A DNA stretch of 56,081 nt from a virus: positions 1-56,081 of the IMG/VR virus record IMGVR_UViG_3300008267_000119; one strand, 5' to 3'. The translations under genes and the position numbers were made by a program. Within the stretch, counting starts at the first letter, position 1, and every line of letters starts with the position of its first letter. This document shows positions 1 to 56,081 of the stretch, in pieces. Below the pieces are notes generated by a model that made no database searches, was not told the origin of the DNA, and saw nothing but the letters and a program-made list of their open reading frames with translations.

Positions 1-312
1 TGTTTCGTTTACAAATATTTGGTCCTCCAATGTTTGTCTATTAACTTCCATATGTGAATGGATGTTATTTACAATTATATCGTAGGCTTTAGGGTGTATT
101 GATTTTGAGAAAGAAAACTTAGTGTTTGTAATTTGTACTCCATTCTCCTTTAGTAGTACATAGTAGTGGTTAGGTTCATTGATAAGGAAGTACTTATCAG
201 TAAGAGGTGTCATTTTTAATGACGTCTTAGGATGATCTAATAACTTATTTACAATATCAATAAATTGTTGCTCTTGTGCTGTAGGTGTGTACTTGAAAAA
301 TCTTTGGAACAT
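1..312 (-). CDS. hypothetical protein, C-terminus cut by window edge
   Basis: The reading frame opens at an ATG at 312 and stays open to the left edge, giving at least 104 residues that begin MFQRFFKYTPTAQEQQFID. The start sits in the context AAAATAAAAGTTATG, which recurs before many genes here and supports this start. The protein is hydrophilic, with no signal peptide or membrane segment in the visible part. I recognise no family. It is the most downstream gene of the left arm in this window, and its stop lies outside. Confidence 0.7.
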   Translation of the reverse strand, partial: MFQRFFKYTPTAQEQQFIDIVNKLLDHPKTSLKMTPLTDKYFLINEPNHYYVLLKENGVQITNTKFSFSKSIHPKAYDIIVNNIHSHMEVNRQTLEDQIFVNET

Positions 313-317
313 AACTT

Positions 318-554
318 TTATTTTTTAATTAATACTTGTTTAATTCTATCAAATAATTTATCTAAATCTTCTGTTGAGTCTATTGACCACTTCTCTGTTT
401 TTAGTACGTAGAAGCAACCATCGTCTCTATCTATTCCTAAAGATGATTCACATTCAATTGTTAAAAATTCAGCTTCATCTGAATGTGATATACAATTCCC
501 TCCTTGAGAGAACTCAAATGTTGCTCTTTCTAATAATACCCCTTGTTCTTCCAT
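318..554 (-). CDS. hypothetical acidic protein
   Basis: A 78-residue acidic protein starting MEEQGVLLERATFEF. An upstream in-frame ATG at 560 would add two residues, but the ATG at 554 carries the GGTTATG context that recurs before other starts, so I prefer it. A promoter-like motif lies about 18 bases upstream. The C-terminus (DLDKLFDRIKQVLIKK) looks like an amphipathic helix. No family is recognised. Confidence 0.6.
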   Translation of the reverse strand: MEEQGVLLERATFEFSQGGNCISHSDEAEFLTIECESSLGIDRDDGCFYVLKTEKWSIDSTEDLDKLFDRIKQVLIKK

Positions 555-571
555 AACCATTTATTTTAATT

Positions 572-590
572 TATACTTAAATATACGAAA
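572..590 (-). promoter_or_regulatory. putative left-arm phage promoter
   Basis: On the coding strand this reads TTTCGTATATTTAAGTATA. It is one of at least seven copies of TCGTATATTTA(A/G)GTAT found 12-25 bases upstream of start codons in the left arm. The TATATTTA core resembles the Bacteroidota -7 element TAnnTTTG. It serves the gene starting at 554. Confidence 0.45.
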
Positions 591-620
591 AAGACTCACA
601 TATGCAAGCCTTTTGTTGAT

Positions 621-1016
621 TTATTTTACAATAATTTTATATCCAGTATCTATACGTTCAAAATCCTTAACTGTACAATCTTTAAATCCAAAACTAGTTA
701 AAGGCATGCCTGTTGATATGTAAGGACCTCCTGAGGGATCTACCATACTAATTTTATTAGTTATTGAGTCTACCATCCTAACGTACTTATCTCCTAAAAT
801 ATATTCTCTTTTTACATCATCATATTTATGAACTTCACTTTTAAATTCTTCAAGTTCAATATCTCCTCCATCTCTTAGATATTCGGCATAAGCTCTTGCA
901 TAGTCGTTTGGCATGCCAAATCGACACCATTTAAAATCACCTTCCCATAGTATATTTCCTTCAGCATCTTGAGTAAAGGTATACTCATCTTTGTATCTGT
1001 TTATGTATTTTTTCAT
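621..1016 (-). CDS. hypothetical protein
   Basis: A 131-residue hydrophilic protein starting MKKYINRYKDEYTF. Its ATG overlaps the stop of the gene before it (ATGA, 1013-1016), so the two are probably translationally coupled. It contains short motifs such as NDYARAYAEYLRDGGD and VDPSGGPYISTGMP but no catalytic signature I know. No signal peptide or membrane helix is visible. Confidence 0.65.
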   Translation of the reverse strand: MKKYINRYKDEYTFTQDAEGNILWEGDFKWCRFGMPNDYARAYAEYLRDGGDIELEEFKSEVHKYDDVKREYILGDKYVRMVDSITNKISMVDPSGGPYISTGMPLTSFGFKDCTVKDFERIDTGYKIIVK

Positions 1017-1303
1017 AATCCTTTTTCTTTTTTATACATTTCTAATAACTCTTTTGTTAAATAGGTTTCATCATACTTACTTTTAGCGTGAAGCATTTCT
1101 CCATCAACATTTCTGTTTTTATCACGATACTTTGTGCACCACTCTGCAAATTCAATAGCAAAATCATCTGCTATACGTTCAATCCTAATAGAATCATCCA
1201 TTGCCTGTTCACAACCTTCTGGAGTTCCATCATTGGTTCTGTTAGCGTAGATTCTATATCTTAGAGTTTTAAATAAGTTATTTATCTCTTTAGCACCCCT
1301 CAT
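1013..1303 (-). CDS. hypothetical protein, ADDFA-type small phage protein
   Basis: A 96-residue protein whose central IADDFAIEFAEW and terminal LLEMYKKEKGL closely match the 83-residue product of 1600-1851, so the two are paralogues. Small proteins of this layout are common in phages of Bacteroidota, and their function is unknown. It lies in a run of tightly packed genes: 3 bases after the lipoprotein gene at 1307 and overlapping the next gene by ATGA. Confidence 0.65.
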   Translation of the reverse strand: MRGAKEINNLFKTLRYRIYANRTNDGTPEGCEQAMDDSIRIERIADDFAIEFAEWCTKYRDKNRNVDGEMLHAKSKYDETYLTKELLEMYKKEKGL

Positions 1304-1306
1304 GAC

Positions 1307-1603
1307 CTATTGCTTTCTATAAAGTGTCTTTAATTCAATATCTGATTTTGGTATACGAGACTTTAAGTAAGTTATAATTTCACGAGCTCTACCAACTGGG
1401 TCTGTTTCATTCTTTAGTATAAAAACATACTCTCTTCTTATTTCACCTTTCTTTTCTTGTAGCTTAACAGCTTCAAGATATCCAATTTCAACTCCTTTAT
1501 GGTAAAGAATGTTATCATTGATTGTATAATCAACGTTACTGATTTCACTTGTTGATTTGCAAGATGCAAATATCAATACTAATAATATAACTAACTTTTT
1601 CAT
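1307..1603 (-). CDS. putative lipoprotein
   Basis: A 98-residue protein with a lipoprotein signal: MKK, a hydrophobic stretch (LVILLVLIFA), then the lipobox FASC with Cys at about residue 15. The mature part is polar and has no recognised domain. The start overlaps the stop of 1600-1851 (ATGA). Envelope lipoproteins expressed by phages can act in superinfection exclusion or lysis, but nothing in the sequence shows which applies here. Confidence 0.65.
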   Translation of the reverse strand: MKKLVILLVLIFASCKSTSEISNVDYTINDNILYHKGVEIGYLEAVKLQEKKGEIRREYVFILKNETDPVGRAREIITYLKSRIPKSDIELKTLYRKQ

Positions 1604-1851
1604 AATCCTTTTTCTTTTTTATAAATTTCTAATAACTGTTTGTTTGTATATGTACTTGTAAATTCATTACTTTCTGGAATAAGCCATAAGGTTATTCCTG
1701 TAGCTTGAAAGCAATTTTCATCTTTCCAATCTGCAAATCCTATAGCAAAGTCATCTGCTACATATTCAAGATTTTTTGCAATATCATCTACAACCTCATC
1801 CATTATTGGAAGGTCCATTATTTCAACTTCTAACTTTTGTTTTAGTGTCAT
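1600..1851 (-). CDS. hypothetical protein, ADDFA-type paralogue
   Basis: An 83-residue protein with the core VADDFAIGFADWK and the tail LLEIYKKEKGL shared with the product of 1013-1303. The N-terminal halves differ, so the pair diverged by duplication or domain swapping. The start is in the AAAATAAAAGTTATG context, 13 bases after a promoter-like motif, which suggests it begins the four-gene run down to 621. Confidence 0.65.
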   Translation of the reverse strand: MTLKQKLEVEIMDLPIMDEVVDDIAKNLEYVADDFAIGFADWKDENCFQATGITLWLIPESNEFTSTYTNKQLLEIYKKEKGL

Positions 1852-1863
1852 AACTTTTATTTT

Positions 1864-1880
1864 ATACTTAAATATATGAA
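1864..1880 (-). promoter_or_regulatory. putative left-arm phage promoter
   Basis: The coding-strand sequence TTCATATATTTAAGTAT matches the left-arm motif. It lies just downstream of a hairpin at 1883-1904 and 13 bases before the ATG at 1851, so it would start the operon 1851 to 621. Confidence 0.45.
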
Positions 1881-1882
1881 AA

Positions 1883-1904
1883 AAAGCTTACCTAAGCAAG
1901 CTTT
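1883..1904 (-). terminator. hairpin terminator overlapping stop codon
   Basis: The coding strand reads AAAGCTT, loop GCTTAGGT, AAGCTTT. The stem can be extended by GC/GU around a UUAG loop. The stop codon of the metallophosphoesterase (TAG, 1892-1894) lies in the loop. A nearly identical hairpin is at 8594-8617. Confidence 0.5.
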
Positions 1905-2374
1905 CTGTCAATTAATTTTAAAAAATCTACTGGTGTATAATCAACTGCCTCACAACAAACATTTATGTATCTTGGATCATCTAAAGTGTTTTCGTGAACA
2001 TGCCCATGGATGTTATACTTGAATCTGAATTCTAGTTCTGAGGGATGTATTGGACAGTGAGTTAGGATTGTACCTTTGTAGTTTATCATTCCTGCTACAC
2101 TGATTACATGTTTAAGAAGTTCAGGTACGTCCTGTCTTCTATCATGGTTTCCTAGAACTACGTGCTTATCTCCTTTCAAAAGATCTAGTAATTCATATCC
2201 AGCTTTCTTTTCCATTGTGATGTCTCCTAGAATGTACACCAAATCCCTCTTACTAATAATAGAGTTCCATTTTTGTATAATATGTTGGTTCATTTCTTCA
2301 GCAGAGGAGAATCCTCGCTTAAGAGCTATGCTGGTATGGTTGAAGTGTAAATCACTTATAAAAAATGTGCTCAT
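1892..2374 (-). CDS. calcineurin-like metallophosphoesterase
   Basis: A 160-residue phosphoesterase with the complete two-metal motif set: D8-L-H10, G50-D51, GNHD at 75-78, H106 (LTH) and GHVH at 124-127. The family hydrolyses phosphomono- or diesters using Mn/Fe/Ni centres, and small phage versions of this length usually lack an assigned substrate. There is no signal peptide, so it acts in the cytoplasm. It is preceded by its own promoter-like motif at 2393-2410 and ends inside a terminator hairpin, so it is likely monocistronic. Family assignment is firm; substrate is unknown. Confidence 0.88.
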   Translation of the reverse strand: MSTFFISDLHFNHTSIALKRGFSSAEEMNQHIIQKWNSIISKRDLVYILGDITMEKKAGYELLDLLKGDKHVVLGNHDRRQDVPELLKHVISVAGMINYKGTILTHCPIHPSELEFRFKYNIHGHVHENTLDDPRYINVCCEAVDYTPVDFLKLIDRKLA

Positions 2375-2392
2375 AACCTTTGCTTTTAAATT

Positions 2393-2410
2393 ATAGGTAA
2401 ATATACGGAA
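2393..2410 (-). promoter_or_regulatory. putative left-arm phage promoter
   Basis: The coding strand reads TTCCGTATATTTACCTAT, a variant of the left-arm motif (ACC in place of AAG), 19 bases before the ATG of the metallophosphoesterase at 2374. Confidence 0.4.
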
Positions 2411-2419
2411 TTTATTTTA

Positions 2420-3022
2420 CTAATCCCACCATCCCTCAATATTTTCTTCGATTATTCTAAAAAGAAGTTTATGTGCTCTTTGATGATTCAAATGTGCAAT
2501 GTTCATTGCAATTGATTGTTTATCATCCTCTCTACCTTCAAGACTAAACATACCTTCACCTCTCATTACTTTTTTATAAACTAATGGATATTTTTTGAAG
2601 TAGTCATCATACTTTTCCCATACTGTTGCTGATTCCCAAGTTGAGTAACCAGGTCTATCCTTAACATCTTCAAACCAATGTGTAGTTTCTACATAATCTA
2701 AATATTCGGTTGCATATGCATCGTCTTGTATGTTTTGAAGCAATTTAGTACATATTAGCATTCTACGAGCATCCCTTTGAGCTGTTGTATGTCTCTTCTT
2801 ACCCCCAATGTAACCAGCCTGAGAATTTAATTTATGTTTCAGTACTTCGTAGATAAATGTATGATCGTAGTTTCTATCTTTCCAAATAACTGGAAGCCAG
2901 TAGATGATATTCTTAATACCTTGTCTAATGTTTCTTGGAATATGTTTACCTTCAAATCTCCACCAAAGTTTAATTTTTTCAATAATGTTTATTCTTCTTT
3001 CTCTTTTCTTAATTGTTATCAT
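2420..3022 (-). CDS. hypothetical phage protein
   Basis: A 200-residue protein with a basic N-terminus (MITIKKRERR) and a tryptophan-rich body (KLWWRFEGKHIPRN, IIYWLPVIWKDRNYDH). It has a central KRHTTAQRDARRMLICTKLL helix and ends ENIEGWWD. It has no predicted transmembrane segment. The layout resembles hypothetical proteins of large phages, but I cannot assign a domain. The start context CTAAAGTTATG agrees with other starts here. It is 4 bases downstream of 3027-3245. Confidence 0.65.
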   Translation of the reverse strand: MITIKKRERRINIIEKIKLWWRFEGKHIPRNIRQGIKNIIYWLPVIWKDRNYDHTFIYEVLKHKLNSQAGYIGGKKRHTTAQRDARRMLICTKLLQNIQDDAYATEYLDYVETTHWFEDVKDRPGYSTWESATVWEKYDDYFKKYPLVYKKVMRGEGMFSLEGREDDKQSIAMNIAHLNHQRAHKLLFRIIEENIEGWWD

Positions 3023-3026
3023 AACT

Positions 3027-3245
3027 TTAGTTGTTTAAAATTTTTGTTATTATTTCTTGAGGTGTTTCTTTTACTTCTTCTATTATTGTCTCGGATAGTC
3101 TTACTTTAGTAAAAGTCTTTCTTGATTCTATACTAATAATTTTTGCACTGTTTACATATATGGTTTGAAATATTTGAGGCTCAGTCTTTGGACTTCCAGG
3201 TATTCTGAAAGGATTAGCTAGTGTTAATTCAATAAATGGTTTCAC
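3027..3245 (-). CDS. hypothetical protein, GTG start with strong Shine-Dalgarno
   Basis: A 72-residue protein read from a GTG codon at 3245 (first residues MKPFIELTLANPF). The GTG overlaps the TGA of the upstream 32-codon ORF and follows a near-perfect Shine-Dalgarno sequence at 3248-3260. The protein is beta-rich in appearance with no recognised motif. Coupled translation with the small upstream ORF is likely. Confidence 0.65.
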   Translation of the reverse strand: MKPFIELTLANPFRIPGSPKTEPQIFQTIYVNSAKIISIESRKTFTKVRLSETIIEEVKETPQEIITKILNN

Positions 3246-3340
3246 ATATCACCTCCCTTTCTAATTAAATAATTCCACAGCCAAATTGCTTTTGGTCTTA
3301 TAACTTCGTAGCCTAGCCACACTAATACTATTTTTAACAT
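3242..3340 (-). CDS. small ORF, putative leader peptide or small protein
   Basis: A 32-codon ORF: MLKIVLVWLGYEVIRPKAIW followed by LWNYLIRKGGDM. It is hydrophobic and tryptophan-rich at the N-terminus. Its last codons encode the Shine-Dalgarno sequence of the next gene, and its TGA overlaps that gene's GTG. A left-arm promoter motif lies 15 bases upstream. It may be a genuine micro-protein or only a leader that delivers ribosomes to 3245. Confidence 0.45.
   Translation of the reverse strand: MLKIVLVWLGYEVIRPKAIWLWNYLIRKGGDM
3248..3260 (-). promoter_or_regulatory. strong ribosome binding site
   Basis: The coding strand reads AAAGGGAGGTGAT, almost the full complement of a 16S rRNA 3' end. GGAGG ends 6 bases before the GTG at 3245. 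Almost all other genes in the window lack any such site, so this decides the GTG start. Confidence 0.65.
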
Positions 3341-3354
3341 AATGCTTTTTGTTT

Positions 3355-3370
3355 GTACTTAAATATATAA
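3355..3370 (-). promoter_or_regulatory. putative left-arm phage promoter
   Basis: The coding strand reads TTATATATTTAAGTAC, matching the left-arm motif, 15 bases upstream of the small ORF start at 3340. Confidence 0.4.
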
Positions 3371-3390
3371 AATTTGTTTGAACATTCCTA

Positions 3391-4686
3391 CTATTTTATA
3401 ATCTTTTTTGTATATGTTTTTCCATCTCCCAATGTTAAAGTTAGTATGTAAACTCCACTACTGCAGTTTAGATCTTCCGAAAATGTATTTATGTTTTGAG
3501 TTAACTTCTTACTGATTACAGTCTTTCCTACAATGTCGTGCAAAGCTACTTGTGTAATAGATTGCGAGGTTTCTATATGTAGTGCGTTATTATTTACAAC
3601 TACCGAAAGTACTAATCCCTGAGCATCCACTATATTATCATTCCCGTCAACCATTAGTGGTTTGTATCTTATTTCAAATCTATCGGCTTCTGTTTTTTTG
3701 TCAGTTATAAAAGTATACGGACTGTCTGTTAGTTTATGATACTTATTTAATATTTTGTCAAATAGATAAATGTTTTGTTGTAGATCAAAGATACCTTCTG
3801 CAACACCTAACTCTATTGTTAATGTTTCGCTATTGGCTGTACTTTTTTCGTAAGACAGTGTTACTATGTCTTCATAATTAAACTCTCCTTTACCCTGTAT
3901 TATTAACTTTTCATTTTCTACCAAAGTATTTAACTTAACTACCCAACTTGTAATATTTCTAGAATCATAACCATCATCCAATCCATCTGTGGCATTTGGT
4001 AAATATCCTACTAAAGCTTCATTGTATTGATTCTGGGCATTGCTTATTCTTAGCCAGTACCTGTCTTTAGCATCCTCAGGTGATCTCATTCTAAAAAATT
4101 GACCATTGGTATTTACTCCACCCACTACTGACTTAACTCTATGTGCATTCTTAAATGTAACATCTTTAACTGTTGCCACTGAACCAGTACCCTTAGCTCT
4201 AACCATAAATCCTTGTTCCGAAGCTATGTAGCCATTTGGTGTATCTGAACCTAAGGTTGCTTGTGTTCCTGTTCCACCTGGTCCTACTCCTCCAGTTAAA
4301 TTGAATGTGGCATAGTCAGTTGAGATTGCATTTCCATTGTACTCACCAGCACCTGTGTAGTAAGTTCTCGATGTCCACAGATAAGCCGTCCCCATTATCT
4401 TATCACTATTATCTGTGTAAAACTTTTCAAAACTAATTGCTCCTGGATATGGATTTCCTAATAGTGCAAAGTTTCTAAAGTCATCTGCAGCATCAAAGTA
4501 TTTAACTGATGCTGTGTAATCACCATTTGTTGATACTCCACTCATTATGAATGTTATTGCTCCTCCTCCAGTATTGTATGGTGCTATGTCTTTAACTCTT
4601 GCAATATAACCTGAACCGTTAGTTATTTGATTTTCAGTGCTAATACTTCTCCAACCTAAATAACTTCTACCTGTTCGTAATCCCAT
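3391..4686 (-). CDS. C-terminal part of a disrupted T9SS-secreted surface protein
   Basis: A 431-residue ORF whose last ~75 residues form a typical type IX secretion sorting domain (Por secretion tail). It is preceded by the linker LMVDGNDNIVDAQGLVLSVV and ends SSGVYILTLTLGDGKTYTKK plus IIK. T9SS is a Bacteroidota system that moves such proteins across the outer membrane, so this is host-type cargo. The ATG at 4686 lies inside the preceding ORF, in another frame. The text before it in frame has a stop within four codons, while protein sense continues from the upstream ORF (ending at 4656). I read this as one gene broken by a frameshift. It could be a pseudogene, an indel in the assembly, or less likely a split gene. 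Confidence 0.7.
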   Translation of the reverse strand: MGLRTGRSYLGWRSISTENQITNGSGYIARVKDIAPYNTGGGAITFIMSGVSTNGDYTASVKYFDAADDFRNFALLGNPYPGAISFEKFYTDNSDKIMGTAYLWTSRTYYTGAGEYNGNAISTDYATFNLTGGVGPGGTGTQATLGSDTPNGYIASEQGFMVRAKGTGSVATVKDVTFKNAHRVKSVVGGVNTNGQFFRMRSPEDAKDRYWLRISNAQNQYNEALVGYLPNATDGLDDGYDSRNITSWVVKLNTLVENEKLIIQGKGEFNYEDIVTLSYEKSTANSETLTIELGVAEGIFDLQQNIYLFDKILNKYHKLTDSPYTFITDKKTEADRFEIRYKPLMVDGNDNIVDAQGLVLSVVVNNNALHIETSQSITQVALHDIVGKTVISKKLTQNINTFSEDLNCSSGVYILTLTLGDGKTYTKKIIK

Positions 4687-6377
4687 CTCTTTTTAGCTGA
4701 TGTAGTTTTAGTTATGTTAATGTTAGGTGTGACTGTGGCAACTCCATCTTGGTCTAGTGGATGATTAACTTGGATTAAACTTCCTTTTGTCGATACGTTT
4801 ATAGTTCCATTATTAACTATTGAGTTAACAACATTTACGTACTTATCATCTGTTATTGTAAGTGTTTTACCGTTACCAACAGTTAATTCGCAAGCATCTA
4901 TACTTCCATTAGTAGCTGTATTGTAATCAGCGTTTAGTCTTACTCTTTCGTTTGTTGTTGGAATTGTTCCTCTTGACCATGTTGTTCCATTCCAATTGTT
5001 AGCAGTTTGGCATACAAAGGTTGCTGTAGCTGCACCACAACTTCCAACAAACCTATCGAAGCATGTTACATTAGGACTGCTTGTTGGTATATTAGAACTT
5101 GATTCTGTATACACTCCAGTCATCTCAGGCTTTGAGATAGCAACACCACTTCCATTGGCAACAATATCTCCGTTACCACCAGTTCCAGTTGGACTTGCTA
5201 AACCTTCAAATTTTATGTTAGCAGCAGTAACTGTATTGTTATGTATGTTCACATTTGTACTAGCGTATAGTGTTTTAAAAGTATTATTTCTAAGTGTTGT
5301 GTTTGCTACTCCTGCATGAAAGTAAATATCCTCTCCACTTATCGCTGTATTAGTTTCGAATGAACATGTGTTAATATTTGCAACAAAAGTCCCAGCACTA
5401 TTTCTTATAAAGATTGCACCACCATCTTTTGCTGCAGTATTGTTTTTGAATGTGCAATCTGAGATGGTCAGGTTTAAATCTTTATTTGAATTAACATAAA
5501 TCGCTGCTCCACCTCCACTACTGTTGGTATCTGATTGAGCATTTCCTGTAAAACAGCTTTTAGTAATACTAACAGTTCCACCACCATAAGCTGATGCACC
5601 AGGTGAGCCATCTCCATAGATTGCAATCGCTCCTCCATTTTTAGCATTGTTGTCGTAGAAGCTACATGAGTCTATTGTTACGTTAGCACCACCTTTATAG
5701 GATACTCCATCATAGAATCCTGTTATGTAAATCGCTCCACCATATAATGATGAAATGATATTGTTATTGAAACTACTATTACTAATGTTGACAGTAGCAC
5801 CACATATTTTTAAAGAACCACCATAAGAAGCTGTACCATCTCTATTACAGGGGAAACTAGCATTTTTAATTGTAACTGATGTAGTAGTACCAGCGATGTA
5901 TAACGCTCCTTGTCCACCTGAACCAATGGTTGTGTAAAGTAAAACACCATCAAATACTATTCCTGTACCTGAGGTTACTGATACTGAAATACCATCACTT
6001 GCGAGATTATAATTTAAAATTGATAGTTTACTTAATTTTGTATCATTAGCTGTTATTACCGCAAACCTATTTGTTCCACTAATTCTTTTAAATACAGTTT
6101 CAACTGTACCATTACCAACAATTGAAATATTAGCTTTATTGAATGTTAAAGCAACTTCATTATAAGTTCCACTATCAACATAAATCACATCACCAGAAGC
6201 GGCTAACGCATATACTGAAGCTAATGTTGCTTTAGGTAAGCTAGCTGAAAGTCCACTATTGAGGTTATTGCCTACTGCTGAACAGATACTTCCTGTTTCT
6301 AAAGGTGATGTACTATCATTTACATACCAAGTTGCTGAATGTCCTATTATGTTTGAAAACAGGATTAGGATATTGAA
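4656..6377 (-). CDS. N-terminal part of disrupted T9SS surface protein: beta-helix with POMP-like repeats
   Basis: The frame is open from 6377 to the stop at 4656 but contains no ATG at its head; the first GTG is at 6188. The protein sense begins earlier with a signal-peptide-like segment FNILILFSNIIGHSA, followed by TWYVNDSTS. The main body is a right-handed beta-helix with repeats of the type CTFKNNTAAKDGGAIFIRN and CSFYDNNAKNGGAIAIYG, as in polymorphic outer membrane and pectate-lyase-like proteins. It ends with a NWNGTTWSRGTIPTTNERV region typical of Flavobacterium surface proteins. Reading further upstream gives ATA AAA AAC TAA before TTC, which looks like a mutated ATG AAA AAC AAA start. 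With the downstream frame break this suggests a decayed gene. A late-type promoter motif still lies at its head. Confidence 0.7.
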   Translation of the reverse strand, partial: FNILILFSNIIGHSATWYVNDSTSPLETGSICSAVGNNLNSGLSASLPKATLASVYALAASGDVIYVDSGTYNEVALTFNKANISIVGNGTVETVFKRISGTNRFAVITANDTKLSKLSILNYNLASDGISVSVTSGTGIVFDGVLLYTTIGSGGQGALYIAGTTTSVTIKNASFPCNRDGTASYGGSLKICGATVNISNSSFNNNIISSLYGGAIYITGFYDGVSYKGGANVTIDSCSFYDNNAKNGGAIAIYGDGSPGASAYGGGTVSITKSCFTGNAQSDTNSSGGGAAIYVNSNKDLNLTISDCTFKNNTAAKDGGAIFIRNSAGTFVANINTCSFETNTAISGEDIYFHAGVANTTLRNNTFKTLYASTNVNIHNNTVTAANIKFEGLASPTGTGGNGDIVANGSGVAISKPEMTGVYTESSSNIPTSSPNVTCFDRFVGSCGAATATFVCQTANNWNGTTWSRGTIPTTNERVRLNADYNTATNGSIDACELTVGNGKTLTITDDKYVNVVNSIVNNGTINVSTKGSLIQVNHPLDQDGVATVTPNINITKTTSAKKRWDYEQVEVI

Positions 6378-6386
6378 TTAGTTTTT

Positions 6387-6400
6387 TATATAAATATAGA
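6387..6400 (-). promoter_or_regulatory. late-type promoter motif before the disrupted T9SS gene
   Basis: The coding strand reads TCTATATTTATATA, matching the (C/A)ATATTTAT(A/T) motif otherwise found before structural genes. It sits directly at the decayed start of the beta-helix gene. Confidence 0.35.
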
Positions 6401-6433
6401 TAAGATTGTATCTTGTGGGTACTTATCTGTAGA

Positions 6434-6760
6434 TTATAATTTACTTAAATCGTCCTTTAATCTTCTAAGAAAAGATTCCTCACCATCATCACCGGATAGT
6501 AACCAATCAAATCTCTGAATGTATATTTGGGCTTGTTTAATAACTTCAAGACCTTTCTTAAACTCCTCAACAACCTCTTCAGGATATTCTGTATGGAATT
6601 TATCTTCAGGGTACTTTTCATACCAATTAGAGTCTCTCCAAGTTTCCTCTTTCAATTCCTCTTTGGTTTTCTCTCTACCATTATCCTCAATAAGTTTTTC
6701 AATATCTTCTGCTATATCAGTAAACCTGTACTGAATATAGTCCCAATGTCCTCCGCTCAT
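6434..6760 (-). CDS. conserved phage protein, MSGGHWDY family
   Basis: A 108-residue acidic protein starting MSGGHWDYIQYRFTDIAEDI. This N-terminal signature (MSGGHxDYxQY) belongs to a small hypothetical family seen in many phages and some bacteria. The middle is charged and helical (EKLIEDNGREKTKEELKEE) and the C-terminus reads SFLRRLKDDLSKL. Its role is unknown. It lies 18 bases downstream of a membrane protein gene. Confidence 0.75.
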   Translation of the reverse strand: MSGGHWDYIQYRFTDIAEDIEKLIEDNGREKTKEELKEETWRDSNWYEKYPEDKFHTEYPEEVVEEFKKGLEVIKQAQIYIQRFDWLLSGDDGEESFLRRLKDDLSKL

Positions 6761-6778
6761 ATTATACTTTATTTAATT

Positions 6779-7012
6779 TTATTTCCAAACTTTAATCATC
6801 ATTCCAATAAAAAAAGAAAGGACAATTAATAATATAACCACAAAATATACAGCAAATCCAATTGGGGGAATCAGACATACCCGGTAGAATGTTTTTTTAT
6901 CCAACCAACTATCCTTTAGAGTGTCCGTTAGTTCATCAGTTACAAAGGTGTTTAACATGAATACTAGTAATGATATAAGTGACCAAGCGATAATAATTAA
7001 TGATGTTTCCAT
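6779..7012 (-). CDS. small membrane protein, two transmembrane helices
   Basis: A 77-residue protein with hydrophobic segments at about residues 4-24 (LIIIAWSLISLLVFMLNTFV) and 49-72 (IGFAVYFVVILLIVLSFFIG). A charged loop DELTDTLKDSWLDKKTF lies between them. The hairpin topology and size would suit a holin or an immunity protein, but no family is recognised and the lysis block lies elsewhere. The gap to the preceding gene is 6 bases. Confidence 0.6.
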   Translation of the reverse strand: METSLIIIAWSLISLLVFMLNTFVTDELTDTLKDSWLDKKTFYRVCLIPPIGFAVYFVVILLIVLSFFIGMMIKVWK

Positions 7013-7018
7013 AGTTTT

Positions 7019-7390
7019 TTAGTAGTTTAAAAATTCAATATAATCGTTCTCAATATAAATTCTAAGTGTTTCTGGATAGATATGCAATTGTACAATCTTT
7101 CCTGTATTTTCTTTAATGCACTCTACTAGTTGATAGGAATTTCCCTTTTCGTCTTTTACTTTTTCTGGGTTTGATATCTGAAAATATCTCACTACTGCTT
7201 CATTGACTGTAACGAGTACTTCATTTCTTCCTCCTGGATGAAAGATAGCAACTGCTCTTGATTCTTGATAGGGATTTTTTATATCACCAATTTCTGTGAT
7301 ATACCCTTTATAAGTTCTTACATAAGTATCTGCTTGACAGAAAACTTGTGAACTTACAACTAACATTAGTATTAAAATTAACTTTCTCAT
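7019..7390 (-). CDS. secreted/periplasmic hypothetical protein
   Basis: A 123-residue protein with a signal peptide (MRKLILILMLVVSSQVFCQA, cleavage likely after the CQA region) and a beta-rich mature part. The Cys lies in a weak lipobox-like VFC context, so a lipoprotein is possible. The gene is 2 bases from the glucosaminidase gene upstream, which suggests cotranscription and a possible role at the cell envelope. No family is recognised. Confidence 0.6.
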   Translation of the reverse strand: MRKLILILMLVVSSQVFCQADTYVRTYKGYITEIGDIKNPYQESRAVAIFHPGGRNEVLVTVNEAVVRYFQISNPEKVKDEKGNSYQLVECIKENTGKIVQLHIYPETLRIYIENDYIEFLNY

Positions 7391-7392
7391 TA

Positions 7393-7953
7393 TTAATTAA
7401 ATTTAGATTTTAGGTTATATCTTTTAACTATCTTTTGTAATCTCTCTACGTATGTTGGATCTCCAGCATAGTTTTGTTTTAAATACTCATAGTACTCTCC
7501 TTCAGTCTTAATGCTAGATAAGTAAGTAGCATAGTAAAGTGCATAATCTAAAACCCCATCTTGCCAAGTCTCATAGTAAGCATGTCCTCTATTTGATCCG
7601 TGAGATAGAGTTGTTCTCTGAAAAGCTTCTTTCATTCCAAACATATTACTGTTTTCTAAAAATATAGGAGATTTAAAATGTCCTGATTCTTGGTATGCTT
7701 GTGCAAGTACGATGTGAGGGAATCTAAAATTTAACTCTTTTATTTTTTTTATTAACTGAGGTTTTGAGAATTGGTTGTATTCTCTTATTAGTATTATTCT
7801 TTCTTCTTGTGTTAAATTTCTGATTGAAGCTCTTGGAGCCACTGCAAATCCTGTTACTACTGCTACAGCTAGACTTATAATTATTATTTTAATACCTAAC
7901 ACGTTTACATTTACTTTTTCAAAGTCTAAAGTTTCTTTATTGAATTTGTACAT
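7393..7953 (-). CDS. membrane-anchored glucosaminidase (GH73-like)
   Basis: A 186-residue protein with one N-terminal transmembrane segment (about residues 20-40) and a glucosaminidase-type lytic domain. The signature is VLAQAYQESGHFKSPIF with the likely catalytic E89, then NSNMFGMKEA and YETWQDGVLDYALYYATYL. This family cleaves the GlcNAc-MurNAc backbone of peptidoglycan. With a membrane anchor and a partner periplasmic protein next door, it may remodel the wall rather than be the main endolysin, which is a separate GH19-type enzyme at 16835. A promoter-like motif lies 24 bases upstream. Confidence 0.8.
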   Translation of the reverse strand: MYKFNKETLDFEKVNVNVLGIKIIIISLAVAVVTGFAVAPRASIRNLTQEERIILIREYNQFSKPQLIKKIKELNFRFPHIVLAQAYQESGHFKSPIFLENSNMFGMKEAFQRTTLSHGSNRGHAYYETWQDGVLDYALYYATYLSSIKTEGEYYEYLKQNYAGDPTYVERLQKIVKRYNLKSKFN

Positions 7954-7976
7954 ATCTTTTTGTTTTTAAATTTTCA

Positions 7977-7995
7977 ATACCTAAATATACGAAAC
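7977..7995 (-). promoter_or_regulatory. putative left-arm phage promoter
   Basis: The coding strand reads TTTCGTATATTTAGGTATT, an exact match to TCGTATATTTA(A/G)GTAT, upstream of the glucosaminidase start at 7953. Confidence 0.45.
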
Positions 7996-8000
7996 CTTTT

Positions 8001-8171
8001 TTAATTCTGCAACTTTTCTATACGATTTGTTTTAAGATTCAATAACATATCATCTCCAACGTATTCGTACTGGTTGCCGTTTATCTCAACTGTTTTTCCG
8101 TGTTTCTTAGCCGTTCTTATTAGTTTAAGTGTCTGAGATGTATCTTCGCAGTAAACTCTCTTTCTAATCAT
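8001..8171 (-). CDS. small basic hypothetical protein
   Basis: A 56-residue ORF starting MIRKRVYCEDTSQTLKLIRT and ending NLKTNRIEKLQN. The ATG has the AAATAAGTTATG context typical here. It is 3 bases downstream of the lipoprotein gene's stop, so it is likely part of the run 8558-8001. It is rich in Lys and Arg. No domain is recognised; a nucleic-acid-binding role would be guesswork. Confidence 0.55.
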   Translation of the reverse strand: MIRKRVYCEDTSQTLKLIRTAKKHGKTVEINGNQYEYVGDDMLLNLKTNRIEKLQN

Positions 8172-8174
8172 AAC

Positions 8175-8447
8175 TTATTTCTTTTTACATTTGTTACATC
8201 CTACATAGTGCATTAATTGGTAAGATTTTATACCATTATTTTCCATATAGTCATGACCATCAGAACCTTGAATTATTTCCCATATATAGTAACTTGCTTT
8301 ACTTGATTCTGGAAATGTAACTGTTGTTTTTGTTTGAATTTTAATTCCTTTTAACTTATCATACTCTGATTTAGAAATTGTAACTGAATCATCACAACTT
8401 ATAAGTGTAAATAGTAACCCCACGGTTATTGATAATACATTTTTCAT
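8175..8447 (-). CDS. putative lipoprotein
   Basis: A 90-residue protein with signal MKNVLSITVGLLFTLISC (Cys18, lipobox LISC) and then DDSVTISKSEYDKLKG. The mature C-terminus ends HYVGCNKCKKK, a CxxC pair that could bind metal or form a disulphide. The start context AAAATAAGTTATG is consistent with neighbours, and it lies 3 bases after a small membrane-protein ORF. Confidence 0.65.
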   Translation of the reverse strand: MKNVLSITVGLLFTLISCDDSVTISKSEYDKLKGIKIQTKTTVTFPESSKASYYIWEIIQGSDGHDYMENNGIKSYQLMHYVGCNKCKKK

Positions 8448-8450
8448 AAC

Positions 8451-8558
8451 TTATTTTTTAAATTGTTTTACAATTCCTTGTGCTACTGATACTGTTACTA
8501 CTAGGATTGCTCCCATAATAAATCCTCCACCTATTAAACCTACTATTAATTTTATCAT
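8451..8558 (-). CDS. small membrane protein
   Basis: A 35-residue ORF (MIKLIVGLIGGGFIMGAILV, then VTVSVAQGIVKQFKK) forming one glycine-rich transmembrane helix with a basic tail. It has a GGTTATG start context, sits 17 bases behind a promoter motif, and is followed closely by a lipoprotein gene, which supports a real gene. The function is unknown; the shape would fit a regulatory micro-protein or a pinholin-like peptide. Confidence 0.5.
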   Translation of the reverse strand: MIKLIVGLIGGGFIMGAILVVTVSVAQGIVKQFKK

Positions 8559-8574
8559 AACCTTTGTGTTTTTA

Positions 8575-8592
8575 TATACCTAAATATACGAA
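8575..8592 (-). promoter_or_regulatory. putative left-arm phage promoter
   Basis: The coding strand reads TTCGTATATTTAGGTATA, an exact match to the left-arm motif. It lies just downstream of the hairpin at 8594-8617 and starts the run 8558-8001. Confidence 0.5.
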
Positions 8593-8593
8593 G

Positions 8594-8617
8594 AAAAGCT
8601 TACCGAAGCAAGCTTTT
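8594..8617 (-). terminator. strong terminator hairpin with UUCG loop
   Basis: The coding strand reads AAAAGCTT GC-UUCG-GT AAGCTTTT, a stem of about 10 pairs closed by a UUCG tetraloop and followed by C/T-rich sequence. It separates the noncoding stretch to its right from the promoter at 8575. It shares stem and loop flanks with the hairpin at 1883-1904. Confidence 0.6.
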
Positions 8618-8619
8618 TG

Positions 8620-8945
8620 TTAATTATTTTTAAAATAAATATGTTGCTGGGATATAAAGTCATATAGACAATGTCAAATTCAAAAGCAAAATCAAGGACC
8701 TTCCACTACCTCAAAGGCAAAGTCAAAATCTAAGTCTCAGTTCGCTAGCCAATTTCTTCTCCAGTTATGGGCGACAACCTGTCTAGCTATTGAGTTCTAT
8801 CTCAGTTTTGGTTCATGTTTGTAGGGAAGCGATTTAATAATAATCCCATAAGGATTGTTCAAGTTGCGTTTTGAATATTTTTCAGTTTATCATATATAAT
8901 TGAAAAACTTTACTACCCAGCATAAAGCCTTAGAGGATCAGCTTG
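8620..8945 (-). other. gene-free stretch with hairpins; possible small RNA or untranslated region
   Basis: No supported ORF lies here. It contains a 9-pair hairpin around 8879-8911 (TTTTCAGTT paired with AATTGAAAA) and a 5-pair hairpin AATCC-CATAA-GGATT near 8840-8854. On the plus strand one frame reads a Lys/Ser-rich tract and then a hydrophobic segment, but it has no start codon and nothing else in the window is on that strand. It is less AT-rich than other intergenic DNA. A noncoding RNA is possible but not shown. Confidence 0.3.
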
Positions 8946-8948
8946 TGC

Positions 8949-9158
8949 TTACCTCTTTGGCACCATACTATTTCTTGTTCCATGTTCGTCTGCATATCCA
9001 ACAAAGTCTGCGTAGTCCATTAAGCTATCTTTGATATGGATTATAAAGTCCGCATCACCATCTACAGTAATGCAACAATCCTCTACCTTAATCATTGCAA
9101 CTTTGTATCCAAACTTATTTGCTAACCACTTTACTAATGTTCTTGTAATCCTTTCCAT
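8949..9158 (-). CDS. hypothetical protein
   Basis: A 69-residue protein starting MERITRTLVKWLANKFGYKV and ending DEHGTRNSMVPKR. It has a mixed alpha/beta look with VEDCCITVDGDADFIIHIKD in the middle. No family is recognised. It is the last gene of a run (10453 to 8949) of small genes separated by 1-20 bases and is followed by the gene-free stretch. Confidence 0.55.
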   Translation of the reverse strand: MERITRTLVKWLANKFGYKVAMIKVEDCCITVDGDADFIIHIKDSLMDYADFVGYADEHGTRNSMVPKR

Positions 9159-9168
9159 ATTATTTTAT

Positions 9169-9375
9169 TTAAAAATCTAATAATAAACGACCTCTTCCAC
9201 TTTCGTACCACTTCTTAATACTTCCAGCTTCTTCTATTTGCTGGTTTGATTCAGCTTCCACTTTTCTATAAACTTCGTGCCATTTATCTTTTACTTCTTG
9301 AGAATCATCTTCTCTATAAGTTCCTGAAGATAGACATAGCTCTTCTAACTCTTTTTGATCTAAAATACTTATCAT
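9169..9375 (-). CDS. hypothetical protein
   Basis: A 68-residue acidic helical protein starting MISILDQKELEELCLSSGTY and ending ESGRGRLLLDF. It lies 1 base from the stop of the upstream ORF, so probably in the same transcript. No motif is recognised. Confidence 0.55.
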   Translation of the reverse strand: MISILDQKELEELCLSSGTYREDDSQEVKDKWHEVYRKVEAESNQQIEEAGSIKKWYESGRGRLLLDF

Positions 9376-9376
9376 A

Positions 9377-9712
9377 TTATTGTAATTGATCTAAAAATCC
9401 GTTTATAGTTCCTTGAAATCTTTGTGGTACTTCAATCTTCAAATTAACAGCTTCTTGGATTCTACCTTGACGCTTTTCTTCAAACTCATGTTTGGCTTTA
9501 CGTTCGTCTGCTGTCCATTGCTCGTATGCTATTTTATAAGCATTTACTGTGTCTGAGTTTTGTTTGTTAACTCTAGCTTGAATATCACCTCTCTCTTTTT
9601 GCACTTTAGCATTTTGAGTAGTAACTGAGTTCTTTACTTTAGATTTAAAGTAATTTACTTTTTGCTCATACCCTCTGTGTAGAGCTGCTAACTCTTCATG
9701 GATTTCAAGCAA
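9377..9712 (-). CDS. C-terminal part of a frameshifted conserved phage protein
   Basis: A frame open for at least 111 residues, from a TTG codon, with LLEIHEELAALHRGYEQKV followed by a long charged coiled coil and the end FQGTINGFLDQLQ. There is no convincing start. In the same frame sense extends upstream as KISVHHTPAQLLEIHEEL, which joins well to the product of 9688-10077. I recall a Bacteroidota phage family that starts MKNSLASKGLSMSQA and continues through IHH...LLxxHEELAALHRxYEQ as one protein. Here the two halves are in different frames, so this is either a programmed -1 frameshift product or a lesion. Confidence 0.6.
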   Translation of the reverse strand: MLEIHEELAALHRGYEQKVNYFKSKVKNSVTTQNAKVQKERGDIQARVNKQNSDTVNAYKIAYEQWTADERKAKHEFEEKRQGRIQEAVNLKIEVPQRFQGTINGFLDQLQ

Positions 9713-10077
9713 TTGTGCAGGTGTGTGGTGTACAGATATTTTAAGTGGAGTTCAGGAGATTCTGGAGCTTTTACCTCATATTTAAAGTTATCTGATTTGA
9801 TATCATTAATCAATTCATCCTTAGCTTTGATGTTCTCCATCAAAAATGCTTGAGTGGCAGATAATCTTGCTTTAGCAGTTAGTAACTCTACTACGTTTGT
9901 TGGGATTGGGTGACCTTTAGTCTCAACGTAGGTATCTGTACCTATAGTTAATTCTTTTGAGACATTGTTAATGTCTGCTAATTGTGCTGCAATATCTTTT
10001 GCCCTTTGATTGCAAAGGTTAGAGATTGAAGCTGCTTGAGACATTGATAACCCTTTTGATGCTAACGAATTTTTCAT
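9688..10077 (-). CDS. N-terminal part of a frameshifted conserved phage protein
   Basis: A 129-residue ORF starting MKNSLASKGLSMSQAASISN in a TCATAGTTATG context. The first ~110 residues (through VKAPESPE) match my recollection of a conserved helical Bacteroidota phage family. The last ~20 residues (LHLKYLYTTHLHNCLKSMKS) look like out-of-frame read-through. The sense frame resumes at about 9739-9745, where CTTAAAA is read as TTA AAA in frame zero. A -1 slip there fuses it to 9377-9712 to give roughly 235 residues. The function of the family is unknown. Confidence 0.65.
   Translation of the reverse strand: MKNSLASKGLSMSQAASISNLCNQRAKDIAAQLADINNVSKELTIGTDTYVETKGHPIPTNVVELLTAKARLSATQAFLMENIKAKDELINDIKSDNFKYEVKAPESPELHLKYLYTTHLHNCLKSMKS
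9739..9745 (-). promoter_or_regulatory. possible -1 frameshift site (C TTA AAA)
   Basis: The coding-strand heptamer CTTAAAA is read as TTA AAA in the first frame and CTT AAA after a -1 slip. The shift joins two ORFs whose proteins make sense only together. The A-site codon re-pairs perfectly and the P-site less well. I see no convincing downstream pseudoknot by eye. Confidence 0.35.
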
Positions 10078-10096
10078 AACTATGATTTAAAATTAT

Positions 10097-10453
10097 TTAT
10101 TTTTTTACTATTTCTATTAGTTTCTTTAAGCATTCCTGTTCTGCTTCTTCGTAGGTTTCATATTGACCTAAACAAGAACCTGATATTCTTTTTCCAACAA
10201 TAATATCATACTTGCCTTTTTCATCTGCTAAAACAATTTGGTGTAGTTTATACTTCTCTCTAAACCATCTAAATGCTTGTTGATATAGTGGTGCTTTTAC
10301 CTCATCTACAGTACTGACATCATACCAATTGTCTAGTAAATATTTTCCATTTACTAAAACTACAGAAGTATCATAACTTTTAAGTGTTTTATTATCAAAT
10401 CCTAGTTCTTTTAAAGCTAATGCTTGTTCGTAAGGTACAAATTCTTTTTCCAT
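10097..10453 (-). CDS. conserved phage protein, MEKEFVPYEQA family
   Basis: A 118-residue protein starting MEKEFVPYEQALALKELGFD. Longer reading frames run upstream through a tRNA-Gln gene, so I start at the ATG at 10453, which has the AAAATAAAAGTTATG context. The body contains APLYQQAFRWFREKY and a C-terminal YETYEEAEQECLKKLIEIVK. This is a widespread small family in phages and prophages of Bacteroidota, with no known function. It follows the tRNA cluster and may be processed from the same transcript. Confidence 0.75.
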   Translation of the reverse strand: MEKEFVPYEQALALKELGFDNKTLKSYDTSVVLVNGKYLLDNWYDVSTVDEVKAPLYQQAFRWFREKYKLHQIVLADEKGKYDIIVGKRISGSCLGQYETYEEAEQECLKKLIEIVKK

Positions 10454-10475
10454 AACTTTTATTTTTAAAACTTGT

Positions 10476-10545
10476 TGGCTCACAAGGACTCGAACCTTGA
10501 AAGACTGCACCAAAAACAGTTGTGTTACCATTACACCATGAGCCA
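10476..10545 (-). tRNA. tRNA-Gln (UUG)
   Basis: A cloverleaf with acceptor TGGCTCA/TGAGCCA, D-arm with AATGGTA, anticodon stem ACTGT/GCAGT around loop TTTTGGT (anticodon TTG), and T-arm AAGG-TTCGAGT-CCTT. Length is about 70 nt with no encoded CCA. It is the last RNA gene before 10453. Confidence 0.85.
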
Positions 10546-10617
10546 GTGTTCGTGCAGGCGACTAGTACTCCAGTCCTTCTGTCCAATTGCCGCATTCGAC
10601 CGCTCTGCCATTTCTCC
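10546..10617 (-). pseudogene. tRNA-Ser-like 5' half, degenerate
   Basis: The coding strand begins GGAGAAATGGCAGAGCGGTC and continues GAATGCGGC, which matches the acceptor and D-arm of serine tRNAs. The rest does not supply a T-arm with TTCGAA or a 3' acceptor strand pairing with GGAGAAA. The sequence instead runs directly into tRNA-Gln. I read it as a truncated or recombined tRNA gene. Confidence 0.45.
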
Positions 10618-10714
10618 ATTTTACCTCATGTGAGGTCACTTATCAATCGGTAGCTCCCTCTCGATATCCATTTGTGGGTGTAGCACATTTGGTAGAGGGT
10701 CGAACCTTCAATGA

Positions 10715-10783
10715 GGAAGTACACAGAATCGAACTGTGTCTTAGGGTTAAACAGTCCCTACGGTCGCCATAACCATTACTTCC
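10715..10783 (-). tRNA. tRNA-Asn (GUU), atypical anticodon arm
   Basis: Acceptor GGAAGTA/TACTTCC pairs perfectly, and the T-arm is CACAG-TTCGATT-CTGTG. The anticodon arm is TAGGG-ACTGTTTAA-CCCTA. Allowing an A-A mismatch at the base of the loop gives CTGTTTA with anticodon GTT. The D-loop is short. Length is 69 nt. Confident as a tRNA; isotype less so. Confidence 0.7.
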
Positions 10784-10786
10784 TTC

Positions 10787-10846
10787 TCACCTAGCCTGAC
10801 CTTCCAGACAGTACGTGTCGTCGATCGTGCGTTACGTAGTAGGTGA
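10787..10846 (-). other. 60-nt element closed by a perfect 7-bp stem, tRNA-like but lacking a T-arm
   Basis: TCACCTA at one end pairs with TAGGTGA at the other, mimicking a tRNA acceptor stem, but no TTCGA T-loop or standard anticodon arm can be found inside. It is notably GC-richer than its surroundings and lies 4 bases upstream of tRNA-Asn. It may be a tRNA remnant or a processing element. Confidence 0.35.
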
Positions 10847-10857
10847 TTTATTCTTTC

Positions 10858-10875
10858 TTATACTTAAATATACGA
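10858..10875 (-). promoter_or_regulatory. putative promoter of the tRNA-Asn/Gln group
   Basis: The coding strand reads GTTCGTATATTTAAGTAT, an exact match to the left-arm motif, 12 bases before the stem element and upstream of tRNA-Asn and tRNA-Gln. Confidence 0.45.
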
Positions 10876-10884
10876 ACTTTATTT

Positions 10885-11034
10885 TTAATATCCAACCTTC
10901 TTCGATATTAATTTTATTAAATCTTCTAAAGTTTCTAGGGACTCTATTTCTAAATCTGTAATCCTAATATTGTAAAATTCTTCTATAAGAAGTATTAATT
11001 GTAATTTTCTTAAAGATTTTTCTTCATTGTCCAT
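10885..11034 (-). CDS. small protein resembling the C-terminal half of acyl carrier protein
   Basis: A 49-residue ORF starting MDNEEKSLRKLQLILLIEEF. The stretch LLIEEFYNIRITDLEIESLE followed by TLEDLIKLISKK resembles helices II-IV of acyl carrier proteins (EEEFxIxIxDxDxxxxxTVxDLVxxI). The DSL serine that carries phosphopantetheine would lie before the start and is absent, so it cannot be a functional carrier. A promoter-like motif is 14 bases upstream. Similarity is by eye only. Confidence 0.5.
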   Translation of the reverse strand: MDNEEKSLRKLQLILLIEEFYNIRITDLEIESLETLEDLIKLISKKVGY

Positions 11035-11047
11035 GTTGAGATTTAAT

Positions 11048-11062
11048 TATAAATATATAAAC
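11048..11062 (-). promoter_or_regulatory. putative promoter
   Basis: The coding strand reads GTTTATATATTTATA, intermediate between the left-arm and late motifs, 14 bases before the ATG at 11034. Confidence 0.35.
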
Positions 11063-11101
11063 CTCAAATTATATTTTTTAAGTTACCGTTCTTTTATTAA
11101 T

Positions 11102-11392
11102 TTATCCTTTTAATACTTGTTTTAAACCTTGTTCGTTTATAATCTTTGCTTCTAACTTATCTACTCTGGAATCGGTATGCTTAATATTATCCATGTGTAG
11201 ATTATTTGTTCTGTCAATTTCTTGATCAATTCTACGATTAACCATTTCTTCTCTCCTATCTGCAATAGCAAAAATATCGCTTATTACTAAATCTAATTGT
11301 TTAACTCTACTTGCTGTCTTAAACGCTACCACAACTCCCCATACAAGAAGAGCTGCACTTACACCTAAAACAAATGCTAAAATTTGTTCCAT
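11102..11392 (-). CDS. small membrane-anchored coiled-coil protein
   Basis: A 96-residue protein with one N-terminal transmembrane helix (ILAFVLGVSAALLVWGVVVA) followed by a charged helical region (DRREEMVNRRIDQEIDRTNN, then TDSRVDKLEAKI). Longer frames run back through tRNA-Met, so the ATG at 11392 is the sensible start. Single-anchor coiled coils of this type occur widely in phages without known role. Confidence 0.6.
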   Translation of the reverse strand: MEQILAFVLGVSAALLVWGVVVAFKTASRVKQLDLVISDIFAIADRREEMVNRRIDQEIDRTNNLHMDNIKHTDSRVDKLEAKIINEQGLKQVLKG

Positions 11393-11437
11393 AGTTTTTT
11401 TATTTTTAAATTCAAAGAACGGTAATCTTAAAATTTG

Positions 11438-11511
11438 TGGTCCTGGAAGGGCTCGAACCTTCGACTTCATCGTTATGAGCGATGCACTCTAACCAACTGA
11501 GTTACAGGACC
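11438..11511 (-). tRNA. tRNA-Met (CAU)
   Basis: Acceptor GGTCCTG/CAGGACC with discriminator A, D-arm with AGTTGGTTAGAG, anticodon stem CATCG/CGATG around CTCATAA (anticodon CAT), and T-arm GAAGG-TTCGAGC-CCTTC. All arms are canonical, 74 nt, no encoded CCA. By sequence alone it could be elongator Met or an Ile tRNA with a modified CAT anticodon. Confidence 0.9.
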
Positions 11512-11517
11512 TACTTG

Positions 11518-11645
11518 TAGTCAGGACAGGATTCGAACCTGCAATTGTGGATTTCCAAGTAAGGACTCGCATGGGCTTTTTCCATTCCACACCCACGATG
11601 ACGCTATCCTTATCTTTTTGCGTCTACCATTTCCGCCACCTGACT
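11518..11645 (-). tRNA. tRNA-Leu-like RNA 1, expanded core (128 nt)
   Basis: The 5' end AGTCAGG, D-arm GGCGGAAATGGTAGACGC, T-arm GCAGG-TTCGAAT-CCTGT and 3' end CCTGACTA form the outer half of a class II leucine-type tRNA with A73. The ~80 nt between D- and T-arm greatly exceed the usual ~35 and do not give a clear anticodon arm. Possible helices are TAAGGA/TCCTTA, CGTGGG/CCCATG and TGTGGA/TCCACA. It shares its ends with three neighbours. It may be a tRNA with an insertion or a tRNA-like RNA that is not charged in the usual way. Confidence 0.5.
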
Positions 11646-11780
11646 CCCCAAATTTGGGATAGATAAGGTTCTATCCGGACCAGGACCTTCTCCCTTGGGA
11701 GATGTCTGCTGCTTGTCTTTCCAAGCGGTCAACTACTTGCATGCTGTTCCTGCACGCCAATCCTCTTATAGCCGATTTTG
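11646..11780 (-). other. spacer between tRNA-Leu-like genes, structured
   Basis: Contains the hairpin GGATAG-ATAAGGTT-CTATCC near 11657-11676 and a stem-loop of sequence GCTTG-GAAAGA-CAAGC (coding strand) at 11711-11726 that recurs in the spacer at 12120. No ORF or recognisable tRNA lies here. Confidence 0.35.
11711..11726 (-). repeat. spacer hairpin repeat, copy 1 (GCTTG-GAAAGA-CAAGC)
   Basis: The same 6-nt loop and stem recur at 12124-12139 with the outer G-C pair replaced by A-T, a compensatory change that preserves pairing. A weaker third copy (CTG-GAAAGA-CAG) is at 12222-12233. This supports an RNA structural element. Confidence 0.45.
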
Positions 11781-11899
11781 TAGTCAGGACAGGATTCGAA
11801 CCTGTTCCAGTTTTACATGGGATAGCAAACTATCCCAATACCATATTCATTAAGGCATAGCACTAATGAAGTATGCGTTTTCCATTCTGCCACCTGACT
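11781..11899 (-). tRNA. tRNA-Leu-like RNA 2, expanded core (119 nt)
   Basis: The ends AGTCAGG and CCTGACTA and the T-arm ACAGG-TTCGAAT-CCTGT are shared with copy 1. The D-region is slightly degenerate (GGCAGAATGGAAAACGC). The core forms a long helix, CATACTTCATTA with TAATGAATATG (11 pairs, one bulge) around an 11-nt loop GTGCTATGCCT. A second hairpin TGGGATAG-TTTG-CTATCCCA follows where the variable arm would be. Neither is a normal anticodon arm. Confidence 0.5.
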
Positions 11900-12022
11900 A
11901 TTTTGCAACATTTAATCTGATAATCTTGCGAAGAGTTGTTTCTGTATTAATCCCATTATATTGTTGGTTGTGGGAGGGAAAGTTGCACATCTAAACCCGT
12001 CAGGAGCTACCAACACCCCTTG
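11900..12022 (-). other. spacer between tRNA-Leu-like genes, with 7-bp-closed element
   Basis: No ORF. On the coding strand TGTTGGT pairs with ACCAACA about 40 nt downstream, again imitating an acceptor stem without a T-arm, as in the element at 10787-10846. Confidence 0.3.
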
Positions 12023-12119
12023 TTGTCAGGACAGGATTCGAACCTGTATTGGTTAGTATTAAGCGCCATTATTTCTAACCGACCTTAAGAGGTTGCGTCT
12101 ACCATTCCGCCACCTGACT
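12023..12119 (-). tRNA. tRNA-Leu-like RNA 3 (97 nt), possible UAA anticodon
   Basis: The ends AGTCAGG and CCTGAC, D-arm GGCGGAATGGTAGACGC and T-arm ACAGG-TTCGAAT-CCTGT are shared. This is the shortest copy and closest to a normal class II tRNA. The region AACC-TCTTAAGGTC-GGTT can act as anticodon arm with TAA in a widened loop. The rest of the core can pair as GGTTAG/CTAACC, competing with that arm. The first acceptor pair is A-A. tRNA-Leu(UAA) is the best guess. Confidence 0.55.
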
Positions 12120-12287
12120 ATTTACTTGTCTTTCCAAGTTGTCAATCCGTTTTAATCTCTCGGTGGACCTCCCATCAACCTACCTACAGATTACAGTTGT
12201 AGATATTTTATCTATAATCCTCTGTCTTTCCAGTGTCCACAACTTATGTGTTAGCCTCACACATCAATCACTAGGTTGTCAGCTTTG
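12120..12287 (-). other. spacer between tRNA-Leu-like genes, structured
   Basis: No ORF. Holds the second (12124-12139) and third (12222-12233) copies of the GAAAGA-loop hairpin, and a 6-pair hairpin ATGTGT/ACACAT with a 7-nt loop near 12246-12264, enclosed by ACAAC/GTTGT. Confidence 0.35.
12124..12139 (-). repeat. spacer hairpin repeat, copy 2 (ACTTG-GAAAGA-CAAGT)
   Basis: Identical to copy 1 at 11711-11726 except that the closing pair is A-T instead of G-C. Confidence 0.45.
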
Positions 12288-12411
12288 TTGTCAGGACAGG
12301 ATTCGAACCTGTAATCATCCGCACTCCTGCGTTGATAAATTTTTTTATTAAAGTGAGGATCACTTAACCTCAGTGCAGTTTTTTAGCGTCTACCAATTCC
12401 GCCACCTGACT
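12288..12411 (-). tRNA. tRNA-Leu-like RNA 4, expanded core (124 nt)
   Basis: Shared ends, D-arm GGCGGAATTGGTAGACGC and T-arm ACAGG-TTCGAAT-CCTGT. The core contains TGAGG-TTAAGTGAT-CCTCA, which could be an anticodon arm with a 9-nt loop carrying TAA. This is enclosed by a second helix CTGCACT/AGTGCGG with a long A/T-rich strand between. It follows the large noncoding stretch at 12421-13320 by only about 10 bases in transcription order. Confidence 0.5.
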
Positions 12412-12420
12412 ATATTTTCG

Positions 12421-13320
12421 CTAATGTAAAAAACTATTCAATCCTTCTAAAAATACATTAACTTGCTACTTACTCTATCATAGGCTCGCCTGTCCTGTTA
12501 TCATATTGATTTACCTGAAACTTCGGTGGGTTGTTGATTGACCACTCCCACTTACTCAAGTAGTTTTTATTAGCACCCTCTTTCTTATAGCCTACCGAGT
12601 TATCAGTTACGGGGCTTGTATAAGAGTAGGGTCACGTAGTTAATCAAGACATTATATATTATGCTACCACGTATTTCTTAGGTTCACTTATTAACTACTT
12701 GCTGAGAACTCATTTGTGTTATGTTGATAGGTTTTGTTACAACATTCCATATAAAAAATACTATATTCCTTTCTCAAGGGAACAACACATTATACATTAC
12801 TGCATATATCTTTGATAGTTATTTATAGCATGGGCCTCATGCGCTATCAGGTTCAATGTTTAGCCTTTTGCTCTTTATTCTCTTACCCCTTTATATTAGA
12901 GCTAACCTGCTTATCCTTATATACGAGTTTTTCAGGGGTACAGGTCATTTATAAAAACCAACACATCCATCAAGATTGGGATAGCGTATATACACGAGAA
13001 TCGTTTCATCTCTTTAGGAACATATACTCCCTACTATTTCGGCATAGTTGCCTGTGCTATCATACTCAACAAACATAACACTTCTTGATAGTGTTGCAAT
13101 ACATCTCATTTCTGTAACTCTCTTTTGCATGTTACCTGTGCGTTGAGTTTATTTCATCTCTTTATTAGCTAGTTCAGCACCTCTAGTATCCAGGCTGTTA
13201 GATTGATATTGCTTGTTTGTCTTTCTATGTGTTGGTTTATAAAACATTCCAGCCACATTGGGAGAGCCGCAGTTCCCACGTTGTTTAAAGAATTTCTTGG
13301 CGGACGTATCTACTGGGGAG
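12421..13320 (-). ncRNA. putative large structured noncoding RNA
   Basis: About 900 bases without a credible ORF, bounded by a lipoprotein stop and a tRNA-like gene. Base composition is less AT-rich than intergenic DNA elsewhere, and hairpins are frequent: TGGGA/TCCCA at 13259-13278, AACACT-TCTTGAT-AGTGTT at 13077-13095, ACCTG/CAGGT at 12905-12945, and a nested stem GATAG/CTATC around TAGCATG/CATGC at 12814-12848. Size, phage setting and adjacency to tRNAs resemble the GOLLD and ROOL classes of giant phage-associated RNAs. That class assignment is inference; I cannot recognise a consensus by eye. Strand follows the neighbouring genes. Confidence 0.45.
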
Positions 13321-13324
13321 TGTT

Positions 13325-13486
13325 TTAGTTTACTTTTACAGAATCAACCTTTACTGAGTCAACTTGTACTGAATCCTTTTTTACTGTATCTAAGATTGGA
13401 TTACCTGTTTCTGTGCTGGTTTTCTCTTTATGACAGCTTACTAATAATGTTGTTGTTAATACTAATGCTAATACAATTTTTTTCAT
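13325..13486 (-). CDS. small lipoprotein with DSV repeats
   Basis: A 53-residue protein with signal MKKIVLALVLTTTLLVSC (lipobox LVSC, Cys18) and a short polar tail whose end repeats a DSV(K/Q)V unit: KKDSVQVDSVKVDSVKVN. Such short lipoproteins with DSV repeats are frequent in Bacteroidota and their phages. It lies directly upstream of the large noncoding stretch, so both may share a transcript. Confidence 0.65.
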   Translation of the reverse strand: MKKIVLALVLTTTLLVSCHKEKTSTETGNPILDTVKKDSVQVDSVKVDSVKVN

Positions 13487-13538
13487 TTTTGTTTGTTTTT
13501 AAATTTCTATTGTTATCTTACTAATTGGTACGGTAATT

Positions 13539-14444
13539 TTAGTATGTCCTTGTTTCAACCCATTTAATCCCGTTATCTGCTGGCTGATTGTGATTATTTA
13601 AGACCTTTGTTACTTCTGTCACTACATGTTCCCATGTTACTGGACCTGTTTCATCTGCATAAGGAGCTGGATCTTTTCTTCCTAACTTAAGAAATGCCTC
13701 TACTCTTTCAACTGATGAAGCTGACTTATAGTCTGAGAACCAGTGGTCAATGGTTGTGTTATCGCTTCCATCTACTATAGCAATGTGGATAGGTTTGTAG
13801 GATGTATTAGTTCTTGAATAAACTTCATCAAAACCTAATCCTAATTCTTCACACAGTACTTCTCCATCCTGTAAGATAGTAAATTTATCTCCCTCTAAAT
13901 AAGGTGTAAAGTATCCTACTCTTTCAGCATCCCAGTTACCCATTCTGAAAGCATGATCATCTGCATCTCTAAACTCTTGTCTACAATCTGGGTAAATTGC
14001 ATGATCACCTGCGTGAATACCTAAGGCAATATCACAAGTCTCACCTGTACGATTTGCAACTGATAGAGCTACTGCTTGAGTAATTGAAGCAAATATTTTA
14101 TTCCTGTTAGGAACAACTGTTGCTTTCATATTATCTTCTGCATAATGACCTTCAGGTACATCTTCTCCTCCGGTTACTAAAGCTGAATCTAATAAATCAA
14201 CTAATCCGTTTAATTGGATTTGACGGTAATTGACTGGGGCATACTCCCATTCTCTTCCTATGGTTAGTTGGGATGTATTAATGTAACCTATTAATGATTG
14301 AGCTCTTTCTAACTCTACTCTATGTTTTTGACCATAGTCAAATGAAATAGCTGTTACGCTATCATACTCTTTTATACACCTAAGTAGTAAAGTACTTGAA
14401 TCCATACCACCTGAAAGTGATACTACAACATGTTTTTTAGACAT
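13539..14444 (-). CDS. queC: QueC-like 7-cyano-7-deazaguanine synthase, zinc cysteines replaced
   Basis: A 301-residue protein with the QueC pyrophosphatase loop SGGMDS (11-16), FDYGQKHRVE, VPNRNKIF, YPDCRQEFRD (151-160) and VERVEAF (245-251). QueC converts 7-carboxy-7-deazaguanine to preQ0 with ATP and ammonia. Bacterial QueC is about 220-230 residues and binds zinc through four cysteines (TCY and CxxCxxC). Here the matching positions read NTSYKP (Ser215) and DYKSASSVER (240-247), so all four cysteines are gone. The protein is ~70 residues longer. With the DpdA-like gene at 15014 it likely supplies a 7-deazaguanine for DNA. FolE, QueD and QueE are not in the window. Confidence 0.85.
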   Translation of the reverse strand: MSKKHVVVSLSGGMDSSTLLLRCIKEYDSVTAISFDYGQKHRVELERAQSLIGYINTSQLTIGREWEYAPVNYRQIQLNGLVDLLDSALVTGGEDVPEGHYAEDNMKATVVPNRNKIFASITQAVALSVANRTGETCDIALGIHAGDHAIYPDCRQEFRDADDHAFRMGNWDAERVGYFTPYLEGDKFTILQDGEVLCEELGLGFDEVYSRTNTSYKPIHIAIVDGSDNTTIDHWFSDYKSASSVERVEAFLKLGRKDPAPYADETGPVTWEHVVTEVTKVLNNHNQPADNGIKWVETRTY

Positions 14445-14503
14445 AATTTTAATTGTTTAATTTTTGCCAGGTGTTAGTAGGGTATAGGCAAACCCTTTTA
14501 TAA

Positions 14504-14740
14504 CTACTTTTTTTTTTCTCCCTCGTAAATTTTGTTTCCAAAATATTCATCTAGGAACTCTCTACGATAAAGTAAAACTTTACCTGTATACTTGGGATTA
14601 GAAACATTTTGTTCTTTAATAGTTTCTTTCAACTTAACTGCGGTTTCAGCCACATTTTTCCCTAATTCTGATCCTGCTGCTCTACCTAAATACTCATAAA
14701 GTGACATCATGTAAGGCAATTCTTTTACTTGTTTTTCCAT
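14504..14740 (-). CDS. hypothetical protein
   Basis: A 78-residue basic protein starting MEKQVKELPYMMSLYEYLGR, with LGKNVAETAVKLKETIKEQN, YTGKVLLYRREFLDEYF and ending KIYEGEKKK. It starts in the GAGTTATG context inside the end of the preceding small ORF. Its place between dpdA-like and queC genes hints at shared transcription. No family is recognised. Confidence 0.6.
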   Translation of the reverse strand: MEKQVKELPYMMSLYEYLGRAAGSELGKNVAETAVKLKETIKEQNVSNPKYTGKVLLYRREFLDEYFGNKIYEGEKKK

Positions 14741-14877
14741 AACTCGATTTTTGTTTTTATTACTAATTTAATATACGAAATGTATCCTGCTACTCCAACT
14801 AATACTGCTGAAATATTTAATATGTGTGGATGATTTTCTCCACATGTTCCACAAATATGGTTTATAACCTCACTCAT
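14725..14877 (-). CDS. small membrane protein with CxxC
   Basis: A 50-residue ORF starting MSEVINHICGTCGENHPHIL, with one transmembrane helix (NISAVLVGVAGYISYIKLVI) and a charged end. The N-terminal CGTCG with nearby histidines could bind a metal. Its ATG overlaps the stop of the upstream ORF (TAATG), and its own stop overlaps the start of the next gene. Confidence 0.5.
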   Translation of the reverse strand: MSEVINHICGTCGENHPHILNISAVLVGVAGYISYIKLVIKTKIELWKNK

Positions 14878-15017
14878 TACTTTTTTAATTTTTTTAACTC
14901 CCAAGGGTGATAAACTACTTTAAAGGTTTCAGTATCGTATTGAGCCATTCTTTGAAACCCATACCCAAATACTCTTAGTATGGGGTTTACAAACTGTACT
15001 AATTTATATTTTATCAT
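14877..15017 (-). CDS. small basic hypothetical protein
   Basis: A 46-residue ORF starting MIKYKLVQFVNPILRVFGYG and ending HPWELKKLKK. It overlaps the stop of the DpdA-like gene (ATGA at 15014-15017) and the start of the next small ORF, so the chain dpdA-like, this ORF, 14725 and 14504 appears translationally coupled. No motif is recognised. Confidence 0.5.
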   Translation of the reverse strand: MIKYKLVQFVNPILRVFGYGFQRMAQYDTETFKVVYHPWELKKLKK

Positions 15018-15799
15018 TTGTTACAAAATTCTTTAAATTTATTTACGTTAAATGTAATATCTTCTAATTGAGAAGACAAATCCTTTTCCATAAATTCTTC
15101 AATTTTATTTGATGGTTTTTCTAACAAACCAATATCAGTATACCTTTTACCTAAAGCTCCTGCTATAATTGGGTTAGAAGTATCTACTGAATTAACTAAA
15201 CCTGGTTGAGTATCTCTGTAGTATGTAAATTCTTGTGGAGTTGATGCTCCTAGCAAATGTATGTAATGGTGATCTTTAATTATGTTTTGAGATAGAAGGA
15301 ATTGAATTAGTAATACTCTACCAACAGATTGATTAGCTAAGTGATTTTCTGAACCACCTAACTCTTGGTAAACAATAGATGAGTGGTTAAAAGCAAAATG
15401 AGTGTAGCCCAAATCTACACACTGTTGATACAATGAATAGATTTCATTTACAGTTTTTCCTTGCAATACAACCATTAACTTAGTTTTGAATGGCATCTTG
15501 TATTGAGTCCAATGTTTTGCATTTTTAGCCGTAATATCGCGTTCATTCCACTCGTCAGGCACTATAAATATGTTGGGTTGAATTAGATCTATTTTTTCTA
15601 ATAAATCTTGAGTAGTATGGGTTACCCCCTCGAATAATCCATTATCCATAATAATAAATCTCCCCCTTTCACTAGAATCTAGGAAAAATTGTCTATAATC
15701 AGGGAATTTGTCTAATAAATGGGGCAAACAGTATTCGTAATCATTCCAGTCTAAACTATGTTCAAATAGACTTAGAGGCAATTCATGTGAAATCTTCAT
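15014..15799 (-). CDS. dpdA: DpdA-like / TGT-like guanine transglycosylase
   Basis: A 261-residue TIM-barrel-type protein with tRNA-guanine transglycosylase hallmarks: IIMDNGLFEG with the likely catalytic Asp52, MVVLQG (109-114), HLLGASTPQEF (181-191) and LVNSVDTSNP with the second Asp206. In phages, short TGT relatives called DpdA exchange guanine for a 7-deazaguanine in DNA and protect it from restriction. A C-terminal zinc site as in tRNA TGT is absent, which favours the DNA-acting branch. It heads a run that includes the QueC-like gene. Subfamily cannot be settled by eye, and a tRNA substrate remains possible. Confidence 0.75.
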   Translation of the reverse strand: MKISHELPLSLFEHSLDWNDYEYCLPHLLDKFPDYRQFFLDSSERGRFIIMDNGLFEGVTHTTQDLLEKIDLIQPNIFIVPDEWNERDITAKNAKHWTQYKMPFKTKLMVVLQGKTVNEIYSLYQQCVDLGYTHFAFNHSSIVYQELGGSENHLANQSVGRVLLIQFLLSQNIIKDHHYIHLLGASTPQEFTYYRDTQPGLVNSVDTSNPIIAGALGKRYTDIGLLEKPSNKIEEFMEKDLSSQLEDITFNVNKFKEFCNK

Positions 15800-15818
15800 A
15801 ACTATGTGTTTAAATTTT

Positions 15819-15836
15819 AATACTTAAATGTATGAA
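15819..15836 (-). promoter_or_regulatory. putative left-arm phage promoter for the dpdA-like gene
   Basis: The coding strand reads TTCATACATTTAAGTATT, a near match to the left-arm motif, immediately downstream of a terminator stem and 20 bases before the ATG at 15799. Confidence 0.45.
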
Positions 15837-15853
15837 GGCTCCCTATGGGAGCC
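15837..15853 (-). terminator. hairpin GGCTCCC-ATA-GGGAGCC
   Basis: A perfect 7-pair stem after the spanin-like gene. The same 17-base hairpin recurs at 28557-28573. The T-tract is weak here because the promoter follows at once. Confidence 0.6.
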
Positions 15854-15862
15854 AAATTTATT

Positions 15863-16258
15863 TTAAAAAATATATAGTACTAATGCTATTCCTAGAAATG
15901 CTCCTACTTTATAAAAGAAGGTTTTGCGTTTCTCAACCTTTAATTGTTCAGTTAGGTCATATGTCATATGTTCATACTGTCCAATTTGTAATTCATGCTG
16001 ATGTATAATGTACTTATTGTTAGCATCTTTATCATTTAGCAATTTTATTACAGTATCTTTTTGTATATCTCTTTGCTCTAGTTTAACAACTTTCTCTTGT
16101 GTGAGTTTAAGTTCTTGCTTGCAACCATCATACCTAATTAAATCCTGTGCTATTAGACGTGCAGTCTTAGTTGGGAGTGTAACTTTTGTTGTATCTGATT
16201 GAGAAAAACTGCTCAAGTTCAGCATTAGAAAACCTACCAGCATGGTTAGCTTTTTCAT
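15863..16258 (-). CDS. spanin-like protein: signal peptide, coiled coil, C-terminal membrane helix
   Basis: A 131-residue protein with an N-terminal signal (MKKLTMLVGFLMLNLSSFSQ), a central coiled coil (LKLTQEKVVKLEQRDIQKD, then DLTEQLKVEKRKTF) and a C-terminal transmembrane helix (YKVGAFLGIALVLYIF). Proteins spanning the envelope with a coiled coil disrupt the outer membrane at lysis. It is the last gene of the block holin-like, small TM protein, this one, downstream of the endolysin. The spanin role rests on topology and position only. Confidence 0.5.
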   Translation of the reverse strand: MKKLTMLVGFLMLNLSSFSQSDTTKVTLPTKTARLIAQDLIRYDGCKQELKLTQEKVVKLEQRDIQKDTVIKLLNDKDANNKYIIHQHELQIGQYEHMTYDLTEQLKVEKRKTFFYKVGAFLGIALVLYIF

Positions 16259-16413
16259 TTGTTTGATTGTGCTGAATCTACTTTAGTCTGTAACGAATCT
16301 ATTGTAACTTTGTAACTATTGATATCAGTTGCAATGCTGCTGGTACTAAAAATATTGTAGCCTACTAATATAATCAATACAGCTAACAATATATTTTGTT
16401 TATTTTGTAACAT
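16255..16413 (-). CDS. small membrane protein in lysis block
   Basis: A 52-residue protein with one N-terminal transmembrane helix (ILLAVLIILVGYNIFS) and a short helical ectodomain (SYKVTIDSLQTKVDSAQSNK). A longer frame would use TTG at 16437. The ATG at 16413 is better because AAAGGAGA lies 7-8 bases upstream. It overlaps the holin-like gene before it and the spanin-like gene after it (ATGA), so all three are probably coupled. It may act as a spanin partner. Confidence 0.55.
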   Translation of the reverse strand: MLQNKQNILLAVLIILVGYNIFSTSSIATDINSYKVTIDSLQTKVDSAQSNK

Positions 16414-16825
16414 CTCTGTCTCCTTTATGTTTATCAAGTCTATCTAGTATTTGAGTAAGTAATTCATTCTGTACAATACCTACCATTGAGGCATTTTTAA
16501 GTACGGAGATCAACTGGAAGATAAGAAAAGGTGCTATGATTGTTTCACTTAACCAAGATGTTCCTTTAAATCCTTTCTCAATTGTTAAGATAGATGCTAA
16601 CATTACGATCCAGAAGCATAATGTTTTTAATACTTTTAGGGCCTTTTTTGTCTGAAAACCTTCTCTTTTTGTTCCTGCCCATATACCGAAGAATCCATCA
16701 GCAAAGATAACGAAACCTACTGATAGAAATTGTTCGATGTTATCTGCTGTTAGGTTCATAAAATATGTACCTACAAATGCTAATGCTGTTGTCAAGGTTA
16801 GTGTTATTATAAGAGTTGTTTTCAT
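16400..16825 (-). CDS. holin-like membrane protein
   Basis: A 141-residue protein with about four hydrophobic segments (LIITLTLTTALAFVGTYFM, FLSVGFVIFADGFFGIWAG, LKTLCFWIVMLASILTI, IIAPFLIFQLISVL). Basic loops include GTKREGFQTKKALKVLK, and the tail is charged. The layout, DxxxGIWAGxKRxGxxxxSKK-like loop and position 9 bases downstream of the endolysin fit phage holins found in Bacteroidota. The holin would permeabilise the inner membrane to release the endolysin. Confidence 0.7.
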   Translation of the reverse strand: MKTTLIITLTLTTALAFVGTYFMNLTADNIEQFLSVGFVIFADGFFGIWAGTKREGFQTKKALKVLKTLCFWIVMLASILTIEKGFKGTSWLSETIIAPFLIFQLISVLKNASMVGIVQNELLTQILDRLDKHKGDRDVTK

Positions 16826-16834
16826 CTTGTGTAC

Positions 16835-17446
16835 CTATTTAACGTATTCGTAATATTTCTTAGTCTTCTCTGAGCGATCTGCTAATCCGTGAGTACCACC
16901 GTTAATTCTTTTTGTAAGAGCTAAGATTGAAGCATCGTTAACTCCTTGGTCACATATTGACCACAATTTATTTTTATCAAAGAAAAACATTGCTGACTCA
17001 AAAGAATAAGTAGTTGCTACTAAATCTGGGTTAGTCATGATCTCTGGCTTCTTCAAGTAATCTGAAAACGCTTTGTAGTTTTCTTTTCCTGTTAACTGAA
17101 GAGCTCCTCTTCCTCTGAACTTGAATCCATCTCCAGACTTCTCATCACCATTACCCATTCTTGAAGCATAGACTCTATTTGCAATCTTTTCAGGATTTCT
17201 AGCATAAGATTCTTCTAAAGTACCTGGAAAGTATTTTCCGAATATCCCTTGAAGACCTTCTGCTGAATAGTTTAAATTTTCTGAAAACGCTTTAAACCCT
17301 CCTGTTTCATGTGCAGTTTGAGCAAAGAAGTGTGCTGCTCTTACAGGAGTTAGTTTATAAAACTCCATTGCTTTTTTCATTGTACCAGGACCAAATGCCC
17401 CATCAGCTGTTACGCCGATCTTTTCTTGTAAACTTTTTAAACTCAT
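16835..17446 (-). CDS. endolysin, GH19 chitinase/lysozyme-like
   Basis: A 203-residue enzyme with a short N-terminal peptidoglycan-binding-like segment (LQEKIGVTADGAFGPGTMKK). The catalytic domain begins AAHFFAQTAHETGGF with Glu47 in HETGG. FRGRGALQLTGKENY and a C-terminal INGGTHGLADRSEKTKKYY follow. These are signatures of the GH19 lysozyme-like family, which cleaves the glycan strands of peptidoglycan. It lacks a signal peptide and so needs the holin 9 bases downstream. Its upstream neighbour is the PAS-domain membrane protein. Confidence 0.88.
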   Translation of the reverse strand: MSLKSLQEKIGVTADGAFGPGTMKKAMEFYKLTPVRAAHFFAQTAHETGGFKAFSENLNYSAEGLQGIFGKYFPGTLEESYARNPEKIANRVYASRMGNGDEKSGDGFKFRGRGALQLTGKENYKAFSDYLKKPEIMTNPDLVATTYSFESAMFFFDKNKLWSICDQGVNDASILALTKRINGGTHGLADRSEKTKKYYEYVK

Positions 17447-17456
17447 ACTTTAATTT

Positions 17457-18566
17457 TTATTTATTACTACCTTCTTGTGTGGCATATTTAATACCCATAA
17501 TTGTACCAACTATTGAGAATGCATTAGTTAATAAGACACTAAACATGTTTGACCATGTTGAACCAATTATTTGGGTGTCTTGATCTGTTACAATGGCGGC
17601 CCAGTATAGTACAGTTGTAACAATACCAACGCCGACTATGACAGCTAACGCACACTTAACAATTATTTTTATTAACTCATTCTGACTCTTTTTCAATACT
17701 ACGTCTAAATCATTTAGAGCAGCATCCTTTTCTAATTCTATTGCGTGTTTAAGTTTTTGTGAGTTTTCCAATTCAACTGTTAAGTTCTTTGTAAGCTCAT
17801 CTATCTTCTTCTTATTGTTTACAGACTCAGTAACATCAGTTGCAATCTTAACTACATCAGTAATATTACCTTTACTATCAAGTACAGGATTGTATGATGC
17901 TTGTAAATAGACAATAGAGCCATCTACTTTTCTCCTTTCAAATATTCCATCAAAGAACTTACCCTTTCTTAAACTTTCCCAAAACTTAGTATATTCATCA
18001 GACTTTGAGTACTCATAGCTCACAAAAATACTATGATGCTTTCCAATGAGTTTACTTTTTTCATTGGCCTTATACCCCATAGTTTCTAAGAATATAGAAT
18101 TTACATCTAGTATAAATCCATCAGTATTAAAACTAATAAAAGCAGTACTTCGGTTAATTGCATCTACTTGTTTCTTGCTATTGACAATTGTTGTAATGTC
18201 AGTAGCAATCTTCATTATTTTAGTAATCTTATTATTCTCATCAAAAATAGGATTGTAAGTTGCTTGGAGATTAATAAGACTTCCATCCTTTCTTCTTCTC
18301 TCAAACTCTCCCTGGTAGTACTTGCCACTTCTTAATATGTCCCAAAATTTTTCATACTCAAGTGATCTTGAATAATCTTCACATACAAAAATACTGTGAT
18401 GCTTACCGACAAGCTCTTCATGGTTACCTGAACCATACCCCATTGTTTCTAGAAAGGTATCATTAACCCCTAATATGGTCCCACCAAGGTCAAAGTAAAT
18501 AATAGCATTACTTCTATTAATTGCTTCAAGTCTACTTAATAGTTCTTCCTTTGATAAGGTTTTCAT
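17457..18566 (-). CDS. two PAS domains fused to a C-terminal membrane hairpin
   Basis: A 369-residue protein starting MKTLSKEELL (ATG at 18566; a longer frame would overlap the preceding gene). Two PAS domains cover about 15-125 and 135-245. Each has the chemotaxis-receptor pattern AINRSxAxIxF, ETMGY, LVGKHHSIF, EFERR...DGS and LQASYNPI/V...KIATDV/I, as in aerotaxis-type receptors and BdlA. A coiled coil (250-300) and two transmembrane helices (about 300-325 and 340-362) follow. There is no HAMP, MCP, kinase or GGDEF output. It lies between a small membrane protein and the endolysin, so it may sense redox, light or a ligand and gate lysis or block superinfection. Function is inferred only. 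Confidence 0.8.
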   Translation of the reverse strand: MKTLSKEELLSRLEAINRSNAIIYFDLGGTILGVNDTFLETMGYGSGNHEELVGKHHSIFVCEDYSRSLEYEKFWDILRSGKYYQGEFERRRKDGSLINLQATYNPIFDENNKITKIMKIATDITTIVNSKKQVDAINRSTAFISFNTDGFILDVNSIFLETMGYKANEKSKLIGKHHSIFVSYEYSKSDEYTKFWESLRKGKFFDGIFERRKVDGSIVYLQASYNPVLDSKGNITDVVKIATDVTESVNNKKKIDELTKNLTVELENSQKLKHAIELEKDAALNDLDVVLKKSQNELIKIIVKCALAVIVGVGIVTTVLYWAAIVTDQDTQIIGSTWSNMFSVLLTNAFSIVGTIMGIKYATQEGSNK

Positions 18567-18567
18567 G

Positions 18568-18816
18568 TTACTCTTTATTAGAGTTACTACCTCCTTTAAA
18601 GCCAGCAAACTTCTCAATTACATCTGGAAGGAAACTTCCTAGAGTAATGTACATGAAAGCATCAAAAATATATTCATTTAGTTCTAATGCCTTACCCATG
18701 TATCCTGTTACTAGGTCTACTACGATAGCTGCTACCATTACCATAAATGACATAAAACCTATAATGGTTTTCTCATTGTAGTCATTTGATTTCTTAAAGA
18801 TGTCTTTAAATGCCAT
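18568..18816 (-). CDS. small membrane protein, holin-like
   Basis: An 82-residue protein starting MAFKDIFKKSNDYNEKTI with two hydrophobic segments (IGFMSFMVMVAAIVVDLVTG and IFDAFMYITLGSFLPDVI). The tail is polar and Ser/Gly-rich (FKGGSNSNKE). That ending resembles the QEGSNK tail of the PAS protein that follows 2 bases later. The small hairpin would suit a holin or antiholin. The ATG at 18816 is preferred over an upstream non-ATG start. Confidence 0.55.
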   Translation of the reverse strand: MAFKDIFKKSNDYNEKTIIGFMSFMVMVAAIVVDLVTGYMGKALELNEYIFDAFMYITLGSFLPDVIEKFAGFKGGSNSNKE

Positions 18817-18883
18817 AATATATTTTATTAAATTGATTAAATTATAACCTACTAATAAAACAATATTAACAAGAACCATTTGG

Positions 18884-18893
18884 TATAAATATA
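18884..18893 (-). promoter_or_regulatory. late-type promoter motif for the lysis block
   Basis: The coding strand reads TATATTTATA just downstream of the terminator at 18896-18917 and about 70 bases before the small membrane protein at 18816. Confidence 0.35.
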
Positions 18894-18895
18894 AA

Positions 18896-18917
18896 AAGCC
18901 CTGGGTATCCAGGGCTT
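18896..18917 (-). terminator. terminator after nrdA
   Basis: The coding strand reads AAGCCCTGG-ATAC-CCAGGGCTT followed by TTTATATTTATA. A 9-pair stem with a T-rich tail closes the replication/nucleotide block and is followed by the lysis block. Confidence 0.75.
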
Positions 18918-18942
18918 ATTTTTAATAAAATTTAATTATTTA

Positions 18943-20670
18943 CTATCCTTCACAACTAGTACAACTATCAGCAGTACGTTGTAAATTATCTCCTCTTAAT
19001 ACTGATTCAGTACGAAGGTAATATAAGGTTTTAATCCCTAATTTATGTGCTTCTTTATGTACAGTACTAATGAATTTAGGAGTATCATTAGGGTCAAATG
19101 AAAGATTTAAAGACATTGCTTGATCTACATATTTTTGTCTAATTCCATTTTGTCTTACTAATTCTAATTGATTAATCTCTTTAAATGTTAAGAATATTTC
19201 TTTTTCTTCAGGAGATAAAATATAATCAGGTAAACCTAATACTGATCCTTTATCTTTTAATATTTGATCCCAAATACTGTCAATATTATACCCCTTTTCA
19301 GCTAATACTTTTTCTAATATTCGGTTTTTCTTAATGAAAACACCTTTTGCTGTTTTTAAATTATAAACATTAGCAGGAATTGGTTCAACTGATGGTGAAA
19401 CACCACCGGAAATGTGAGCATTTGATACTGTTGGTGCAATAGCTAAATGATGTGAATGTCTTAATCCTGTTCCTTTACACCATTCTGGTTCTCCGTAAAG
19501 TTCTGCTTGTTCACGAGATGCTTTTAATGCTCCTTCTTCAATAAATGAAAACATTAATCTAGTATAAGTGTCTGCTGGTATTCCAGTGAATGGTAAGTTT
19601 TTAGATTGCAAAAATGTATGCCACCCTAATACTCCTAAACCAATTGCTCTACCTTTTGTTGCAGATCGTACTGTATTCTCAAAGAATTTAATATTTTTGG
19701 CACGATCAATAAATTCTTGTAATGCTCCTTCTAGAAACCATGTAGCTACTTCAGGTAAAGTCATTCCATTTTCAAATTTGTAATCTTTCCACTCATCCCA
19801 ACGAGCTAAGTTTAATGAAGATAAACAACAAATAAATGAATGCAATTCATCAGTATAAAGTGCAATTTCAGAACAAATATTCGTCATTGTTACTTTAAGA
19901 TTGTTATTCTTATAGGCTTGAGGGTTAGCATTATTAACATTATCCTCAAACATAATATAAGGTTCACCTGTCTCTAAACGTGTTTTTAGAATTTCACCCC
20001 ACAATTTTAGGGCTTTAGGATCTCTTTCTTCAAGTTTATCCATAAAAACATCATCAATTGATACACACTGATGTAAGTTAAGGCATTGTCTGTTTACATC
20101 TCCTTTTGGTCTTCTAATTCCTAAGAACTCTTCAATGTCTGGATGATTGATTGAAAGGTTTACAGATGCTGCTCCTCTTCTAACAGAACCTTGGTTTGTT
20201 GCTAGAATAGTTGAGTCAAACATTTTAGCCCATGGTACAATACCTTCAGAAGATCCATTATCTTTGATAGTTTTACCTCTACCTCTAATGCGAGATAAAC
20301 CAATTCCAACTCCTCCACCCTGTGAAGTTAATCTCATCAATTCTGAATTAGATCCTGCAATCCCTTCAATAGAATCTTCTACATCGATTCCAAAACATGA
20401 AATAGGCATTCCTCTTTCAGTACCCATATTGGATAGTACAGGTGAGGCTAAACATAACCAGTTTTTAGTTAATGCTTCATAAAATAAAGGTTGTAAATCT
20501 TTACGTTTTAATCTTTTGGCCGATGCTCTACTTACTCTTAAGAAAGCCTTAAACACATCTTCTTCAGGTAAAAGATATCCATTTGAAACTATATCTAATC
20601 CAATTTGGTCCATCCAATTAGGATATGATTTACCTTTAACCCAATTTGTTGTATCTACTTGTATACTCAT
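18943..20670 (-). CDS. nrdA: ribonucleotide reductase class Ia large subunit
   Basis: A 575-residue catalytic subunit that reduces ribonucleoside diphosphates. It carries LASPVLSNMGTERGMPISC (active-site Cys), SQGGGVGIGLS, NICSEIAL with CCLSSLNL, and the C-terminal redox pair CTSCEG. Bacterial and T4 enzymes are about 750 residues and start with an ATP-cone. Here the protein starts close to the catalytic core, so the allosteric activity domain is missing. nrdB lies upstream with an HNH gene between. A terminator follows. Confidence 0.93.
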   Translation of the reverse strand: MSIQVDTTNWVKGKSYPNWMDQIGLDIVSNGYLLPEEDVFKAFLRVSRASAKRLKRKDLQPLFYEALTKNWLCLASPVLSNMGTERGMPISCFGIDVEDSIEGIAGSNSELMRLTSQGGGVGIGLSRIRGRGKTIKDNGSSEGIVPWAKMFDSTILATNQGSVRRGAASVNLSINHPDIEEFLGIRRPKGDVNRQCLNLHQCVSIDDVFMDKLEERDPKALKLWGEILKTRLETGEPYIMFEDNVNNANPQAYKNNNLKVTMTNICSEIALYTDELHSFICCLSSLNLARWDEWKDYKFENGMTLPEVATWFLEGALQEFIDRAKNIKFFENTVRSATKGRAIGLGVLGWHTFLQSKNLPFTGIPADTYTRLMFSFIEEGALKASREQAELYGEPEWCKGTGLRHSHHLAIAPTVSNAHISGGVSPSVEPIPANVYNLKTAKGVFIKKNRILEKVLAEKGYNIDSIWDQILKDKGSVLGLPDYILSPEEKEIFLTFKEINQLELVRQNGIRQKYVDQAMSLNLSFDPNDTPKFISTVHKEAHKLGIKTLYYLRTESVLRGDNLQRTADSCTSCEG

Positions 20671-20676
20671 TTATTT

Positions 20677-21258
20677 TTATTGTTTATTAGATTTAGTTCT
20701 ATTTTCATTTATTGTTAATGGTTGGAGATTTTTATAATTCCAACACTTGTATATTTCATCTTGTTGAGTTAAATCAAAGGAATTGATAGGAATAATGTGA
20801 TCTACCTCCCAATAACTCCCATAATTTTCCCACTCCATTCCGGGTTTGAATTGGGAACTTAAATGGAATTTACATTCTTCTAAACTACAACCTAAATACC
20901 CAAATACAGAATTGATCTTGTTTGTTATAGTTTTATAAAATCTATTTCTCAGATTATGTGTTAATCTATAGATGGGATCAGTTTTCCTTTTATGTTTATG
21001 ATAAATTCTAGCATATTCCTTATCATACTCTTTATAATTTCCTCTATTCTTTTTGATAAGAGCTTTAAATTTCTCTTTATTGTTACTTATCCACTCTTTA
21101 TTTTTAATATTGATTATATCTTTTTTTTGAGTATATCTAATCTCAGATTTAATTTTTATACAAGATTTACAGATATTTTGGTAACGCTGTCTTGTGTTTT
21201 CCCAATAATAATTTTCAATTCCTTTTAATTCTTTACATTTAGTGCATGCTTTCTCCAT
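20677..21258 (-). CDS. HNH homing-type endonuclease
   Basis: A 193-residue protein with an N-terminal zinc ribbon (CTKC at 5-8 and CKSC at 30-33), a basic middle, and the HNH core WEVDHIIPINSF (H154) and NYKNLQPLTINENRTKSNK. Such free-standing nucleases cut DNA and spread by homing. It splits nrdB and nrdA, carries its own late-type motif upstream, and is homologous to the gene at 39993. Unlike its neighbours it is very Lys/Asn rich. Confidence 0.88.
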   Translation of the reverse strand: MEKACTKCKELKGIENYYWENTRQRYQNICKSCIKIKSEIRYTQKKDIINIKNKEWISNNKEKFKALIKKNRGNYKEYDKEYARIYHKHKRKTDPIYRLTHNLRNRFYKTITNKINSVFGYLGCSLEECKFHLSSQFKPGMEWENYGSYWEVDHIIPINSFDLTQQDEIYKCWNYKNLQPLTINENRTKSNKQ

Positions 21259-21270
21259 AATTATGTTTTG

Positions 21271-21280
21271 ATATAAATAT
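21271..21280 (-). promoter_or_regulatory. late-type promoter motif before HNH gene
   Basis: The coding strand reads ATATTTATAT 13 bases before the ATG at 21258, flanked by CAC and CAAAAC. The other HNH gene (40619) has the same motif (40641-40652), so both intruders brought or acquired one. Confidence 0.4.
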
Positions 21281-21309
21281 GTGAAAGGAAAAAACTATCC
21301 ATGATTCTT

Positions 21310-22263
21310 TTATAGGTCTGACCAATCTGAAGTAGATTTGGCATAGTCTGTTACTCTTCCCGCGAAGAAATCTTGGTGTGTTTTACCCGATGTTAAGTGG
21401 CCAAACCACTCCATCTGCTTTAATAGATTTGGTTCAATGTCATTATAAACGGCATTATAACCTAATTCAATCATTTTTTCATTTGCACGAGCTTTGATAA
21501 AGTTTTGTAGTTGAGGAGTATTTAAACCTTCTACTTCACCCATTTCAAATGCTTTATCAATAAAGTCAAATTCTAATTGAACTGATAAATGGCAAGCTTC
21601 TGTTACTTTATTTCTTAATTCTTCTGTATTAAGTTCAGGTACTTCATCTAGTAAAGTTCTAAATAACCAACATCCAGCTTTTGAATGTAATGATTCATCT
21701 CTTACACTCCACTCAATTATTTGTCCTGTTCCTTTCATTAAATTTCTTAATTGAAAAGACATTAAAATAGCGAATGAAGAAAATAAATTAACACCCTCAG
21801 TGAATGCCGAAAATATTGCAAGTGACTGCGCTTTTTCACTTAGAGTTCCCATTGGGGTTTCGGTTAATCGCTCAATTTTACTTAAAGCTGCTTCATCTTC
21901 TAAAAACGCCTTAAAATCTTCTAAATCTAAAGCTTCATTTAAACGAGCATATGCTTGAGCATGGATTGCTTCAAATGAACCGAAGGTAGAAGTCATAGCT
22001 ACAATTTCAGGTTTTGGAAACCACTGTGACACCTTAGAAGACCAGTAATCATTTACATGCACCTCAGTTTGTGCAAAGGATTTTAAAATATTACCGATTA
22101 GGTTTTTTTCAGATTCAGTAAGTTTTTGTTTCCAATCATTTAAGTCGGATGCTAAAGGTACTTCATCTGCTAACCAATGACTTCTTTGTTGGTCTAGGTA
22201 AAAATCGAATGCTTCTTGATATTCGAATGGTTTGTAGAAATCTCTTCTCTCAATTAATGACAT
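21310..22263 (-). CDS. nrdB: ribonucleotide reductase class Ia small subunit
   Basis: A 317-residue ferritin-like subunit that holds the diiron-tyrosyl radical. Metal-ligand motifs are visible in order: SDLNDW, FAQTEVHVNDYW, SFEAIHAQAY (with the radical Tyr just after the His ligand), FTEGVNLF and RDESLHSKAG. The C-terminus TSDWSDL would dock to NrdA. It lies 31 bases downstream of the helicase gene, with its own late-type motif at 22286. Confidence 0.93.
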   Translation of the reverse strand: MSLIERRDFYKPFEYQEAFDFYLDQQRSHWLADEVPLASDLNDWKQKLTESEKNLIGNILKSFAQTEVHVNDYWSSKVSQWFPKPEIVAMTSTFGSFEAIHAQAYARLNEALDLEDFKAFLEDEAALSKIERLTETPMGTLSEKAQSLAIFSAFTEGVNLFSSFAILMSFQLRNLMKGTGQIIEWSVRDESLHSKAGCWLFRTLLDEVPELNTEELRNKVTEACHLSVQLEFDFIDKAFEMGEVEGLNTPQLQNFIKARANEKMIELGYNAVYNDIEPNLLKQMEWFGHLTSGKTHQDFFAGRVTDYAKSTSDWSDL

Positions 22264-22285
22264 AATTTATTTTTTAATTTTGGGT

Positions 22286-22296
22286 CAATAAATATT
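22286..22296 (-). promoter_or_regulatory. late-type promoter motif before nrdB
   Basis: The coding strand reads TAATATTTATTG 23 bases before the nrdB ATG, overlapping the stop of the helicase gene. Confidence 0.35.
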
Positions 22297-23677
22297 ACCC
22301 GTTATTTTCTAGGCTAAAGTTTTGGAATAAGTTTTTGAGATTACCTTTCTCACTAGCTGATATTCCACCAAATGTTGTTTTTGATTGGGATTGTTGGTTT
22401 TTGTAATCCTCAGTATCGTCATATTCATCTAATACTTCAATATGACCGCAAGATGTATCAATATTAACATTGTAAGTCATACCATCTGGCCCATAACGGT
22501 TCTTCTGAATATGCCATCTTCCGGTACCATTTACTTTATCTGTTTTTAAACGAGATTGTGACATCCCAAAATCAACAATAGCTTGTTTTTCATATGAACC
22601 CGCTGATTTATCACCTTCTACTACTTCATCTTTGGCACCTGCTCTATTTACTTGTGAAACAGACCAAATAGGCAATTGTAATTCTTTAGCTAAACCCTTA
22701 GTCCCATAATGTAAGTCATCAATTTCTTCTTTTCTGTCTTTACGTCTTGAAGGTGGTTTTAACAAATCTACATAATCTATTAAAATTAAATCTGCCTTAA
22801 ATCCTAAATCTGCTGTCTTTTGATAGTGAGATTTGATTGTAGTTAATGAAGCTCCTTTAGCTGGGTATTCTTTTATGATGATGTTGTTTTCAAACCCCTC
22901 TACCAACTCTTTTACCTGGCCTTGGTATTCATGTATTTCACTTACATTAATCCCTGTATAGTAGGCATCATATCTTCTACCAACATAATCTTCTCCTAAT
23001 TCTAATGTGTAATGAATTACTTTATACCCTAATTTACCAGCATGCGCCCCTAAGGCTACTAAATCCCAAGACTTACCTCCACCAGGTCCTCCATAAATTA
23101 GACCATAGTCTCCACTACCTAACCCCCCTTGAAGTAATATATTTAGAACATCCCAAGGCGTTGGTACTACTTTTCTACTAGATTCTCTGTAACGAGATTC
23201 AATATCTTTTGAGTATTCATGACCTAGATTTTTATCAGCACCTGCTTTTAGGGCATTATCAATCAGAATTCTAATATCATCATAGTGACCACTTTTTAAT
23301 AAATCTACTGAGTCAATCAATGCATTCTTTAGTAATTGATTTTTACAAAAATTAGAGAATTCTTCTTCAACATATTCCTGATCATCATATTGAGTAGTGT
23401 ACACTAATTTCAGTTGTTCTCTTACCGCAGTTTGTAGAACATCGTTATCAATTTTTTTAACCTCAATTTTTAATGTATCTAAAGTTGGGGTAGTATGATA
23501 CTTATCAAAATACTTTAAAGTTTCATCTATAACCCACTTATGACCAGGGTGGCTAAAATAGGATTCATCTAATATGTCCCTTACGTTAAGTAAGAAGGCT
23601 TTATTCTTTAATAAAGAATTTATCACCTTAATTTGGAAAGAAGAACCATAGTCTTCAAGTTTTGAAAATGCAACCAT
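22295..23677 (-). CDS. replicative DNA helicase, DnaB/gp41-like
   Basis: A 460-residue RecA-fold helicase. An N-terminal helical domain (about 1-170) precedes the ATPase core with Walker A GGPGGGKS (196-203), Walker B ADLILIDYVDLLKP (about 300), and the SVSQVNRAGAKDEVVEGDKS motif. It would unwind DNA 5' to 3' as a hexamer at the fork, as T4 gp41 does. No primase gene is in the window. The start context AAAAGTTATATAAATG is a lengthened form of the usual one. It follows the 5' nuclease gene by 11 bases. Confidence 0.9.
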   Translation of the reverse strand: MVAFSKLEDYGSSFQIKVINSLLKNKAFLLNVRDILDESYFSHPGHKWVIDETLKYFDKYHTTPTLDTLKIEVKKIDNDVLQTAVREQLKLVYTTQYDDQEYVEEEFSNFCKNQLLKNALIDSVDLLKSGHYDDIRILIDNALKAGADKNLGHEYSKDIESRYRESSRKVVPTPWDVLNILLQGGLGSGDYGLIYGGPGGGKSWDLVALGAHAGKLGYKVIHYTLELGEDYVGRRYDAYYTGINVSEIHEYQGQVKELVEGFENNIIIKEYPAKGASLTTIKSHYQKTADLGFKADLILIDYVDLLKPPSRRKDRKEEIDDLHYGTKGLAKELQLPIWSVSQVNRAGAKDEVVEGDKSAGSYEKQAIVDFGMSQSRLKTDKVNGTGRWHIQKNRYGPDGMTYNVNIDTSCGHIEVLDEYDDTEDYKNQQSQSKTTFGGISASEKGNLKNLFQNFSLENNG

Positions 23678-23688
23678 TTATATAACTT

Positions 23689-24717
23689 TTATTTTTTATG
23701 TTTATATTGATTAAGATACGAAAAAGTATTTGCTATCCAAAATTCTATGTTGGGAGAGATTTGTCTTTCTAATAAATCACTTTTATGTAATTGTAAGAAC
23801 CTTGAATTATTTAAGATGTTAGGTTCCTCATTAATTAGTTCATCTAACACAACTTCATCATACTCTGGTATATTGAGTTCTGTTAAGGTCATTAGCTTGA
23901 AATTAATTTCTAGCTGTTTCCTAAAATTGTAGATATCACCATACAAACCATGTTCTTCATGCTTATCATAGCTCTTTTGGATAATCTCTTTTAATATTAC
24001 TTTACCTTCATCAAAGATTTCAGGATATAATTTTTGCAATTTTTTATCACCTAACCCCCTTATACCAGGAACATTATCGGATTTATCACCCATTAGTACC
24101 TTATAATTGATATAATTTTGGGGCCAAAGTCCCATTTCATCATATACTTCTTTGGGACCATAGAATTTCTTCTTAATAGGTGAGTACACTTGAATTTTAT
24201 CACTACATAATTGTAAAAAATCTTGATCGGCTGATACAATAATGGAATTATCAAATTTAGGCGCTAAATACCCTATTATATCGTCGGCTTCTAACTTATC
24301 ACGTGTTATGATGCTTATGGGAAGCTGGCGTAAATAGTCCACTAATCTTAGCATTTGCTGCGACATAGAGGCCGATTCATCAGCTAAATCATCAAATGAA
24401 CTCCAATTAGTAATGCGTTTTAATTTTCTATTCCCCTTGTAATCAGAATATAAATTCTTTCTATTAGTAGTATTACCCTGACCATCAAAAACACATATGA
24501 TTCTTGTGGGTTGCACCAAATTAACTGTATAAGCTAAGGACCTTAAAAAACCTACCATACCCCCAATGTGAGTGCCTTGAGTATTTGTACTACCAATGAC
24601 AGCGAATGATCGCAAAAACATATTCATACTATCCACTAACAAAACCCTGCTATTTAAGTGCAGGGTTTCTGTTTGGGAATCTTCTTGAATATTATCGAGG
24701 AGACTTTTATAATCCAT
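23689..24717 (-). CDS. 5'-3' exonuclease / RNase H-type flap nuclease
   Basis: A 342-residue nuclease of the PIN/FEN superfamily. Signatures are RVLLVDSMNMFLRSF, CVFDGQGN, KLEADDIIGYLA, VSADQDFLQLC and MGDKSDNVPGIRGLGDKK (helix-hairpin-helix). It would remove RNA primers and flaps in lagging-strand synthesis, like T4 Rnh or T5 exonuclease. It starts 1 base after uvsX. A terminator-like hairpin lies inside its first 25 codons (24643-24668). Confidence 0.9.
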   Translation of the reverse strand: MDYKSLLDNIQEDSQTETLHLNSRVLLVDSMNMFLRSFAVIGSTNTQGTHIGGMVGFLRSLAYTVNLVQPTRIICVFDGQGNTTNRKNLYSDYKGNRKLKRITNWSSFDDLADESASMSQQMLRLVDYLRQLPISIITRDKLEADDIIGYLAPKFDNSIIVSADQDFLQLCSDKIQVYSPIKKKFYGPKEVYDEMGLWPQNYINYKVLMGDKSDNVPGIRGLGDKKLQKLYPEIFDEGKVILKEIIQKSYDKHEEHGLYGDIYNFRKQLEINFKLMTLTELNIPEYDEVVLDELINEEPNILNNSRFLQLHKSDLLERQISPNIEFWIANTFSYLNQYKHKK

Positions 24718-24718
24718 A

Positions 24719-25789
24719 TTAAATTTCAGATAAATCTACTCCTACAAAATCAGTATTTTCTTCTTCAATAATATCAAAATCATCGCTTCCTAAAATAACT
24801 GACCAATCTTTAGAGTGTTCTTTTTTATACTTGTTAATCTCATTAGGTGAATTTTTAATAAACCCATGAGCAGTACTAACAATAGTACCTTTAGCTGTTA
24901 CACCTGTTACGTGATTTTTGTCACAAGATACTTTAGTTTTTAAAGCAAATTCAATCTCTTTACCACCCTTAGTAGCTTTAACTTTCTGAGTACCAGGGCT
25001 AGTTACGTTACCAAAAGTAATGATAAATGATGCGTCAAAGAACATAGCATCTCCTCCTTTATTTCTTAATTTAGGTTGAGCCATAGGCATTAGAGCTGGT
25101 TCTACCCACACCTTATTAACACAAACCATAGTGTTAGTGTAAGATTGAGATTCTTTACGAGACATAATCAATCTTTGATTGATAAAGTTAGCAAATTGTT
25201 GAGACATTGCTCCAGCATTCCACATTGGTGAGTTAGAGTTTTTCTCAATACTCATTCTACATGGAATTGAACCAATAGAATCCCATAAGAATAATAAATC
25301 ATAAGGTAAATTACCCTTCTTTTGTTCATCTAGCAAATCTGCCATAAATGCTGCTACATCTTCAATACACTGTAAAGATTCTCTATCAGCATAAATGAAA
25401 AAACCCTTATAATCCTTATTACCATTCTCATCAATAGTTTCACCTAAATCAAACCCCATTGCAGACCAGTGTTCCCAACTATGTTTCATTTCAGTAATGA
25501 TAATAATAGGTAATACTCCTGTTTTTTGAGCTTCGATTGCGGTTTCAATCAATAATGTAGTTTTACCTGTGTTGCTGTGTCCTCTTACTAGGGTAATATG
25601 ACCTTTTGGTATTCCAGGCATTTCTAACATCTCAGCAACGGGCTCTGTAAATTTAATCCACGCTTGGGGTTTAAAATTTGATGAACTCTGTCCTAAATTC
25701 TTACCGGCCTTGAACTTATCAAGGGAGAACGTCCCAGTAATGGCCTTTCCGACTTGGCCGGAAAGGCTTTCTGTTTTTTGTTTAGCCAT
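24719..25789 (-). CDS. uvsX: UvsX/RecA-like recombinase
   Basis: A 356-residue recombinase with Walker A GHSNTGKT (70-77), Walker B-like DLLFLWDSIGSIPC, and a PKLRNKGGDAMFF region in the DNA-binding loop area. It forms filaments on single-stranded DNA to start recombination-dependent replication. It lies 7 bases after the SSB gene. A GC-rich hairpin (GCCTTTCC/GGAAAGGC) falls in codons 8-17. Confidence 0.9.
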   Translation of the reverse strand: MAKQKTESLSGQVGKAITGTFSLDKFKAGKNLGQSSSNFKPQAWIKFTEPVAEMLEMPGIPKGHITLVRGHSNTGKTTLLIETAIEAQKTGVLPIIIITEMKHSWEHWSAMGFDLGETIDENGNKDYKGFFIYADRESLQCIEDVAAFMADLLDEQKKGNLPYDLLFLWDSIGSIPCRMSIEKNSNSPMWNAGAMSQQFANFINQRLIMSRKESQSYTNTMVCVNKVWVEPALMPMAQPKLRNKGGDAMFFDASFIITFGNVTSPGTQKVKATKGGKEIEFALKTKVSCDKNHVTGVTAKGTIVSTAHGFIKNSPNEINKYKKEHSKDWSVILGSDDFDIIEEENTDFVGVDLSEI

Positions 25790-25796
25790 AAATTAA

Positions 25797-26645
25797 TTAA
25801 TTTTCTCCAAATAGGTCATCAAACTCGTCAGCATTAATATTCTCTTTAGGTTTAAGAGCAAATGCTTTGTTTTGTTGTGGTGCTACAGTTGATTTTTCTT
25901 CAGTAGGTTTTTGAGTTTTTGGCAATGCCAAAAATTCATCTCCGGCATTTTGTGGAGCAGCGGCTGCAGTTTCTTCTTCAGGGTTTAAGAATTCAACTAA
26001 AAATTGTTTAATCTCATCAAAAGTATATTTTTTAGAGAAAGAAGCAGGATCTGGTTGGTTTTCTAACCATTTTTCAACCTCAGCATTGTTAGCACTCAAA
26101 GGTGTAGTCTTCATTGCTGGTAAGATTGTAGATTTGTTGTAAGCTGTACCTGTGGTTTCTGGACCTACAGTTTCAACTTTCATATCTCTACCTTCCATGA
26201 TGTCTGTGAAATCTCCTACATCTTCGTCTGCAGCAAGAGATAATAATGCTTGGTAGATTTCTTTTCCAAATTCCCAAAGACGTACTCCTTTTTCTTCTTC
26301 GCCTCGAACAATAACAGGAGCAAAAACTCTCATTTTAGGTTCTAGTTTCTTAGCTAATTTCCAGTTTTCAGGTTCTTTAGTTTTACGAAGTTCTTTTGAG
26401 AATTCGATAATTGGGTCTTTTTCACCAAAGTTTGAAGGTGAGATAATTGTTCTTTTCCCAATACCATAGTGAAAATACAATTCGGTAAATGGGTTTTCAG
26501 GATTAATTTTTGATGGTACAAACCTTACTAGGGCTTTACCAACAGTTGGTTTCCAAAAGCTTAAAGCTTTCTCATTTGTTTTTTGTCCTCCAGATTTAGG
26601 AGATGAAAGTGCACTGAGCTTGTTTTGAATCAAGTCTAAATTCAT
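25797..26645 (-). CDS. single-stranded DNA-binding protein, gp32-like
   Basis: A 282-residue protein with a basic N-terminal arm, an OB-type core (KALSFWKPTVGKALVRFVPS, TELYFHYGIGKRTI, MRVFAPVIVRGEEEKGVRLW) and an acidic tail ending NADEFDDLFGEN. The tail is typical of SSBs that recruit recombinases and polymerases. The zinc-binding Cys/His set of T4 gp32 is not seen. It directly precedes uvsX, as expected for partners. The start context AAAAAGTTATG supports the ATG at 26645. Confidence 0.85.
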   Translation of the reverse strand: MNLDLIQNKLSALSSPKSGGQKTNEKALSFWKPTVGKALVRFVPSKINPENPFTELYFHYGIGKRTIISPSNFGEKDPIIEFSKELRKTKEPENWKLAKKLEPKMRVFAPVIVRGEEEKGVRLWEFGKEIYQALLSLAADEDVGDFTDIMEGRDMKVETVGPETTGTAYNKSTILPAMKTTPLSANNAEVEKWLENQPDPASFSKKYTFDEIKQFLVEFLNPEEETAAAAPQNAGDEFLALPKTQKPTEEKSTVAPQQNKAFALKPKENINADEFDDLFGEN

Positions 26646-26700
26646 AACTTTTTGATTTTAATGTTAAAACTAATTTGCAAAGGTAATATAATAAAAATAT

Positions 26701-26714
26701 CTTGGGTATCCAAG
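26701..26714 (-). terminator. weak terminator before SSB gene
   Basis: The coding strand reads CTTGG-ATAC-CCAAG followed by ATATTTTTATT, immediately after the stop of 26715. The 5-pair stem is modest but the T-tract is good, and it may partly separate the polymerase pair from SSB. Confidence 0.45.
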
Positions 26715-27182
26715 TTATAGTGTAATTATTTTATAAATTTTTGTATCTAATCTTTTTAAGTCTCCGGCATGAGTCAATAATATACAATTTTGATATTCTT
26801 TCCAATCAATTGCAAAAGTATTATCTAATACTCCCCCATTTAATGATTTAATTAAGTCATTTAAAGCATTGATAGTATAAAGAGTATTTGATTCTTTCTT
26901 TCTATGAAGTAAAATAGTATTGTCCAACAACATGTTAGTCATATTTACTGAATCTACATTGTATGTAAATACGTACTCTTCAGTTGCTTTAATATACAAA
27001 ATGAAGATCTTATTGAATAAGATTTTATATTGTCCCTGTATGGTTGCTAAAGTAGTGTCTAAATCCTCTTTACTAGAGAATGTGCAGAATAATTTGTTCA
27101 TATAATCTGAATATTCATACGAACTTTCGTATGATGATTGCAAATAAATATGTGAAGGAATAAGGGTTTGTTGATCAATCAT
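26715..27182 (-). CDS. hypothetical protein between polymerase and SSB genes
   Basis: A 155-residue protein starting MIDQQTLIPSHIYLQSSYES, beta/alpha in character with IQGQYKILFNKIFILYIKAT and a C-terminal HAGDLKRLDTKIYKIITL. It has the AAAATAAAAGTTATG context and lies 6 bases after the polymerase stop, so a replication-linked role is plausible. No domain is recognised. Confidence 0.6.
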   Translation of the reverse strand: MIDQQTLIPSHIYLQSSYESSYEYSDYMNKLFCTFSSKEDLDTTLATIQGQYKILFNKIFILYIKATEEYVFTYNVDSVNMTNMLLDNTILLHRKKESNTLYTINALNDLIKSLNGGVLDNTFAIDWKEYQNCILLTHAGDLKRLDTKIYKIITL

Positions 27183-27187
27183 AACTT

Positions 27188-28522
27188 TTATTTTAGTGAA
27201 TTGTAATTTGTTCCGTATTTTACTGTAACCTTGAACCCAAATGGCTCTTCTAATAACCTTTTTATCTCTCTTAATACCTCCTTCCCATCATCTCTATGAT
27301 AGTCTACTAATATCGAATCATAAGTATAAAGTAATATACGACTTTTTCTCCCATTAGCCAAATACTCCTGCACTCCCTTAATAGAAGTTACATTATAATA
27401 AGTTTCTCCTGATTGTATCAGGTAATTCAGCAATTTTTGAGGTGTTGGGTTTATAATGTCTTTTGCAAATAATTTTCTCCCTCCTACTAAGGTAAGGTAC
27501 CCTTTAGAATTAAATTCATCCCATAAAAGATCTACAAAGGCTGCTACTTGTTTAAAGAACGGTATGTCTTTGTACTGTTCAAAAACTCCTCCGTATAGTT
27601 GTTTAAATGTTAATTCTTTAGAGGCTTGGTATTCTTCATCTGTTAAAATATCTTTTTTAAAATACATTTGCCCTAAATGGGTATGTATAGAGCCTTTATC
27701 AAACTTGTATCCTATAAATTCACCTAAAATTCTAGGATGGTATGCCTCGTAATCAAATTCAAACAGCATATCATTTTGAGCAATAATTGCTTCCCTTGAG
27801 CCATTAGTTTTATTTAAAGCCGCGAAATTAATATTATTATACGAATTAGTAGGGCGAGAAGTAAAATTATGTAAATTGTATTGAGTATAGATCTTTTCAT
27901 CTTTTATTGAAAAATTAGGATTAGTTGGGTTAAAATGTTCGTTAAAAAGTGGCATATCTAACGCGACACCATGTTTTTCAATGTCATAGTACACTTTAAC
28001 ATAATCATCGTTATAATACGTGCCTATTGCGGGAAGTAGCATTAAATGTTTAATTACACTAAATATAGCTTCTTGAGTATCATAGTGTTTTGGAATTGGG
28101 ATAATAGAATTTAAATAAGGTTTGTTCCCGTAAAGTTGTTTGAAATGAGTGTGTATATTTGTATCAAAATCATGTATATACGGAGGGGTGGTGGATGTGG
28201 ATAGTGACAAAAGTTGTAAATCTTTTACTTTACTATCTAAAAATTCTTCTCCTAATAATTGTGCTGTTACTTTTTTATCTAATACAAAAACATTTTTATG
28301 TTTTAAAATAAATTCTTTCACTTTTTGCTCATCCACAGCGAATGCTTCACTATGGTGAATAGTAAATATTAAACCCTTTGAATCTATTTGTTTAAAGTAG
28401 ATTAGGGAAGTTTGTGTTAGTAAAGGATGATATTGAGATGAAAGTGGGATAACATTTATATAACAATCCCCATAAGGATAAAGTTGAGATAACTGTTCAG
28501 TATTTTCGACTAAGTAAAACAT
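27188..28522 (-). CDS. compact family A DNA polymerase
   Basis: A 444-residue polymerase of the Pol I family, shorter than T7 (704) or bacterial Pol I. Motif A is FEFDYEAYHPRILGEFIG (Asp257), motif B is SKELTFKQLYGG (301-312), motif C is YTYDSILVDYH (Asp402), and NFTSRPTNSYNNINFAALNK resembles the RxxxxxPNxQN segment. The N-terminal ~180 residues are where a 3'-5' exonuclease would sit, but no DEDD acidic set is evident (for example YINVIPLS instead of DxE). Proofreading may therefore be lost or supplied in trans. Pairing with T4-like UvsX/gp41/gp32 partners is notable. Confidence 0.82.
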   Translation of the reverse strand: MFYLVENTEQLSQLYPYGDCYINVIPLSSQYHPLLTQTSLIYFKQIDSKGLIFTIHHSEAFAVDEQKVKEFILKHKNVFVLDKKVTAQLLGEEFLDSKVKDLQLLSLSTSTTPPYIHDFDTNIHTHFKQLYGNKPYLNSIIPIPKHYDTQEAIFSVIKHLMLLPAIGTYYNDDYVKVYYDIEKHGVALDMPLFNEHFNPTNPNFSIKDEKIYTQYNLHNFTSRPTNSYNNINFAALNKTNGSREAIIAQNDMLFEFDYEAYHPRILGEFIGYKFDKGSIHTHLGQMYFKKDILTDEEYQASKELTFKQLYGGVFEQYKDIPFFKQVAAFVDLLWDEFNSKGYLTLVGGRKLFAKDIINPTPQKLLNYLIQSGETYYNVTSIKGVQEYLANGRKSRILLYTYDSILVDYHRDDGKEVLREIKRLLEEPFGFKVTVKYGTNYNSLK

Positions 28523-28542
28523 TTGATATAACTTTTATTTTG

Positions 28543-28552
28543 ATTAAATATA
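28543..28552 (-). promoter_or_regulatory. promoter-like motif before the polymerase
   Basis: The coding strand reads TATATTTAAT directly after the terminator at 28557 and 21 bases before the polymerase ATG. Confidence 0.35.
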
Positions 28553-28556
28553 AAAA

Positions 28557-28573
28557 GGCTCCCTATGGGAGCC
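28557..28573 (-). terminator. terminator GGCTCCC-ATA-GGGAGCC-TTTTT
   Basis: A perfect 7-pair stem followed by five T residues on the coding strand. Its stem-loop is identical to 15837-15853. It separates structural genes from the polymerase operon. Confidence 0.8.
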
Positions 28574-28593
28574 AAATTTATTGTTTTAAGATT

Positions 28594-29457
28594 TTATCTA
28601 AATAATTGTTTAGTAAAATGATCTTCAACTTCGTCTCTATATTCCTCCATGGATGGGTTCATTTTAAGAAAATCTTCAAGTGCTTTTTCTGCTTTTTTAT
28701 GTTCCTCGGTATGATGAGATGCTCCACTCATATCTGCTTTTTTTCCTAATCTCATTTCATTACCCACAAGAGTATGTAATTGTTTTCTAAGATTTTCTTC
28801 ATTTTCTTCTAATGAAGCAGCTTTAAATTGAGATAAAGGGAATACGAAATCTCCTTTTTCATTTTTATTTCCTTCTCCATTCCATACTTTGAATTCTTTA
28901 CCTCCTACAACAACTGCTTCTAATCTACCTTTTAAACCTTGTTTAAATTGAGATAAGAAAGATGATGTTTGAGCAGGGCCAAATTCTGAACTTGAGTTTG
29001 CTTTTTCAATATCGAAATATCCTCTAAGTTTACCGTATAATTCTTTATAATTAGTAGCACCACCTCTACCTCTTTCAACTGAAGTTAAAGCAATTACTGC
29101 TTCTGGAGATATTAATAATTGGTCCCCTAACATTCTGAAATGGTTAGATAAAGCTGTGAAAAGTTTATTTGGTACTACCCCGTTAGTAGGGATAAATCTT
29201 TTACCCCCACTTCCACCTTTTTGGAAATTAAAACGAACATCTTCTTTTATTAATTTAGCAGAAAAGGCTCTAGCCAATCTAGAAGCATCTTTTTTTACTT
29301 TAGCTATAGCTTCTTTTTCAGAAGTTGCTTTTACTTTTTCTTCGTAATCAACATCATCATCATTTTTAATTACATAATAAGTAACAAGATATTCCTTTTC
29401 TTCAGTATTTTCAACTAAGATTTGATCTAAAATATTTTTTAATTTAATAGTGCTCAT
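28594..29457 (-). CDS. hypothetical protein at end of structural region
   Basis: A 287-residue charged protein. The N-terminus is MSTIKLKNILDQILVENTEE, then a small alpha/beta region with YLVTYYVIKNDDDVDYEEKV and SEKEAIAKVKKDASRLARAF. Later parts are KGGSGGKRFIPTNGVVPNKL and an acidic helical C-terminus. It has its own late-type motif and is followed by the main terminator. No family is recognised. Confidence 0.6.
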   Translation of the reverse strand: MSTIKLKNILDQILVENTEEKEYLVTYYVIKNDDDVDYEEKVKATSEKEAIAKVKKDASRLARAFSAKLIKEDVRFNFQKGGSGGKRFIPTNGVVPNKLFTALSNHFRMLGDQLLISPEAVIALTSVERGRGGATNYKELYGKLRGYFDIEKANSSSEFGPAQTSSFLSQFKQGLKGRLEAVVVGGKEFKVWNGEGNKNEKGDFVFPLSQFKAASLEENEENLRKQLHTLVGNEMRLGKKADMSGASHHTEEHKKAEKALEDFLKMNPSMEEYRDEVEDHFTKQLFR

Positions 29458-29472
29458 TTTATTGTGTTTTAT

Positions 29473-29486
29473 TGATATAAATATTA
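29473..29486 (-). promoter_or_regulatory. late-type promoter motif
   Basis: The coding strand reads TAATATTTATATCA 16 bases before the ATG at 29457. Confidence 0.4.
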
Positions 29487-30098
29487 TGTGGGCTTAGAAA
29501 ATTGAGTTAAATTGGTTAGATATTGTTTTATACCTATAAAATTTTTCTCAGCTTGATCTAATACTCTTTGATTAGTGTCTACTATTCCAGCTCTTGTGGT
29601 TATATTGTTTGTCCTTTCGTTACGAAGTGGACCTGATATTTGCCAGAATATTGAAATTGATTTCCATAAGGCATAATTGTCTTTAGTGGTATTATTTTGG
29701 AAGGCCTCATAAGTTGTTTTATCGATTTCCATTATTCTAAATGTAGTACCATTCTTTTGTCTAGCCAAGTATCTTGTAATTTTCCCAGCTTTATAATCGG
29801 CTTCAGTTGGTGAAGGAGTAAAAGGTGTAGGATTTATTAGGTTAATACTTAAATTAGAATTTAAAGAATTATATTCAATCTTTTTAATAGTATCTGAATC
29901 TAAATTCACATTAACCACATTTAAAGGAGTAGAAATTAATGGGATAGAGTTACCCGATGTAGGGCTTACTCCGGTAAATGATTCTCCCTTAAAAGTAGTA
30001 TAATAAGGGCCAGAATATGATTTTCCATCAGGGGTTTTAAACTGACCTGGGTTGGCTTTTTGGTTGGTTAGTATTCGTGATTTTGGAAAGTATTTCAT
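29484..30098 (-). CDS. baseplate-associated hypothetical protein
   Basis: A 204-residue protein starting MKYFPKSRILTNQKANPGQF, with GKSYSGPYYTTFKGESFTG resembling a repeated Y-x-G-x-Y-Y motif in T4-like phages of Bacteroidota and their relatives. The body is beta-rich and ends in helices (QRVLDQAEKNFIGIKQYL). It follows the hub/muramidase gene by 1 base, so a baseplate or tail role is likely from context alone. Confidence 0.6.
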   Translation of the reverse strand: MKYFPKSRILTNQKANPGQFKTPDGKSYSGPYYTTFKGESFTGVSPTSGNSIPLISTPLNVVNVNLDSDTIKKIEYNSLNSNLSINLINPTPFTPSPTEADYKAGKITRYLARQKNGTTFRIMEIDKTTYEAFQNNTTKDNYALWKSISIFWQISGPLRNERTNNITTRAGIVDTNQRVLDQAEKNFIGIKQYLTNLTQFSKPT

Positions 30099-30099
30099 T

Positions 30100-31170
30100 T
30101 TATTTTACTGTTACTCCTGTGGCTTTTGCTATTTTATACCCTGTTTGTTGAATTAAAGATGCTCCTGTTGGCCCCAAATTTTTTCCTGTTCCTAGAGTAT
30201 AAGCTGTTTTACCACCATTAATTCTTTCTTGTGTTATAACTGTTAAAAGCTGTTCTGAGGTTTTATACCCACGTTTATAATAGCTATTAAGTAATTTTGA
30301 GAATCCAGCAAACCATCCACTTCCATTCCATGAGGCATAGACCATATGGTAGAATAATCTTCCATCAGATTCCACTAAGGTTTTTACTTGTGGATCTAAA
30401 TATTTATCTCTCCATTTTTCATAGTTAGGTTTTTGGATTTGTACTGTTAAGTTAAATAAATCAGTTTTAATTGGGTCTTTAGGAACATATAACCAAGGCC
30501 AATTTTCACGGGCATTATTATCATCCATAATTTTCCAAAATCTTACACAAGCGTTGCATGAACCATTTCTTAACCTATCTACACCAAACATAGTTTCTCC
30601 ACTAGTTGCATATCGGGAATCACTATTACCACCACCATTATAATATCCTCCTTCAAGGTTAATAATAACAGCTTTAGCAGCTTGGGCAAATGTGTTCATT
30701 TCCTTAGTTACTGTAACCGGTGGATCTGGTGGGTTTTTATTTACTTTATTACCTATATTTTTATACTTAGACATAGAGTTCTGATTAGCTTGAGCATCTT
30801 TGATTACTTTCTTCTCAGCATCTGTCATAGGCTCAAATCTAATATTAAGAGTTTGACCTGTTATCTTAGTAGTCCATTTATTATTATTAAAATTTTGGTC
30901 AATTGTATGTAAAATAAAAGCTATTTTACTTAATCCCTTATCAGGACCATCTTGAATTATATAAGAACTAGGTAATGAATCTTCAGGAATTACAAAGGCA
31001 GAGTGAGGTATTATTCCACTTAACCCATCCATTTCTAAACTAAAATCTAGAGGTAATATAACATCACCAGTGAAGGCATTATCATCTCCGGATTTTAAAG
31101 GGTCGGAGTATATTTCTCTGTAGGTGTTTAAGCAAGAGTCTAATTTATCTGTGTTAAATTTTAAAGCCAT
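30100..31170 (-). CDS. baseplate hub protein with muramidase-like domain (tail lysozyme)
   Basis: A 356-residue two-part protein. Residues 1-115 (PLDFSLEMDGLSGIIPHSAF, DQNFNNNKWTTKITGQTLNI) look like a hub/gp27-type beta domain. Residues 160-350 resemble a GH108-like N-acetylmuramidase: IINLEGGYYNGG with the likely catalytic Glu173, DSRYATSGETMFGVDRL, a tryptophan-rich middle and TQERINGG near the end. It would pierce peptidoglycan during injection, analogous to T4 gp5 lysozyme. It is the next gene after the 721-residue hub-like protein, 12 bases away. Confidence 0.7.
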   Translation of the reverse strand: MALKFNTDKLDSCLNTYREIYSDPLKSGDDNAFTGDVILPLDFSLEMDGLSGIIPHSAFVIPEDSLPSSYIIQDGPDKGLSKIAFILHTIDQNFNNNKWTTKITGQTLNIRFEPMTDAEKKVIKDAQANQNSMSKYKNIGNKVNKNPPDPPVTVTKEMNTFAQAAKAVIINLEGGYYNGGGNSDSRYATSGETMFGVDRLRNGSCNACVRFWKIMDDNNARENWPWLYVPKDPIKTDLFNLTVQIQKPNYEKWRDKYLDPQVKTLVESDGRLFYHMVYASWNGSGWFAGFSKLLNSYYKRGYKTSEQLLTVITQERINGGKTAYTLGTGKNLGPTGASLIQQTGYKIAKATGVTVK

Positions 31171-31182
31171 ATGTTGTATTTT

Positions 31183-33348
31183 TTATATTCTAGGCCCGGT
31201 GAATGTTACAGTTCCATCAGAATTACGAATTTCATCTGCAACTCCACTTGCTTGTAAAGTTGCATTAGTAGCTGCTGTTTGGGCTGAAGATTGAGCAGCT
31301 GCTGTTTCTTCTTCAGTTTTAGCTCCCCCAATTCCATCGTATATTTTTTCTATAAAATCTCTTAATTCAATATATCTTTGATTAGAACTATCATTAGTTT
31401 TAACATTATTATTAGAATCAGTAGCAGCATCTACCACTACAGTATCTAATCTATTATATAGCCCTTTATTTAAGTGGGAAAAAGATAAGGCATTTTCTGC
31501 CCCCTGCACTCCATAAGGTTGGGCTTGAGCTGCTATAACTATCATTGCAGCTGTGTTAGGTGCAATTTTTGAAGTATAGTTAAAATTATATGCTAAACTT
31601 TTTGTACCCAATACTGGGATCTGGGTGTATGAAGGTATATTTTGTGTTGGGCTTGATACTTTCCTATCATCTAATATTCTTATACATCTTGAATCATCAT
31701 CGGGTACTATTCTAAATTCATTGTACCCTCCAGTAGCTTTAGAGATTCCATCTAATATATCTTTTAAGAAATCTATAAGATTAACATTTCCTCTTTGATC
31801 TGCAGTTCTCCATTTTTTTAATATACCTGCTACCCAATCTATATTTACTAAAGTCCACATAAATCTTCCTCCAGTACCATTATCATCAAACCAATTAAAG
31901 TTTTTCTTTATATCTTCAAAGGTTTGAGAAGTTATTCCAAAAGGCAATTTATTTGAACCTATTAAACATACTGAGGGGTCTAATGAACAATGTCCAGGGA
32001 ATGTGTAGCACCTGTTTGTTTCAGCGTTTACATCTATATAAATGTATGGGCGTTGTTGGGTTCTATCTTCTCCTTCGTTTCTATGGAATAGCATTCCGTT
32101 AGATAAAGTTAAAAGTAATAAATGACCTAAAGTGATGTAAACTTGTTCTAAACCTTTAGAACTTATATCATTAGCATTTAATGATTCTCCATTAATCTCA
32201 TACCCCATAATTAATCTTCCAAAAAATGTAGAAGGGTATAAAAGAGGAGGAACATCAGAATCTATATCACCTTCAGTATTTTCACTTATACCAGGTTTAT
32301 TTATTAAACGATAATGATACCCCTTACGTTGCAATTCTGTATTATAATCCCAACTAGTTCCTAACCAATAACTTAAATTACCAAGAAAGGGTTCTATAGA
32401 TGATAGATATTCAGGTGTGGTTTCAATTTTAAAATTAATATTTTCCCCACTTGTTACATCTTTAGAATAAATGTTATATAAAGCAGAATTTAATAAAGAT
32501 TGATTTTGATCTGCTACTACAGGATAAACTGAGGATGTTATTTGGGATTGTTCAACAGTTGAATTAGCTTTACTAGGGAACTCTCCTGATAGATTAATTT
32601 TTAATGATTCTAAAATATCTCCGGCTCCAACTAATTGGACTTGGCATTTAAATGAACCATTATCGGCTAATGAATATGTAAAGTTTTTAATTGTACCCCA
32701 AGTAGCATCATAATTTCCACTATGTTGTATCCTATGGGCTGTAATTTTTTCCATTAATTCTTCTTTGGTCTTAATTCCATAGAAGGGAAGAGGAGTAGGA
32801 ACATTTTCAATCTTTTCAGTGTCATTATCTATATAAAAGGTATGACCCCATTCTACTAAAAGCCCAAATCCAAGTTTCATATAAAGAGCTTCCATTATAT
32901 TAAGTTGCTCCATGTTATAACAAACAAAATCAATAGTAGTTTCTTTTAATGTACCTAATTTACCACCGGTTTTAATGGATATTCCAGTTATACCGGGCAT
33001 TGGTTTATATCCAAAACTTTCACTTCCTCCTATCCCATAAGCACCATCAGAACTTAATCCTGAACGAAGATTGAATTTAGTAGGACCCTCAGTATGATCT
33101 ATAAGACCAGCTTGTAATATGTACTTTTTAGATAAGGCATCACCATGTAATCCCCCAAATTTGTTATTATCATACTTAACATTAACCCCAGAACTTACTC
33201 TTATCCAAACATTTTTATTGGTAAGCCATTGTAATTCTTGTGAGCTTCTATTTTCGGTATTAACAAGTTGTTTTCGTTTTTCTATTTGGGTTGCAACATA
33301 AGGTTGAAAAGGAGAACCTGCTATGTTAGTATAATCTAAACTAGCCAT
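31183..33348 (-). CDS. large baseplate structural protein
   Basis: A 721-residue protein starting MASLDYTNIAGSPFQPYVAT with a conserved-looking block MPGITGISIKTGGKLGTLKE followed by TTIDFVCYNMEQLNIMEALY and LLVEWGHTFYIDN. Such blocks recur in baseplate proteins of Bacteroidota and cyanobacterial T4-like phages. The end is Ala/Thr-rich and low complexity (ETAAAQSSAQTAATNATLQA). Sitting between the LysM/gp53-like protein and the hub lysozyme, it is probably a hub or inner baseplate component. Confidence 0.65.
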   Translation of the reverse strand: MASLDYTNIAGSPFQPYVATQIEKRKQLVNTENRSSQELQWLTNKNVWIRVSSGVNVKYDNNKFGGLHGDALSKKYILQAGLIDHTEGPTKFNLRSGLSSDGAYGIGGSESFGYKPMPGITGISIKTGGKLGTLKETTIDFVCYNMEQLNIMEALYMKLGFGLLVEWGHTFYIDNDTEKIENVPTPLPFYGIKTKEELMEKITAHRIQHSGNYDATWGTIKNFTYSLADNGSFKCQVQLVGAGDILESLKINLSGEFPSKANSTVEQSQITSSVYPVVADQNQSLLNSALYNIYSKDVTSGENINFKIETTPEYLSSIEPFLGNLSYWLGTSWDYNTELQRKGYHYRLINKPGISENTEGDIDSDVPPLLYPSTFFGRLIMGYEINGESLNANDISSKGLEQVYITLGHLLLLTLSNGMLFHRNEGEDRTQQRPYIYIDVNAETNRCYTFPGHCSLDPSVCLIGSNKLPFGITSQTFEDIKKNFNWFDDNGTGGRFMWTLVNIDWVAGILKKWRTADQRGNVNLIDFLKDILDGISKATGGYNEFRIVPDDDSRCIRILDDRKVSSPTQNIPSYTQIPVLGTKSLAYNFNYTSKIAPNTAAMIVIAAQAQPYGVQGAENALSFSHLNKGLYNRLDTVVVDAATDSNNNVKTNDSSNQRYIELRDFIEKIYDGIGGAKTEEETAAAQSSAQTAATNATLQASGVADEIRNSDGTVTFTGPRI

Positions 33349-33352
33349 AACT

Positions 33353-33673
33353 TTATATATTATTTGATTGATTGTATTTCATTAGCATATCTGATAGATT
33401 CTTAGGGATTCTCAAATATACCCCCTGTGGTGGAAATATAGAATCCCCTGCTAAATTATTAACCATAGCTATAACCCACCATAAAGTAGCGTCTCCATAG
33501 AAATCATGAGCAATATTATCCAACCTATCAGTAGTACCAGTCAAGATGTAGTTATCATCTGCTTGAGCCTCAATATTAGGATAATATGTTGGTTTATACA
33601 TGGTTTTACCTGATGTGGAGGTAATACCGGTATCGGATTTCATTGTGGATATAATTTGATATCTACTTGGCAT
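33353..33673 (-). CDS. baseplate wedge gp53-like / LysM-type protein
   Basis: A 106-residue protein with the LysM-like core TDRLDNIAHDFYGDATLWWV followed by IAMVNNLAGDSIFPPQGVYLRIP, the pattern of T4 gp53 and related tail LysM proteins. The module stabilises the baseplate wedge rather than binding cell wall. It precedes the 721-residue baseplate protein by 4 bases and is preceded by a terminator plus late-type promoter motif. Confidence 0.75.
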   Translation of the reverse strand: MPSRYQIISTMKSDTGITSTSGKTMYKPTYYPNIEAQADDNYILTGTTDRLDNIAHDFYGDATLWWVIAMVNNLAGDSIFPPQGVYLRIPKNLSDMLMKYNQSNNI

Positions 33674-33685
33674 AATTTATGTTTT

Positions 33686-33697
33686 TATATAAATATG
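33686..33697 (-). promoter_or_regulatory. late-type promoter motif
   Basis: The coding strand reads CATATTTATATA 13 bases before the ATG at 33673, directly after the terminator at 33710. Confidence 0.45.
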
Positions 33698-33709
33698 CAA
33701 GATAAAAAA

Positions 33710-33725
33710 GGCTCCTAATGGAGCC
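33710..33725 (-). terminator. terminator GGCTCC-ATTA-GGAGCC-TTTTTT
   Basis: A 6-pair stem followed by TTTTTTATC on the coding strand. The TAG stop of the 640-residue structural protein overlaps the start of the stem. Confidence 0.75.
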
Positions 33726-35647
33726 TATTCAGAGAATTCAAAATCTTTTCTAGATAAATAGTTATTAGCTACTTTATCAGAAATTATTATTGGTTCTTTA
33801 AGACCTTTTTGGGGTAATTTATCCATTATAGGTTTAAAGCTCATTTGAATTTTTAATATTTGTGGAACTTCCATTTGGAGTTGATCACCTGTAAGATTGT
33901 TATCACTATTTTGTTGTCTTAATTCAGGTTGACTCATTTTAATCTCCCAAGGGTAATTATCTTCTACGCTTATATTCATAGAGGTGATAACACCAGGTGT
34001 TCTATAAAAGTATTCTCCTATAGTTAATTTATGGATAGTACCTCTCATAAAACCTTGACCACTATAATCTGGGAGTAAGGTAGATGCTAAGTAGTTTACT
34101 TTTTGGTAAATTTTTTCCATTTCCTGGACAGATTGAGCTGCTACCACAAAAGTAAATCCTACTTCTCTGGTAAATCCTTGATAAGTGTAAAAGTTTTCAC
34201 CTCTACCCATATATCTTTGGGCATTCCATTCGGCTCCTATATTGTCAGAGAAGTTAGTAATATATGCTCTAAAATGCATTCTATTAGTTTCATCAGGATA
34301 ACCATTGTCTATGGATTCTATACAGAATTTAATTAAATCTCTAACTGAGGGGTCATCATCTTCAACAGGCTGATCAATATTTCTTCTGTAGATAGGAGAC
34401 ATATTAATTTGATCTTGGGTTTGGTTTGTAGAAAGTTGATAAAAATTATTTCGTTCATCACTCTTTCTAGTTCCAGGACTACCAACTCCAATTCTAGATT
34501 CTATATTATACCCATTTCCGTCAGGACCCCCTGTTGTATAACCAACAGTAGAAGCTAAAGCTGAAGCATCTGTTTTAGATCTAAAATCTTGTAAATCATA
34601 TCCAGGCCCAGAAATAGCTTTAGAGGATAATAACTTACTATAAGCCATAGTATTACTAAAATAATGGATATCTCCTGGATAAGTGTGTGGATCCGAGTCA
34701 GGATTCTTTTCGGGTCTTATAAAAGATGGAGAAGATTGTTGAATTAAAGTGTTTCTACTTGGGTCTCCTACAATTACAATACTATTAAAATCAGTAGATA
34801 ATTCTGGTATTTTAGAATTCAAGATGTATTTTGTAAGACTAGAATATCTACTATTAACTCCCTCAAAATCAGTTTTTGAGAAAAAATTAAATCCTGGAGT
34901 GTAAGTCTTATTGTAAAATGGTCCTTCTTTAAAATTATTAAAAGAAGTTGAGGTATTTATAGAAACTCCCTTAAAGTCAGTTGCTTTAAATATAGTTGTA
35001 TTACCATCTCCATACAATGAATCTGGTCCCATTTCATAGTCAAATAATATATTATCACTATTAGTTGCAATTCCTAATTTGGTTGCAGCATCTAAAGAAT
35101 TGATTATGTTATCTGTATTAGAATTTAACTTTAAATTAAATAAAGTAACTAATCTATTATTATTTGATTCTTTATGGGATACAATGTATTCGTATTTGTT
35201 TTGTAAACCATCAGGTCCTAATTCGTTTGCATTAGATCCAGCTCTTGGTATATGAATACCAGTACCTTGTTCAAATACTTGTGCTAATAAATTAGCATTT
35301 AAGTTATAGGTTTGGGTATTTAACCTAGAAGTTCTACCTCCGGTTTCTATTCTTGGATTTGATTTTTGTAATCCTACTTGTTTAGCAGTAAATATAGACC
35401 CCTTGGGAAAATCAGTTAAAAAACGTGATATTCTTACAGAGTCTTCAGTAGATGCTATAGTCGAGTATTTCCCACCCCTTAATGGCCAATCCGCGCTTGC
35501 TCTTGCGATACCAGCAAGATATTCACCCTCAGGTGAATCCTCTGGTAATCCTGGTTTTATGTAAGGAAGACCACTAGAGCCTCCTCCCTGAACATCGTTT
35601 CCGAATCTTAGAGATTTTAGATTGGTTTTGAGGTTAATTATACCCAT
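33725..35647 (-). CDS. large structural/baseplate protein
   Basis: A 640-residue protein starting MGIINLKTNLKSLRFGNDVQ. The N-terminal half is rich in Gly, Ser and Asn (GGRTSRLNTQTYNLNANLLAQ). The C-terminal ~200 residues (MHFRAYITNFSDNIGAEWNA, TREVGFTFVVAAQSVQEME, TIGEYFYRTPGVITSMNIS) resemble a baseplate/tail terminator-like beta domain that recurs in long-tailed phages. Its position between tape measure and LysM-like protein supports a baseplate role. No precise T4 counterpart can be named. Confidence 0.65.
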   Translation of the reverse strand: MGIINLKTNLKSLRFGNDVQGGGSSGLPYIKPGLPEDSPEGEYLAGIARASADWPLRGGKYSTIASTEDSVRISRFLTDFPKGSIFTAKQVGLQKSNPRIETGGRTSRLNTQTYNLNANLLAQVFEQGTGIHIPRAGSNANELGPDGLQNKYEYIVSHKESNNNRLVTLFNLKLNSNTDNIINSLDAATKLGIATNSDNILFDYEMGPDSLYGDGNTTIFKATDFKGVSINTSTSFNNFKEGPFYNKTYTPGFNFFSKTDFEGVNSRYSSLTKYILNSKIPELSTDFNSIVIVGDPSRNTLIQQSSPSFIRPEKNPDSDPHTYPGDIHYFSNTMAYSKLLSSKAISGPGYDLQDFRSKTDASALASTVGYTTGGPDGNGYNIESRIGVGSPGTRKSDERNNFYQLSTNQTQDQINMSPIYRRNIDQPVEDDDPSVRDLIKFCIESIDNGYPDETNRMHFRAYITNFSDNIGAEWNAQRYMGRGENFYTYQGFTREVGFTFVVAAQSVQEMEKIYQKVNYLASTLLPDYSGQGFMRGTIHKLTIGEYFYRTPGVITSMNISVEDNYPWEIKMSQPELRQQNSDNNLTGDQLQMEVPQILKIQMSFKPIMDKLPQKGLKEPIIISDKVANNYLSRKDFEFSE

Positions 35648-35652
35648 TTATT

Positions 35653-35940
35653 TTATTTAGGTAAATTATCACTATAATGATTTCCTGGTGCACTATTGAA
35701 TATGCTAGTGTTAAGAGGGTCTGTTTCTTCTAAACGTGAAGGTACATAAGTTCTAGGTGGTGCTTGTAAACCTTGTACTCCACCTACTACAATTTTAGTC
35801 CCTACATTTGGGTTACCAGTAGTAGAGAATAAATTATGGCGAGTAAATCCTGGTGGGTTAGCATTTACAGTTGAAGGGACAGTTTTCCCACTATATCCTA
35901 AATCGCTCTCTCCGGCATTTAATAAATTAAGTAATCCCAT
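35653..35940 (-). CDS. small structural hypothetical protein
   Basis: A 95-residue protein starting MGLLNLLNAGESDLGYSGKT, low in secondary structure and rich in Pro, Gly, Asn and Thr (APPRTYVPSRLEETDPLNTS). The N-terminal MGLLNLL echoes the MGIINLK start of the next protein. It lies between the tape measure and baseplate genes, so it may be a small baseplate linker. Confidence 0.55.
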   Translation of the reverse strand: MGLLNLLNAGESDLGYSGKTVPSTVNANPPGFTRHNLFSTTGNPNVGTKIVVGGVQGLQAPPRTYVPSRLEETDPLNTSIFNSAPGNHYSDNLPK

Positions 35941-35960
35941 TGTGTTATATTTTAATGTTT

Positions 35961-35972
35961 ATAATAAATATT
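35961..35972 (-). promoter_or_regulatory. late-type promoter motif
   Basis: The coding strand reads AATATTTATTAT 21 bases before the ATG at 35940, adjacent to the end of the tape measure gene (35974). Confidence 0.4.
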
Positions 35973-35973
35973 G

Positions 35974-38304
35974 TTAACCTATACTCCTACGTGTATTTTG
36001 TCCAGCTGCGGATTGCTGATAAATTCTAGCATGTTCGTTTACATCAAAATATGTAGTGGCTTGAATAGGATTAGCAGCAACAGCTTTAGCTACAGCTGCT
36101 CCTAATTTTTCATAATCAATTGTTGGAGATGAAGATGCGGCCGTAGCAGCATTTATTTTATTTAATGGTGTTACAGTAGCACCAGGTTTAGCTGATAGAA
36201 TTTCTGGTCCGTTTTCTCCTACTAAGATGCTTCCTGCCCCTGTTACTGTCCCACCTACTGCTAGGCCAGGTACTGTTGGGGTTTGAGGTGTTGTAAATTT
36301 ATTAACTATAGCCATAGTTGCGGCTATTCCAGCTATTATACCCAGAGCTCCTAACCCTAATGTTAAAGCATTAGCAGTTGCTATGGCAGCTGCGGCTCTA
36401 CCTACTTCTAACCCTAATAAAGTAGCTGTTGGAGCAATCATACCAGCTATAGCTATTACGGATTTACCTACAGAGGTAGCAAAATTTACTGCCATTATGG
36501 TAGTTATAGCCCCCATTATACCATATAAAATCCAGGCATTGTCTATTAAACTGGTCATCATTTCTAGGGGACCAGCTAACAGTTCTGTCATCTTATTGAT
36601 AGAAGTGTTAATACTTTCTTGAAGAGATAATCGTTTGATATCCCCTTCTTGAAGGTGCATATTTTTAGCTATCTGGGCATCTGTAAGACCAAGTCTTCTT
36701 TGATCCGCCATATACATTTCAGCCAATTTATCTCTAGATATCCCTAATACCTTAGCTGCTGCTTCTTGTTCTATTCGATTTCCGGTAGCAAATGAATTTA
36801 TTATAGCTTGATTTTTACCTATTTCTTTAGTTAACTTTTCAGTTTGACTAGTCATAGCATAATATCTAGCAGCCTCTAAATTGATTTGCTTACCTGATAT
36901 TACTTCATATTCAAATTCCGAAGCAATAGATTGTTCAATGTTTAATAAAGAGTTTGCTATTCCCTCTACTTCTGATAAATTTAGTCCTAAATCTTTAGCG
37001 CTAGTAGCAGCTTCTGTTATTCTTGCAGTACTATTTCCTAAAGATGCTGCAAGAGCTGTTGAGGTGCTGTATACCTCCCTCATTATAACTCCTTGAGCTA
37101 AAGCTGATCTATTAGTGGCATTATGTTCCTTAGTTCCCTGTTTAATGGAGGCATTCATTTGGTCAATAGTTTGACCATTAACTTGGGACATGATAGCTGC
37201 TTTATTAGCTTGCTCTTGAGTCATACCCATAGCTTTAACCATTTCAGCAGCTGATGCTAGTGTATCAGGAGTGAATATAGCTGCGGCGTTCATTCCGGTT
37301 TTTTCCGTTAAAGATGCGGCAGTTTGAATGTAATCAACACTAGATATTAGCCTAGTGTTCATCTGATCCAACAATGGGATAGTGCCTCCTGTTAGATTTT
37401 TAAATTTAGTTTGAGCTTCATCTAATTTAAAGAAACTTTGAACAACCTTAGTTATAATAGCATCGGTCATATTTACTAAAGTAAATTGTTCCTTTAAAGC
37501 TATTGCTATATTTTTATACTTGGAGGTACCTTTTTCTAACTCCTTATTCTGTTCAATTAATGCATCTTTTTGAGCTAATAGGTTTTTAAGAGCTTTTCCT
37601 CCAAAACCATATCTTATTTGGGAATCTGATAGATTTCTTCTATTTAGAGAAACCATTTCTTTTCCTATATCCTGTATGGCATCTTGGTTTAACTTATATT
37701 CAAGTCTAGCTCTTTTAGTAGCTTGGATAGCATCATTTATGGGTTTAGATATCCCCATAAATCCTAGTTTTTCTAGGAATTTTCCTGCCCCCTCTAATCC
37801 AACCCCCATTAACCCTATTTCTTTGTTTACTTGGGATTGAAGTTCTATAGTTCGATTTAAACTTTCATTAAATGCCTCTCTTTCATTTAGAGCAGCTTGA
37901 GCTTCTATTAAATTTCTACTATTTAATTGTCCACTTTGTACAGATATCTTTAACTCTTCAAACTTTATTCTAGCTTGATTTTGGAGATTTTTAAGTTGTT
38001 TTTCAGATAAATCTTTTTCCCCTCGTCTATAATCTACTACTTGTCTGGAAATGTCTGATATACCCGATAAGGATTTTTTAGCTGAGTTTAGGTAAAGATT
38101 TTGGCGAGACAATTCATTAACACTATCTCTGAAACTTTTAGATATGTAATCTAAATCACCCGAAACTTCTCTGAATTCATTTCTTAAAGCTTTAACAGCC
38201 AGTAAAGCCTTATCTAAGTCTTGGAAAGGGGTTAAGGGTTTTTCCCCTAATTGTCTTCTAAGATTTGCAATTTCCTGGTTTAATGCGTTTATGTCTTGAG
38301 CCAT
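35974..38304 (-). CDS. tail tape measure protein
   Basis: A 776-residue mostly helical protein. Long coiled coils run from residue 1 to about 290 (INALNQEIANLRRQLGEKPL, ELSRQNLYLNSAKKSLSGIS). The central region recalls tape-measure cores (TAASLTEKTGMNAAAIF, SLGNSTARITEAATSAKDLG). Two or three hydrophobic segments lie near 600-680 (GIMGAITTIMAVNFATSVG, LGALGIIAGIAATMAIV). The typical tape-measure end LAVGGTVTGAGSILVGENGP follows. It sets tail length and enters the host membrane on injection. It follows the tail-assembly chaperone gene, as usual. At 776 residues it predicts a moderate tail. Confidence 0.9.
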   Translation of the reverse strand: MAQDINALNQEIANLRRQLGEKPLTPFQDLDKALLAVKALRNEFREVSGDLDYISKSFRDSVNELSRQNLYLNSAKKSLSGISDISRQVVDYRRGEKDLSEKQLKNLQNQARIKFEELKISVQSGQLNSRNLIEAQAALNEREAFNESLNRTIELQSQVNKEIGLMGVGLEGAGKFLEKLGFMGISKPINDAIQATKRARLEYKLNQDAIQDIGKEMVSLNRRNLSDSQIRYGFGGKALKNLLAQKDALIEQNKELEKGTSKYKNIAIALKEQFTLVNMTDAIITKVVQSFFKLDEAQTKFKNLTGGTIPLLDQMNTRLISSVDYIQTAASLTEKTGMNAAAIFTPDTLASAAEMVKAMGMTQEQANKAAIMSQVNGQTIDQMNASIKQGTKEHNATNRSALAQGVIMREVYSTSTALAASLGNSTARITEAATSAKDLGLNLSEVEGIANSLLNIEQSIASEFEYEVISGKQINLEAARYYAMTSQTEKLTKEIGKNQAIINSFATGNRIEQEAAAKVLGISRDKLAEMYMADQRRLGLTDAQIAKNMHLQEGDIKRLSLQESINTSINKMTELLAGPLEMMTSLIDNAWILYGIMGAITTIMAVNFATSVGKSVIAIAGMIAPTATLLGLEVGRAAAAIATANALTLGLGALGIIAGIAATMAIVNKFTTPQTPTVPGLAVGGTVTGAGSILVGENGPEILSAKPGATVTPLNKINAATAASSSPTIDYEKLGAAVAKAVAANPIQATTYFDVNEHARIYQQSAAGQNTRRSIG

Positions 38305-38320
38305 GTGATTTTAGTATATA

Positions 38321-38331
38321 ATATAAATATG
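38321..38331 (-). promoter_or_regulatory. late-type promoter motif before tape measure gene
   Basis: The coding strand reads CATATTTATAT 17 bases before the ATG at 38304, directly after the terminator at 38342. Confidence 0.45.
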
Positions 38332-38341
38332 AAACAAAAAA

Positions 38342-38363
38342 ATCCCTTCTATTTAGAAGGGAT
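38342..38363 (-). terminator. terminator overlapping the end of the chaperone extension
   Basis: The coding strand reads ATCCCTTCT-AAAT-AGAAGGGAT followed by TTTTTTTG. The stem overlaps the last codons of 38349-38666. Confidence 0.75.
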
Positions 38364-38666
38364 ATTTGCATTATAAGTATTGGTTTGTGGTATGTTAGGT
38401 CTAGCTATCTCGTTAACACTTTTATTAGTTAACATATTATTTTGCTCATCTATCTTTTCTTGCTCTTTATCATAATGTTCTTTTAACTTATTAAAAGTAA
38501 ATGTTCGAAGCCAAATAGGCATTTCATATACGGTATCCCAATCATACCCCCCCTTACCATTAAATACTATTTCATGTATTTGGGAAAATAAATTTATTCT
38601 ATGATTCGAAGTCAGGCCAAAAAAAGTTAAGGCTGATTGGTACAGCGATGTCCTCCCCTTCATCAC
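38349..38666 (-). CDS. frameshift extension of the tail-assembly chaperone
   Basis: The frame encodes LTSNHRINLFSQIHEIVFNG followed by KGGYDWDTVYEMPIWLRTFT and a charged Asn-rich tail. The sense starts at the T-run at 38619-38625. Everything upstream of it in this frame (MMKGRTSLYQSAL) is only the overlap with 38599-39345. The ATG at 38666 lies within the first gene, and no ATG precedes the sense part (CAT AGA ATA in place of a start). Position after the tube and before the tape measure is where G/GT-type chaperones are made by frameshift. A shift of +1 or -2 would join the two. Confidence 0.7.
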   Translation of the reverse strand: MMKGRTSLYQSALTFFGLTSNHRINLFSQIHEIVFNGKGGYDWDTVYEMPIWLRTFTFNKLKEHYDKEQEKIDEQNNMLTNKSVNEIARPNIPQTNTYNANIPSK

Positions 38667-39345
38667 CTTTAATAGTTAAATTAATATCTGGAGATATCCT
38701 TTTTATCTCTTGGCGTAGTGCTCTTGAATCTCTTGCTAGTAATTCATTATCAACAAATTCTCTTATAATTTTTCTATCTTTATCTCCATTAACTGAAGTA
38801 ATTATGTATTTTAAACGCGTAGAAATTTCAGGTGCACTACCATTAGGAAATAATTTTTTCAATCCTTTTAATTCGGCTTCTATCGCTGCTTCATCACCAT
38901 GGGTTAGGATTTTGTATCCAACTTCTAATTTAGATGCTGGTAAAGTGAAGTAGAATTCATTACCTTTAGTATAATCTACATCTTCAGGTAATTCTTTGTC
39001 TTTTAAAGTAGTTAAATCTACTTTATGTAATTTTCCTCCTGATTCGAATTCATAATCTTGGCCATACCCTAGAACTCTAGAGGCAATTAGAATAGCATTT
39101 TTATCACCAATTACCATATCTTTTAAATCTACTTTAGACACAATAAGTGAATCTAATAGTTTATCTAATACAGTACCTTGTTGAATGTAATTGGAGTTAG
39201 TTAGGATATCTTCTTCTCTTGCCCCCATGTACTTCATTTCAATAGTACCACTTGAAAGAGGATTGTCTTTTGAGTAAAGTAGACCTTTTGAAGGCAGTTC
39301 TACCATTTCGGTAGGAAATTTTGGTTTTGTAACTTGATTTTCCAT
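38599..39345 (-). CDS. tail-assembly chaperone / T4 baseplate-protein-like (PF12322-like)
   Basis: A 248-residue protein starting MENQVTKPKFPTEMVELPSK with GLLYSKDNPLSSGTIEMKYM and GAREEDILTNSNYI, which recalls the T4 base plate protein family around gp26. It ends DIAVPISLNFFWPDFES. It lies between the tail tube and tape-measure genes, the canonical chaperone position. A run of seven T at 38619-38625 near its end can shift ribosomes into the 38349 frame, giving a short G-like and a long GT-like form. The two ideas (baseplate protein, chaperone) are not yet separable. Confidence 0.7.
   Translation of the reverse strand: MENQVTKPKFPTEMVELPSKGLLYSKDNPLSSGTIEMKYMGAREEDILTNSNYIQQGTVLDKLLDSLIVSKVDLKDMVIGDKNAILIASRVLGYGQDYEFESGGKLHKVDLTTLKDKELPEDVDYTKGNEFYFTLPASKLEVGYKILTHGDEAAIEAELKGLKKLFPNGSAPEISTRLKYIITSVNGDKDRKIIREFVDNELLARDSRALRQEIKRISPDINLTIKGDEGEDIAVPISLNFFWPDFES
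38619..38625 (-). promoter_or_regulatory. T7 slippery run, probable programmed frameshift site
   Basis: The coding strand reads AAC TTT TTT TGG in the first frame and ACT TTT TTT GGC in the second. Seven identical bases allow a +1 or -2 slip, eight codons before the first stop. Confidence 0.55.
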
Positions 39346-39362
39346 AAATTATTTTAATGTTT

Positions 39363-39375
39363 ATATATAAATATA
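39363..39375 (-). promoter_or_regulatory. late-type promoter motif
   Basis: The coding strand reads CTATATTTATATA about 18 bases before the ATG at 39345, after the terminator at 39389. Confidence 0.45.
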
Positions 39376-39388
39376 GCGAAAATAAAAA

Positions 39389-39409
39389 AACCCACCAAAA
39401 TGGTGGGTT
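39389..39409 (-). terminator. terminator after tail tube gene
   Basis: The coding strand reads AACCCACCA-TTT-TGGTGGGTT followed by TTTTTATTTTCG. A 9-pair stem with a good T-tract probably tempers expression downstream of the abundant tube gene. Confidence 0.8.
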
Positions 39410-39433
39410 AATTTTAAAGTATAAGGATATGAT

Positions 39434-39922
39434 CTAGAAATTCAAGATGCAATAATCCATAGCTAAAGTACAGTTGATTTCTGCTGCAGCTTCACCTTGT
39501 GACCAATCGTAGTCTCCAAATGTTGCTGTTTTAATAAATGCACCTTTTATAATCCATTCACCAACTACGTCACCTACAGGACCTAGAACATTCATTGTGA
39601 TATCTTTTTTATAGAAATCTGAATATCCATCTCTACCCGTTACTGATTCGTGAGATAAACGCATCCATTCCATCACTGCTTGTGATCCTGCTGGAGCAAT
39701 TGGATCGTATAATGATAATGTGATATCATTCCATCTAACTTTACCTTTTATTTTACGGTAAACATTAATGTGGTCAAGTGTGATTTCACCAGCATCGAAT
39801 CCAGGAGCTGAAGCTTTCTTAATCATATAAGCTGGGATTCCTTCTATATACATTATAAACCTATTTGCTACTTTTGGTTCAAAAGCCGTAAACATTATCT
39901 CATTGGGATTTAATACTGCCAT
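39434..39922 (-). CDS. tail tube protein, gp19-like
   Basis: A 162-residue protein starting MAVLNPNEIMFTAFEPKVAN with RFIMYIEGIPAYMIKKASAP and VRWNDITLSLYDPIAPAGSQ, and ending ALAMDYCILNF-like (TLAMDYCILNF). This matches the T4 gp19/T4-like tail tube family in length and motifs. It forms the inner tube through which DNA passes. The sheath gene lies upstream with an HNH gene inserted between. It has its own late-type motif and is followed by a strong terminator, consistent with high expression. Confidence 0.9.
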   Translation of the reverse strand: MAVLNPNEIMFTAFEPKVANRFIMYIEGIPAYMIKKASAPGFDAGEITLDHINVYRKIKGKVRWNDITLSLYDPIAPAGSQAVMEWMRLSHESVTGRDGYSDFYKKDITMNVLGPVGDVVGEWIIKGAFIKTATFGDYDWSQGEAAAEINCTLAMDYCILNF

Positions 39923-39961
39923 GTTATATTTTTATTTTTAATTGTTATCTAATTATTTGTT

Positions 39962-39974
39962 TATAATAAATATT
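39962..39974 (-). promoter_or_regulatory. late-type promoter motif before tail tube gene
   Basis: The coding strand reads TTAATATTTATTATAAA about 40 bases before the ATG at 39922. Confidence 0.45.
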
Positions 39975-39992
39975 AAAGAATAGAGGAAAATA

Positions 39993-40619
39993 TTATATTT
40001 TGTTTGATTTTTGTCTATTTTGAGTTTTAGTTAAAGGTTGCAAATTAGTATAATGAAAACATTGTTTTTGTTGCTCAATATCTTGCATATTAAAACTATC
40101 ACAAGGTATTATATGATCCACTTCCCAATAAGAACCGTGATTACCCCAATTCATCTCCTCTTTAAATTGTTTTTCTAAATGTATTTTTACTTCTTCTAAA
40201 GAACAACCTAATAGTTTTATTATGTTAGAATCCTTATAAGTTTTATTTTTTTTTAATACTTCATTTAATCTAGTACCTAAAATTATTCTTAATTTGAATT
40301 TGGGGTCAGTATTATAACGATTTTTTCTATAATTATTATAATATTCAGGATTGTTCTTTAAATACCTAGCAGTAGATAATCTATTCTTCTCAGGATTTAT
40401 CTTCTGATAATTTGTGGTACATTTTATATGTTTTTCTCTATTTAATTCATACCAGATTTTAGCATTGGAATTTATTTTTTCTTTATTATTAATATAGGAC
40501 TTATTATTAATAAGTTTCATACATTCTCTACAAGTATTAGAATACCCATCTTCAGTTCTTTTATTTTTATTAAATAAAATATATTCTTTTTCGGATTTAC
40601 AACTATTACAACATTTCAT
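39993..40619 (-). CDS. HNH homing-type endonuclease
   Basis: A 208-residue nuclease with an N-terminal zinc ribbon (CNSCKS and CREC), a Lys/Asn-rich middle, and the HNH core SYWEVDHIIPCDSF followed by CFHYTNLQPLTKTQNRQKSN. It is a diverged paralogue of 20677-21258, sharing LLGCSLEEVKIHL-type and GSYWEVDHIIP segments. It separates sheath from tube, a typical free-standing insertion. It carries its own late motif and is preceded by a terminator. Confidence 0.88.
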   Translation of the reverse strand: MKCCNSCKSEKEYILFNKNKRTEDGYSNTCRECMKLINNKSYINNKEKINSNAKIWYELNREKHIKCTTNYQKINPEKNRLSTARYLKNNPEYYNNYRKNRYNTDPKFKLRIILGTRLNEVLKKNKTYKDSNIIKLLGCSLEEVKIHLEKQFKEEMNWGNHGSYWEVDHIIPCDSFNMQDIEQQKQCFHYTNLQPLTKTQNRQKSNKI

Positions 40620-40640
40620 GACATTATTTCGTTAGGGTTT

Positions 40641-40652
40641 CATATAAATATG
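40641..40652 (-). promoter_or_regulatory. late-type promoter motif before HNH gene
   Basis: The coding strand reads TCATATTTATATG 21 bases before the ATG at 40619. Confidence 0.4.
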
Positions 40653-40660
40653 AATAAGAA

Positions 40661-40680
40661 AGGCTCCCTTATGGGAGCCT
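40661..40680 (-). terminator. terminator after tail sheath gene
   Basis: The coding strand reads AGGCTCCC-ATAA-GGGAGCCT followed by TTCTTATTC. The core belongs to the same GGCTCCC/GGGAGCC family as 15837 and 28557. Confidence 0.7.
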
Positions 40681-40704
40681 TAATAATATTAAATAAATTG
40701 ATTT

Positions 40705-42351
40705 TTATACAAAAGTCGCACCTGTTGGTGTAACATTAAAATCTAATATAACAAACTCGGCAGTTCTTGTAGGTTGGATAAAAATCTGTCCTAACAATTG
40801 ATTTCTATCTATTACATCAGCAGTATTGTTACTTTCGTCCATTACTACTTTGTAAGAGTATAAACCTTGTCTTTGTTGAATTGATTCAAGATAAGGATTT
40901 ACTTGTCTTAAGAATCTATTTCTTGTAGCGATTGTATTTTGTTCAAACACTAAATTATCAGCAACTTGACCAATATATGATTTCAATTCAATTAACAATC
41001 TTCTAACATTAATTCTATCTAAAGCTGATGCTTTTTTCTGTAATGTTTTCTGACCATATGCTACTACACCTTGTCCAGGGAAAGTAGCGATTGAATTAAC
41101 TTTTCCATCATATAAAGTATCTCTATCTGATGGAGATAATTTTCTTTCAGCTTGGATTACACTTAAACTACCTCTTGTAAATCCTGCAGGTGCGAACCAT
41201 GGAGCAGAGATTCTATCATTGTAAGCAAATACACTTGGAATGATTGTTGAAGGTGGAACCCATGTTAATTTTCCAGTATTAGGAGCACTAACTTGAACCC
41301 AAGGATAGTATGCAGCAGCATAGCTACTATCAATTGCGGTAGCATTGTTAACTACAGTAGCAATTGTATCTCCTAAAGAAGACATATCAACTATAGCAAT
41401 ACAATCTCCTCTATCAGAAGCCATGTTAGTTAATGATGTAATTATAGCATTTCCTGTGGTAGCGCGTACTCCAGGAGTAGTAACAATATTGAATTTAAAT
41501 TCATCTGTATTACCTAATAAAGAAATTGAAGATGTATAATCACTATTAGTTAAACCATATACACCACAATTTACTCCTGTAGCTCCACCAAATGAACCAC
41601 TAGCAACTACTGGTAATGATGAAGTATATTGAGGTTGTGGATTTCCATTATTATCAAAATAATTTGGAGTAGTTAAAGATATAGATTTTACTCTTACATA
41701 TCTTGATTTATTAGTGTAATCACCTGTAGTTTGAGTATATCCATTATCTGTAGTAACAGATTGGTTACCAATTACTGCTTCAATATAGTTAGATTGGTTT
41801 GGATCTAATGATAAGTTACTCCATGATTCTAATATTACTTTAGAATTAGGGTTATCATCTCCTCTTCTAATTAATAAATTAAATGTACCACTACCAGAAC
41901 TAGAATTCGCAATTTCCCATCTTACATTGCTAGATGAACCTGATGCTAAAGTTCCGCTTACCTCAGTACCACCAGCACTATTTGCAGAAATTCCAGATGA
42001 AAGAGTTTCTAAAGAGAAACATGCTGCAGATCCTGATGCTGCTATACTACTTGTTGCAGGAGCAAAAGCTCCACTTACTGCTCTGGTTACTAATAAAGTG
42101 CTACCTCCTTGTTGAAAGTAATTATAAGCAGAGATTGAAGTTAAGTATTCATAAGATGCCCCACCACTAATGAAAGACCCACCAAATTTATTTAGATAGT
42201 CACTGTATGAAGTAACTAAAGTAGGTATTCTAACAGGACCTTGTACAGTTGGACCAACAATAGCTGCACCTGCAGTTATAGGGCCCTGTGTAATTTGCGA
42301 TTGGTCATTTTCTCGGATTAATAATCCTGGAGATAAAAGAGTTTCAGCCAT
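40705..42351 (-). CDS. contractile tail sheath protein
   Basis: A 548-residue protein starting MAETLLSPGLLIRENDQSQI and continuing TQGPITAGAAIVGPTVQGPV, the N-terminal pattern of myovirus sheath subunits. The C-terminal domain has the polymerisation features INVRRLLIELKSYIGQVADN and LVFEQNTIATRNRFLRQVNP followed by YLESIQQRQGLYSYKVV. The variable middle domain is Ser/Gly/Thr-rich. Its presence shows a contractile tail. It starts in AAAAAATGGC context and is followed by a strong terminator. Confidence 0.93.
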   Translation of the reverse strand: MAETLLSPGLLIRENDQSQITQGPITAGAAIVGPTVQGPVRIPTLVTSYSDYLNKFGGSFISGGASYEYLTSISAYNYFQQGGSTLLVTRAVSGAFAPATSSIAASGSAACFSLETLSSGISANSAGGTEVSGTLASGSSSNVRWEIANSSSGSGTFNLLIRRGDDNPNSKVILESWSNLSLDPNQSNYIEAVIGNQSVTTDNGYTQTTGDYTNKSRYVRVKSISLTTPNYFDNNGNPQPQYTSSLPVVASGSFGGATGVNCGVYGLTNSDYTSSISLLGNTDEFKFNIVTTPGVRATTGNAIITSLTNMASDRGDCIAIVDMSSLGDTIATVVNNATAIDSSYAAAYYPWVQVSAPNTGKLTWVPPSTIIPSVFAYNDRISAPWFAPAGFTRGSLSVIQAERKLSPSDRDTLYDGKVNSIATFPGQGVVAYGQKTLQKKASALDRINVRRLLIELKSYIGQVADNLVFEQNTIATRNRFLRQVNPYLESIQQRQGLYSYKVVMDESNNTADVIDRNQLLGQIFIQPTRTAEFVILDFNVTPTGATFV

Positions 42352-42384
42352 TTTTTAATTATATTTAAATTGTTTACTTTGTTT

Positions 42385-42398
42385 AATAATAAATATTA
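42385..42398 (-). promoter_or_regulatory. late-type promoter motif before sheath gene
   Basis: The coding strand reads TAATATTTATTATT about 35 bases before the ATG at 42351. Confidence 0.45.
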
Positions 42399-42421
42399 AA
42401 AAAGGGTTCAAAACCTATATT

Positions 42422-42673
42422 TTATGAATATATTATATCTCCTTCTTTTAGATCTATTTGAACATCACCATAAGCTTCTTTTAGCTTTTTGCTAAGTTCT
42501 ACCTCAATTGCAGTCAATTGCTCGTATTGAGATTTTAAATACTGTTCTTCTTTTTCAAGTTGAAGTTTTTTAAATGCTAATTGCCCTAATTGTGCAATTA
42601 AAACTTCAGATTGATTTTGAAATTTAGTTAATTCTTGTAATTCTGATTCTTGTAACTTGCTTGGTTTAATCAT
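42422..42673 (-). CDS. small coiled-coil protein
   Basis: An 83-residue, almost fully helical protein (LQESELQELTKFQNQSEVLI, then KKLQLEKEEQYLKSQYEQL) ending DVQIDLKEGDIIYS. Similar short coiled-coil proteins lie beside tail genes in many T4-like phages of Bacteroidota; their role is unknown. It follows the SHAEG fibre gene by 22 bases. Confidence 0.65.
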   Translation of the reverse strand: MIKPSKLQESELQELTKFQNQSEVLIAQLGQLAFKKLQLEKEEQYLKSQYEQLTAIEVELSKKLKEAYGDVQIDLKEGDIIYS

Positions 42674-42695
42674 AACGTTTTTAATTATTTAGTTT

Positions 42696-45362
42696 TTATC
42701 TTATTTGTGTTGCAGTAAATATTATCGACGGACATATTGGTATATTTCCTGCTGCTGGTAGTGTTGGAAATGTTGTATTTGCTTGATTACTTTCCCATGC
42801 AAGTTCTACATAGTCTCCTGCTGAGAATGTTTTCATAAAGTTCCAAGAAGGTACTACTGAGTCATTATTTGCTGTTCGAAGTCTAGTTCCTGATTCTGGT
42901 ATGTTTACTCCATTTTTCTTAAACCAAATATAAACTGTAGCTGCGGTACCTGTTTCTAATTGTGCTGAAAATTCTAAGTTATAAACTCCACCGTTTGCAA
43001 AAGTAACTCTACTTCCACTTACAACACTCACTCCTACTGCTTCATCTAGTGTGTCTAATTGAAATGAGTGAGATACGTTAGCTGATCCTGATAGGGTTGT
43101 ATTGTTTTGGAATGCTCCGTAATTGTACTGTTTATTACCACCAAAGTAGAAATCACTACCACTTGCTACTTGTAGAGAGCCTGTTACTTGAAATGTTGAT
43201 CCTGATGCAAATACTAAATTACTTCTACTTACATCCGATGTTCCATTTCCAATTATAAAAGCGGATTGGGCTGATGATGATATATTATATTGTCCTTGAA
43301 CATGTTGATAAGAACCCGATGCTACTGTATAATACCCTTCTGCGTGTGATGCAGTTGCAAATGCTTTTGTATATTCTCCCTCTGCGTGTGAATACTTTCC
43401 TGAAGCTGTTGTAAAGTATCCTTCTGCGTGGGATGCTCCTCCAATAGCTATTGAATACTCTCCTTCTGCGTGAGCAGAGGCTCCTGCTGCTATCGTAAAT
43501 GCTCCTTCTGCGTGAGCAGCTGGTCCTGTTGTGATTGTTCCATCACCTTCAGTGTGCGAGTAGCTTCCAATAGCTACTGTACTAACTCCTTCAGCATGTG
43601 AGTAACTTCCTGATGCTAGTGTACTACTGCCTTCTGCGTGAGACATCCCACCTCTAGCTATAGTTTCAAAACCTTCAGCATGGGAGTATTCACCATAAGC
43701 GTAGTTGTTATTTCCTTCTGCATGTGAGTAATCTCCTATAGCCTGGCTATAATACCCTTCTGCATGTGAATAGGAGCCTGATGATATGCTATTCTGTCCT
43801 TCTGCATGTGAACCAAAACCAGCTGCTAGTGTTTCTGTACCTTCTGCGTGTGATGCCTGTCCACTTGCTATTCCATTAATTCCTTCAGCATGTGATGAGT
43901 TTCCGGATGCTACTGTATCTGCACCCTCTGCGTGTGATAGATATCCTGATGCTAATGTTCCTCCTCCTTCTGCATGTGAGTAGTCTCCTATGGATATGGT
44001 TTGAAATCCTTCGGCATGTGAGGATGATCCGGATGAAATAGTTTGAGTACCTTCAGCATGTGAAAGTAACCCTACTGCTGAAGTGCCATTACCTTCGGCG
44101 TGAGATCCGTCTCCTACTGTCTGTGTAGATAAGCCTTCAGCATGGGAATAGCTTCCTCTGGCTTCAGTGTCATATCCTTCGGCATGTGAGAAAGAGCCTG
44201 AAGAAATAGTATTAGTTCCTTCAGCATGTGAGTGTGATCCTGAGGCAAATGTATATTCTCCCTCGGCATGTGAATATAGTCCTGAGGATGTTGTGAATTG
44301 ACCTTCGGCATGTGAATATGATCCTGATGATAAAGTATAGTATCCTTCAGCATGTGAGGCATTACCTAACGCTACTGTACCTACTCCTTCGGTGTGGGCT
44401 GATTCTCCTACTGAATTAGTTCCATCCCCCTCAGCATGTGAGTAATATCCTGTAGCTAATGTAGCATACCCCTCAGCATGTGATAAATCCCCTACTGTCC
44501 AAGAATTATAACCTTCAGCGTGTGAATAATCTCCTATTGTTCGATTTCCCCAACCTTCGGCATGTGAATATGATCCGCTGGCTTTTGTTAGATATCCTTC
44601 GGCATGAGAATATGATCCTGAGGCTATAGTATTTCTACCTTCGGCGTGCGAGCCATAACCTGATGAAGTTGTAAATAAACCCTCTGTATGAGATGCATCA
44701 CCAATTGCTCTGGTGTTTGCTCCTTCGGCATGTGATGCATAACCTAAAGTTATAGTATTGCTACCTTCAGCATGTGAGTAGGGTGCTGATGATACAGCTT
44801 GACTACCTTCAGCATGTGAGTAATCTCCAGATGAGGTTGTATAAATTCCTTCAGCGTGTGAGTAAAGTCCTGATGATGATACGGATAAACCTTGTGTTAA
44901 TTGACCATTAAGGTTAAGAATAGTACCATTAAAAGTTAAATTAGATTCTCCATTTATATTACCACCTCCAGTTGCAGTTAATAAGTAATTATTAGAGTTA
45001 TTAGCTATAACTGTTGATATATTTGAAGCTGTAGCTGCAGTTTGTGCATATGAAGCTGTTCCTAATAATGAACCTGTAACTCCACTGTTGGCACTTATAG
45101 ATTGAGAAACATATAATGAACCCGATAATACAACAGATCCCGTAATGATGGCTACTGTAGCCCCTGGTATGTTGTATAACCCACTTCCGTCTCCTGAAAA
45201 TGAACCAGTAAAAGTTCCATTAGTGTTACCACTAATAGATACTGATCCAGTTATTATAATATCATTTGAGGTTGTTCCATTTAAAGCGTTTATTATCCTC
45301 AATAAATGTTCAGATCTAATTATCTGAGAAGGTGATATACCTGATGTACTAATTGTACTCAT
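42696..45362 (-). CDS. tail fibre/adhesin with ~37 YadA-head SHAEG repeats and C-terminal jelly-roll domain
   Basis: An 888-residue fibre. After an N-terminal attachment region (SPSQIIRSEHLLRIINALNG, then TGS/SGS beta repeats) come about 37 units of roughly 14 residues with the core SHAEG, mostly ASGSYSHAEG-type. These are the YadA/Hia head repeats that fold as a trimeric beta-roll. A QHVQGQYNISSS transition follows, then a C-terminal domain (SFQLDTLDEAVGVSVVSGSR, YNLEFSAQLETGTAATVYIW) that resembles C1q/TNF-like receptor-binding heads. It probably forms a trimeric receptor-binding fibre. Confidence 0.8.
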   Translation of the reverse strand: MSTISTSGISPSQIIRSEHLLRIINALNGTTSNDIIITGSVSISGNTNGTFTGSFSGDGSGLYNIPGATVAIITGSVVLSGSLYVSQSISANSGVTGSLLGTASYAQTAATASNISTVIANNSNNYLLTATGGGNINGESNLTFNGTILNLNGQLTQGLSVSSSGLYSHAEGIYTTSSGDYSHAEGSQAVSSAPYSHAEGSNTITLGYASHAEGANTRAIGDASHTEGLFTTSSGYGSHAEGRNTIASGSYSHAEGYLTKASGSYSHAEGWGNRTIGDYSHAEGYNSWTVGDLSHAEGYATLATGYYSHAEGDGTNSVGESAHTEGVGTVALGNASHAEGYYTLSSGSYSHAEGQFTTSSGLYSHAEGEYTFASGSHSHAEGTNTISSGSFSHAEGYDTEARGSYSHAEGLSTQTVGDGSHAEGNGTSAVGLLSHAEGTQTISSGSSSHAEGFQTISIGDYSHAEGGGTLASGYLSHAEGADTVASGNSSHAEGINGIASGQASHAEGTETLAAGFGSHAEGQNSISSGSYSHAEGYYSQAIGDYSHAEGNNNYAYGEYSHAEGFETIARGGMSHAEGSSTLASGSYSHAEGVSTVAIGSYSHTEGDGTITTGPAAHAEGAFTIAAGASAHAEGEYSIAIGGASHAEGYFTTASGKYSHAEGEYTKAFATASHAEGYYTVASGSYQHVQGQYNISSSAQSAFIIGNGTSDVSRSNLVFASGSTFQVTGSLQVASGSDFYFGGNKQYNYGAFQNNTTLSGSANVSHSFQLDTLDEAVGVSVVSGSRVTFANGGVYNLEFSAQLETGTAATVYIWFKKNGVNIPESGTRLRTANNDSVVPSWNFMKTFSAGDYVELAWESNQANTTFPTLPAAGNIPICPSIIFTATQIR

Positions 45363-45382
45363 ACTTTCAAAGTTTTATTCTC

Positions 45383-45394
45383 CAATAAATATTA
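45383..45394 (-). promoter_or_regulatory. late-type promoter motif before SHAEG fibre gene
   Basis: The coding strand reads GTAATATTTATTGG about 22 bases before the ATG at 45362. Confidence 0.4.
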
Positions 45395-45432
45395 CAGTAT
45401 TAGAGTTAATATTAGAAAATTGAGATTTCAGT

Positions 45433-46353
45433 TTATAGTGTTGTAATTAATACTAACCCGTCTCCTCCGTCTCCTCCTGATCCTCCAGTACTTCTATAAG
45501 ATCCACCACCGCCTCCGCCACCGCTTCCAAACGATCCTTTTCCTCCTTTACCTCCAGTTCGTCCAGCTGTAGTTGCTACACCACCACCACTTCCTCCTGT
45601 GAAGAACATTGGAATACTCATTGATAGATTGTTAGGCAGAGATGTATATCCTGCAACTCCGTGTATTGTATCATCGGCGGCATTAATAGTTCCTGCAGGT
45701 ATTGTTGGTAAGAATCCCGATCCTGTTATTAGTCCTGCTGCAAATCCAGTTCCTCCTGCAGAGCATGCTCCTCCTCCGGATGCTCCAGTGGCTATAGATG
45801 TTGGGGTTAGATTTGTTACTGTTCCTCCAGTGGTTGTTCCTGCTGTTCCATTTTGTCCAGGTTCCACATTTATTAATCCTAAGTTTCCATTAATTGTTGC
45901 TGCAAAACCCCAGATAGTTCCTGCTGTTCCTCCTGCTCCGGGGGTTGACGACCCACCTAATCCACCACCTGTAGGACCTGCTGCCCCATTTTGTAATAGT
46001 ATGTTTATTGAAGCTGAATCAGGCTGATAACTTACGTATGTAAGTCCTCCTGAAGTACCTGCAGCATCTGCTACCCCACCTGCTCCTCCTTTTCCAATTA
46101 ATATGTAAAGAGTATCTGGGAGGGTACATGCAAGAAATGTTGCTGAGAGGATAGCTGAGCTAGCTCCTCCTCCACCTCCTGTAGCTGTGTTAATAGCTGA
46201 GGTTCTTCCTCCACCACCTCCGCTACCTCCTCCTAATAGGAAAAAGTGTACAATATTGGCGTTTTTAGGTTTATTCCAAACCTTCCAAGTATGCCCATTA
46301 CCGAGGAATAGGCTACTGTTATTTCTTACAGGTATATTGTTAACTGCACTCAT
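45433..46353 (-). CDS. glycine-rich phage adhesin, copy 2
   Basis: A 306-residue protein in which more than a quarter of residues are Gly. A conserved head (SLFLGNGHTWKVWNKPKNAN, then IVHFFLLGGGSGGGGG) is followed by PDTLYILIGKGGAGG, a variable middle with GG turns, and the end GGGGGGGSYRSTGGSGGDGG. It is a tandem paralogue of 46357-47268. Glycine-rich sheets of this type form receptor-binding tips, as in T-even gp38-like adhesins and Gly-rich tail proteins. The middle varies most, as expected for host-range regions. Confidence 0.7.
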   Translation of the reverse strand: MSAVNNIPVRNNSSLFLGNGHTWKVWNKPKNANIVHFFLLGGGSGGGGGRTSAINTATGGGGGASSAILSATFLACTLPDTLYILIGKGGAGGVADAAGTSGGLTYVSYQPDSASINILLQNGAAGPTGGGLGGSSTPGAGGTAGTIWGFAATINGNLGLINVEPGQNGTAGTTTGGTVTNLTPTSIATGASGGGACSAGGTGFAAGLITGSGFLPTIPAGTINAADDTIHGVAGYTSLPNNLSMSIPMFFTGGSGGGVATTAGRTGGKGGKGSFGSGGGGGGGSYRSTGGSGGDGGDGLVLITTL

Positions 46354-46356
46354 AGT

Positions 46357-47268
46357 TTACCAGGCTGTAATTATTACTAATCCATCACCACCTCGCCCAC
46401 CTGGGCCTCCACTAGCTGTAAGTCCTGCTCCACCTCCACCACCTCCACAGCCGTAGGCACCATTTCCTCCTGGTCCTCCAGTGCCAGCTTCCGAAGCTCC
46501 TCCACCTGCTCCCCCTGTAAAGAACATTGGTTGACTTTTTGTGGTGTTGTCTAATAGACTAGATTGATATCCTCCACTCCCCGCGCCAGCTGTTGTAGCA
46601 TCCTGTGTTGCAAATCCTCCTGATACACTATTTAGGAATCCAGATCCTGATATATTACCTCCCACAAAGGCAGCACTAGTCGATGTATTTCCTCCTGATG
46701 CTCCCCCACATACAAATGTTGTAGGAATAATACTTGCTCCGGGTACTGAAATAGCACTATTAGCCCCTGCTGTTCCGGCCGCTGCTGTAGCAAACCCTAA
46801 TTGATTTAAGATATTCCCAGTCCAAGCAGTTTCTCCGGATCCACCATTTCCTCCTCCAGAACCCGCGACAGCTACTACCGTTCCTGATCTCATTAAAATA
46901 TTTAAAGATGCTGAGTTAGGTTGGACACATACAAATGATGTCATTCCTGATACTCCATTTCCTACGGTAGCACCTCCTATTCCTCCAGCTCCCCCTTGCC
47001 CAACAAGTAAGTAAAGTGTATCTGGAAGTTGTGATGCAGCAAATAGTCCTGTTGAATATCCTGCAGAACCACCACCTCCACCACCTCTCCTTGCAGCAGT
47101 TGCTAAACCTACACTTCCCGCACCACCACCTGCTCCTGCTCCTAAACAAAATATGTTTACAAACTTGCAGTTGTTGGGTTTGTTCCATACCTGGAAGGTT
47201 GAACCACCTTTAGTATAAAATACTTGGCTGTTTGATGCACCATTACTAATATCAAAGAAATCTACCAT
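46357..47268 (-). CDS. glycine-rich phage adhesin, copy 1
   Basis: A 303-residue glycine-rich protein with the same architecture as its neighbour: STFQVWNKPNNCKFVNIFCL then GAGAGGGAG, PDTLYLLVGQGGAGG, SMFFTGGAGGG-like (QPMFFTGGAGGG) and an end of CGGGGGGAGLTASGG. The two genes are 3 bases apart and were made by duplication, then diverged mainly in the middle. They may be alternative or cooperating receptor-binding tips. Confidence 0.7.
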   Translation of the reverse strand: MVDFFDISNGASNSQVFYTKGGSTFQVWNKPNNCKFVNIFCLGAGAGGGAGSVGLATAARRGGGGGGSAGYSTGLFAASQLPDTLYLLVGQGGAGGIGGATVGNGVSGMTSFVCVQPNSASLNILMRSGTVVAVAGSGGGNGGSGETAWTGNILNQLGFATAAAGTAGANSAISVPGASIIPTTFVCGGASGGNTSTSAAFVGGNISGSGFLNSVSGGFATQDATTAGAGSGGYQSSLLDNTTKSQPMFFTGGAGGGASEAGTGGPGGNGAYGCGGGGGGAGLTASGGPGGRGGDGLVIITAW

Positions 47269-47278
47269 ATAACTTTAT

Positions 47279-47698
47279 TTAGTATTTTCCTGCAATAGCT
47301 ATACAATCATATCCTGCAGCTACTGTTGTTCCTACTGTTACATAAATTCTATATCCTGGTGGTAATGCTACGTTTACTGGAATTTCATAGATAGATAGAG
47401 CTGTTGTTTGTGATACAGTAGTAACTGCTAATGATATTTCATCCCATAGTGTGTTATTATCGGCTGTTGCTATATCTGAACCGTTGTTAATCCAAATTCT
47501 AGCTACAGTGGCTATATTAGTTCCTAGTGGTCTAAATCTAAGTTTTTGAAGATAACCACCATTGGTAGCATCTGCTGTAAAAATTAAATAAGAAGTTCCT
47601 GATGTTAAGTCTGTTGTGGTGTTTGCTGTTGCTATTGGAGCAGTATTCCATTGAATATCTCCTACTCTTGTCCAAATTGGGGCTGCGTTTCCTGCCAT
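47279..47698 (-). CDS. tail-associated beta-sandwich protein
   Basis: A 139-residue protein starting MAGNAAPIWTRVGDIQWNTA, with LIFTADATNGGYLQKLRFRP and VARIWINNGSD, and a C-terminal PVNVALPPGYRIYVTVGTTV followed by AAGYDCIAIAGKY. This layout is widespread among phage tail or virion accessory proteins and usually adjoins fibre genes. A precise role is not known. Confidence 0.7.
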   Translation of the reverse strand: MAGNAAPIWTRVGDIQWNTAPIATANTTTDLTSGTSYLIFTADATNGGYLQKLRFRPLGTNIATVARIWINNGSDIATADNNTLWDEISLAVTTVSQTTALSIYEIPVNVALPPGYRIYVTVGTTVAAGYDCIAIAGKY

Positions 47699-47710
47699 TA
47701 TATTTTATTT

Positions 47711-50700
47711 TTAAGTTAAAAAATTCAGTGATTGAAGTGCTGCTACAAGACCTAAGTCTGTAGGAGCTTTATCAGCATGTGAGGCACTTATGGCATATGA
47801 ACTACTTAATGCATATGAAGCACTTGTTGCTGTATTAGCATATGATGCAGAAGTACTTTCTAAACTATATGAACTACTCAAAGCATATGAGCTACTTAAT
47901 GCATATGAAGCGCTTGTACTGTTGAAACTATATGAACTGCTTTCGGCATACGAAGCTGTTACACTATAAGATCCACTTAATGCATATGAGCTACTTAGAG
48001 CATATGAGGCACTTGTAGCGTTATTTGAATAGGATGCTGATGTACTCGAACTAGCATAAGATGCACTTACACTTACTAGACTGAATGAGCTACTTAAGGC
48101 GTAAGATGAACTTAAATTAGTTAACGAATATGAGGCTGAAGTGCTATTATCACTATAACTTGAGGATATAGCATATGAAGCGCTCGTTGCACTATTTGAA
48201 TAAGAAGCAGAAGTACTAGCTTGACTATATGATGAAGATAGTGCATATGAACTACTAATTGAGTTACTACTCCAAGATGAAGTTCCTATTAAATCTCCTA
48301 AAAATGACCCTGTTACTCCTTGTGTTGCGGTTAATGAACCAGTTACTTGAGTAATTGAACCACTGTTGTAGATTGTACCTGGTTGAATGTGATCTGATCC
48401 TTGCCCTACTGCTACAAAATTACTGGTCATTCCAGTTTCATTTCCCAACCCTGAAGTGTTCCTTGGACCTGAAATTAGCATTCCCCCGTCGTAGGTAGAA
48501 CCTGAAGGATTTGAGTAAACCCATTTATTATTTTGTGAGTCCCAGAGCAAAGATCCAGTTGATGAATTACCAAATGATCCAGAATCTATTACTGTGATTC
48601 CTCCAAATCTAGATGAAGGATTATCTGTATTTAAAACTATTATGTTTGTGCCTATAGATACTACAGAAGCTGTTACATATGCAAAGGAGGCTGTCCCTAT
48701 TATTTGTAGGTTTCCATTAATTACTCCTCCAGTTAATGGTAAGTAATTTGGGGCGTAAGAAGCAGTTTCTGAGTACGAACTTGATAGTGCAGTAGCCGCA
48801 TACGATGCACTTACAGCAAATGATGCAGTTTCAGGTACATTCAACGCATAAGATGCGGTAGTAGCATAAGATGCACTTATGGCAAACGATGCAGTTGCAG
48901 GCACGTTTAATGCGTAAGAAGCTGTTAAGGCGTATGATGAGCTCAAACTACTTAGTGAGTAAGAAGCGCTTGTAGAATTATTCGAATAAGATGCTGTAGT
49001 GCTTGAACTGGCATATGATGCGCTTGTACTTGTTAAACTATATGATCCACTTAAAGAATAGGATGAGCTTAAGCTGTTCGCGGAATATGATGCAGTGATT
49101 GAATTGTTACTCCAAGAAGCTGTCCCAAATAAAGATCCAGTTATTCCTTGTGTTATATTTAATGAACCTGTTACTTGTACTAAGGTTCCAGCTGCAAATA
49201 TTAGGTTACTTCTGTTACTAGTTGAAGTTCCATTTCCTACTATGAAAGCTGCATCTATTGAGGACGATCTATTATACTGACCTTGTACGTGTTGATAAGG
49301 TCCTGATGCTACTGTATAGTACCCTTCTGCATGAGAATATTGTCCTGATGCGGATGTAAAATTCCCTTCAGCATGTGACCCAGGTCCTGATGCTACTGTA
49401 TAGTACCCTTCTGCATGAGAATATTGTCCTGATGCGGATGTAAAATTCCCTTCAGCATGTGACCCCTCTCCATTTGCTAATGTTTGGGATCCCTCTGCGT
49501 GTGAGTATACTCCGGATGCCATAGTCTTATACCCTTCAGCATGTGAGTAGTTTGCTAATGTGGTACTTTCTAAACCCTCTGCATGTGAGTTAAATCCTGA
49601 TGATGTTGTGTATAGGCCTTCTGCGTGTGAGAATAATCCTGAGGCTCTTGTGTTACTTCCTTCTGCATGCGAGTAATCTCCTGATGATATTGTGTTACTT
49701 CCTTCTGCATGAGAATACTGTCCTGATGCCGTTGTATACCTACCTTCAGCATGAGAGGAGTATCCTGATGCAGATGTAGCATAGCCCTCGGCGTGTGAAT
49801 AAGCTCCTCCAGCTGCAGTACTAAATCCTTCAGTGTGTGAATAGTTTCCTGTAGATACTGTTGAATGCCCTTCGGCATGTGACCAATCTCCTACTGCTTT
49901 AGTACCTCCCCCTTCTGCATGGGAATACCACCCGGATGCTGATGTAGAGTTTCCTTCGGCATGTGAGATGTATCCAGATGCTATTGTATTAAAACCTTCA
50001 GCGTGTGACCCACCTCCTACGGCTTGGCTACCCCACCCTTCAGTATGGGAGTAATCTCCTATAGCTGAGGTATTGGTCCCTTCAGCATGTGAACCATACC
50101 CTGATGATATTGTATTATTTCCCTCAGCATGAGAAGCTTCTCCTGAGGATATTGAATAATTACCCTCAGCATGAGATCCATCTCCAGAAGCTAGAGTGGA
50201 AAACCCTTCAGCATGTGAACCATACCCTGATGCTGTTGAACCTGAAGCTGTAATGTCATAAGGGTCTTGTGCTCCTTCAGCATGTGAATATGATCCTGAT
50301 GCTGTTGTATAAAATCCCTCCGCATGTGATCCAGTTCCGAATGCAATGCTTCCTGATCCTTGACTTAAAGATCCAGTTATTACTTGATTTCCTATAAAGA
50401 TATTTGAACCAGTAGTTGCAAATGTTCCAGATACTGCTGTAAAAACAGGATCTGTTTCTTGATAATATGAAGCAGTATATGAATAAGAAGAACTATTACT
50501 CTGCAATGCAAATGAAGAACTAGTACTCATAATACTCCAAGAAGAAGTACCGTAGAGAGACCCTGTTATCCCTTCAGTCACTTCTAATGCACCTGATATT
50601 ATCAGTGAACCAGAGTATGGTGATAAGTTTTCAATAGAACCTGATGGTCCTTGGGGTCCTACTGAACCCGAAGGTCCTTGGATACCTTGAGAACCAGATG

Positions 50701-51484
50701 GCCCTACTGAGCCTGACGGTCCTTGTGAACCCGACGGTCCTTGAATACCTTGGATTCCTTGAATACCTTGTGAGCCTGATGGTCCTATTTCTCCTTGAAT
50801 ACCTTGAATACCCTGTGATCCAGAAGGTCCTGTTAATCCTATTGGACCTTGTGAACCCGATGGGCCCTGAGAGCCTGATGCTCCAGTTAATCCAATCGGT
50901 CCTTGTGAGCCTGATGGTCCTATTTCTCCTTGGGGTCCCTGTGAACCAGAAGGTCCTTGGATACCCTGTGAACCTGATGGTCCTGTTAACCCAATGGGTC
51001 CTTGTGATCCAGATGGCCCTGGAATACCTTGAATACCCTGGATTCCTTGTGAACCTGAAGGTCCAATTTCTCCTTGTGGGCCTTGTGAACCAGATGGGCC
51101 TTGAATACCTTGGATTCCTTGAATACCTTGTGAACCTGAAGGTCCAATTTCTCCTTGAGGACCTTGTGACCCAGAAGGTCCTTGAATACCCTGAATACCT
51201 TGTGAACCCGATGGACCAACTAATCCTTGTGGTCCTTGTGATCCGGATGGCCCTTGAATACCTTGTGATCCAGATGGACCAATTAATCCCTGTGGTCCTT
51301 GAGAACCTGACGGACCTGGTACCCCCTGAACACCTTGTGGTCCGGGAGCTGTTACTTCTACTACTTGGGTGGTTAGTTGTACTACATCTACAAAAGTAGG
51401 ATTATTAGGATCAGTTACAGTTATGTAATTAATCTTCTCTTCAATTGAGATAGTATTTGTATTTAAGGATATGTTAACTGACAT
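47711..51484 (-). CDS. giant tail fibre: collagen repeats, SHAEG (YadA-head) repeats and SSSYAL repeats
   Basis: A 1257-residue fibre. Residues about 45-280 are collagen-like Gly-X-Y triplets (GPSGSQGPQG, GIQGIQGPSG). About 24 SHAEG head repeats follow. Then come a QHVQG transition and a SNRSNLIFAAGT module shared with 42696-45362, and two tracts of low-complexity SASYALSSSYS units around a folded domain (NPSSRFGGITVIDSGSFGNS). The C-terminus ends DKAPTDLGLVAALQSLNFLT. Both collagen and YadA heads form trimers, so this is likely a long trimeric stalk. An exact 84-base duplication lies inside (49299-49465). Confidence 0.8.
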   Translation of the reverse strand: MSVNISLNTNTISIEEKINYITVTDPNNPTFVDVVQLTTQVVEVTAPGPQGVQGVPGPSGSQGPQGLIGPSGSQGIQGPSGSQGPQGLVGPSGSQGIQGIQGPSGSQGPQGEIGPSGSQGIQGIQGIQGPSGSQGPQGEIGPSGSQGIQGIQGIPGPSGSQGPIGLTGPSGSQGIQGPSGSQGPQGEIGPSGSQGPIGLTGASGSQGPSGSQGPIGLTGPSGSQGIQGIQGEIGPSGSQGIQGIQGIQGPSGSQGPSGSVGPSGSQGIQGPSGSVGPQGPSGSIENLSPYSGSLIISGALEVTEGITGSLYGTSSWSIMSTSSSFALQSNSSSYSYTASYYQETDPVFTAVSGTFATTGSNIFIGNQVITGSLSQGSGSIAFGTGSHAEGFYTTASGSYSHAEGAQDPYDITASGSTASGYGSHAEGFSTLASGDGSHAEGNYSISSGEASHAEGNNTISSGYGSHAEGTNTSAIGDYSHTEGWGSQAVGGGSHAEGFNTIASGYISHAEGNSTSASGWYSHAEGGGTKAVGDWSHAEGHSTVSTGNYSHTEGFSTAAGGAYSHAEGYATSASGYSSHAEGRYTTASGQYSHAEGSNTISSGDYSHAEGSNTRASGLFSHAEGLYTTSSGFNSHAEGLESTTLANYSHAEGYKTMASGVYSHAEGSQTLANGEGSHAEGNFTSASGQYSHAEGYYTVASGPGSHAEGNFTSASGQYSHAEGYYTVASGPYQHVQGQYNRSSSIDAAFIVGNGTSTSNRSNLIFAAGTLVQVTGSLNITQGITGSLFGTASWSNNSITASYSANSLSSSYSLSGSYSLTSTSASYASSSTTASYSNNSTSASYSLSSLSSSYALTASYALNVPATASFAISASYATTASYALNVPETASFAVSASYAATALSSSYSETASYAPNYLPLTGGVINGNLQIIGTASFAYVTASVVSIGTNIIVLNTDNPSSRFGGITVIDSGSFGNSSTGSLLWDSQNNKWVYSNPSGSTYDGGMLISGPRNTSGLGNETGMTSNFVAVGQGSDHIQPGTIYNSGSITQVTGSLTATQGVTGSFLGDLIGTSSWSSNSISSSYALSSSYSQASTSASYSNSATSASYAISSSYSDNSTSASYSLTNLSSSYALSSSFSLVSVSASYASSSTSASYSNNATSASYALSSSYALSGSYSVTASYAESSSYSFNSTSASYALSSSYALSSSYSLESTSASYANTATSASYALSSSYAISASHADKAPTDLGLVAALQSLNFLT
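49299..49465 (-). repeat. exact tandem duplication of an 84-bp SHAEG double unit
   Basis: The 84 bases at 49299-49382 recur at 49383-49465 with no mismatch seen over about 83 bases. They encode two copies of a 28-residue unit with NFTSASGQYSHAEG then YYTVASGPGSHAEG. Other SHAEG units are much more diverged in DNA, so this expansion is recent. Confidence 0.85.
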
Positions 51485-51494
51485 ATTGTTATCT

Positions 51495-51881
51495 CTATCG
51501 GGTTACCTCTTTACTTAATGTAATTTGTCCTTCTAATATTCGGGTAACAGTATCACCTGATGATATTTCTAAATCGTATCTTGCAGTTTGAAAATTAAAA
51601 ACCGATGAAGAAGCAGCGGATATATAGATTCCTATCGATCCGCTTGTTGGTGGAGTTGATCCATTACTTCCGCTAAAATTTAATCCAGTTCCATCCGCAG
51701 CTAGTGAGCTAGAAAGTGTAGCATAGGTTACAGGATTATTATCTGCAAAATTAGATCTAATTTGCATTTTGCCAGAATACCCTGTTAAATTAATAGGTAA
51801 ACTATTAGGATCTTTATATTGAATTTCAAAATCTAAGGTAGTTCCTTGCTCTATAGTAAATGAGTATTTTCCAGCTGCCAT
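51495..51881 (-). CDS. phage structural protein, Ig-like (tail/baseplate)
   Basis: A 128-residue protein starting MAAGKYSFTIEQGTTLDFEI, with PINLTGYSGKMQIRSNFADN and ending GDTVTRILEGQITLSKEVTR. This 'EQGxTxxxxIxYKDxxxxPINLTGY' pattern marks a common small virion protein in T4-like phages that joins fibres or baseplate. It precedes the giant fibre by 10 bases. Function is inferred from family context. Confidence 0.75.
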   Translation of the reverse strand: MAAGKYSFTIEQGTTLDFEIQYKDPNSLPINLTGYSGKMQIRSNFADNNPVTYATLSSSLAADGTGLNFSGSNGSTPPTSGSIGIYISAASSSVFNFQTARYDLEISSGDTVTRILEGQITLSKEVTR

Positions 51882-51903
51882 ATTTTTATATTATAAATGT
51901 ATT

Positions 51904-51916
51904 TAATATAAATATG
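51904..51916 (-). promoter_or_regulatory. late-type promoter motif
   Basis: The coding strand reads CATATTTATATTA about 22 bases before the ATG at 51881. Confidence 0.45.
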
Positions 51917-51924
51917 TGGAGTAT

Positions 51925-52131
51925 TTAATTATCTACATTGACCTGTTCTTGATTCTCTATAATTTCATCTTCCTCTACCCACATTGAGTAGTCTCCGTTT
52001 AAAGGAACATAAATTTCTTTAGCTCTTATTTCTGGGTCTTCTGATTTGTTCACTAATTCTTTACCACTATCTGCAGTAATATGTATGTAGTAATCTGGTA
52101 TAGTCTCTATTTTCATATATTTGATTTTCAT
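51925..52131 (-). CDS. hypothetical acidic protein
   Basis: A 68-residue protein starting MKIKYMKIETIPDYYIHITA and ending VEEDEIIENQEQVNVDN. It lies 9 bases after the LRR-like fibre gene and before a late promoter motif, so it belongs to the adhesin module. No domain is recognised. An alternative start is the second Met (MKIETIP). Confidence 0.55.
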   Translation of the reverse strand: MKIKYMKIETIPDYYIHITADSGKELVNKSEDPEIRAKEIYVPLNGDYSMWVEEDEIIENQEQVNVDN

Positions 52132-52140
52132 TGCTTACTA

Positions 52141-53613
52141 TTATACAACAGTCCAACCCTTTCCTGTTGCGATTGCTATTTCTCCTGCTGTCAATGCTGC
52201 TCTTCCTGGGTTAGTTGATACGTTTATTGTTTGCGCTCCTGCTGCTGTTCCTAGATTGTTAAATATGGTTACTATATTAGCTTGGCTTAGGGACATACCA
52301 CTGTAGGAATGTCCTCGTGTTGCATTGATAATATTACTTTTACTTAACGTTGTGTTATTAGTTAACCAAGAAGTAAAAACAGTACAAACTGGTAAACTAA
52401 AAGCTGGAAGTTCTCTTAAATTCCAACAGTTTTGAAATGTTTGATTTAGTGTTGTTACGTTTGCAGTATTTAATGCAGGTAGGTATATTAAACTATTACA
52501 ACCATTAAACATACCTGTCATATTAGTAGCTGCAGTAGTATTTAGTAAAGGGATTTCTGTCAAACTATTGCAACTAGAAAACATTGAAGTAAAATTACTT
52601 CCAGAGGCAGTGTTAAGAAGTGGTATGGTTGTTAATGAACGGCAGGTACTAAACATTGTAGTAAAGTTAATTCCTTTACTTGTATCGAATAATGCCACTG
52701 TCTCTAATGCATTGCATTGAAAAAACATACTTGTAAAATCAGTTACGTTTGATGTTCCCATTCCAGTTACGGTTGTCAATGAATTACAATTAGGGAATAA
52801 ACTTGCAGCTGATGTTCCTAAAGTAAGATTTGGTGCAATTTTTAAAGATGCACATCCGTCAAACATAGAAGAAACATTTGTTGAGCTTGACAAATTAAAA
52901 TTAGGAACATTTTCAAGATTATAACACCCAGAAAACATCAAGTTAAAGTTAGTTCCAGCACTTGTATTAAAATTATTTACTTCTACCAGTGCATAGCAAC
53001 TCTGAAACATATTATTAAATGCAACACAATGGCTTGTTTCAGTTGGCTCTATGTAAACTGATCTTAAATTAAATAAATTGGTGCACCAGTTTTGTGGATT
53101 TTGCGTACCCATTTGACGAACTGTTATCTTCTCTAGTCTTGCGTATCTTACATTATTAACTCCACCACTAAATGTAGGTAGTGCACTTGGCGTTCTAATA
53201 TCAAACTCTAGCCATCCTGGTGCATACGATTTAGCCAATGTTGGGTGCTGAACACCAAAACTAACAATGGTTAAATTCTGACCTGCTTGTGGTGTTATTC
53301 TTACTAAAGCTTGTCTAAAACCCTTGCTTGTCAATGTTCCTGATGGTAGTGAAGAAAATGTATGTTGATAGGATGCAACTGCATTTGAAGCATAGTTTGT
53401 AACGGTTCCATCACCCCAATCAACAGTATAATTGCCTTGACATTGTAAAGCAACATAATTTCCACCATCATCATATACAGCCATCAATCCAATAACTTCT
53501 TGAGTACCTGGTGTTGGCATTGCTAACCAGTCTGCAGGTCTTGTCCAGGAGGATGATGAACCTGTAGATGCAGTACTTCCTGATTGAGGTAGTCTAAAAG
53601 TTCCTACTGCCAT
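52141..53613 (-). CDS. tail adhesin with BspA-type (DUF285-like) leucine-rich repeats
   Basis: A 490-residue protein. An N-terminal PKD-like region (QGNYTVDWGDGTVTNYASN) is followed by at least nine tandem repeats of about 24 residues with the pattern FxxMFxxCxSLTxIPLLNT, for example NFTSMFSSCNSLTEIPLLNT. This is the BspA/DUF285 surface repeat family known from Bacteroidota, Mollicutes and anaerobes, where it binds host surfaces. The C-terminus contains SGMSLSQANIVTIFNNLGTA and ends AIATGKGWTVV. In a phage tail module it is a likely receptor-binding protein. Confidence 0.78.
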   Translation of the reverse strand: MAVGTFRLPQSGSTASTGSSSSWTRPADWLAMPTPGTQEVIGLMAVYDDGGNYVALQCQGNYTVDWGDGTVTNYASNAVASYQHTFSSLPSGTLTSKGFRQALVRITPQAGQNLTIVSFGVQHPTLAKSYAPGWLEFDIRTPSALPTFSGGVNNVRYARLEKITVRQMGTQNPQNWCTNLFNLRSVYIEPTETSHCVAFNNMFQSCYALVEVNNFNTSAGTNFNLMFSGCYNLENVPNFNLSSSTNVSSMFDGCASLKIAPNLTLGTSAASLFPNCNSLTTVTGMGTSNVTDFTSMFFQCNALETVALFDTSKGINFTTMFSTCRSLTTIPLLNTASGSNFTSMFSSCNSLTEIPLLNTTAATNMTGMFNGCNSLIYLPALNTANVTTLNQTFQNCWNLRELPAFSLPVCTVFTSWLTNNTTLSKSNIINATRGHSYSGMSLSQANIVTIFNNLGTAAGAQTINVSTNPGRAALTAGEIAIATGKGWTVV

Positions 53614-54074
53614 TATTTGAAAATATTAAAAGTTACTATTATATCACCTGTTGGTGCGTTTGTTGCATACATGGTTACAGTCTCACTTGCACTTAGAGTT
53701 GAAGGTAAAATATCTGCAGCTCTTACAATTGATATACTTGAAGTTGCAGGTATTACATCTACTATACTTGTAGCTGTTATAATTGCATTAGAGTAAACGT
53801 AGTTGTAGTAGCTACCTGTAAGTGACCAACTTCCTGATGCTAATGTTACTGGTGTTATTTGTGTTACTGTAAGTGCATTAGTTGCATAAGATGCAGTGAG
53901 TGCGTACGAAGCACTAGTTGAGTTCAGTGAATATGAGGAACTTTCTCCGTTTAGTACATAAGAAGCTGTTCCAAATAATGAACCTGTTATTCCTTGAGTG
54001 ACTATTAATGATCCTGTGACGTTTGAACTTCCTTCTGAGAAGAATCCGTTCTTAATTATAAATTCGTTTGGCAT
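53613..54074 (-). CDS. short fibre-like protein with TGSLFGTASY / SASYAL repeats
   Basis: A 153-residue protein starting MPNEFIIKNGFFSEGSSNVT and continuing GSLIVTQGITGSLFGTASYV, then SSYSLNSTSASYALTASYA. The same TGSLFGTAS(Y/W) and SASYAL units occur in the two large fibres, so this may be a shared attachment or trimerisation segment. The C-terminus is beta-rich (SETVTMYATNAPTGDIIVTF). It overlaps the next gene by one base. Confidence 0.65.
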   Translation of the reverse strand: MPNEFIIKNGFFSEGSSNVTGSLIVTQGITGSLFGTASYVLNGESSSYSLNSTSASYALTASYATNALTVTQITPVTLASGSWSLTGSYYNYVYSNAIITATSIVDVIPATSSISIVRAADILPSTLSASETVTMYATNAPTGDIIVTFNIFK

Positions 54075-54108
54075 ATCTGTTCCCTATCCGAGATAATGTT
54101 TATGTTGT

Positions 54109-54122
54109 ATTAATAAATATAC
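54109..54122 (-). promoter_or_regulatory. late-type promoter motif
   Basis: The coding strand reads GTATATTTATTAAT about 35-40 bases before the ATG at 54074, overlapping the end of the LamG gene upstream. Confidence 0.4.
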
Positions 54123-54838
54123 TATAATTGGTATCTTGATCTTGTTGCGTTATAGTGTTGTAGGATTTCTTCAGCTGATAGTACTCTGGTGTATATTGCA
54201 GTTTGTGCTATTCTTCCTGTGTATGGGTCGCTATCAACACCACCAACGTTTCTAAATCCTAAATGAAACTGTGGATGGGTGTATGTTATAGTTCCTGAGC
54301 TTAGTAACGTTGCTAAATACGAAGGCACTTCAACTCCATTTAGATATAAAAGTAGATTTGTACCACCATTAACACATACGGCACTTATAAACGCCCATTG
54401 ATTTAATGTAAGTAGATTATTAGCCGAAATCCTATAAGCTTGGTCAGCACCTATAGATATAAAAAATCCGTTAGTTCCACCACCACCAGCAACACTAAAA
54501 AGCCAGCCATTTCTAGACGAGTAGTTCATAGAATTTGCCACTACAGTTCTTCTAGTTCCTCCTAAAATTGTAGGAAATATCCAAGCCGATACTGTAAAAT
54601 TCTGTCCAGTATTTATGCTTGAGGTTAGAGAGACTCTATCGTCAATCCCATCAAAGACAATACTTCCATTATTATTTGAATTAAAAGTTGGTCCATTTAC
54701 CAATGTTAGATTATTTCCACCACTAGATAAATCATTCCAAGTAGTTGAACCACTGATGTATGATTTTGGGTTAGCTATGTCTGAATAGAATGCTAATTGA
54801 TTTGTGACTATATTTCCACCACCTTCTACGGTACTCAT
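54122..54838 (-). CDS. LamG/concanavalin-like tail adhesin
   Basis: A 238-residue jelly-roll protein with SGGNNLTLVNGPTFNSNNNG, IVFDGIDDRVSLTSSINTGQ, FTVSAWIFPT, LLLYLNGVEV and the end YTRVLSAEEILQHYNATRSR. These are the hallmarks of LamG-like (Laminin_G_3) domains, which bind carbohydrates. It is one of three paralogues at the right end. It overlaps the next gene start region (54835-54838, ATGA). Confidence 0.8.
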   Translation of the reverse strand: MSTVEGGGNIVTNQLAFYSDIANPKSYISGSTTWNDLSSGGNNLTLVNGPTFNSNNNGSIVFDGIDDRVSLTSSINTGQNFTVSAWIFPTILGGTRRTVVANSMNYSSRNGWLFSVAGGGGTNGFFISIGADQAYRISANNLLTLNQWAFISAVCVNGGTNLLLYLNGVEVPSYLATLLSSGTITYTHPQFHLGFRNVGGVDSDPYTGRIAQTAIYTRVLSAEEILQHYNATRSRYQL

Positions 54839-55104
54839 ATCATTTCCTCATTTGATGACCATTCAGGTTGAGATAAAATTACCAATATTTCTGTATAGGT
54901 ATATGGTCCTTCTTTAGTTGTTAAACTATCAACTGATGTTGGTATTATTTCACCATCCCATTTAACAAATGTTTTGGTTTGGTCTATTGATTTTCTTACT
55001 GTATCTTGTGATGTTTCTAATACTTGAGTAAAATCAATATTAGGTAATTCTGATACATTGAATATCATAAAGTTTCTTGTTTCGTAAATTGTAATTTCTT
55101 CCAT
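54835..55104 (-). CDS. hypothetical protein between LamG genes
   Basis: An 89-residue protein starting MEEITIYETRNFMIFNVSEL and ending LSQPEWSSNEEMI. It resembles short conserved virion-associated proteins that precede or follow fibre genes in T4-like phages, but I cannot name a family. It is coupled on both sides: one-base overlap with 55104-55820 upstream and ATGA overlap with the LamG gene downstream. Confidence 0.6.
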   Translation of the reverse strand: MEEITIYETRNFMIFNVSELPNIDFTQVLETSQDTVRKSIDQTKTFVKWDGEIIPTSVDSLTTKEGPYTYTEILVILSQPEWSSNEEMI

Positions 55105-55820
55105 TATAAAAATCTTGATTTTAATGCGTTATAATTTTGTAATACTTCAGTACTCGTTAATGCTTTATTATAAACTTTTATAGAATATAAACTACCAACT
55201 ATTGGTCTATATGTGCTATCCCTAAAATCACCAAAAGAAGTTGTTGTTGATAATGGTTGTATTATACTAACCTTTAAAGTTGATACTTTTTCAACACCAT
55301 TAACATAAGCTTTTTGAGTACTACCATCCCAAGTTAAAACAATTTGATAAACAGTGTTACTATCAGCTATAATACCAGTACCCATATTTGCAAACACGCC
55401 ATCAAATACCGCAAATATTTCGTTAGTTTGTAATGTAGAACCAGCATATCCAATACACATATAAGAACCAGCTACACTAGTTGGGGGTGTGAGATTGCCA
55501 TTATTATGTAATATATAACCAAAACCACCATTAGCAGTTGGTGACGGTATTGCCTTAACCCAAACTTCATATGTTTGATTTGATGTTGAGGTAATTGGTG
55601 TTGTAAATACCCCTCTATCATCAATACCATCAAAAACAATTCCACCTCCATTATTAGAACTAAATGTTGGATTATTTATTAATGTTCCATTTACATTTTC
55701 GCCATTAATGTTATTCCAAACACTACCAACTCTATTATAGGAATCTAATTTACCAGCATCTAAATCTAAAACTAAACCATCTTTAACTATACCCCCTAAA
55801 TATGATATTCTTCCAGCCAT
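55104..55820 (-). CDS. LamG/concanavalin-like tail adhesin
   Basis: A 238-residue jelly-roll protein starting MAGRISYLGGIVKDGLVLDL, with SNNGGGIVFDGIDDRGVFTT, QIVLTWDGSTQKAYVNGVEK and the end KVYNKALTSTEVLQNYNALK. The (Y)NKALTSTEVLQNYNALKxRF ending is shared with the other two LamG genes. It is a likely carbohydrate-binding fibre or fibre tip and overlaps its neighbours by one base each. Confidence 0.8.
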   Translation of the reverse strand: MAGRISYLGGIVKDGLVLDLDAGKLDSYNRVGSVWNNINGENVNGTLINNPTFSSNNGGGIVFDGIDDRGVFTTPITSTSNQTYEVWVKAIPSPTANGGFGYILHNNGNLTPPTSVAGSYMCIGYAGSTLQTNEIFAVFDGVFANMGTGIIADSNTVYQIVLTWDGSTQKAYVNGVEKVSTLKVSIIQPLSTTTSFGDFRDSTYRPIVGSLYSIKVYNKALTSTEVLQNYNALKSRFL

Positions 55821-56081
55821 TATATAAATCTCGATTTTGTTGCGTTATAGTTTTGTAGGACTTCAGTCGCACTTAATTCTCTACTATATGTTTTCACCAT
55901 AGCAATTTCACCTAAATACCAAAAAGTATTATTATATCTTTGACCTAATCTCCAACGACCTACCCAGCTTCCAATACTAATTGTTTCATCATATGTATTG
56001 GTTAGTAAACCATTAACATAAATTTTGATATTCAAATTATTAATAGAAACCGTTACCATAGACCAAACACCAATAGGAACA
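55820..56081 (-). CDS. LamG/concanavalin-like tail adhesin, N-terminus outside window
   Basis: The frame is open to the right edge (VPIGVWSMVTVSINNLNIKI, then YVNGLLTNTYDETI) and ends MVKTYSRELSATEVLQNYNA then TKSRFI. Only the C-terminal ~86 residues are visible. The internal Met at 56059 is not the start, because the LamG strand pattern continues upstream of it. It is the third paralogue in the series. Confidence 0.75.
   Translation of the reverse strand, partial: VPIGVWSMVTVSINNLNIKIYVNGLLTNTYDETISIGSWVGRWRLGQRYNNTFWYLGEIAMVKTYSRELSATEVLQNYNATKSRFI

Follow-up and report, generated by a model that had tools for sequence, protein, structure and literature searches.

A tandem PAS protein with a C-terminal membrane hairpin as a probable lysis-linked sensor in a phage-only family

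The window analysed here, a stretch of 56,081 nucleotides of viral DNA (IMG/VR record IMGVR_UViG_3300008267_000119), encodes within its lysis cassette a protein of two PAS domains, a coiled coil and a membrane hairpin. The protein represents a large family found, among the records searched, only in phages, many of them aquatic, and its gene is an optional, horizontally spread module of lysis cassettes. Architecture and comparison lend good support to its interpretation as a lysis-linked sensor, but not to any precise mode of action. Since the sensing half resembles oxygen and redox receptors and the gene is located among lysis genes, lysis could be tied to the energy state of the host; the membrane half has no known counterpart. 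Lysis timing is known mainly from holin clocks and from lysis inhibition of the T4 type, which responds to superinfection. If the protein is a redox receptor, the tuning of lysis to oxygen or respiration in lake and sea phages becomes directly testable.

Architecture of the protein and its cassette

The gene starts with an ATG at position 18566 of the minus strand and codes for 369 amino acids (Table 1); an alternative, longer frame with a TTG start extends to 18617. Two stretches of the protein are matched by Pfam PAS_3 (E 5.6e-28) and by the NCBIfam model TIGR00229, sensory_box (E 3.4e-31). The two domains, PAS-A and PAS-B, are 56% identical and therefore look like an internal duplication. 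In the AlphaFold2 model, which is a monomer of modest confidence (mean pLDDT 68.7), the PAS pair is followed by a single helix (residues 252-327) that runs from the coil into the first transmembrane helix, TM1, and by a second helix (332-363) that corresponds to TM2. Hydropathy places TM1 at about residues 299-324 and gives a weaker, more polar TM2, and the C-terminus lies only 6-8 residues beyond it. The protein would presumably be held in the inner membrane by the hairpin, with the PAS domains in the cytoplasm.

No known output domain was matched in Pfam, PHROGs, NCBIfam or PADLOC. The MCP signalling domain gave no match within the 369 residues in Pfam and NCBIfam, the protein contains no HAMP and MCP domains downstream of the hairpin, and no PADLOC model of an anti-phage defence component matched it. 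A preliminary description of this DNA had given the gene the same coordinates, two PAS domains, a coiled coil followed by two transmembrane helices, and no known output domain, all of which agrees with these results.

Table 1. Positions of the PAS-hairpin gene, its parts, the neighbouring cassette genes and two genes of Cellulophaga phages
Feature	Coordinates	Strand	Evidence and remarks
PAS-PAS-coil-TM hairpin protein, 369 aa, whole gene	17457..18566	-	Reading frame, profile matches, AlphaFold2, 243-551 matching IMG/VR stretches
PAS-A, residues ~13-125	18192..18530	-	Pfam; H57, W75 and R90 at flavin-site positions, invariant in 69 aligned rows
PAS-B, residues ~139-250	17817..18152	-	Pfam; H178, W196 and R211 at equivalent positions
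Helical linker/coiled coil, residues 251-298	17673..17816	-	AlphaFold2; continuous with TM1 in the model
TM1, residues 299-324	17595..17672	-	Hydropathy and AlphaFold2 model
Near-invariant loop and TM2, residues 331-363 (TQIIGSTWSNMFSVLLTNAFSIVGTIMGIKYAT)	17478..17576	-	Polar/small stripe S336-N340-S343-T347-S351-G354-G358
Small two-TM lysis-cassette protein	18568..18879	-	In 66/87 loci no more than 3 genes from the PAS gene
Endolysin, GH19 chitinase type	16835..17446	-	PF00182, E 2.5e-8; phrog_181, E 4.2e-61
Holin, Phage_holin_4_1 family	16400..16825	-	PF05105, E 4.8e-6; phrog_199 holin
Two small membrane/secreted proteins (16255-16437 and 15863-16258)	15863..16437	-	Sequence only
Cellulophaga phage phi18:3 gp090	NC_021794 39102-39620 (L243)		phrog_10199/31932 pair, function not annotated; one TM, coil, PAS-like fold by structure only
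Cellulophaga phage phi19:1 gp108	NC_021799 54202-54924 (L242)		phrog_10199/31932 pair, function not annotated; one TM, coil, PAS-like fold by structure only

Upstream of the PAS gene lies the small two-TM gene, separated by 1 base and not by the 2 bases given previously; downstream, as already reported, 10 bases lead to the ATG of the endolysin gene. An alignment of homologues points to the ATG at 18816 as the start of the small gene. Its product, which had no significant match in Pfam, is a core component of the cassette (present in 74 of 79 GH19 cassettes) and may be a second holin. Directly after the endolysin gene is a PF05105 holin gene, absent from the preliminary description, on which TIGR01593 scored below its cut-off. 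The two genes that follow possibly encode a pair of the spanin type, judging from the appearance of their products; for the one at 15863-16258 there was no family match in Pfam or PHROGs.

The nearest cellular relatives of the PAS half are PAS-PAS chemoreceptors, 40-47% identical over this part, in agreement with the chemotaxis-type origin proposed earlier. They comprise MCPs of Pseudomonas and of rhizobial plasmids, a Flexithrix MCP with multiple PAS domains and an MCP with two from a Zoogloeaceae MAG. The closest solved structure, both by sequence (phmmer) and by fold (Foldseek against the PDB), is MmoS, a tandem PAS redox sensor. The FAD redox PAS domains of MmoS and NifL (3ewk, 2gj3) are the best structural counterparts of the phage PAS domains, but both proteins are histidine kinase-type regulators without such a membrane hairpin and have a different third cavity residue.

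The cavity positions were mapped through phmmer alignments and by eye. The His and Trp residues (H57/W75 and H178/W196) are invariant in 69 of 69 aligned rows, and in all 69 an arginine occupies the position of the asparagine of NifL/Aer-type FAD sites, which is absent from the phage family. In the AerC-type PAS domains (PAS_FAD2, cluster 9) a tryptophan in helix F-alpha and a histidine are conserved; the histidine is common to the AerC and Aer clusters, while conservation of the asparagine is confined to the NifL and Aer clusters (PMC10468136). AerC, which is cytoplasmic, has a pair of PAS domains that each bind FAD weakly via the shared tryptophan (PMC13401364), and FAD has been predicted for both PAS domains of BdlA (PMC8694187). 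Tandem PAS domains at the N-terminus, with invariant Trp and His and with Arg in place of a conserved Asn in both, conform to the AerC pattern, and on these residues the sensor half may be classed with the AerC-type domains (PAS_FAD2). Both cavities are predicted to be of the FAD type, although another prosthetic group is possible. Of the signals suggested in the preliminary description (redox state, light or a small ligand), redox is favoured by cavity residues of the AerC/Aer FAD kind, and light appears less likely than redox.

The phage protein shares with AerC of Azospirillum and the double-PAS MCPs of the BdlA/McpS type an N-terminal pair of PAS domains from the same subfamily, with the Trp and His and without the Asn. 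It differs from them in lacking an MCP signalling domain, in ending with a membrane hairpin and in being encoded in a lysis cassette. In Aer of E. coli, as in the phage protein, PAS is followed by a membrane hairpin; however, Aer has only one PAS domain, and its FAD-site Asn and the HAMP and MCP domains that follow its hairpin are missing from the phage protein. The two hairpins were compared only via the search of PDB chains, which gave no match.

Family, linkage to endolysins and spread between phages

Among the IMG/VR pattern matches, 243 relatives of the full-length protein were confirmed, the best 80 of which are 83-100% identical to it over the full length, and the hairpin alone matched 545-551 stretches. 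In 84,980 bacterial and archaeal species genomes, two patterns of the hairpin produced 37 matches, none of which was confirmed. The hairpin had no match at E 10 in 50,697 phage records and none below E 9 among PDB chains, and no Pfam or PHROG model covers the membrane half of the family. The family is common in metagenomes but did not appear in the isolated-phage records that were searched, which makes it an overlooked, well-defined target. The carrier phages probably infect Bacteroidota. In 15 of 87 loci the protein has a shorter form, apparently with one PAS domain and the hairpin. Apart from L143, a shorter frame, the hairpins that were examined and did not run into a contig end are accompanied by PAS sequence. 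The divergent member L158, used as a query, retrieved only itself and one copy, the peptide patterns being too specific. Contamination by host genes was rejected because hundreds of viral contigs have the gene in a phage lysis setting and its hairpin was not matched in cellular genomes. INPHARED MT836939 and Listeria phage LM 4-14-1, both unverified fragments with a PAS match only, were set aside.

Across the gene, third codon positions are about 3-4 times more variable than the other two, so that the gene is under purifying selection. Together with the full-length conservation among the best 80 of the 243 relatives, this shows that the gene is not a product of chance.

Linkage was counted over 87 distinct loci of the PAS gene. 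An endolysin gene was found at a distance of three genes or less in 71 of them, the small two-TM gene in 66 and a PF05105 holin gene in 27, and at least one of the three is nearby in 78. Endolysins of four unrelated types, assigned by Pfam and PHROGs, are involved (GH19 in 27, M15 in 23, PG-binding in 21 and GH24 in 16), and the PAS gene is found on either side of them rather than in one slot. Endolysins fill 25%, 19% and 10% of the slots at distances 1, 2 and 3, respectively, but only 2 among about 1,250 more distant slots; all 181 lysis-type neighbours are on the strand of the PAS gene. Not every phage is an independent case: shared neighbour genes (three or more) sort them into 18 groups, and an endolysin lies near the PAS gene in 16 of these. 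The link to lysis genes proposed in the preliminary description, which suggested a search for other PAS proteins with a C-terminal hairpin beside endolysins, is therefore very strong and recurs across unrelated endolysins. Neither of the outcomes that it named as contrary to the idea was seen: most homologues lie in lysis blocks, and searches of cellular genomes, phage records, NCBIfam and the PDB assigned the hairpin to no family that would point elsewhere. A search of the open-access subset of the literature revealed no papers joining PAS domains to phage lysis.

The linkage is not absolute, since approximately 7-9 of the 87 loci (~8-10%), for example L241, L213 and L224, have no lysis gene nearby. 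A divergent PAS-hairpin clade (L153, L157 and L160) occurs in a replication context, beside recombinase-like and exonuclease-like genes. The linkage could also partly reflect a favoured insertion slot among late genes.

The endolysin label switches at least 17 times over a tree built from 69 PAS genes, an approximate figure because the labels are sets and some endolysin detections may be missed. In one phage pair the PAS proteins are 87% identical and the terminases (TerL) 27%. Taken together, the label changes and this disparity indicate that the gene has been transferred between phages. It travels, yet it re-lands in, or stays with, lysis genes. Of 49 contigs searched for TerL with phrog_2, only 4 gave a match, which was insufficient for a species tree, and PF20454 found none.

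The nearest isolated relative in the lysis block is Flavobacterium phage immuto, with 79% DNA identity over endolysin and holin. It has the small gene, the endolysin and the holin in the order of the window, the PAS gene is missing between them, and a tblastn search with the PAS protein detected no relative in this phage. When the search was made from the endolysin side, the PAS gene was present in only 9 of 79 close metagenomic GH19 cassettes (endolysin 85-97% identical; 66 with at least 1.2 kb upstream; some of the 70 without the gene truncated at a contig end). Where it is absent, the slot before the endolysin is empty or contains a gene for either a 3TM protein or a secreted-looking protein of 146 residues. 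The 3TM protein (106 residues, MFSEGG...FSYYFGTK; L271:3666-3986, L298:3666-3986 and L020:3137-3457) has no family match; its gene is another optional occupant of the interval from small gene to endolysin, either as an alternative or in addition. The 146-residue protein begins like a signal peptide and is encoded in several cassettes without the PAS gene (L254:3527-3967, L274:3533-3973 and similar).

The absence of the PAS gene from 70 of 79 cassettes makes it a modifier rather than a core holin. A holin would be expected to be a constant, required part of the cassette, which this gene, also missing in immuto, is not. The holin role considered for the hairpin in the preliminary description is further weakened by the presence of a PF05105 holin in the same cassette, and no known holin family matched the protein in Pfam, PHROGs, NCBIfam or profile comparison. 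That the slot accommodates other optional genes, or nothing, is what would be expected of a hotspot flanked by the small gene and the endolysin, with the PAS gene as a neutral passenger. Such a passenger is scarcely credible given strong purifying selection over the whole protein, a near-invariant TM2, and four unrelated neighbouring endolysins flanked on both sides rather than in one slot.

The membrane hairpin and possible modes of action

The end of the hairpin is almost invariant. Amino-acid diversity, 0.13 in the PAS domains, falls to 0.000 in TM2 (residues 341-361), whereas at third codon positions TM2 (0.32) varies like the rest of the gene (0.28-0.32), which indicates selection on the protein rather than recent copying. 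The 33 residues 331-363 are identical in the best 80 of the 243 relatives, all of which carry the PAS or coil pattern, and 31 of the 33 positions remain invariant in 69 rows that include a divergent member. Some hairpin loci had been gathered with TM2 patterns; collection bias was rejected as the cause of the invariance, because the 80 loci that also carry a PAS or coil pattern still share the identical 33 residues. Of the 11 polar or small residues in 336-361, nine fall within one 120-degree sector (shuffle p 0.004 in a single post-hoc test), and this stripe includes a GxxxG motif. TM2 therefore offers a precise handle for mutagenesis and partner searches.

The neighbouring PF05105 holins, in contrast, are 56-82% identical to that of the window or unrecognised, and the small proteins fall to about 35-60% identity. 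TM2 thus more probably has another copy of TM2 or a conserved protein of the host as its partner than any single phage holin. For this reason a conventional antiholin, tied to the neighbouring PF05105 holin or to the small two-TM protein, is very improbable, although the preliminary description had raised this role. The PAS gene does adjoin the holin and small genes in a tightly packed cassette, and antiholin control of lysis is a known theme (e.g. PMC11413866); nevertheless, a PF05105 holin lies within three genes in only 27 of the 87 loci.

We favour, at a little below even confidence, an optional AerC-type module of tandem PAS and membrane hairpin that advances or delays lysis according to redox or energy state. 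The PAS domains, most likely flavin-holding, would report the redox or energy state of the infected cell, and their signal would run along the coil into TM1. The change in TM1 would alter the membrane packing of TM2, either in an oligomer of the protein or on a conserved host membrane protein, and the altered packing would advance or delay the action of the separate holin and endolysin set. The membrane topology, the oligomer, the gating and the effect on lysis are properties that we infer for the protein. A redox-gated switch, in which the cytoplasmic flavin sensor directly drives a self-assembling membrane helix and so times lysis to host respiration, is conceivable but on the doubtful side. 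It would be, to our knowledge, the first lysis regulator that reads the energy state of the cell via a dedicated sensor domain.

The invariance of TM2 despite differing or unrelated lysis partners is also what a single conserved host partner predicts. TM2 might bind an inner-membrane protein of the host, such as a respiratory or transport complex, which the PAS domains would tune by redox, either energising the cell late in infection or excluding superinfecting phages; the lysis neighbourhood would then reflect late expression only. We consider such a host-directed regulator rather doubtful. Some PAS-hairpin loci do lie away from lysis genes, but late expression alone should not link the gene so tightly to endolysins, structural late genes being far more numerous as possible neighbours.

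Alternatively, TM2 could form a pinholin-like pore or proton leak, opened by the PAS domains and coil on a redox cue, with depolarisation triggering the canonical holin. The hairpin of two helices, the helix that continues from sensor to TM1 in the model, the polar/small stripe with GxxxG over the full length of TM2, and an invariance that fits self-assembly are all consistent with such an autonomous sensor-holin, which nonetheless appears unlikely. The gene is optional and a holin is already present; moreover, comparison of the hairpin with the neighbouring small, 3TM and PF05105 holin families gave hhalign probabilities of about 1%, at low power with a hairpin alignment of Neff 1.2. Pinholins and class II holins and antiholins (phage 21, P2 LysA, T4 RI/RIII) are short and have no sensor domains. 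The PAS-hairpin protein resembles them in having a small membrane segment encoded beside an endolysin, but differs in showing no detectable homology to lysis families, in the presence of a separate holin and in being optional. We assign the protein neither to the MCPs nor to the holins or antiholins.

Tethered PAS-like folds in isolated phages and other genes

A fold search against viral models matched gp108 of Cellulophaga phage phi19:1 and gp090 of Cellulophaga phage phi18:3, each of which was identified with a gene of exactly the matching length; the two are related to each other at the PHROG level. Lysozyme or endolysin genes lie five genes from gp108 and two genes from gp090. Like the PAS-hairpin protein, both combine a membrane tether with a PAS-like fold near lysis genes, but in the reverse order (TM, coil, PAS-like) and as a fold match only, with no PAS signal by sequence in either. 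Should this be confirmed, the tethering of PAS-like domains in the vicinity of lysis genes would recur among Bacteroidota phages, and it can be tested because phi18:3 and phi19:1 are isolated phages.

Elsewhere in the window, the gene at 13539-14444 codes for a QueC-like protein, with an SGGMDS motif recognised by eye, suggesting a phage gene of the 7-deazaguanine pathway. Between two genes for ribonucleotide reductase subunits lies an Endonuclease VII/HNH-like gene (20677-21258; phrog_1035, E 4e-12), possibly a homing-type insertion.
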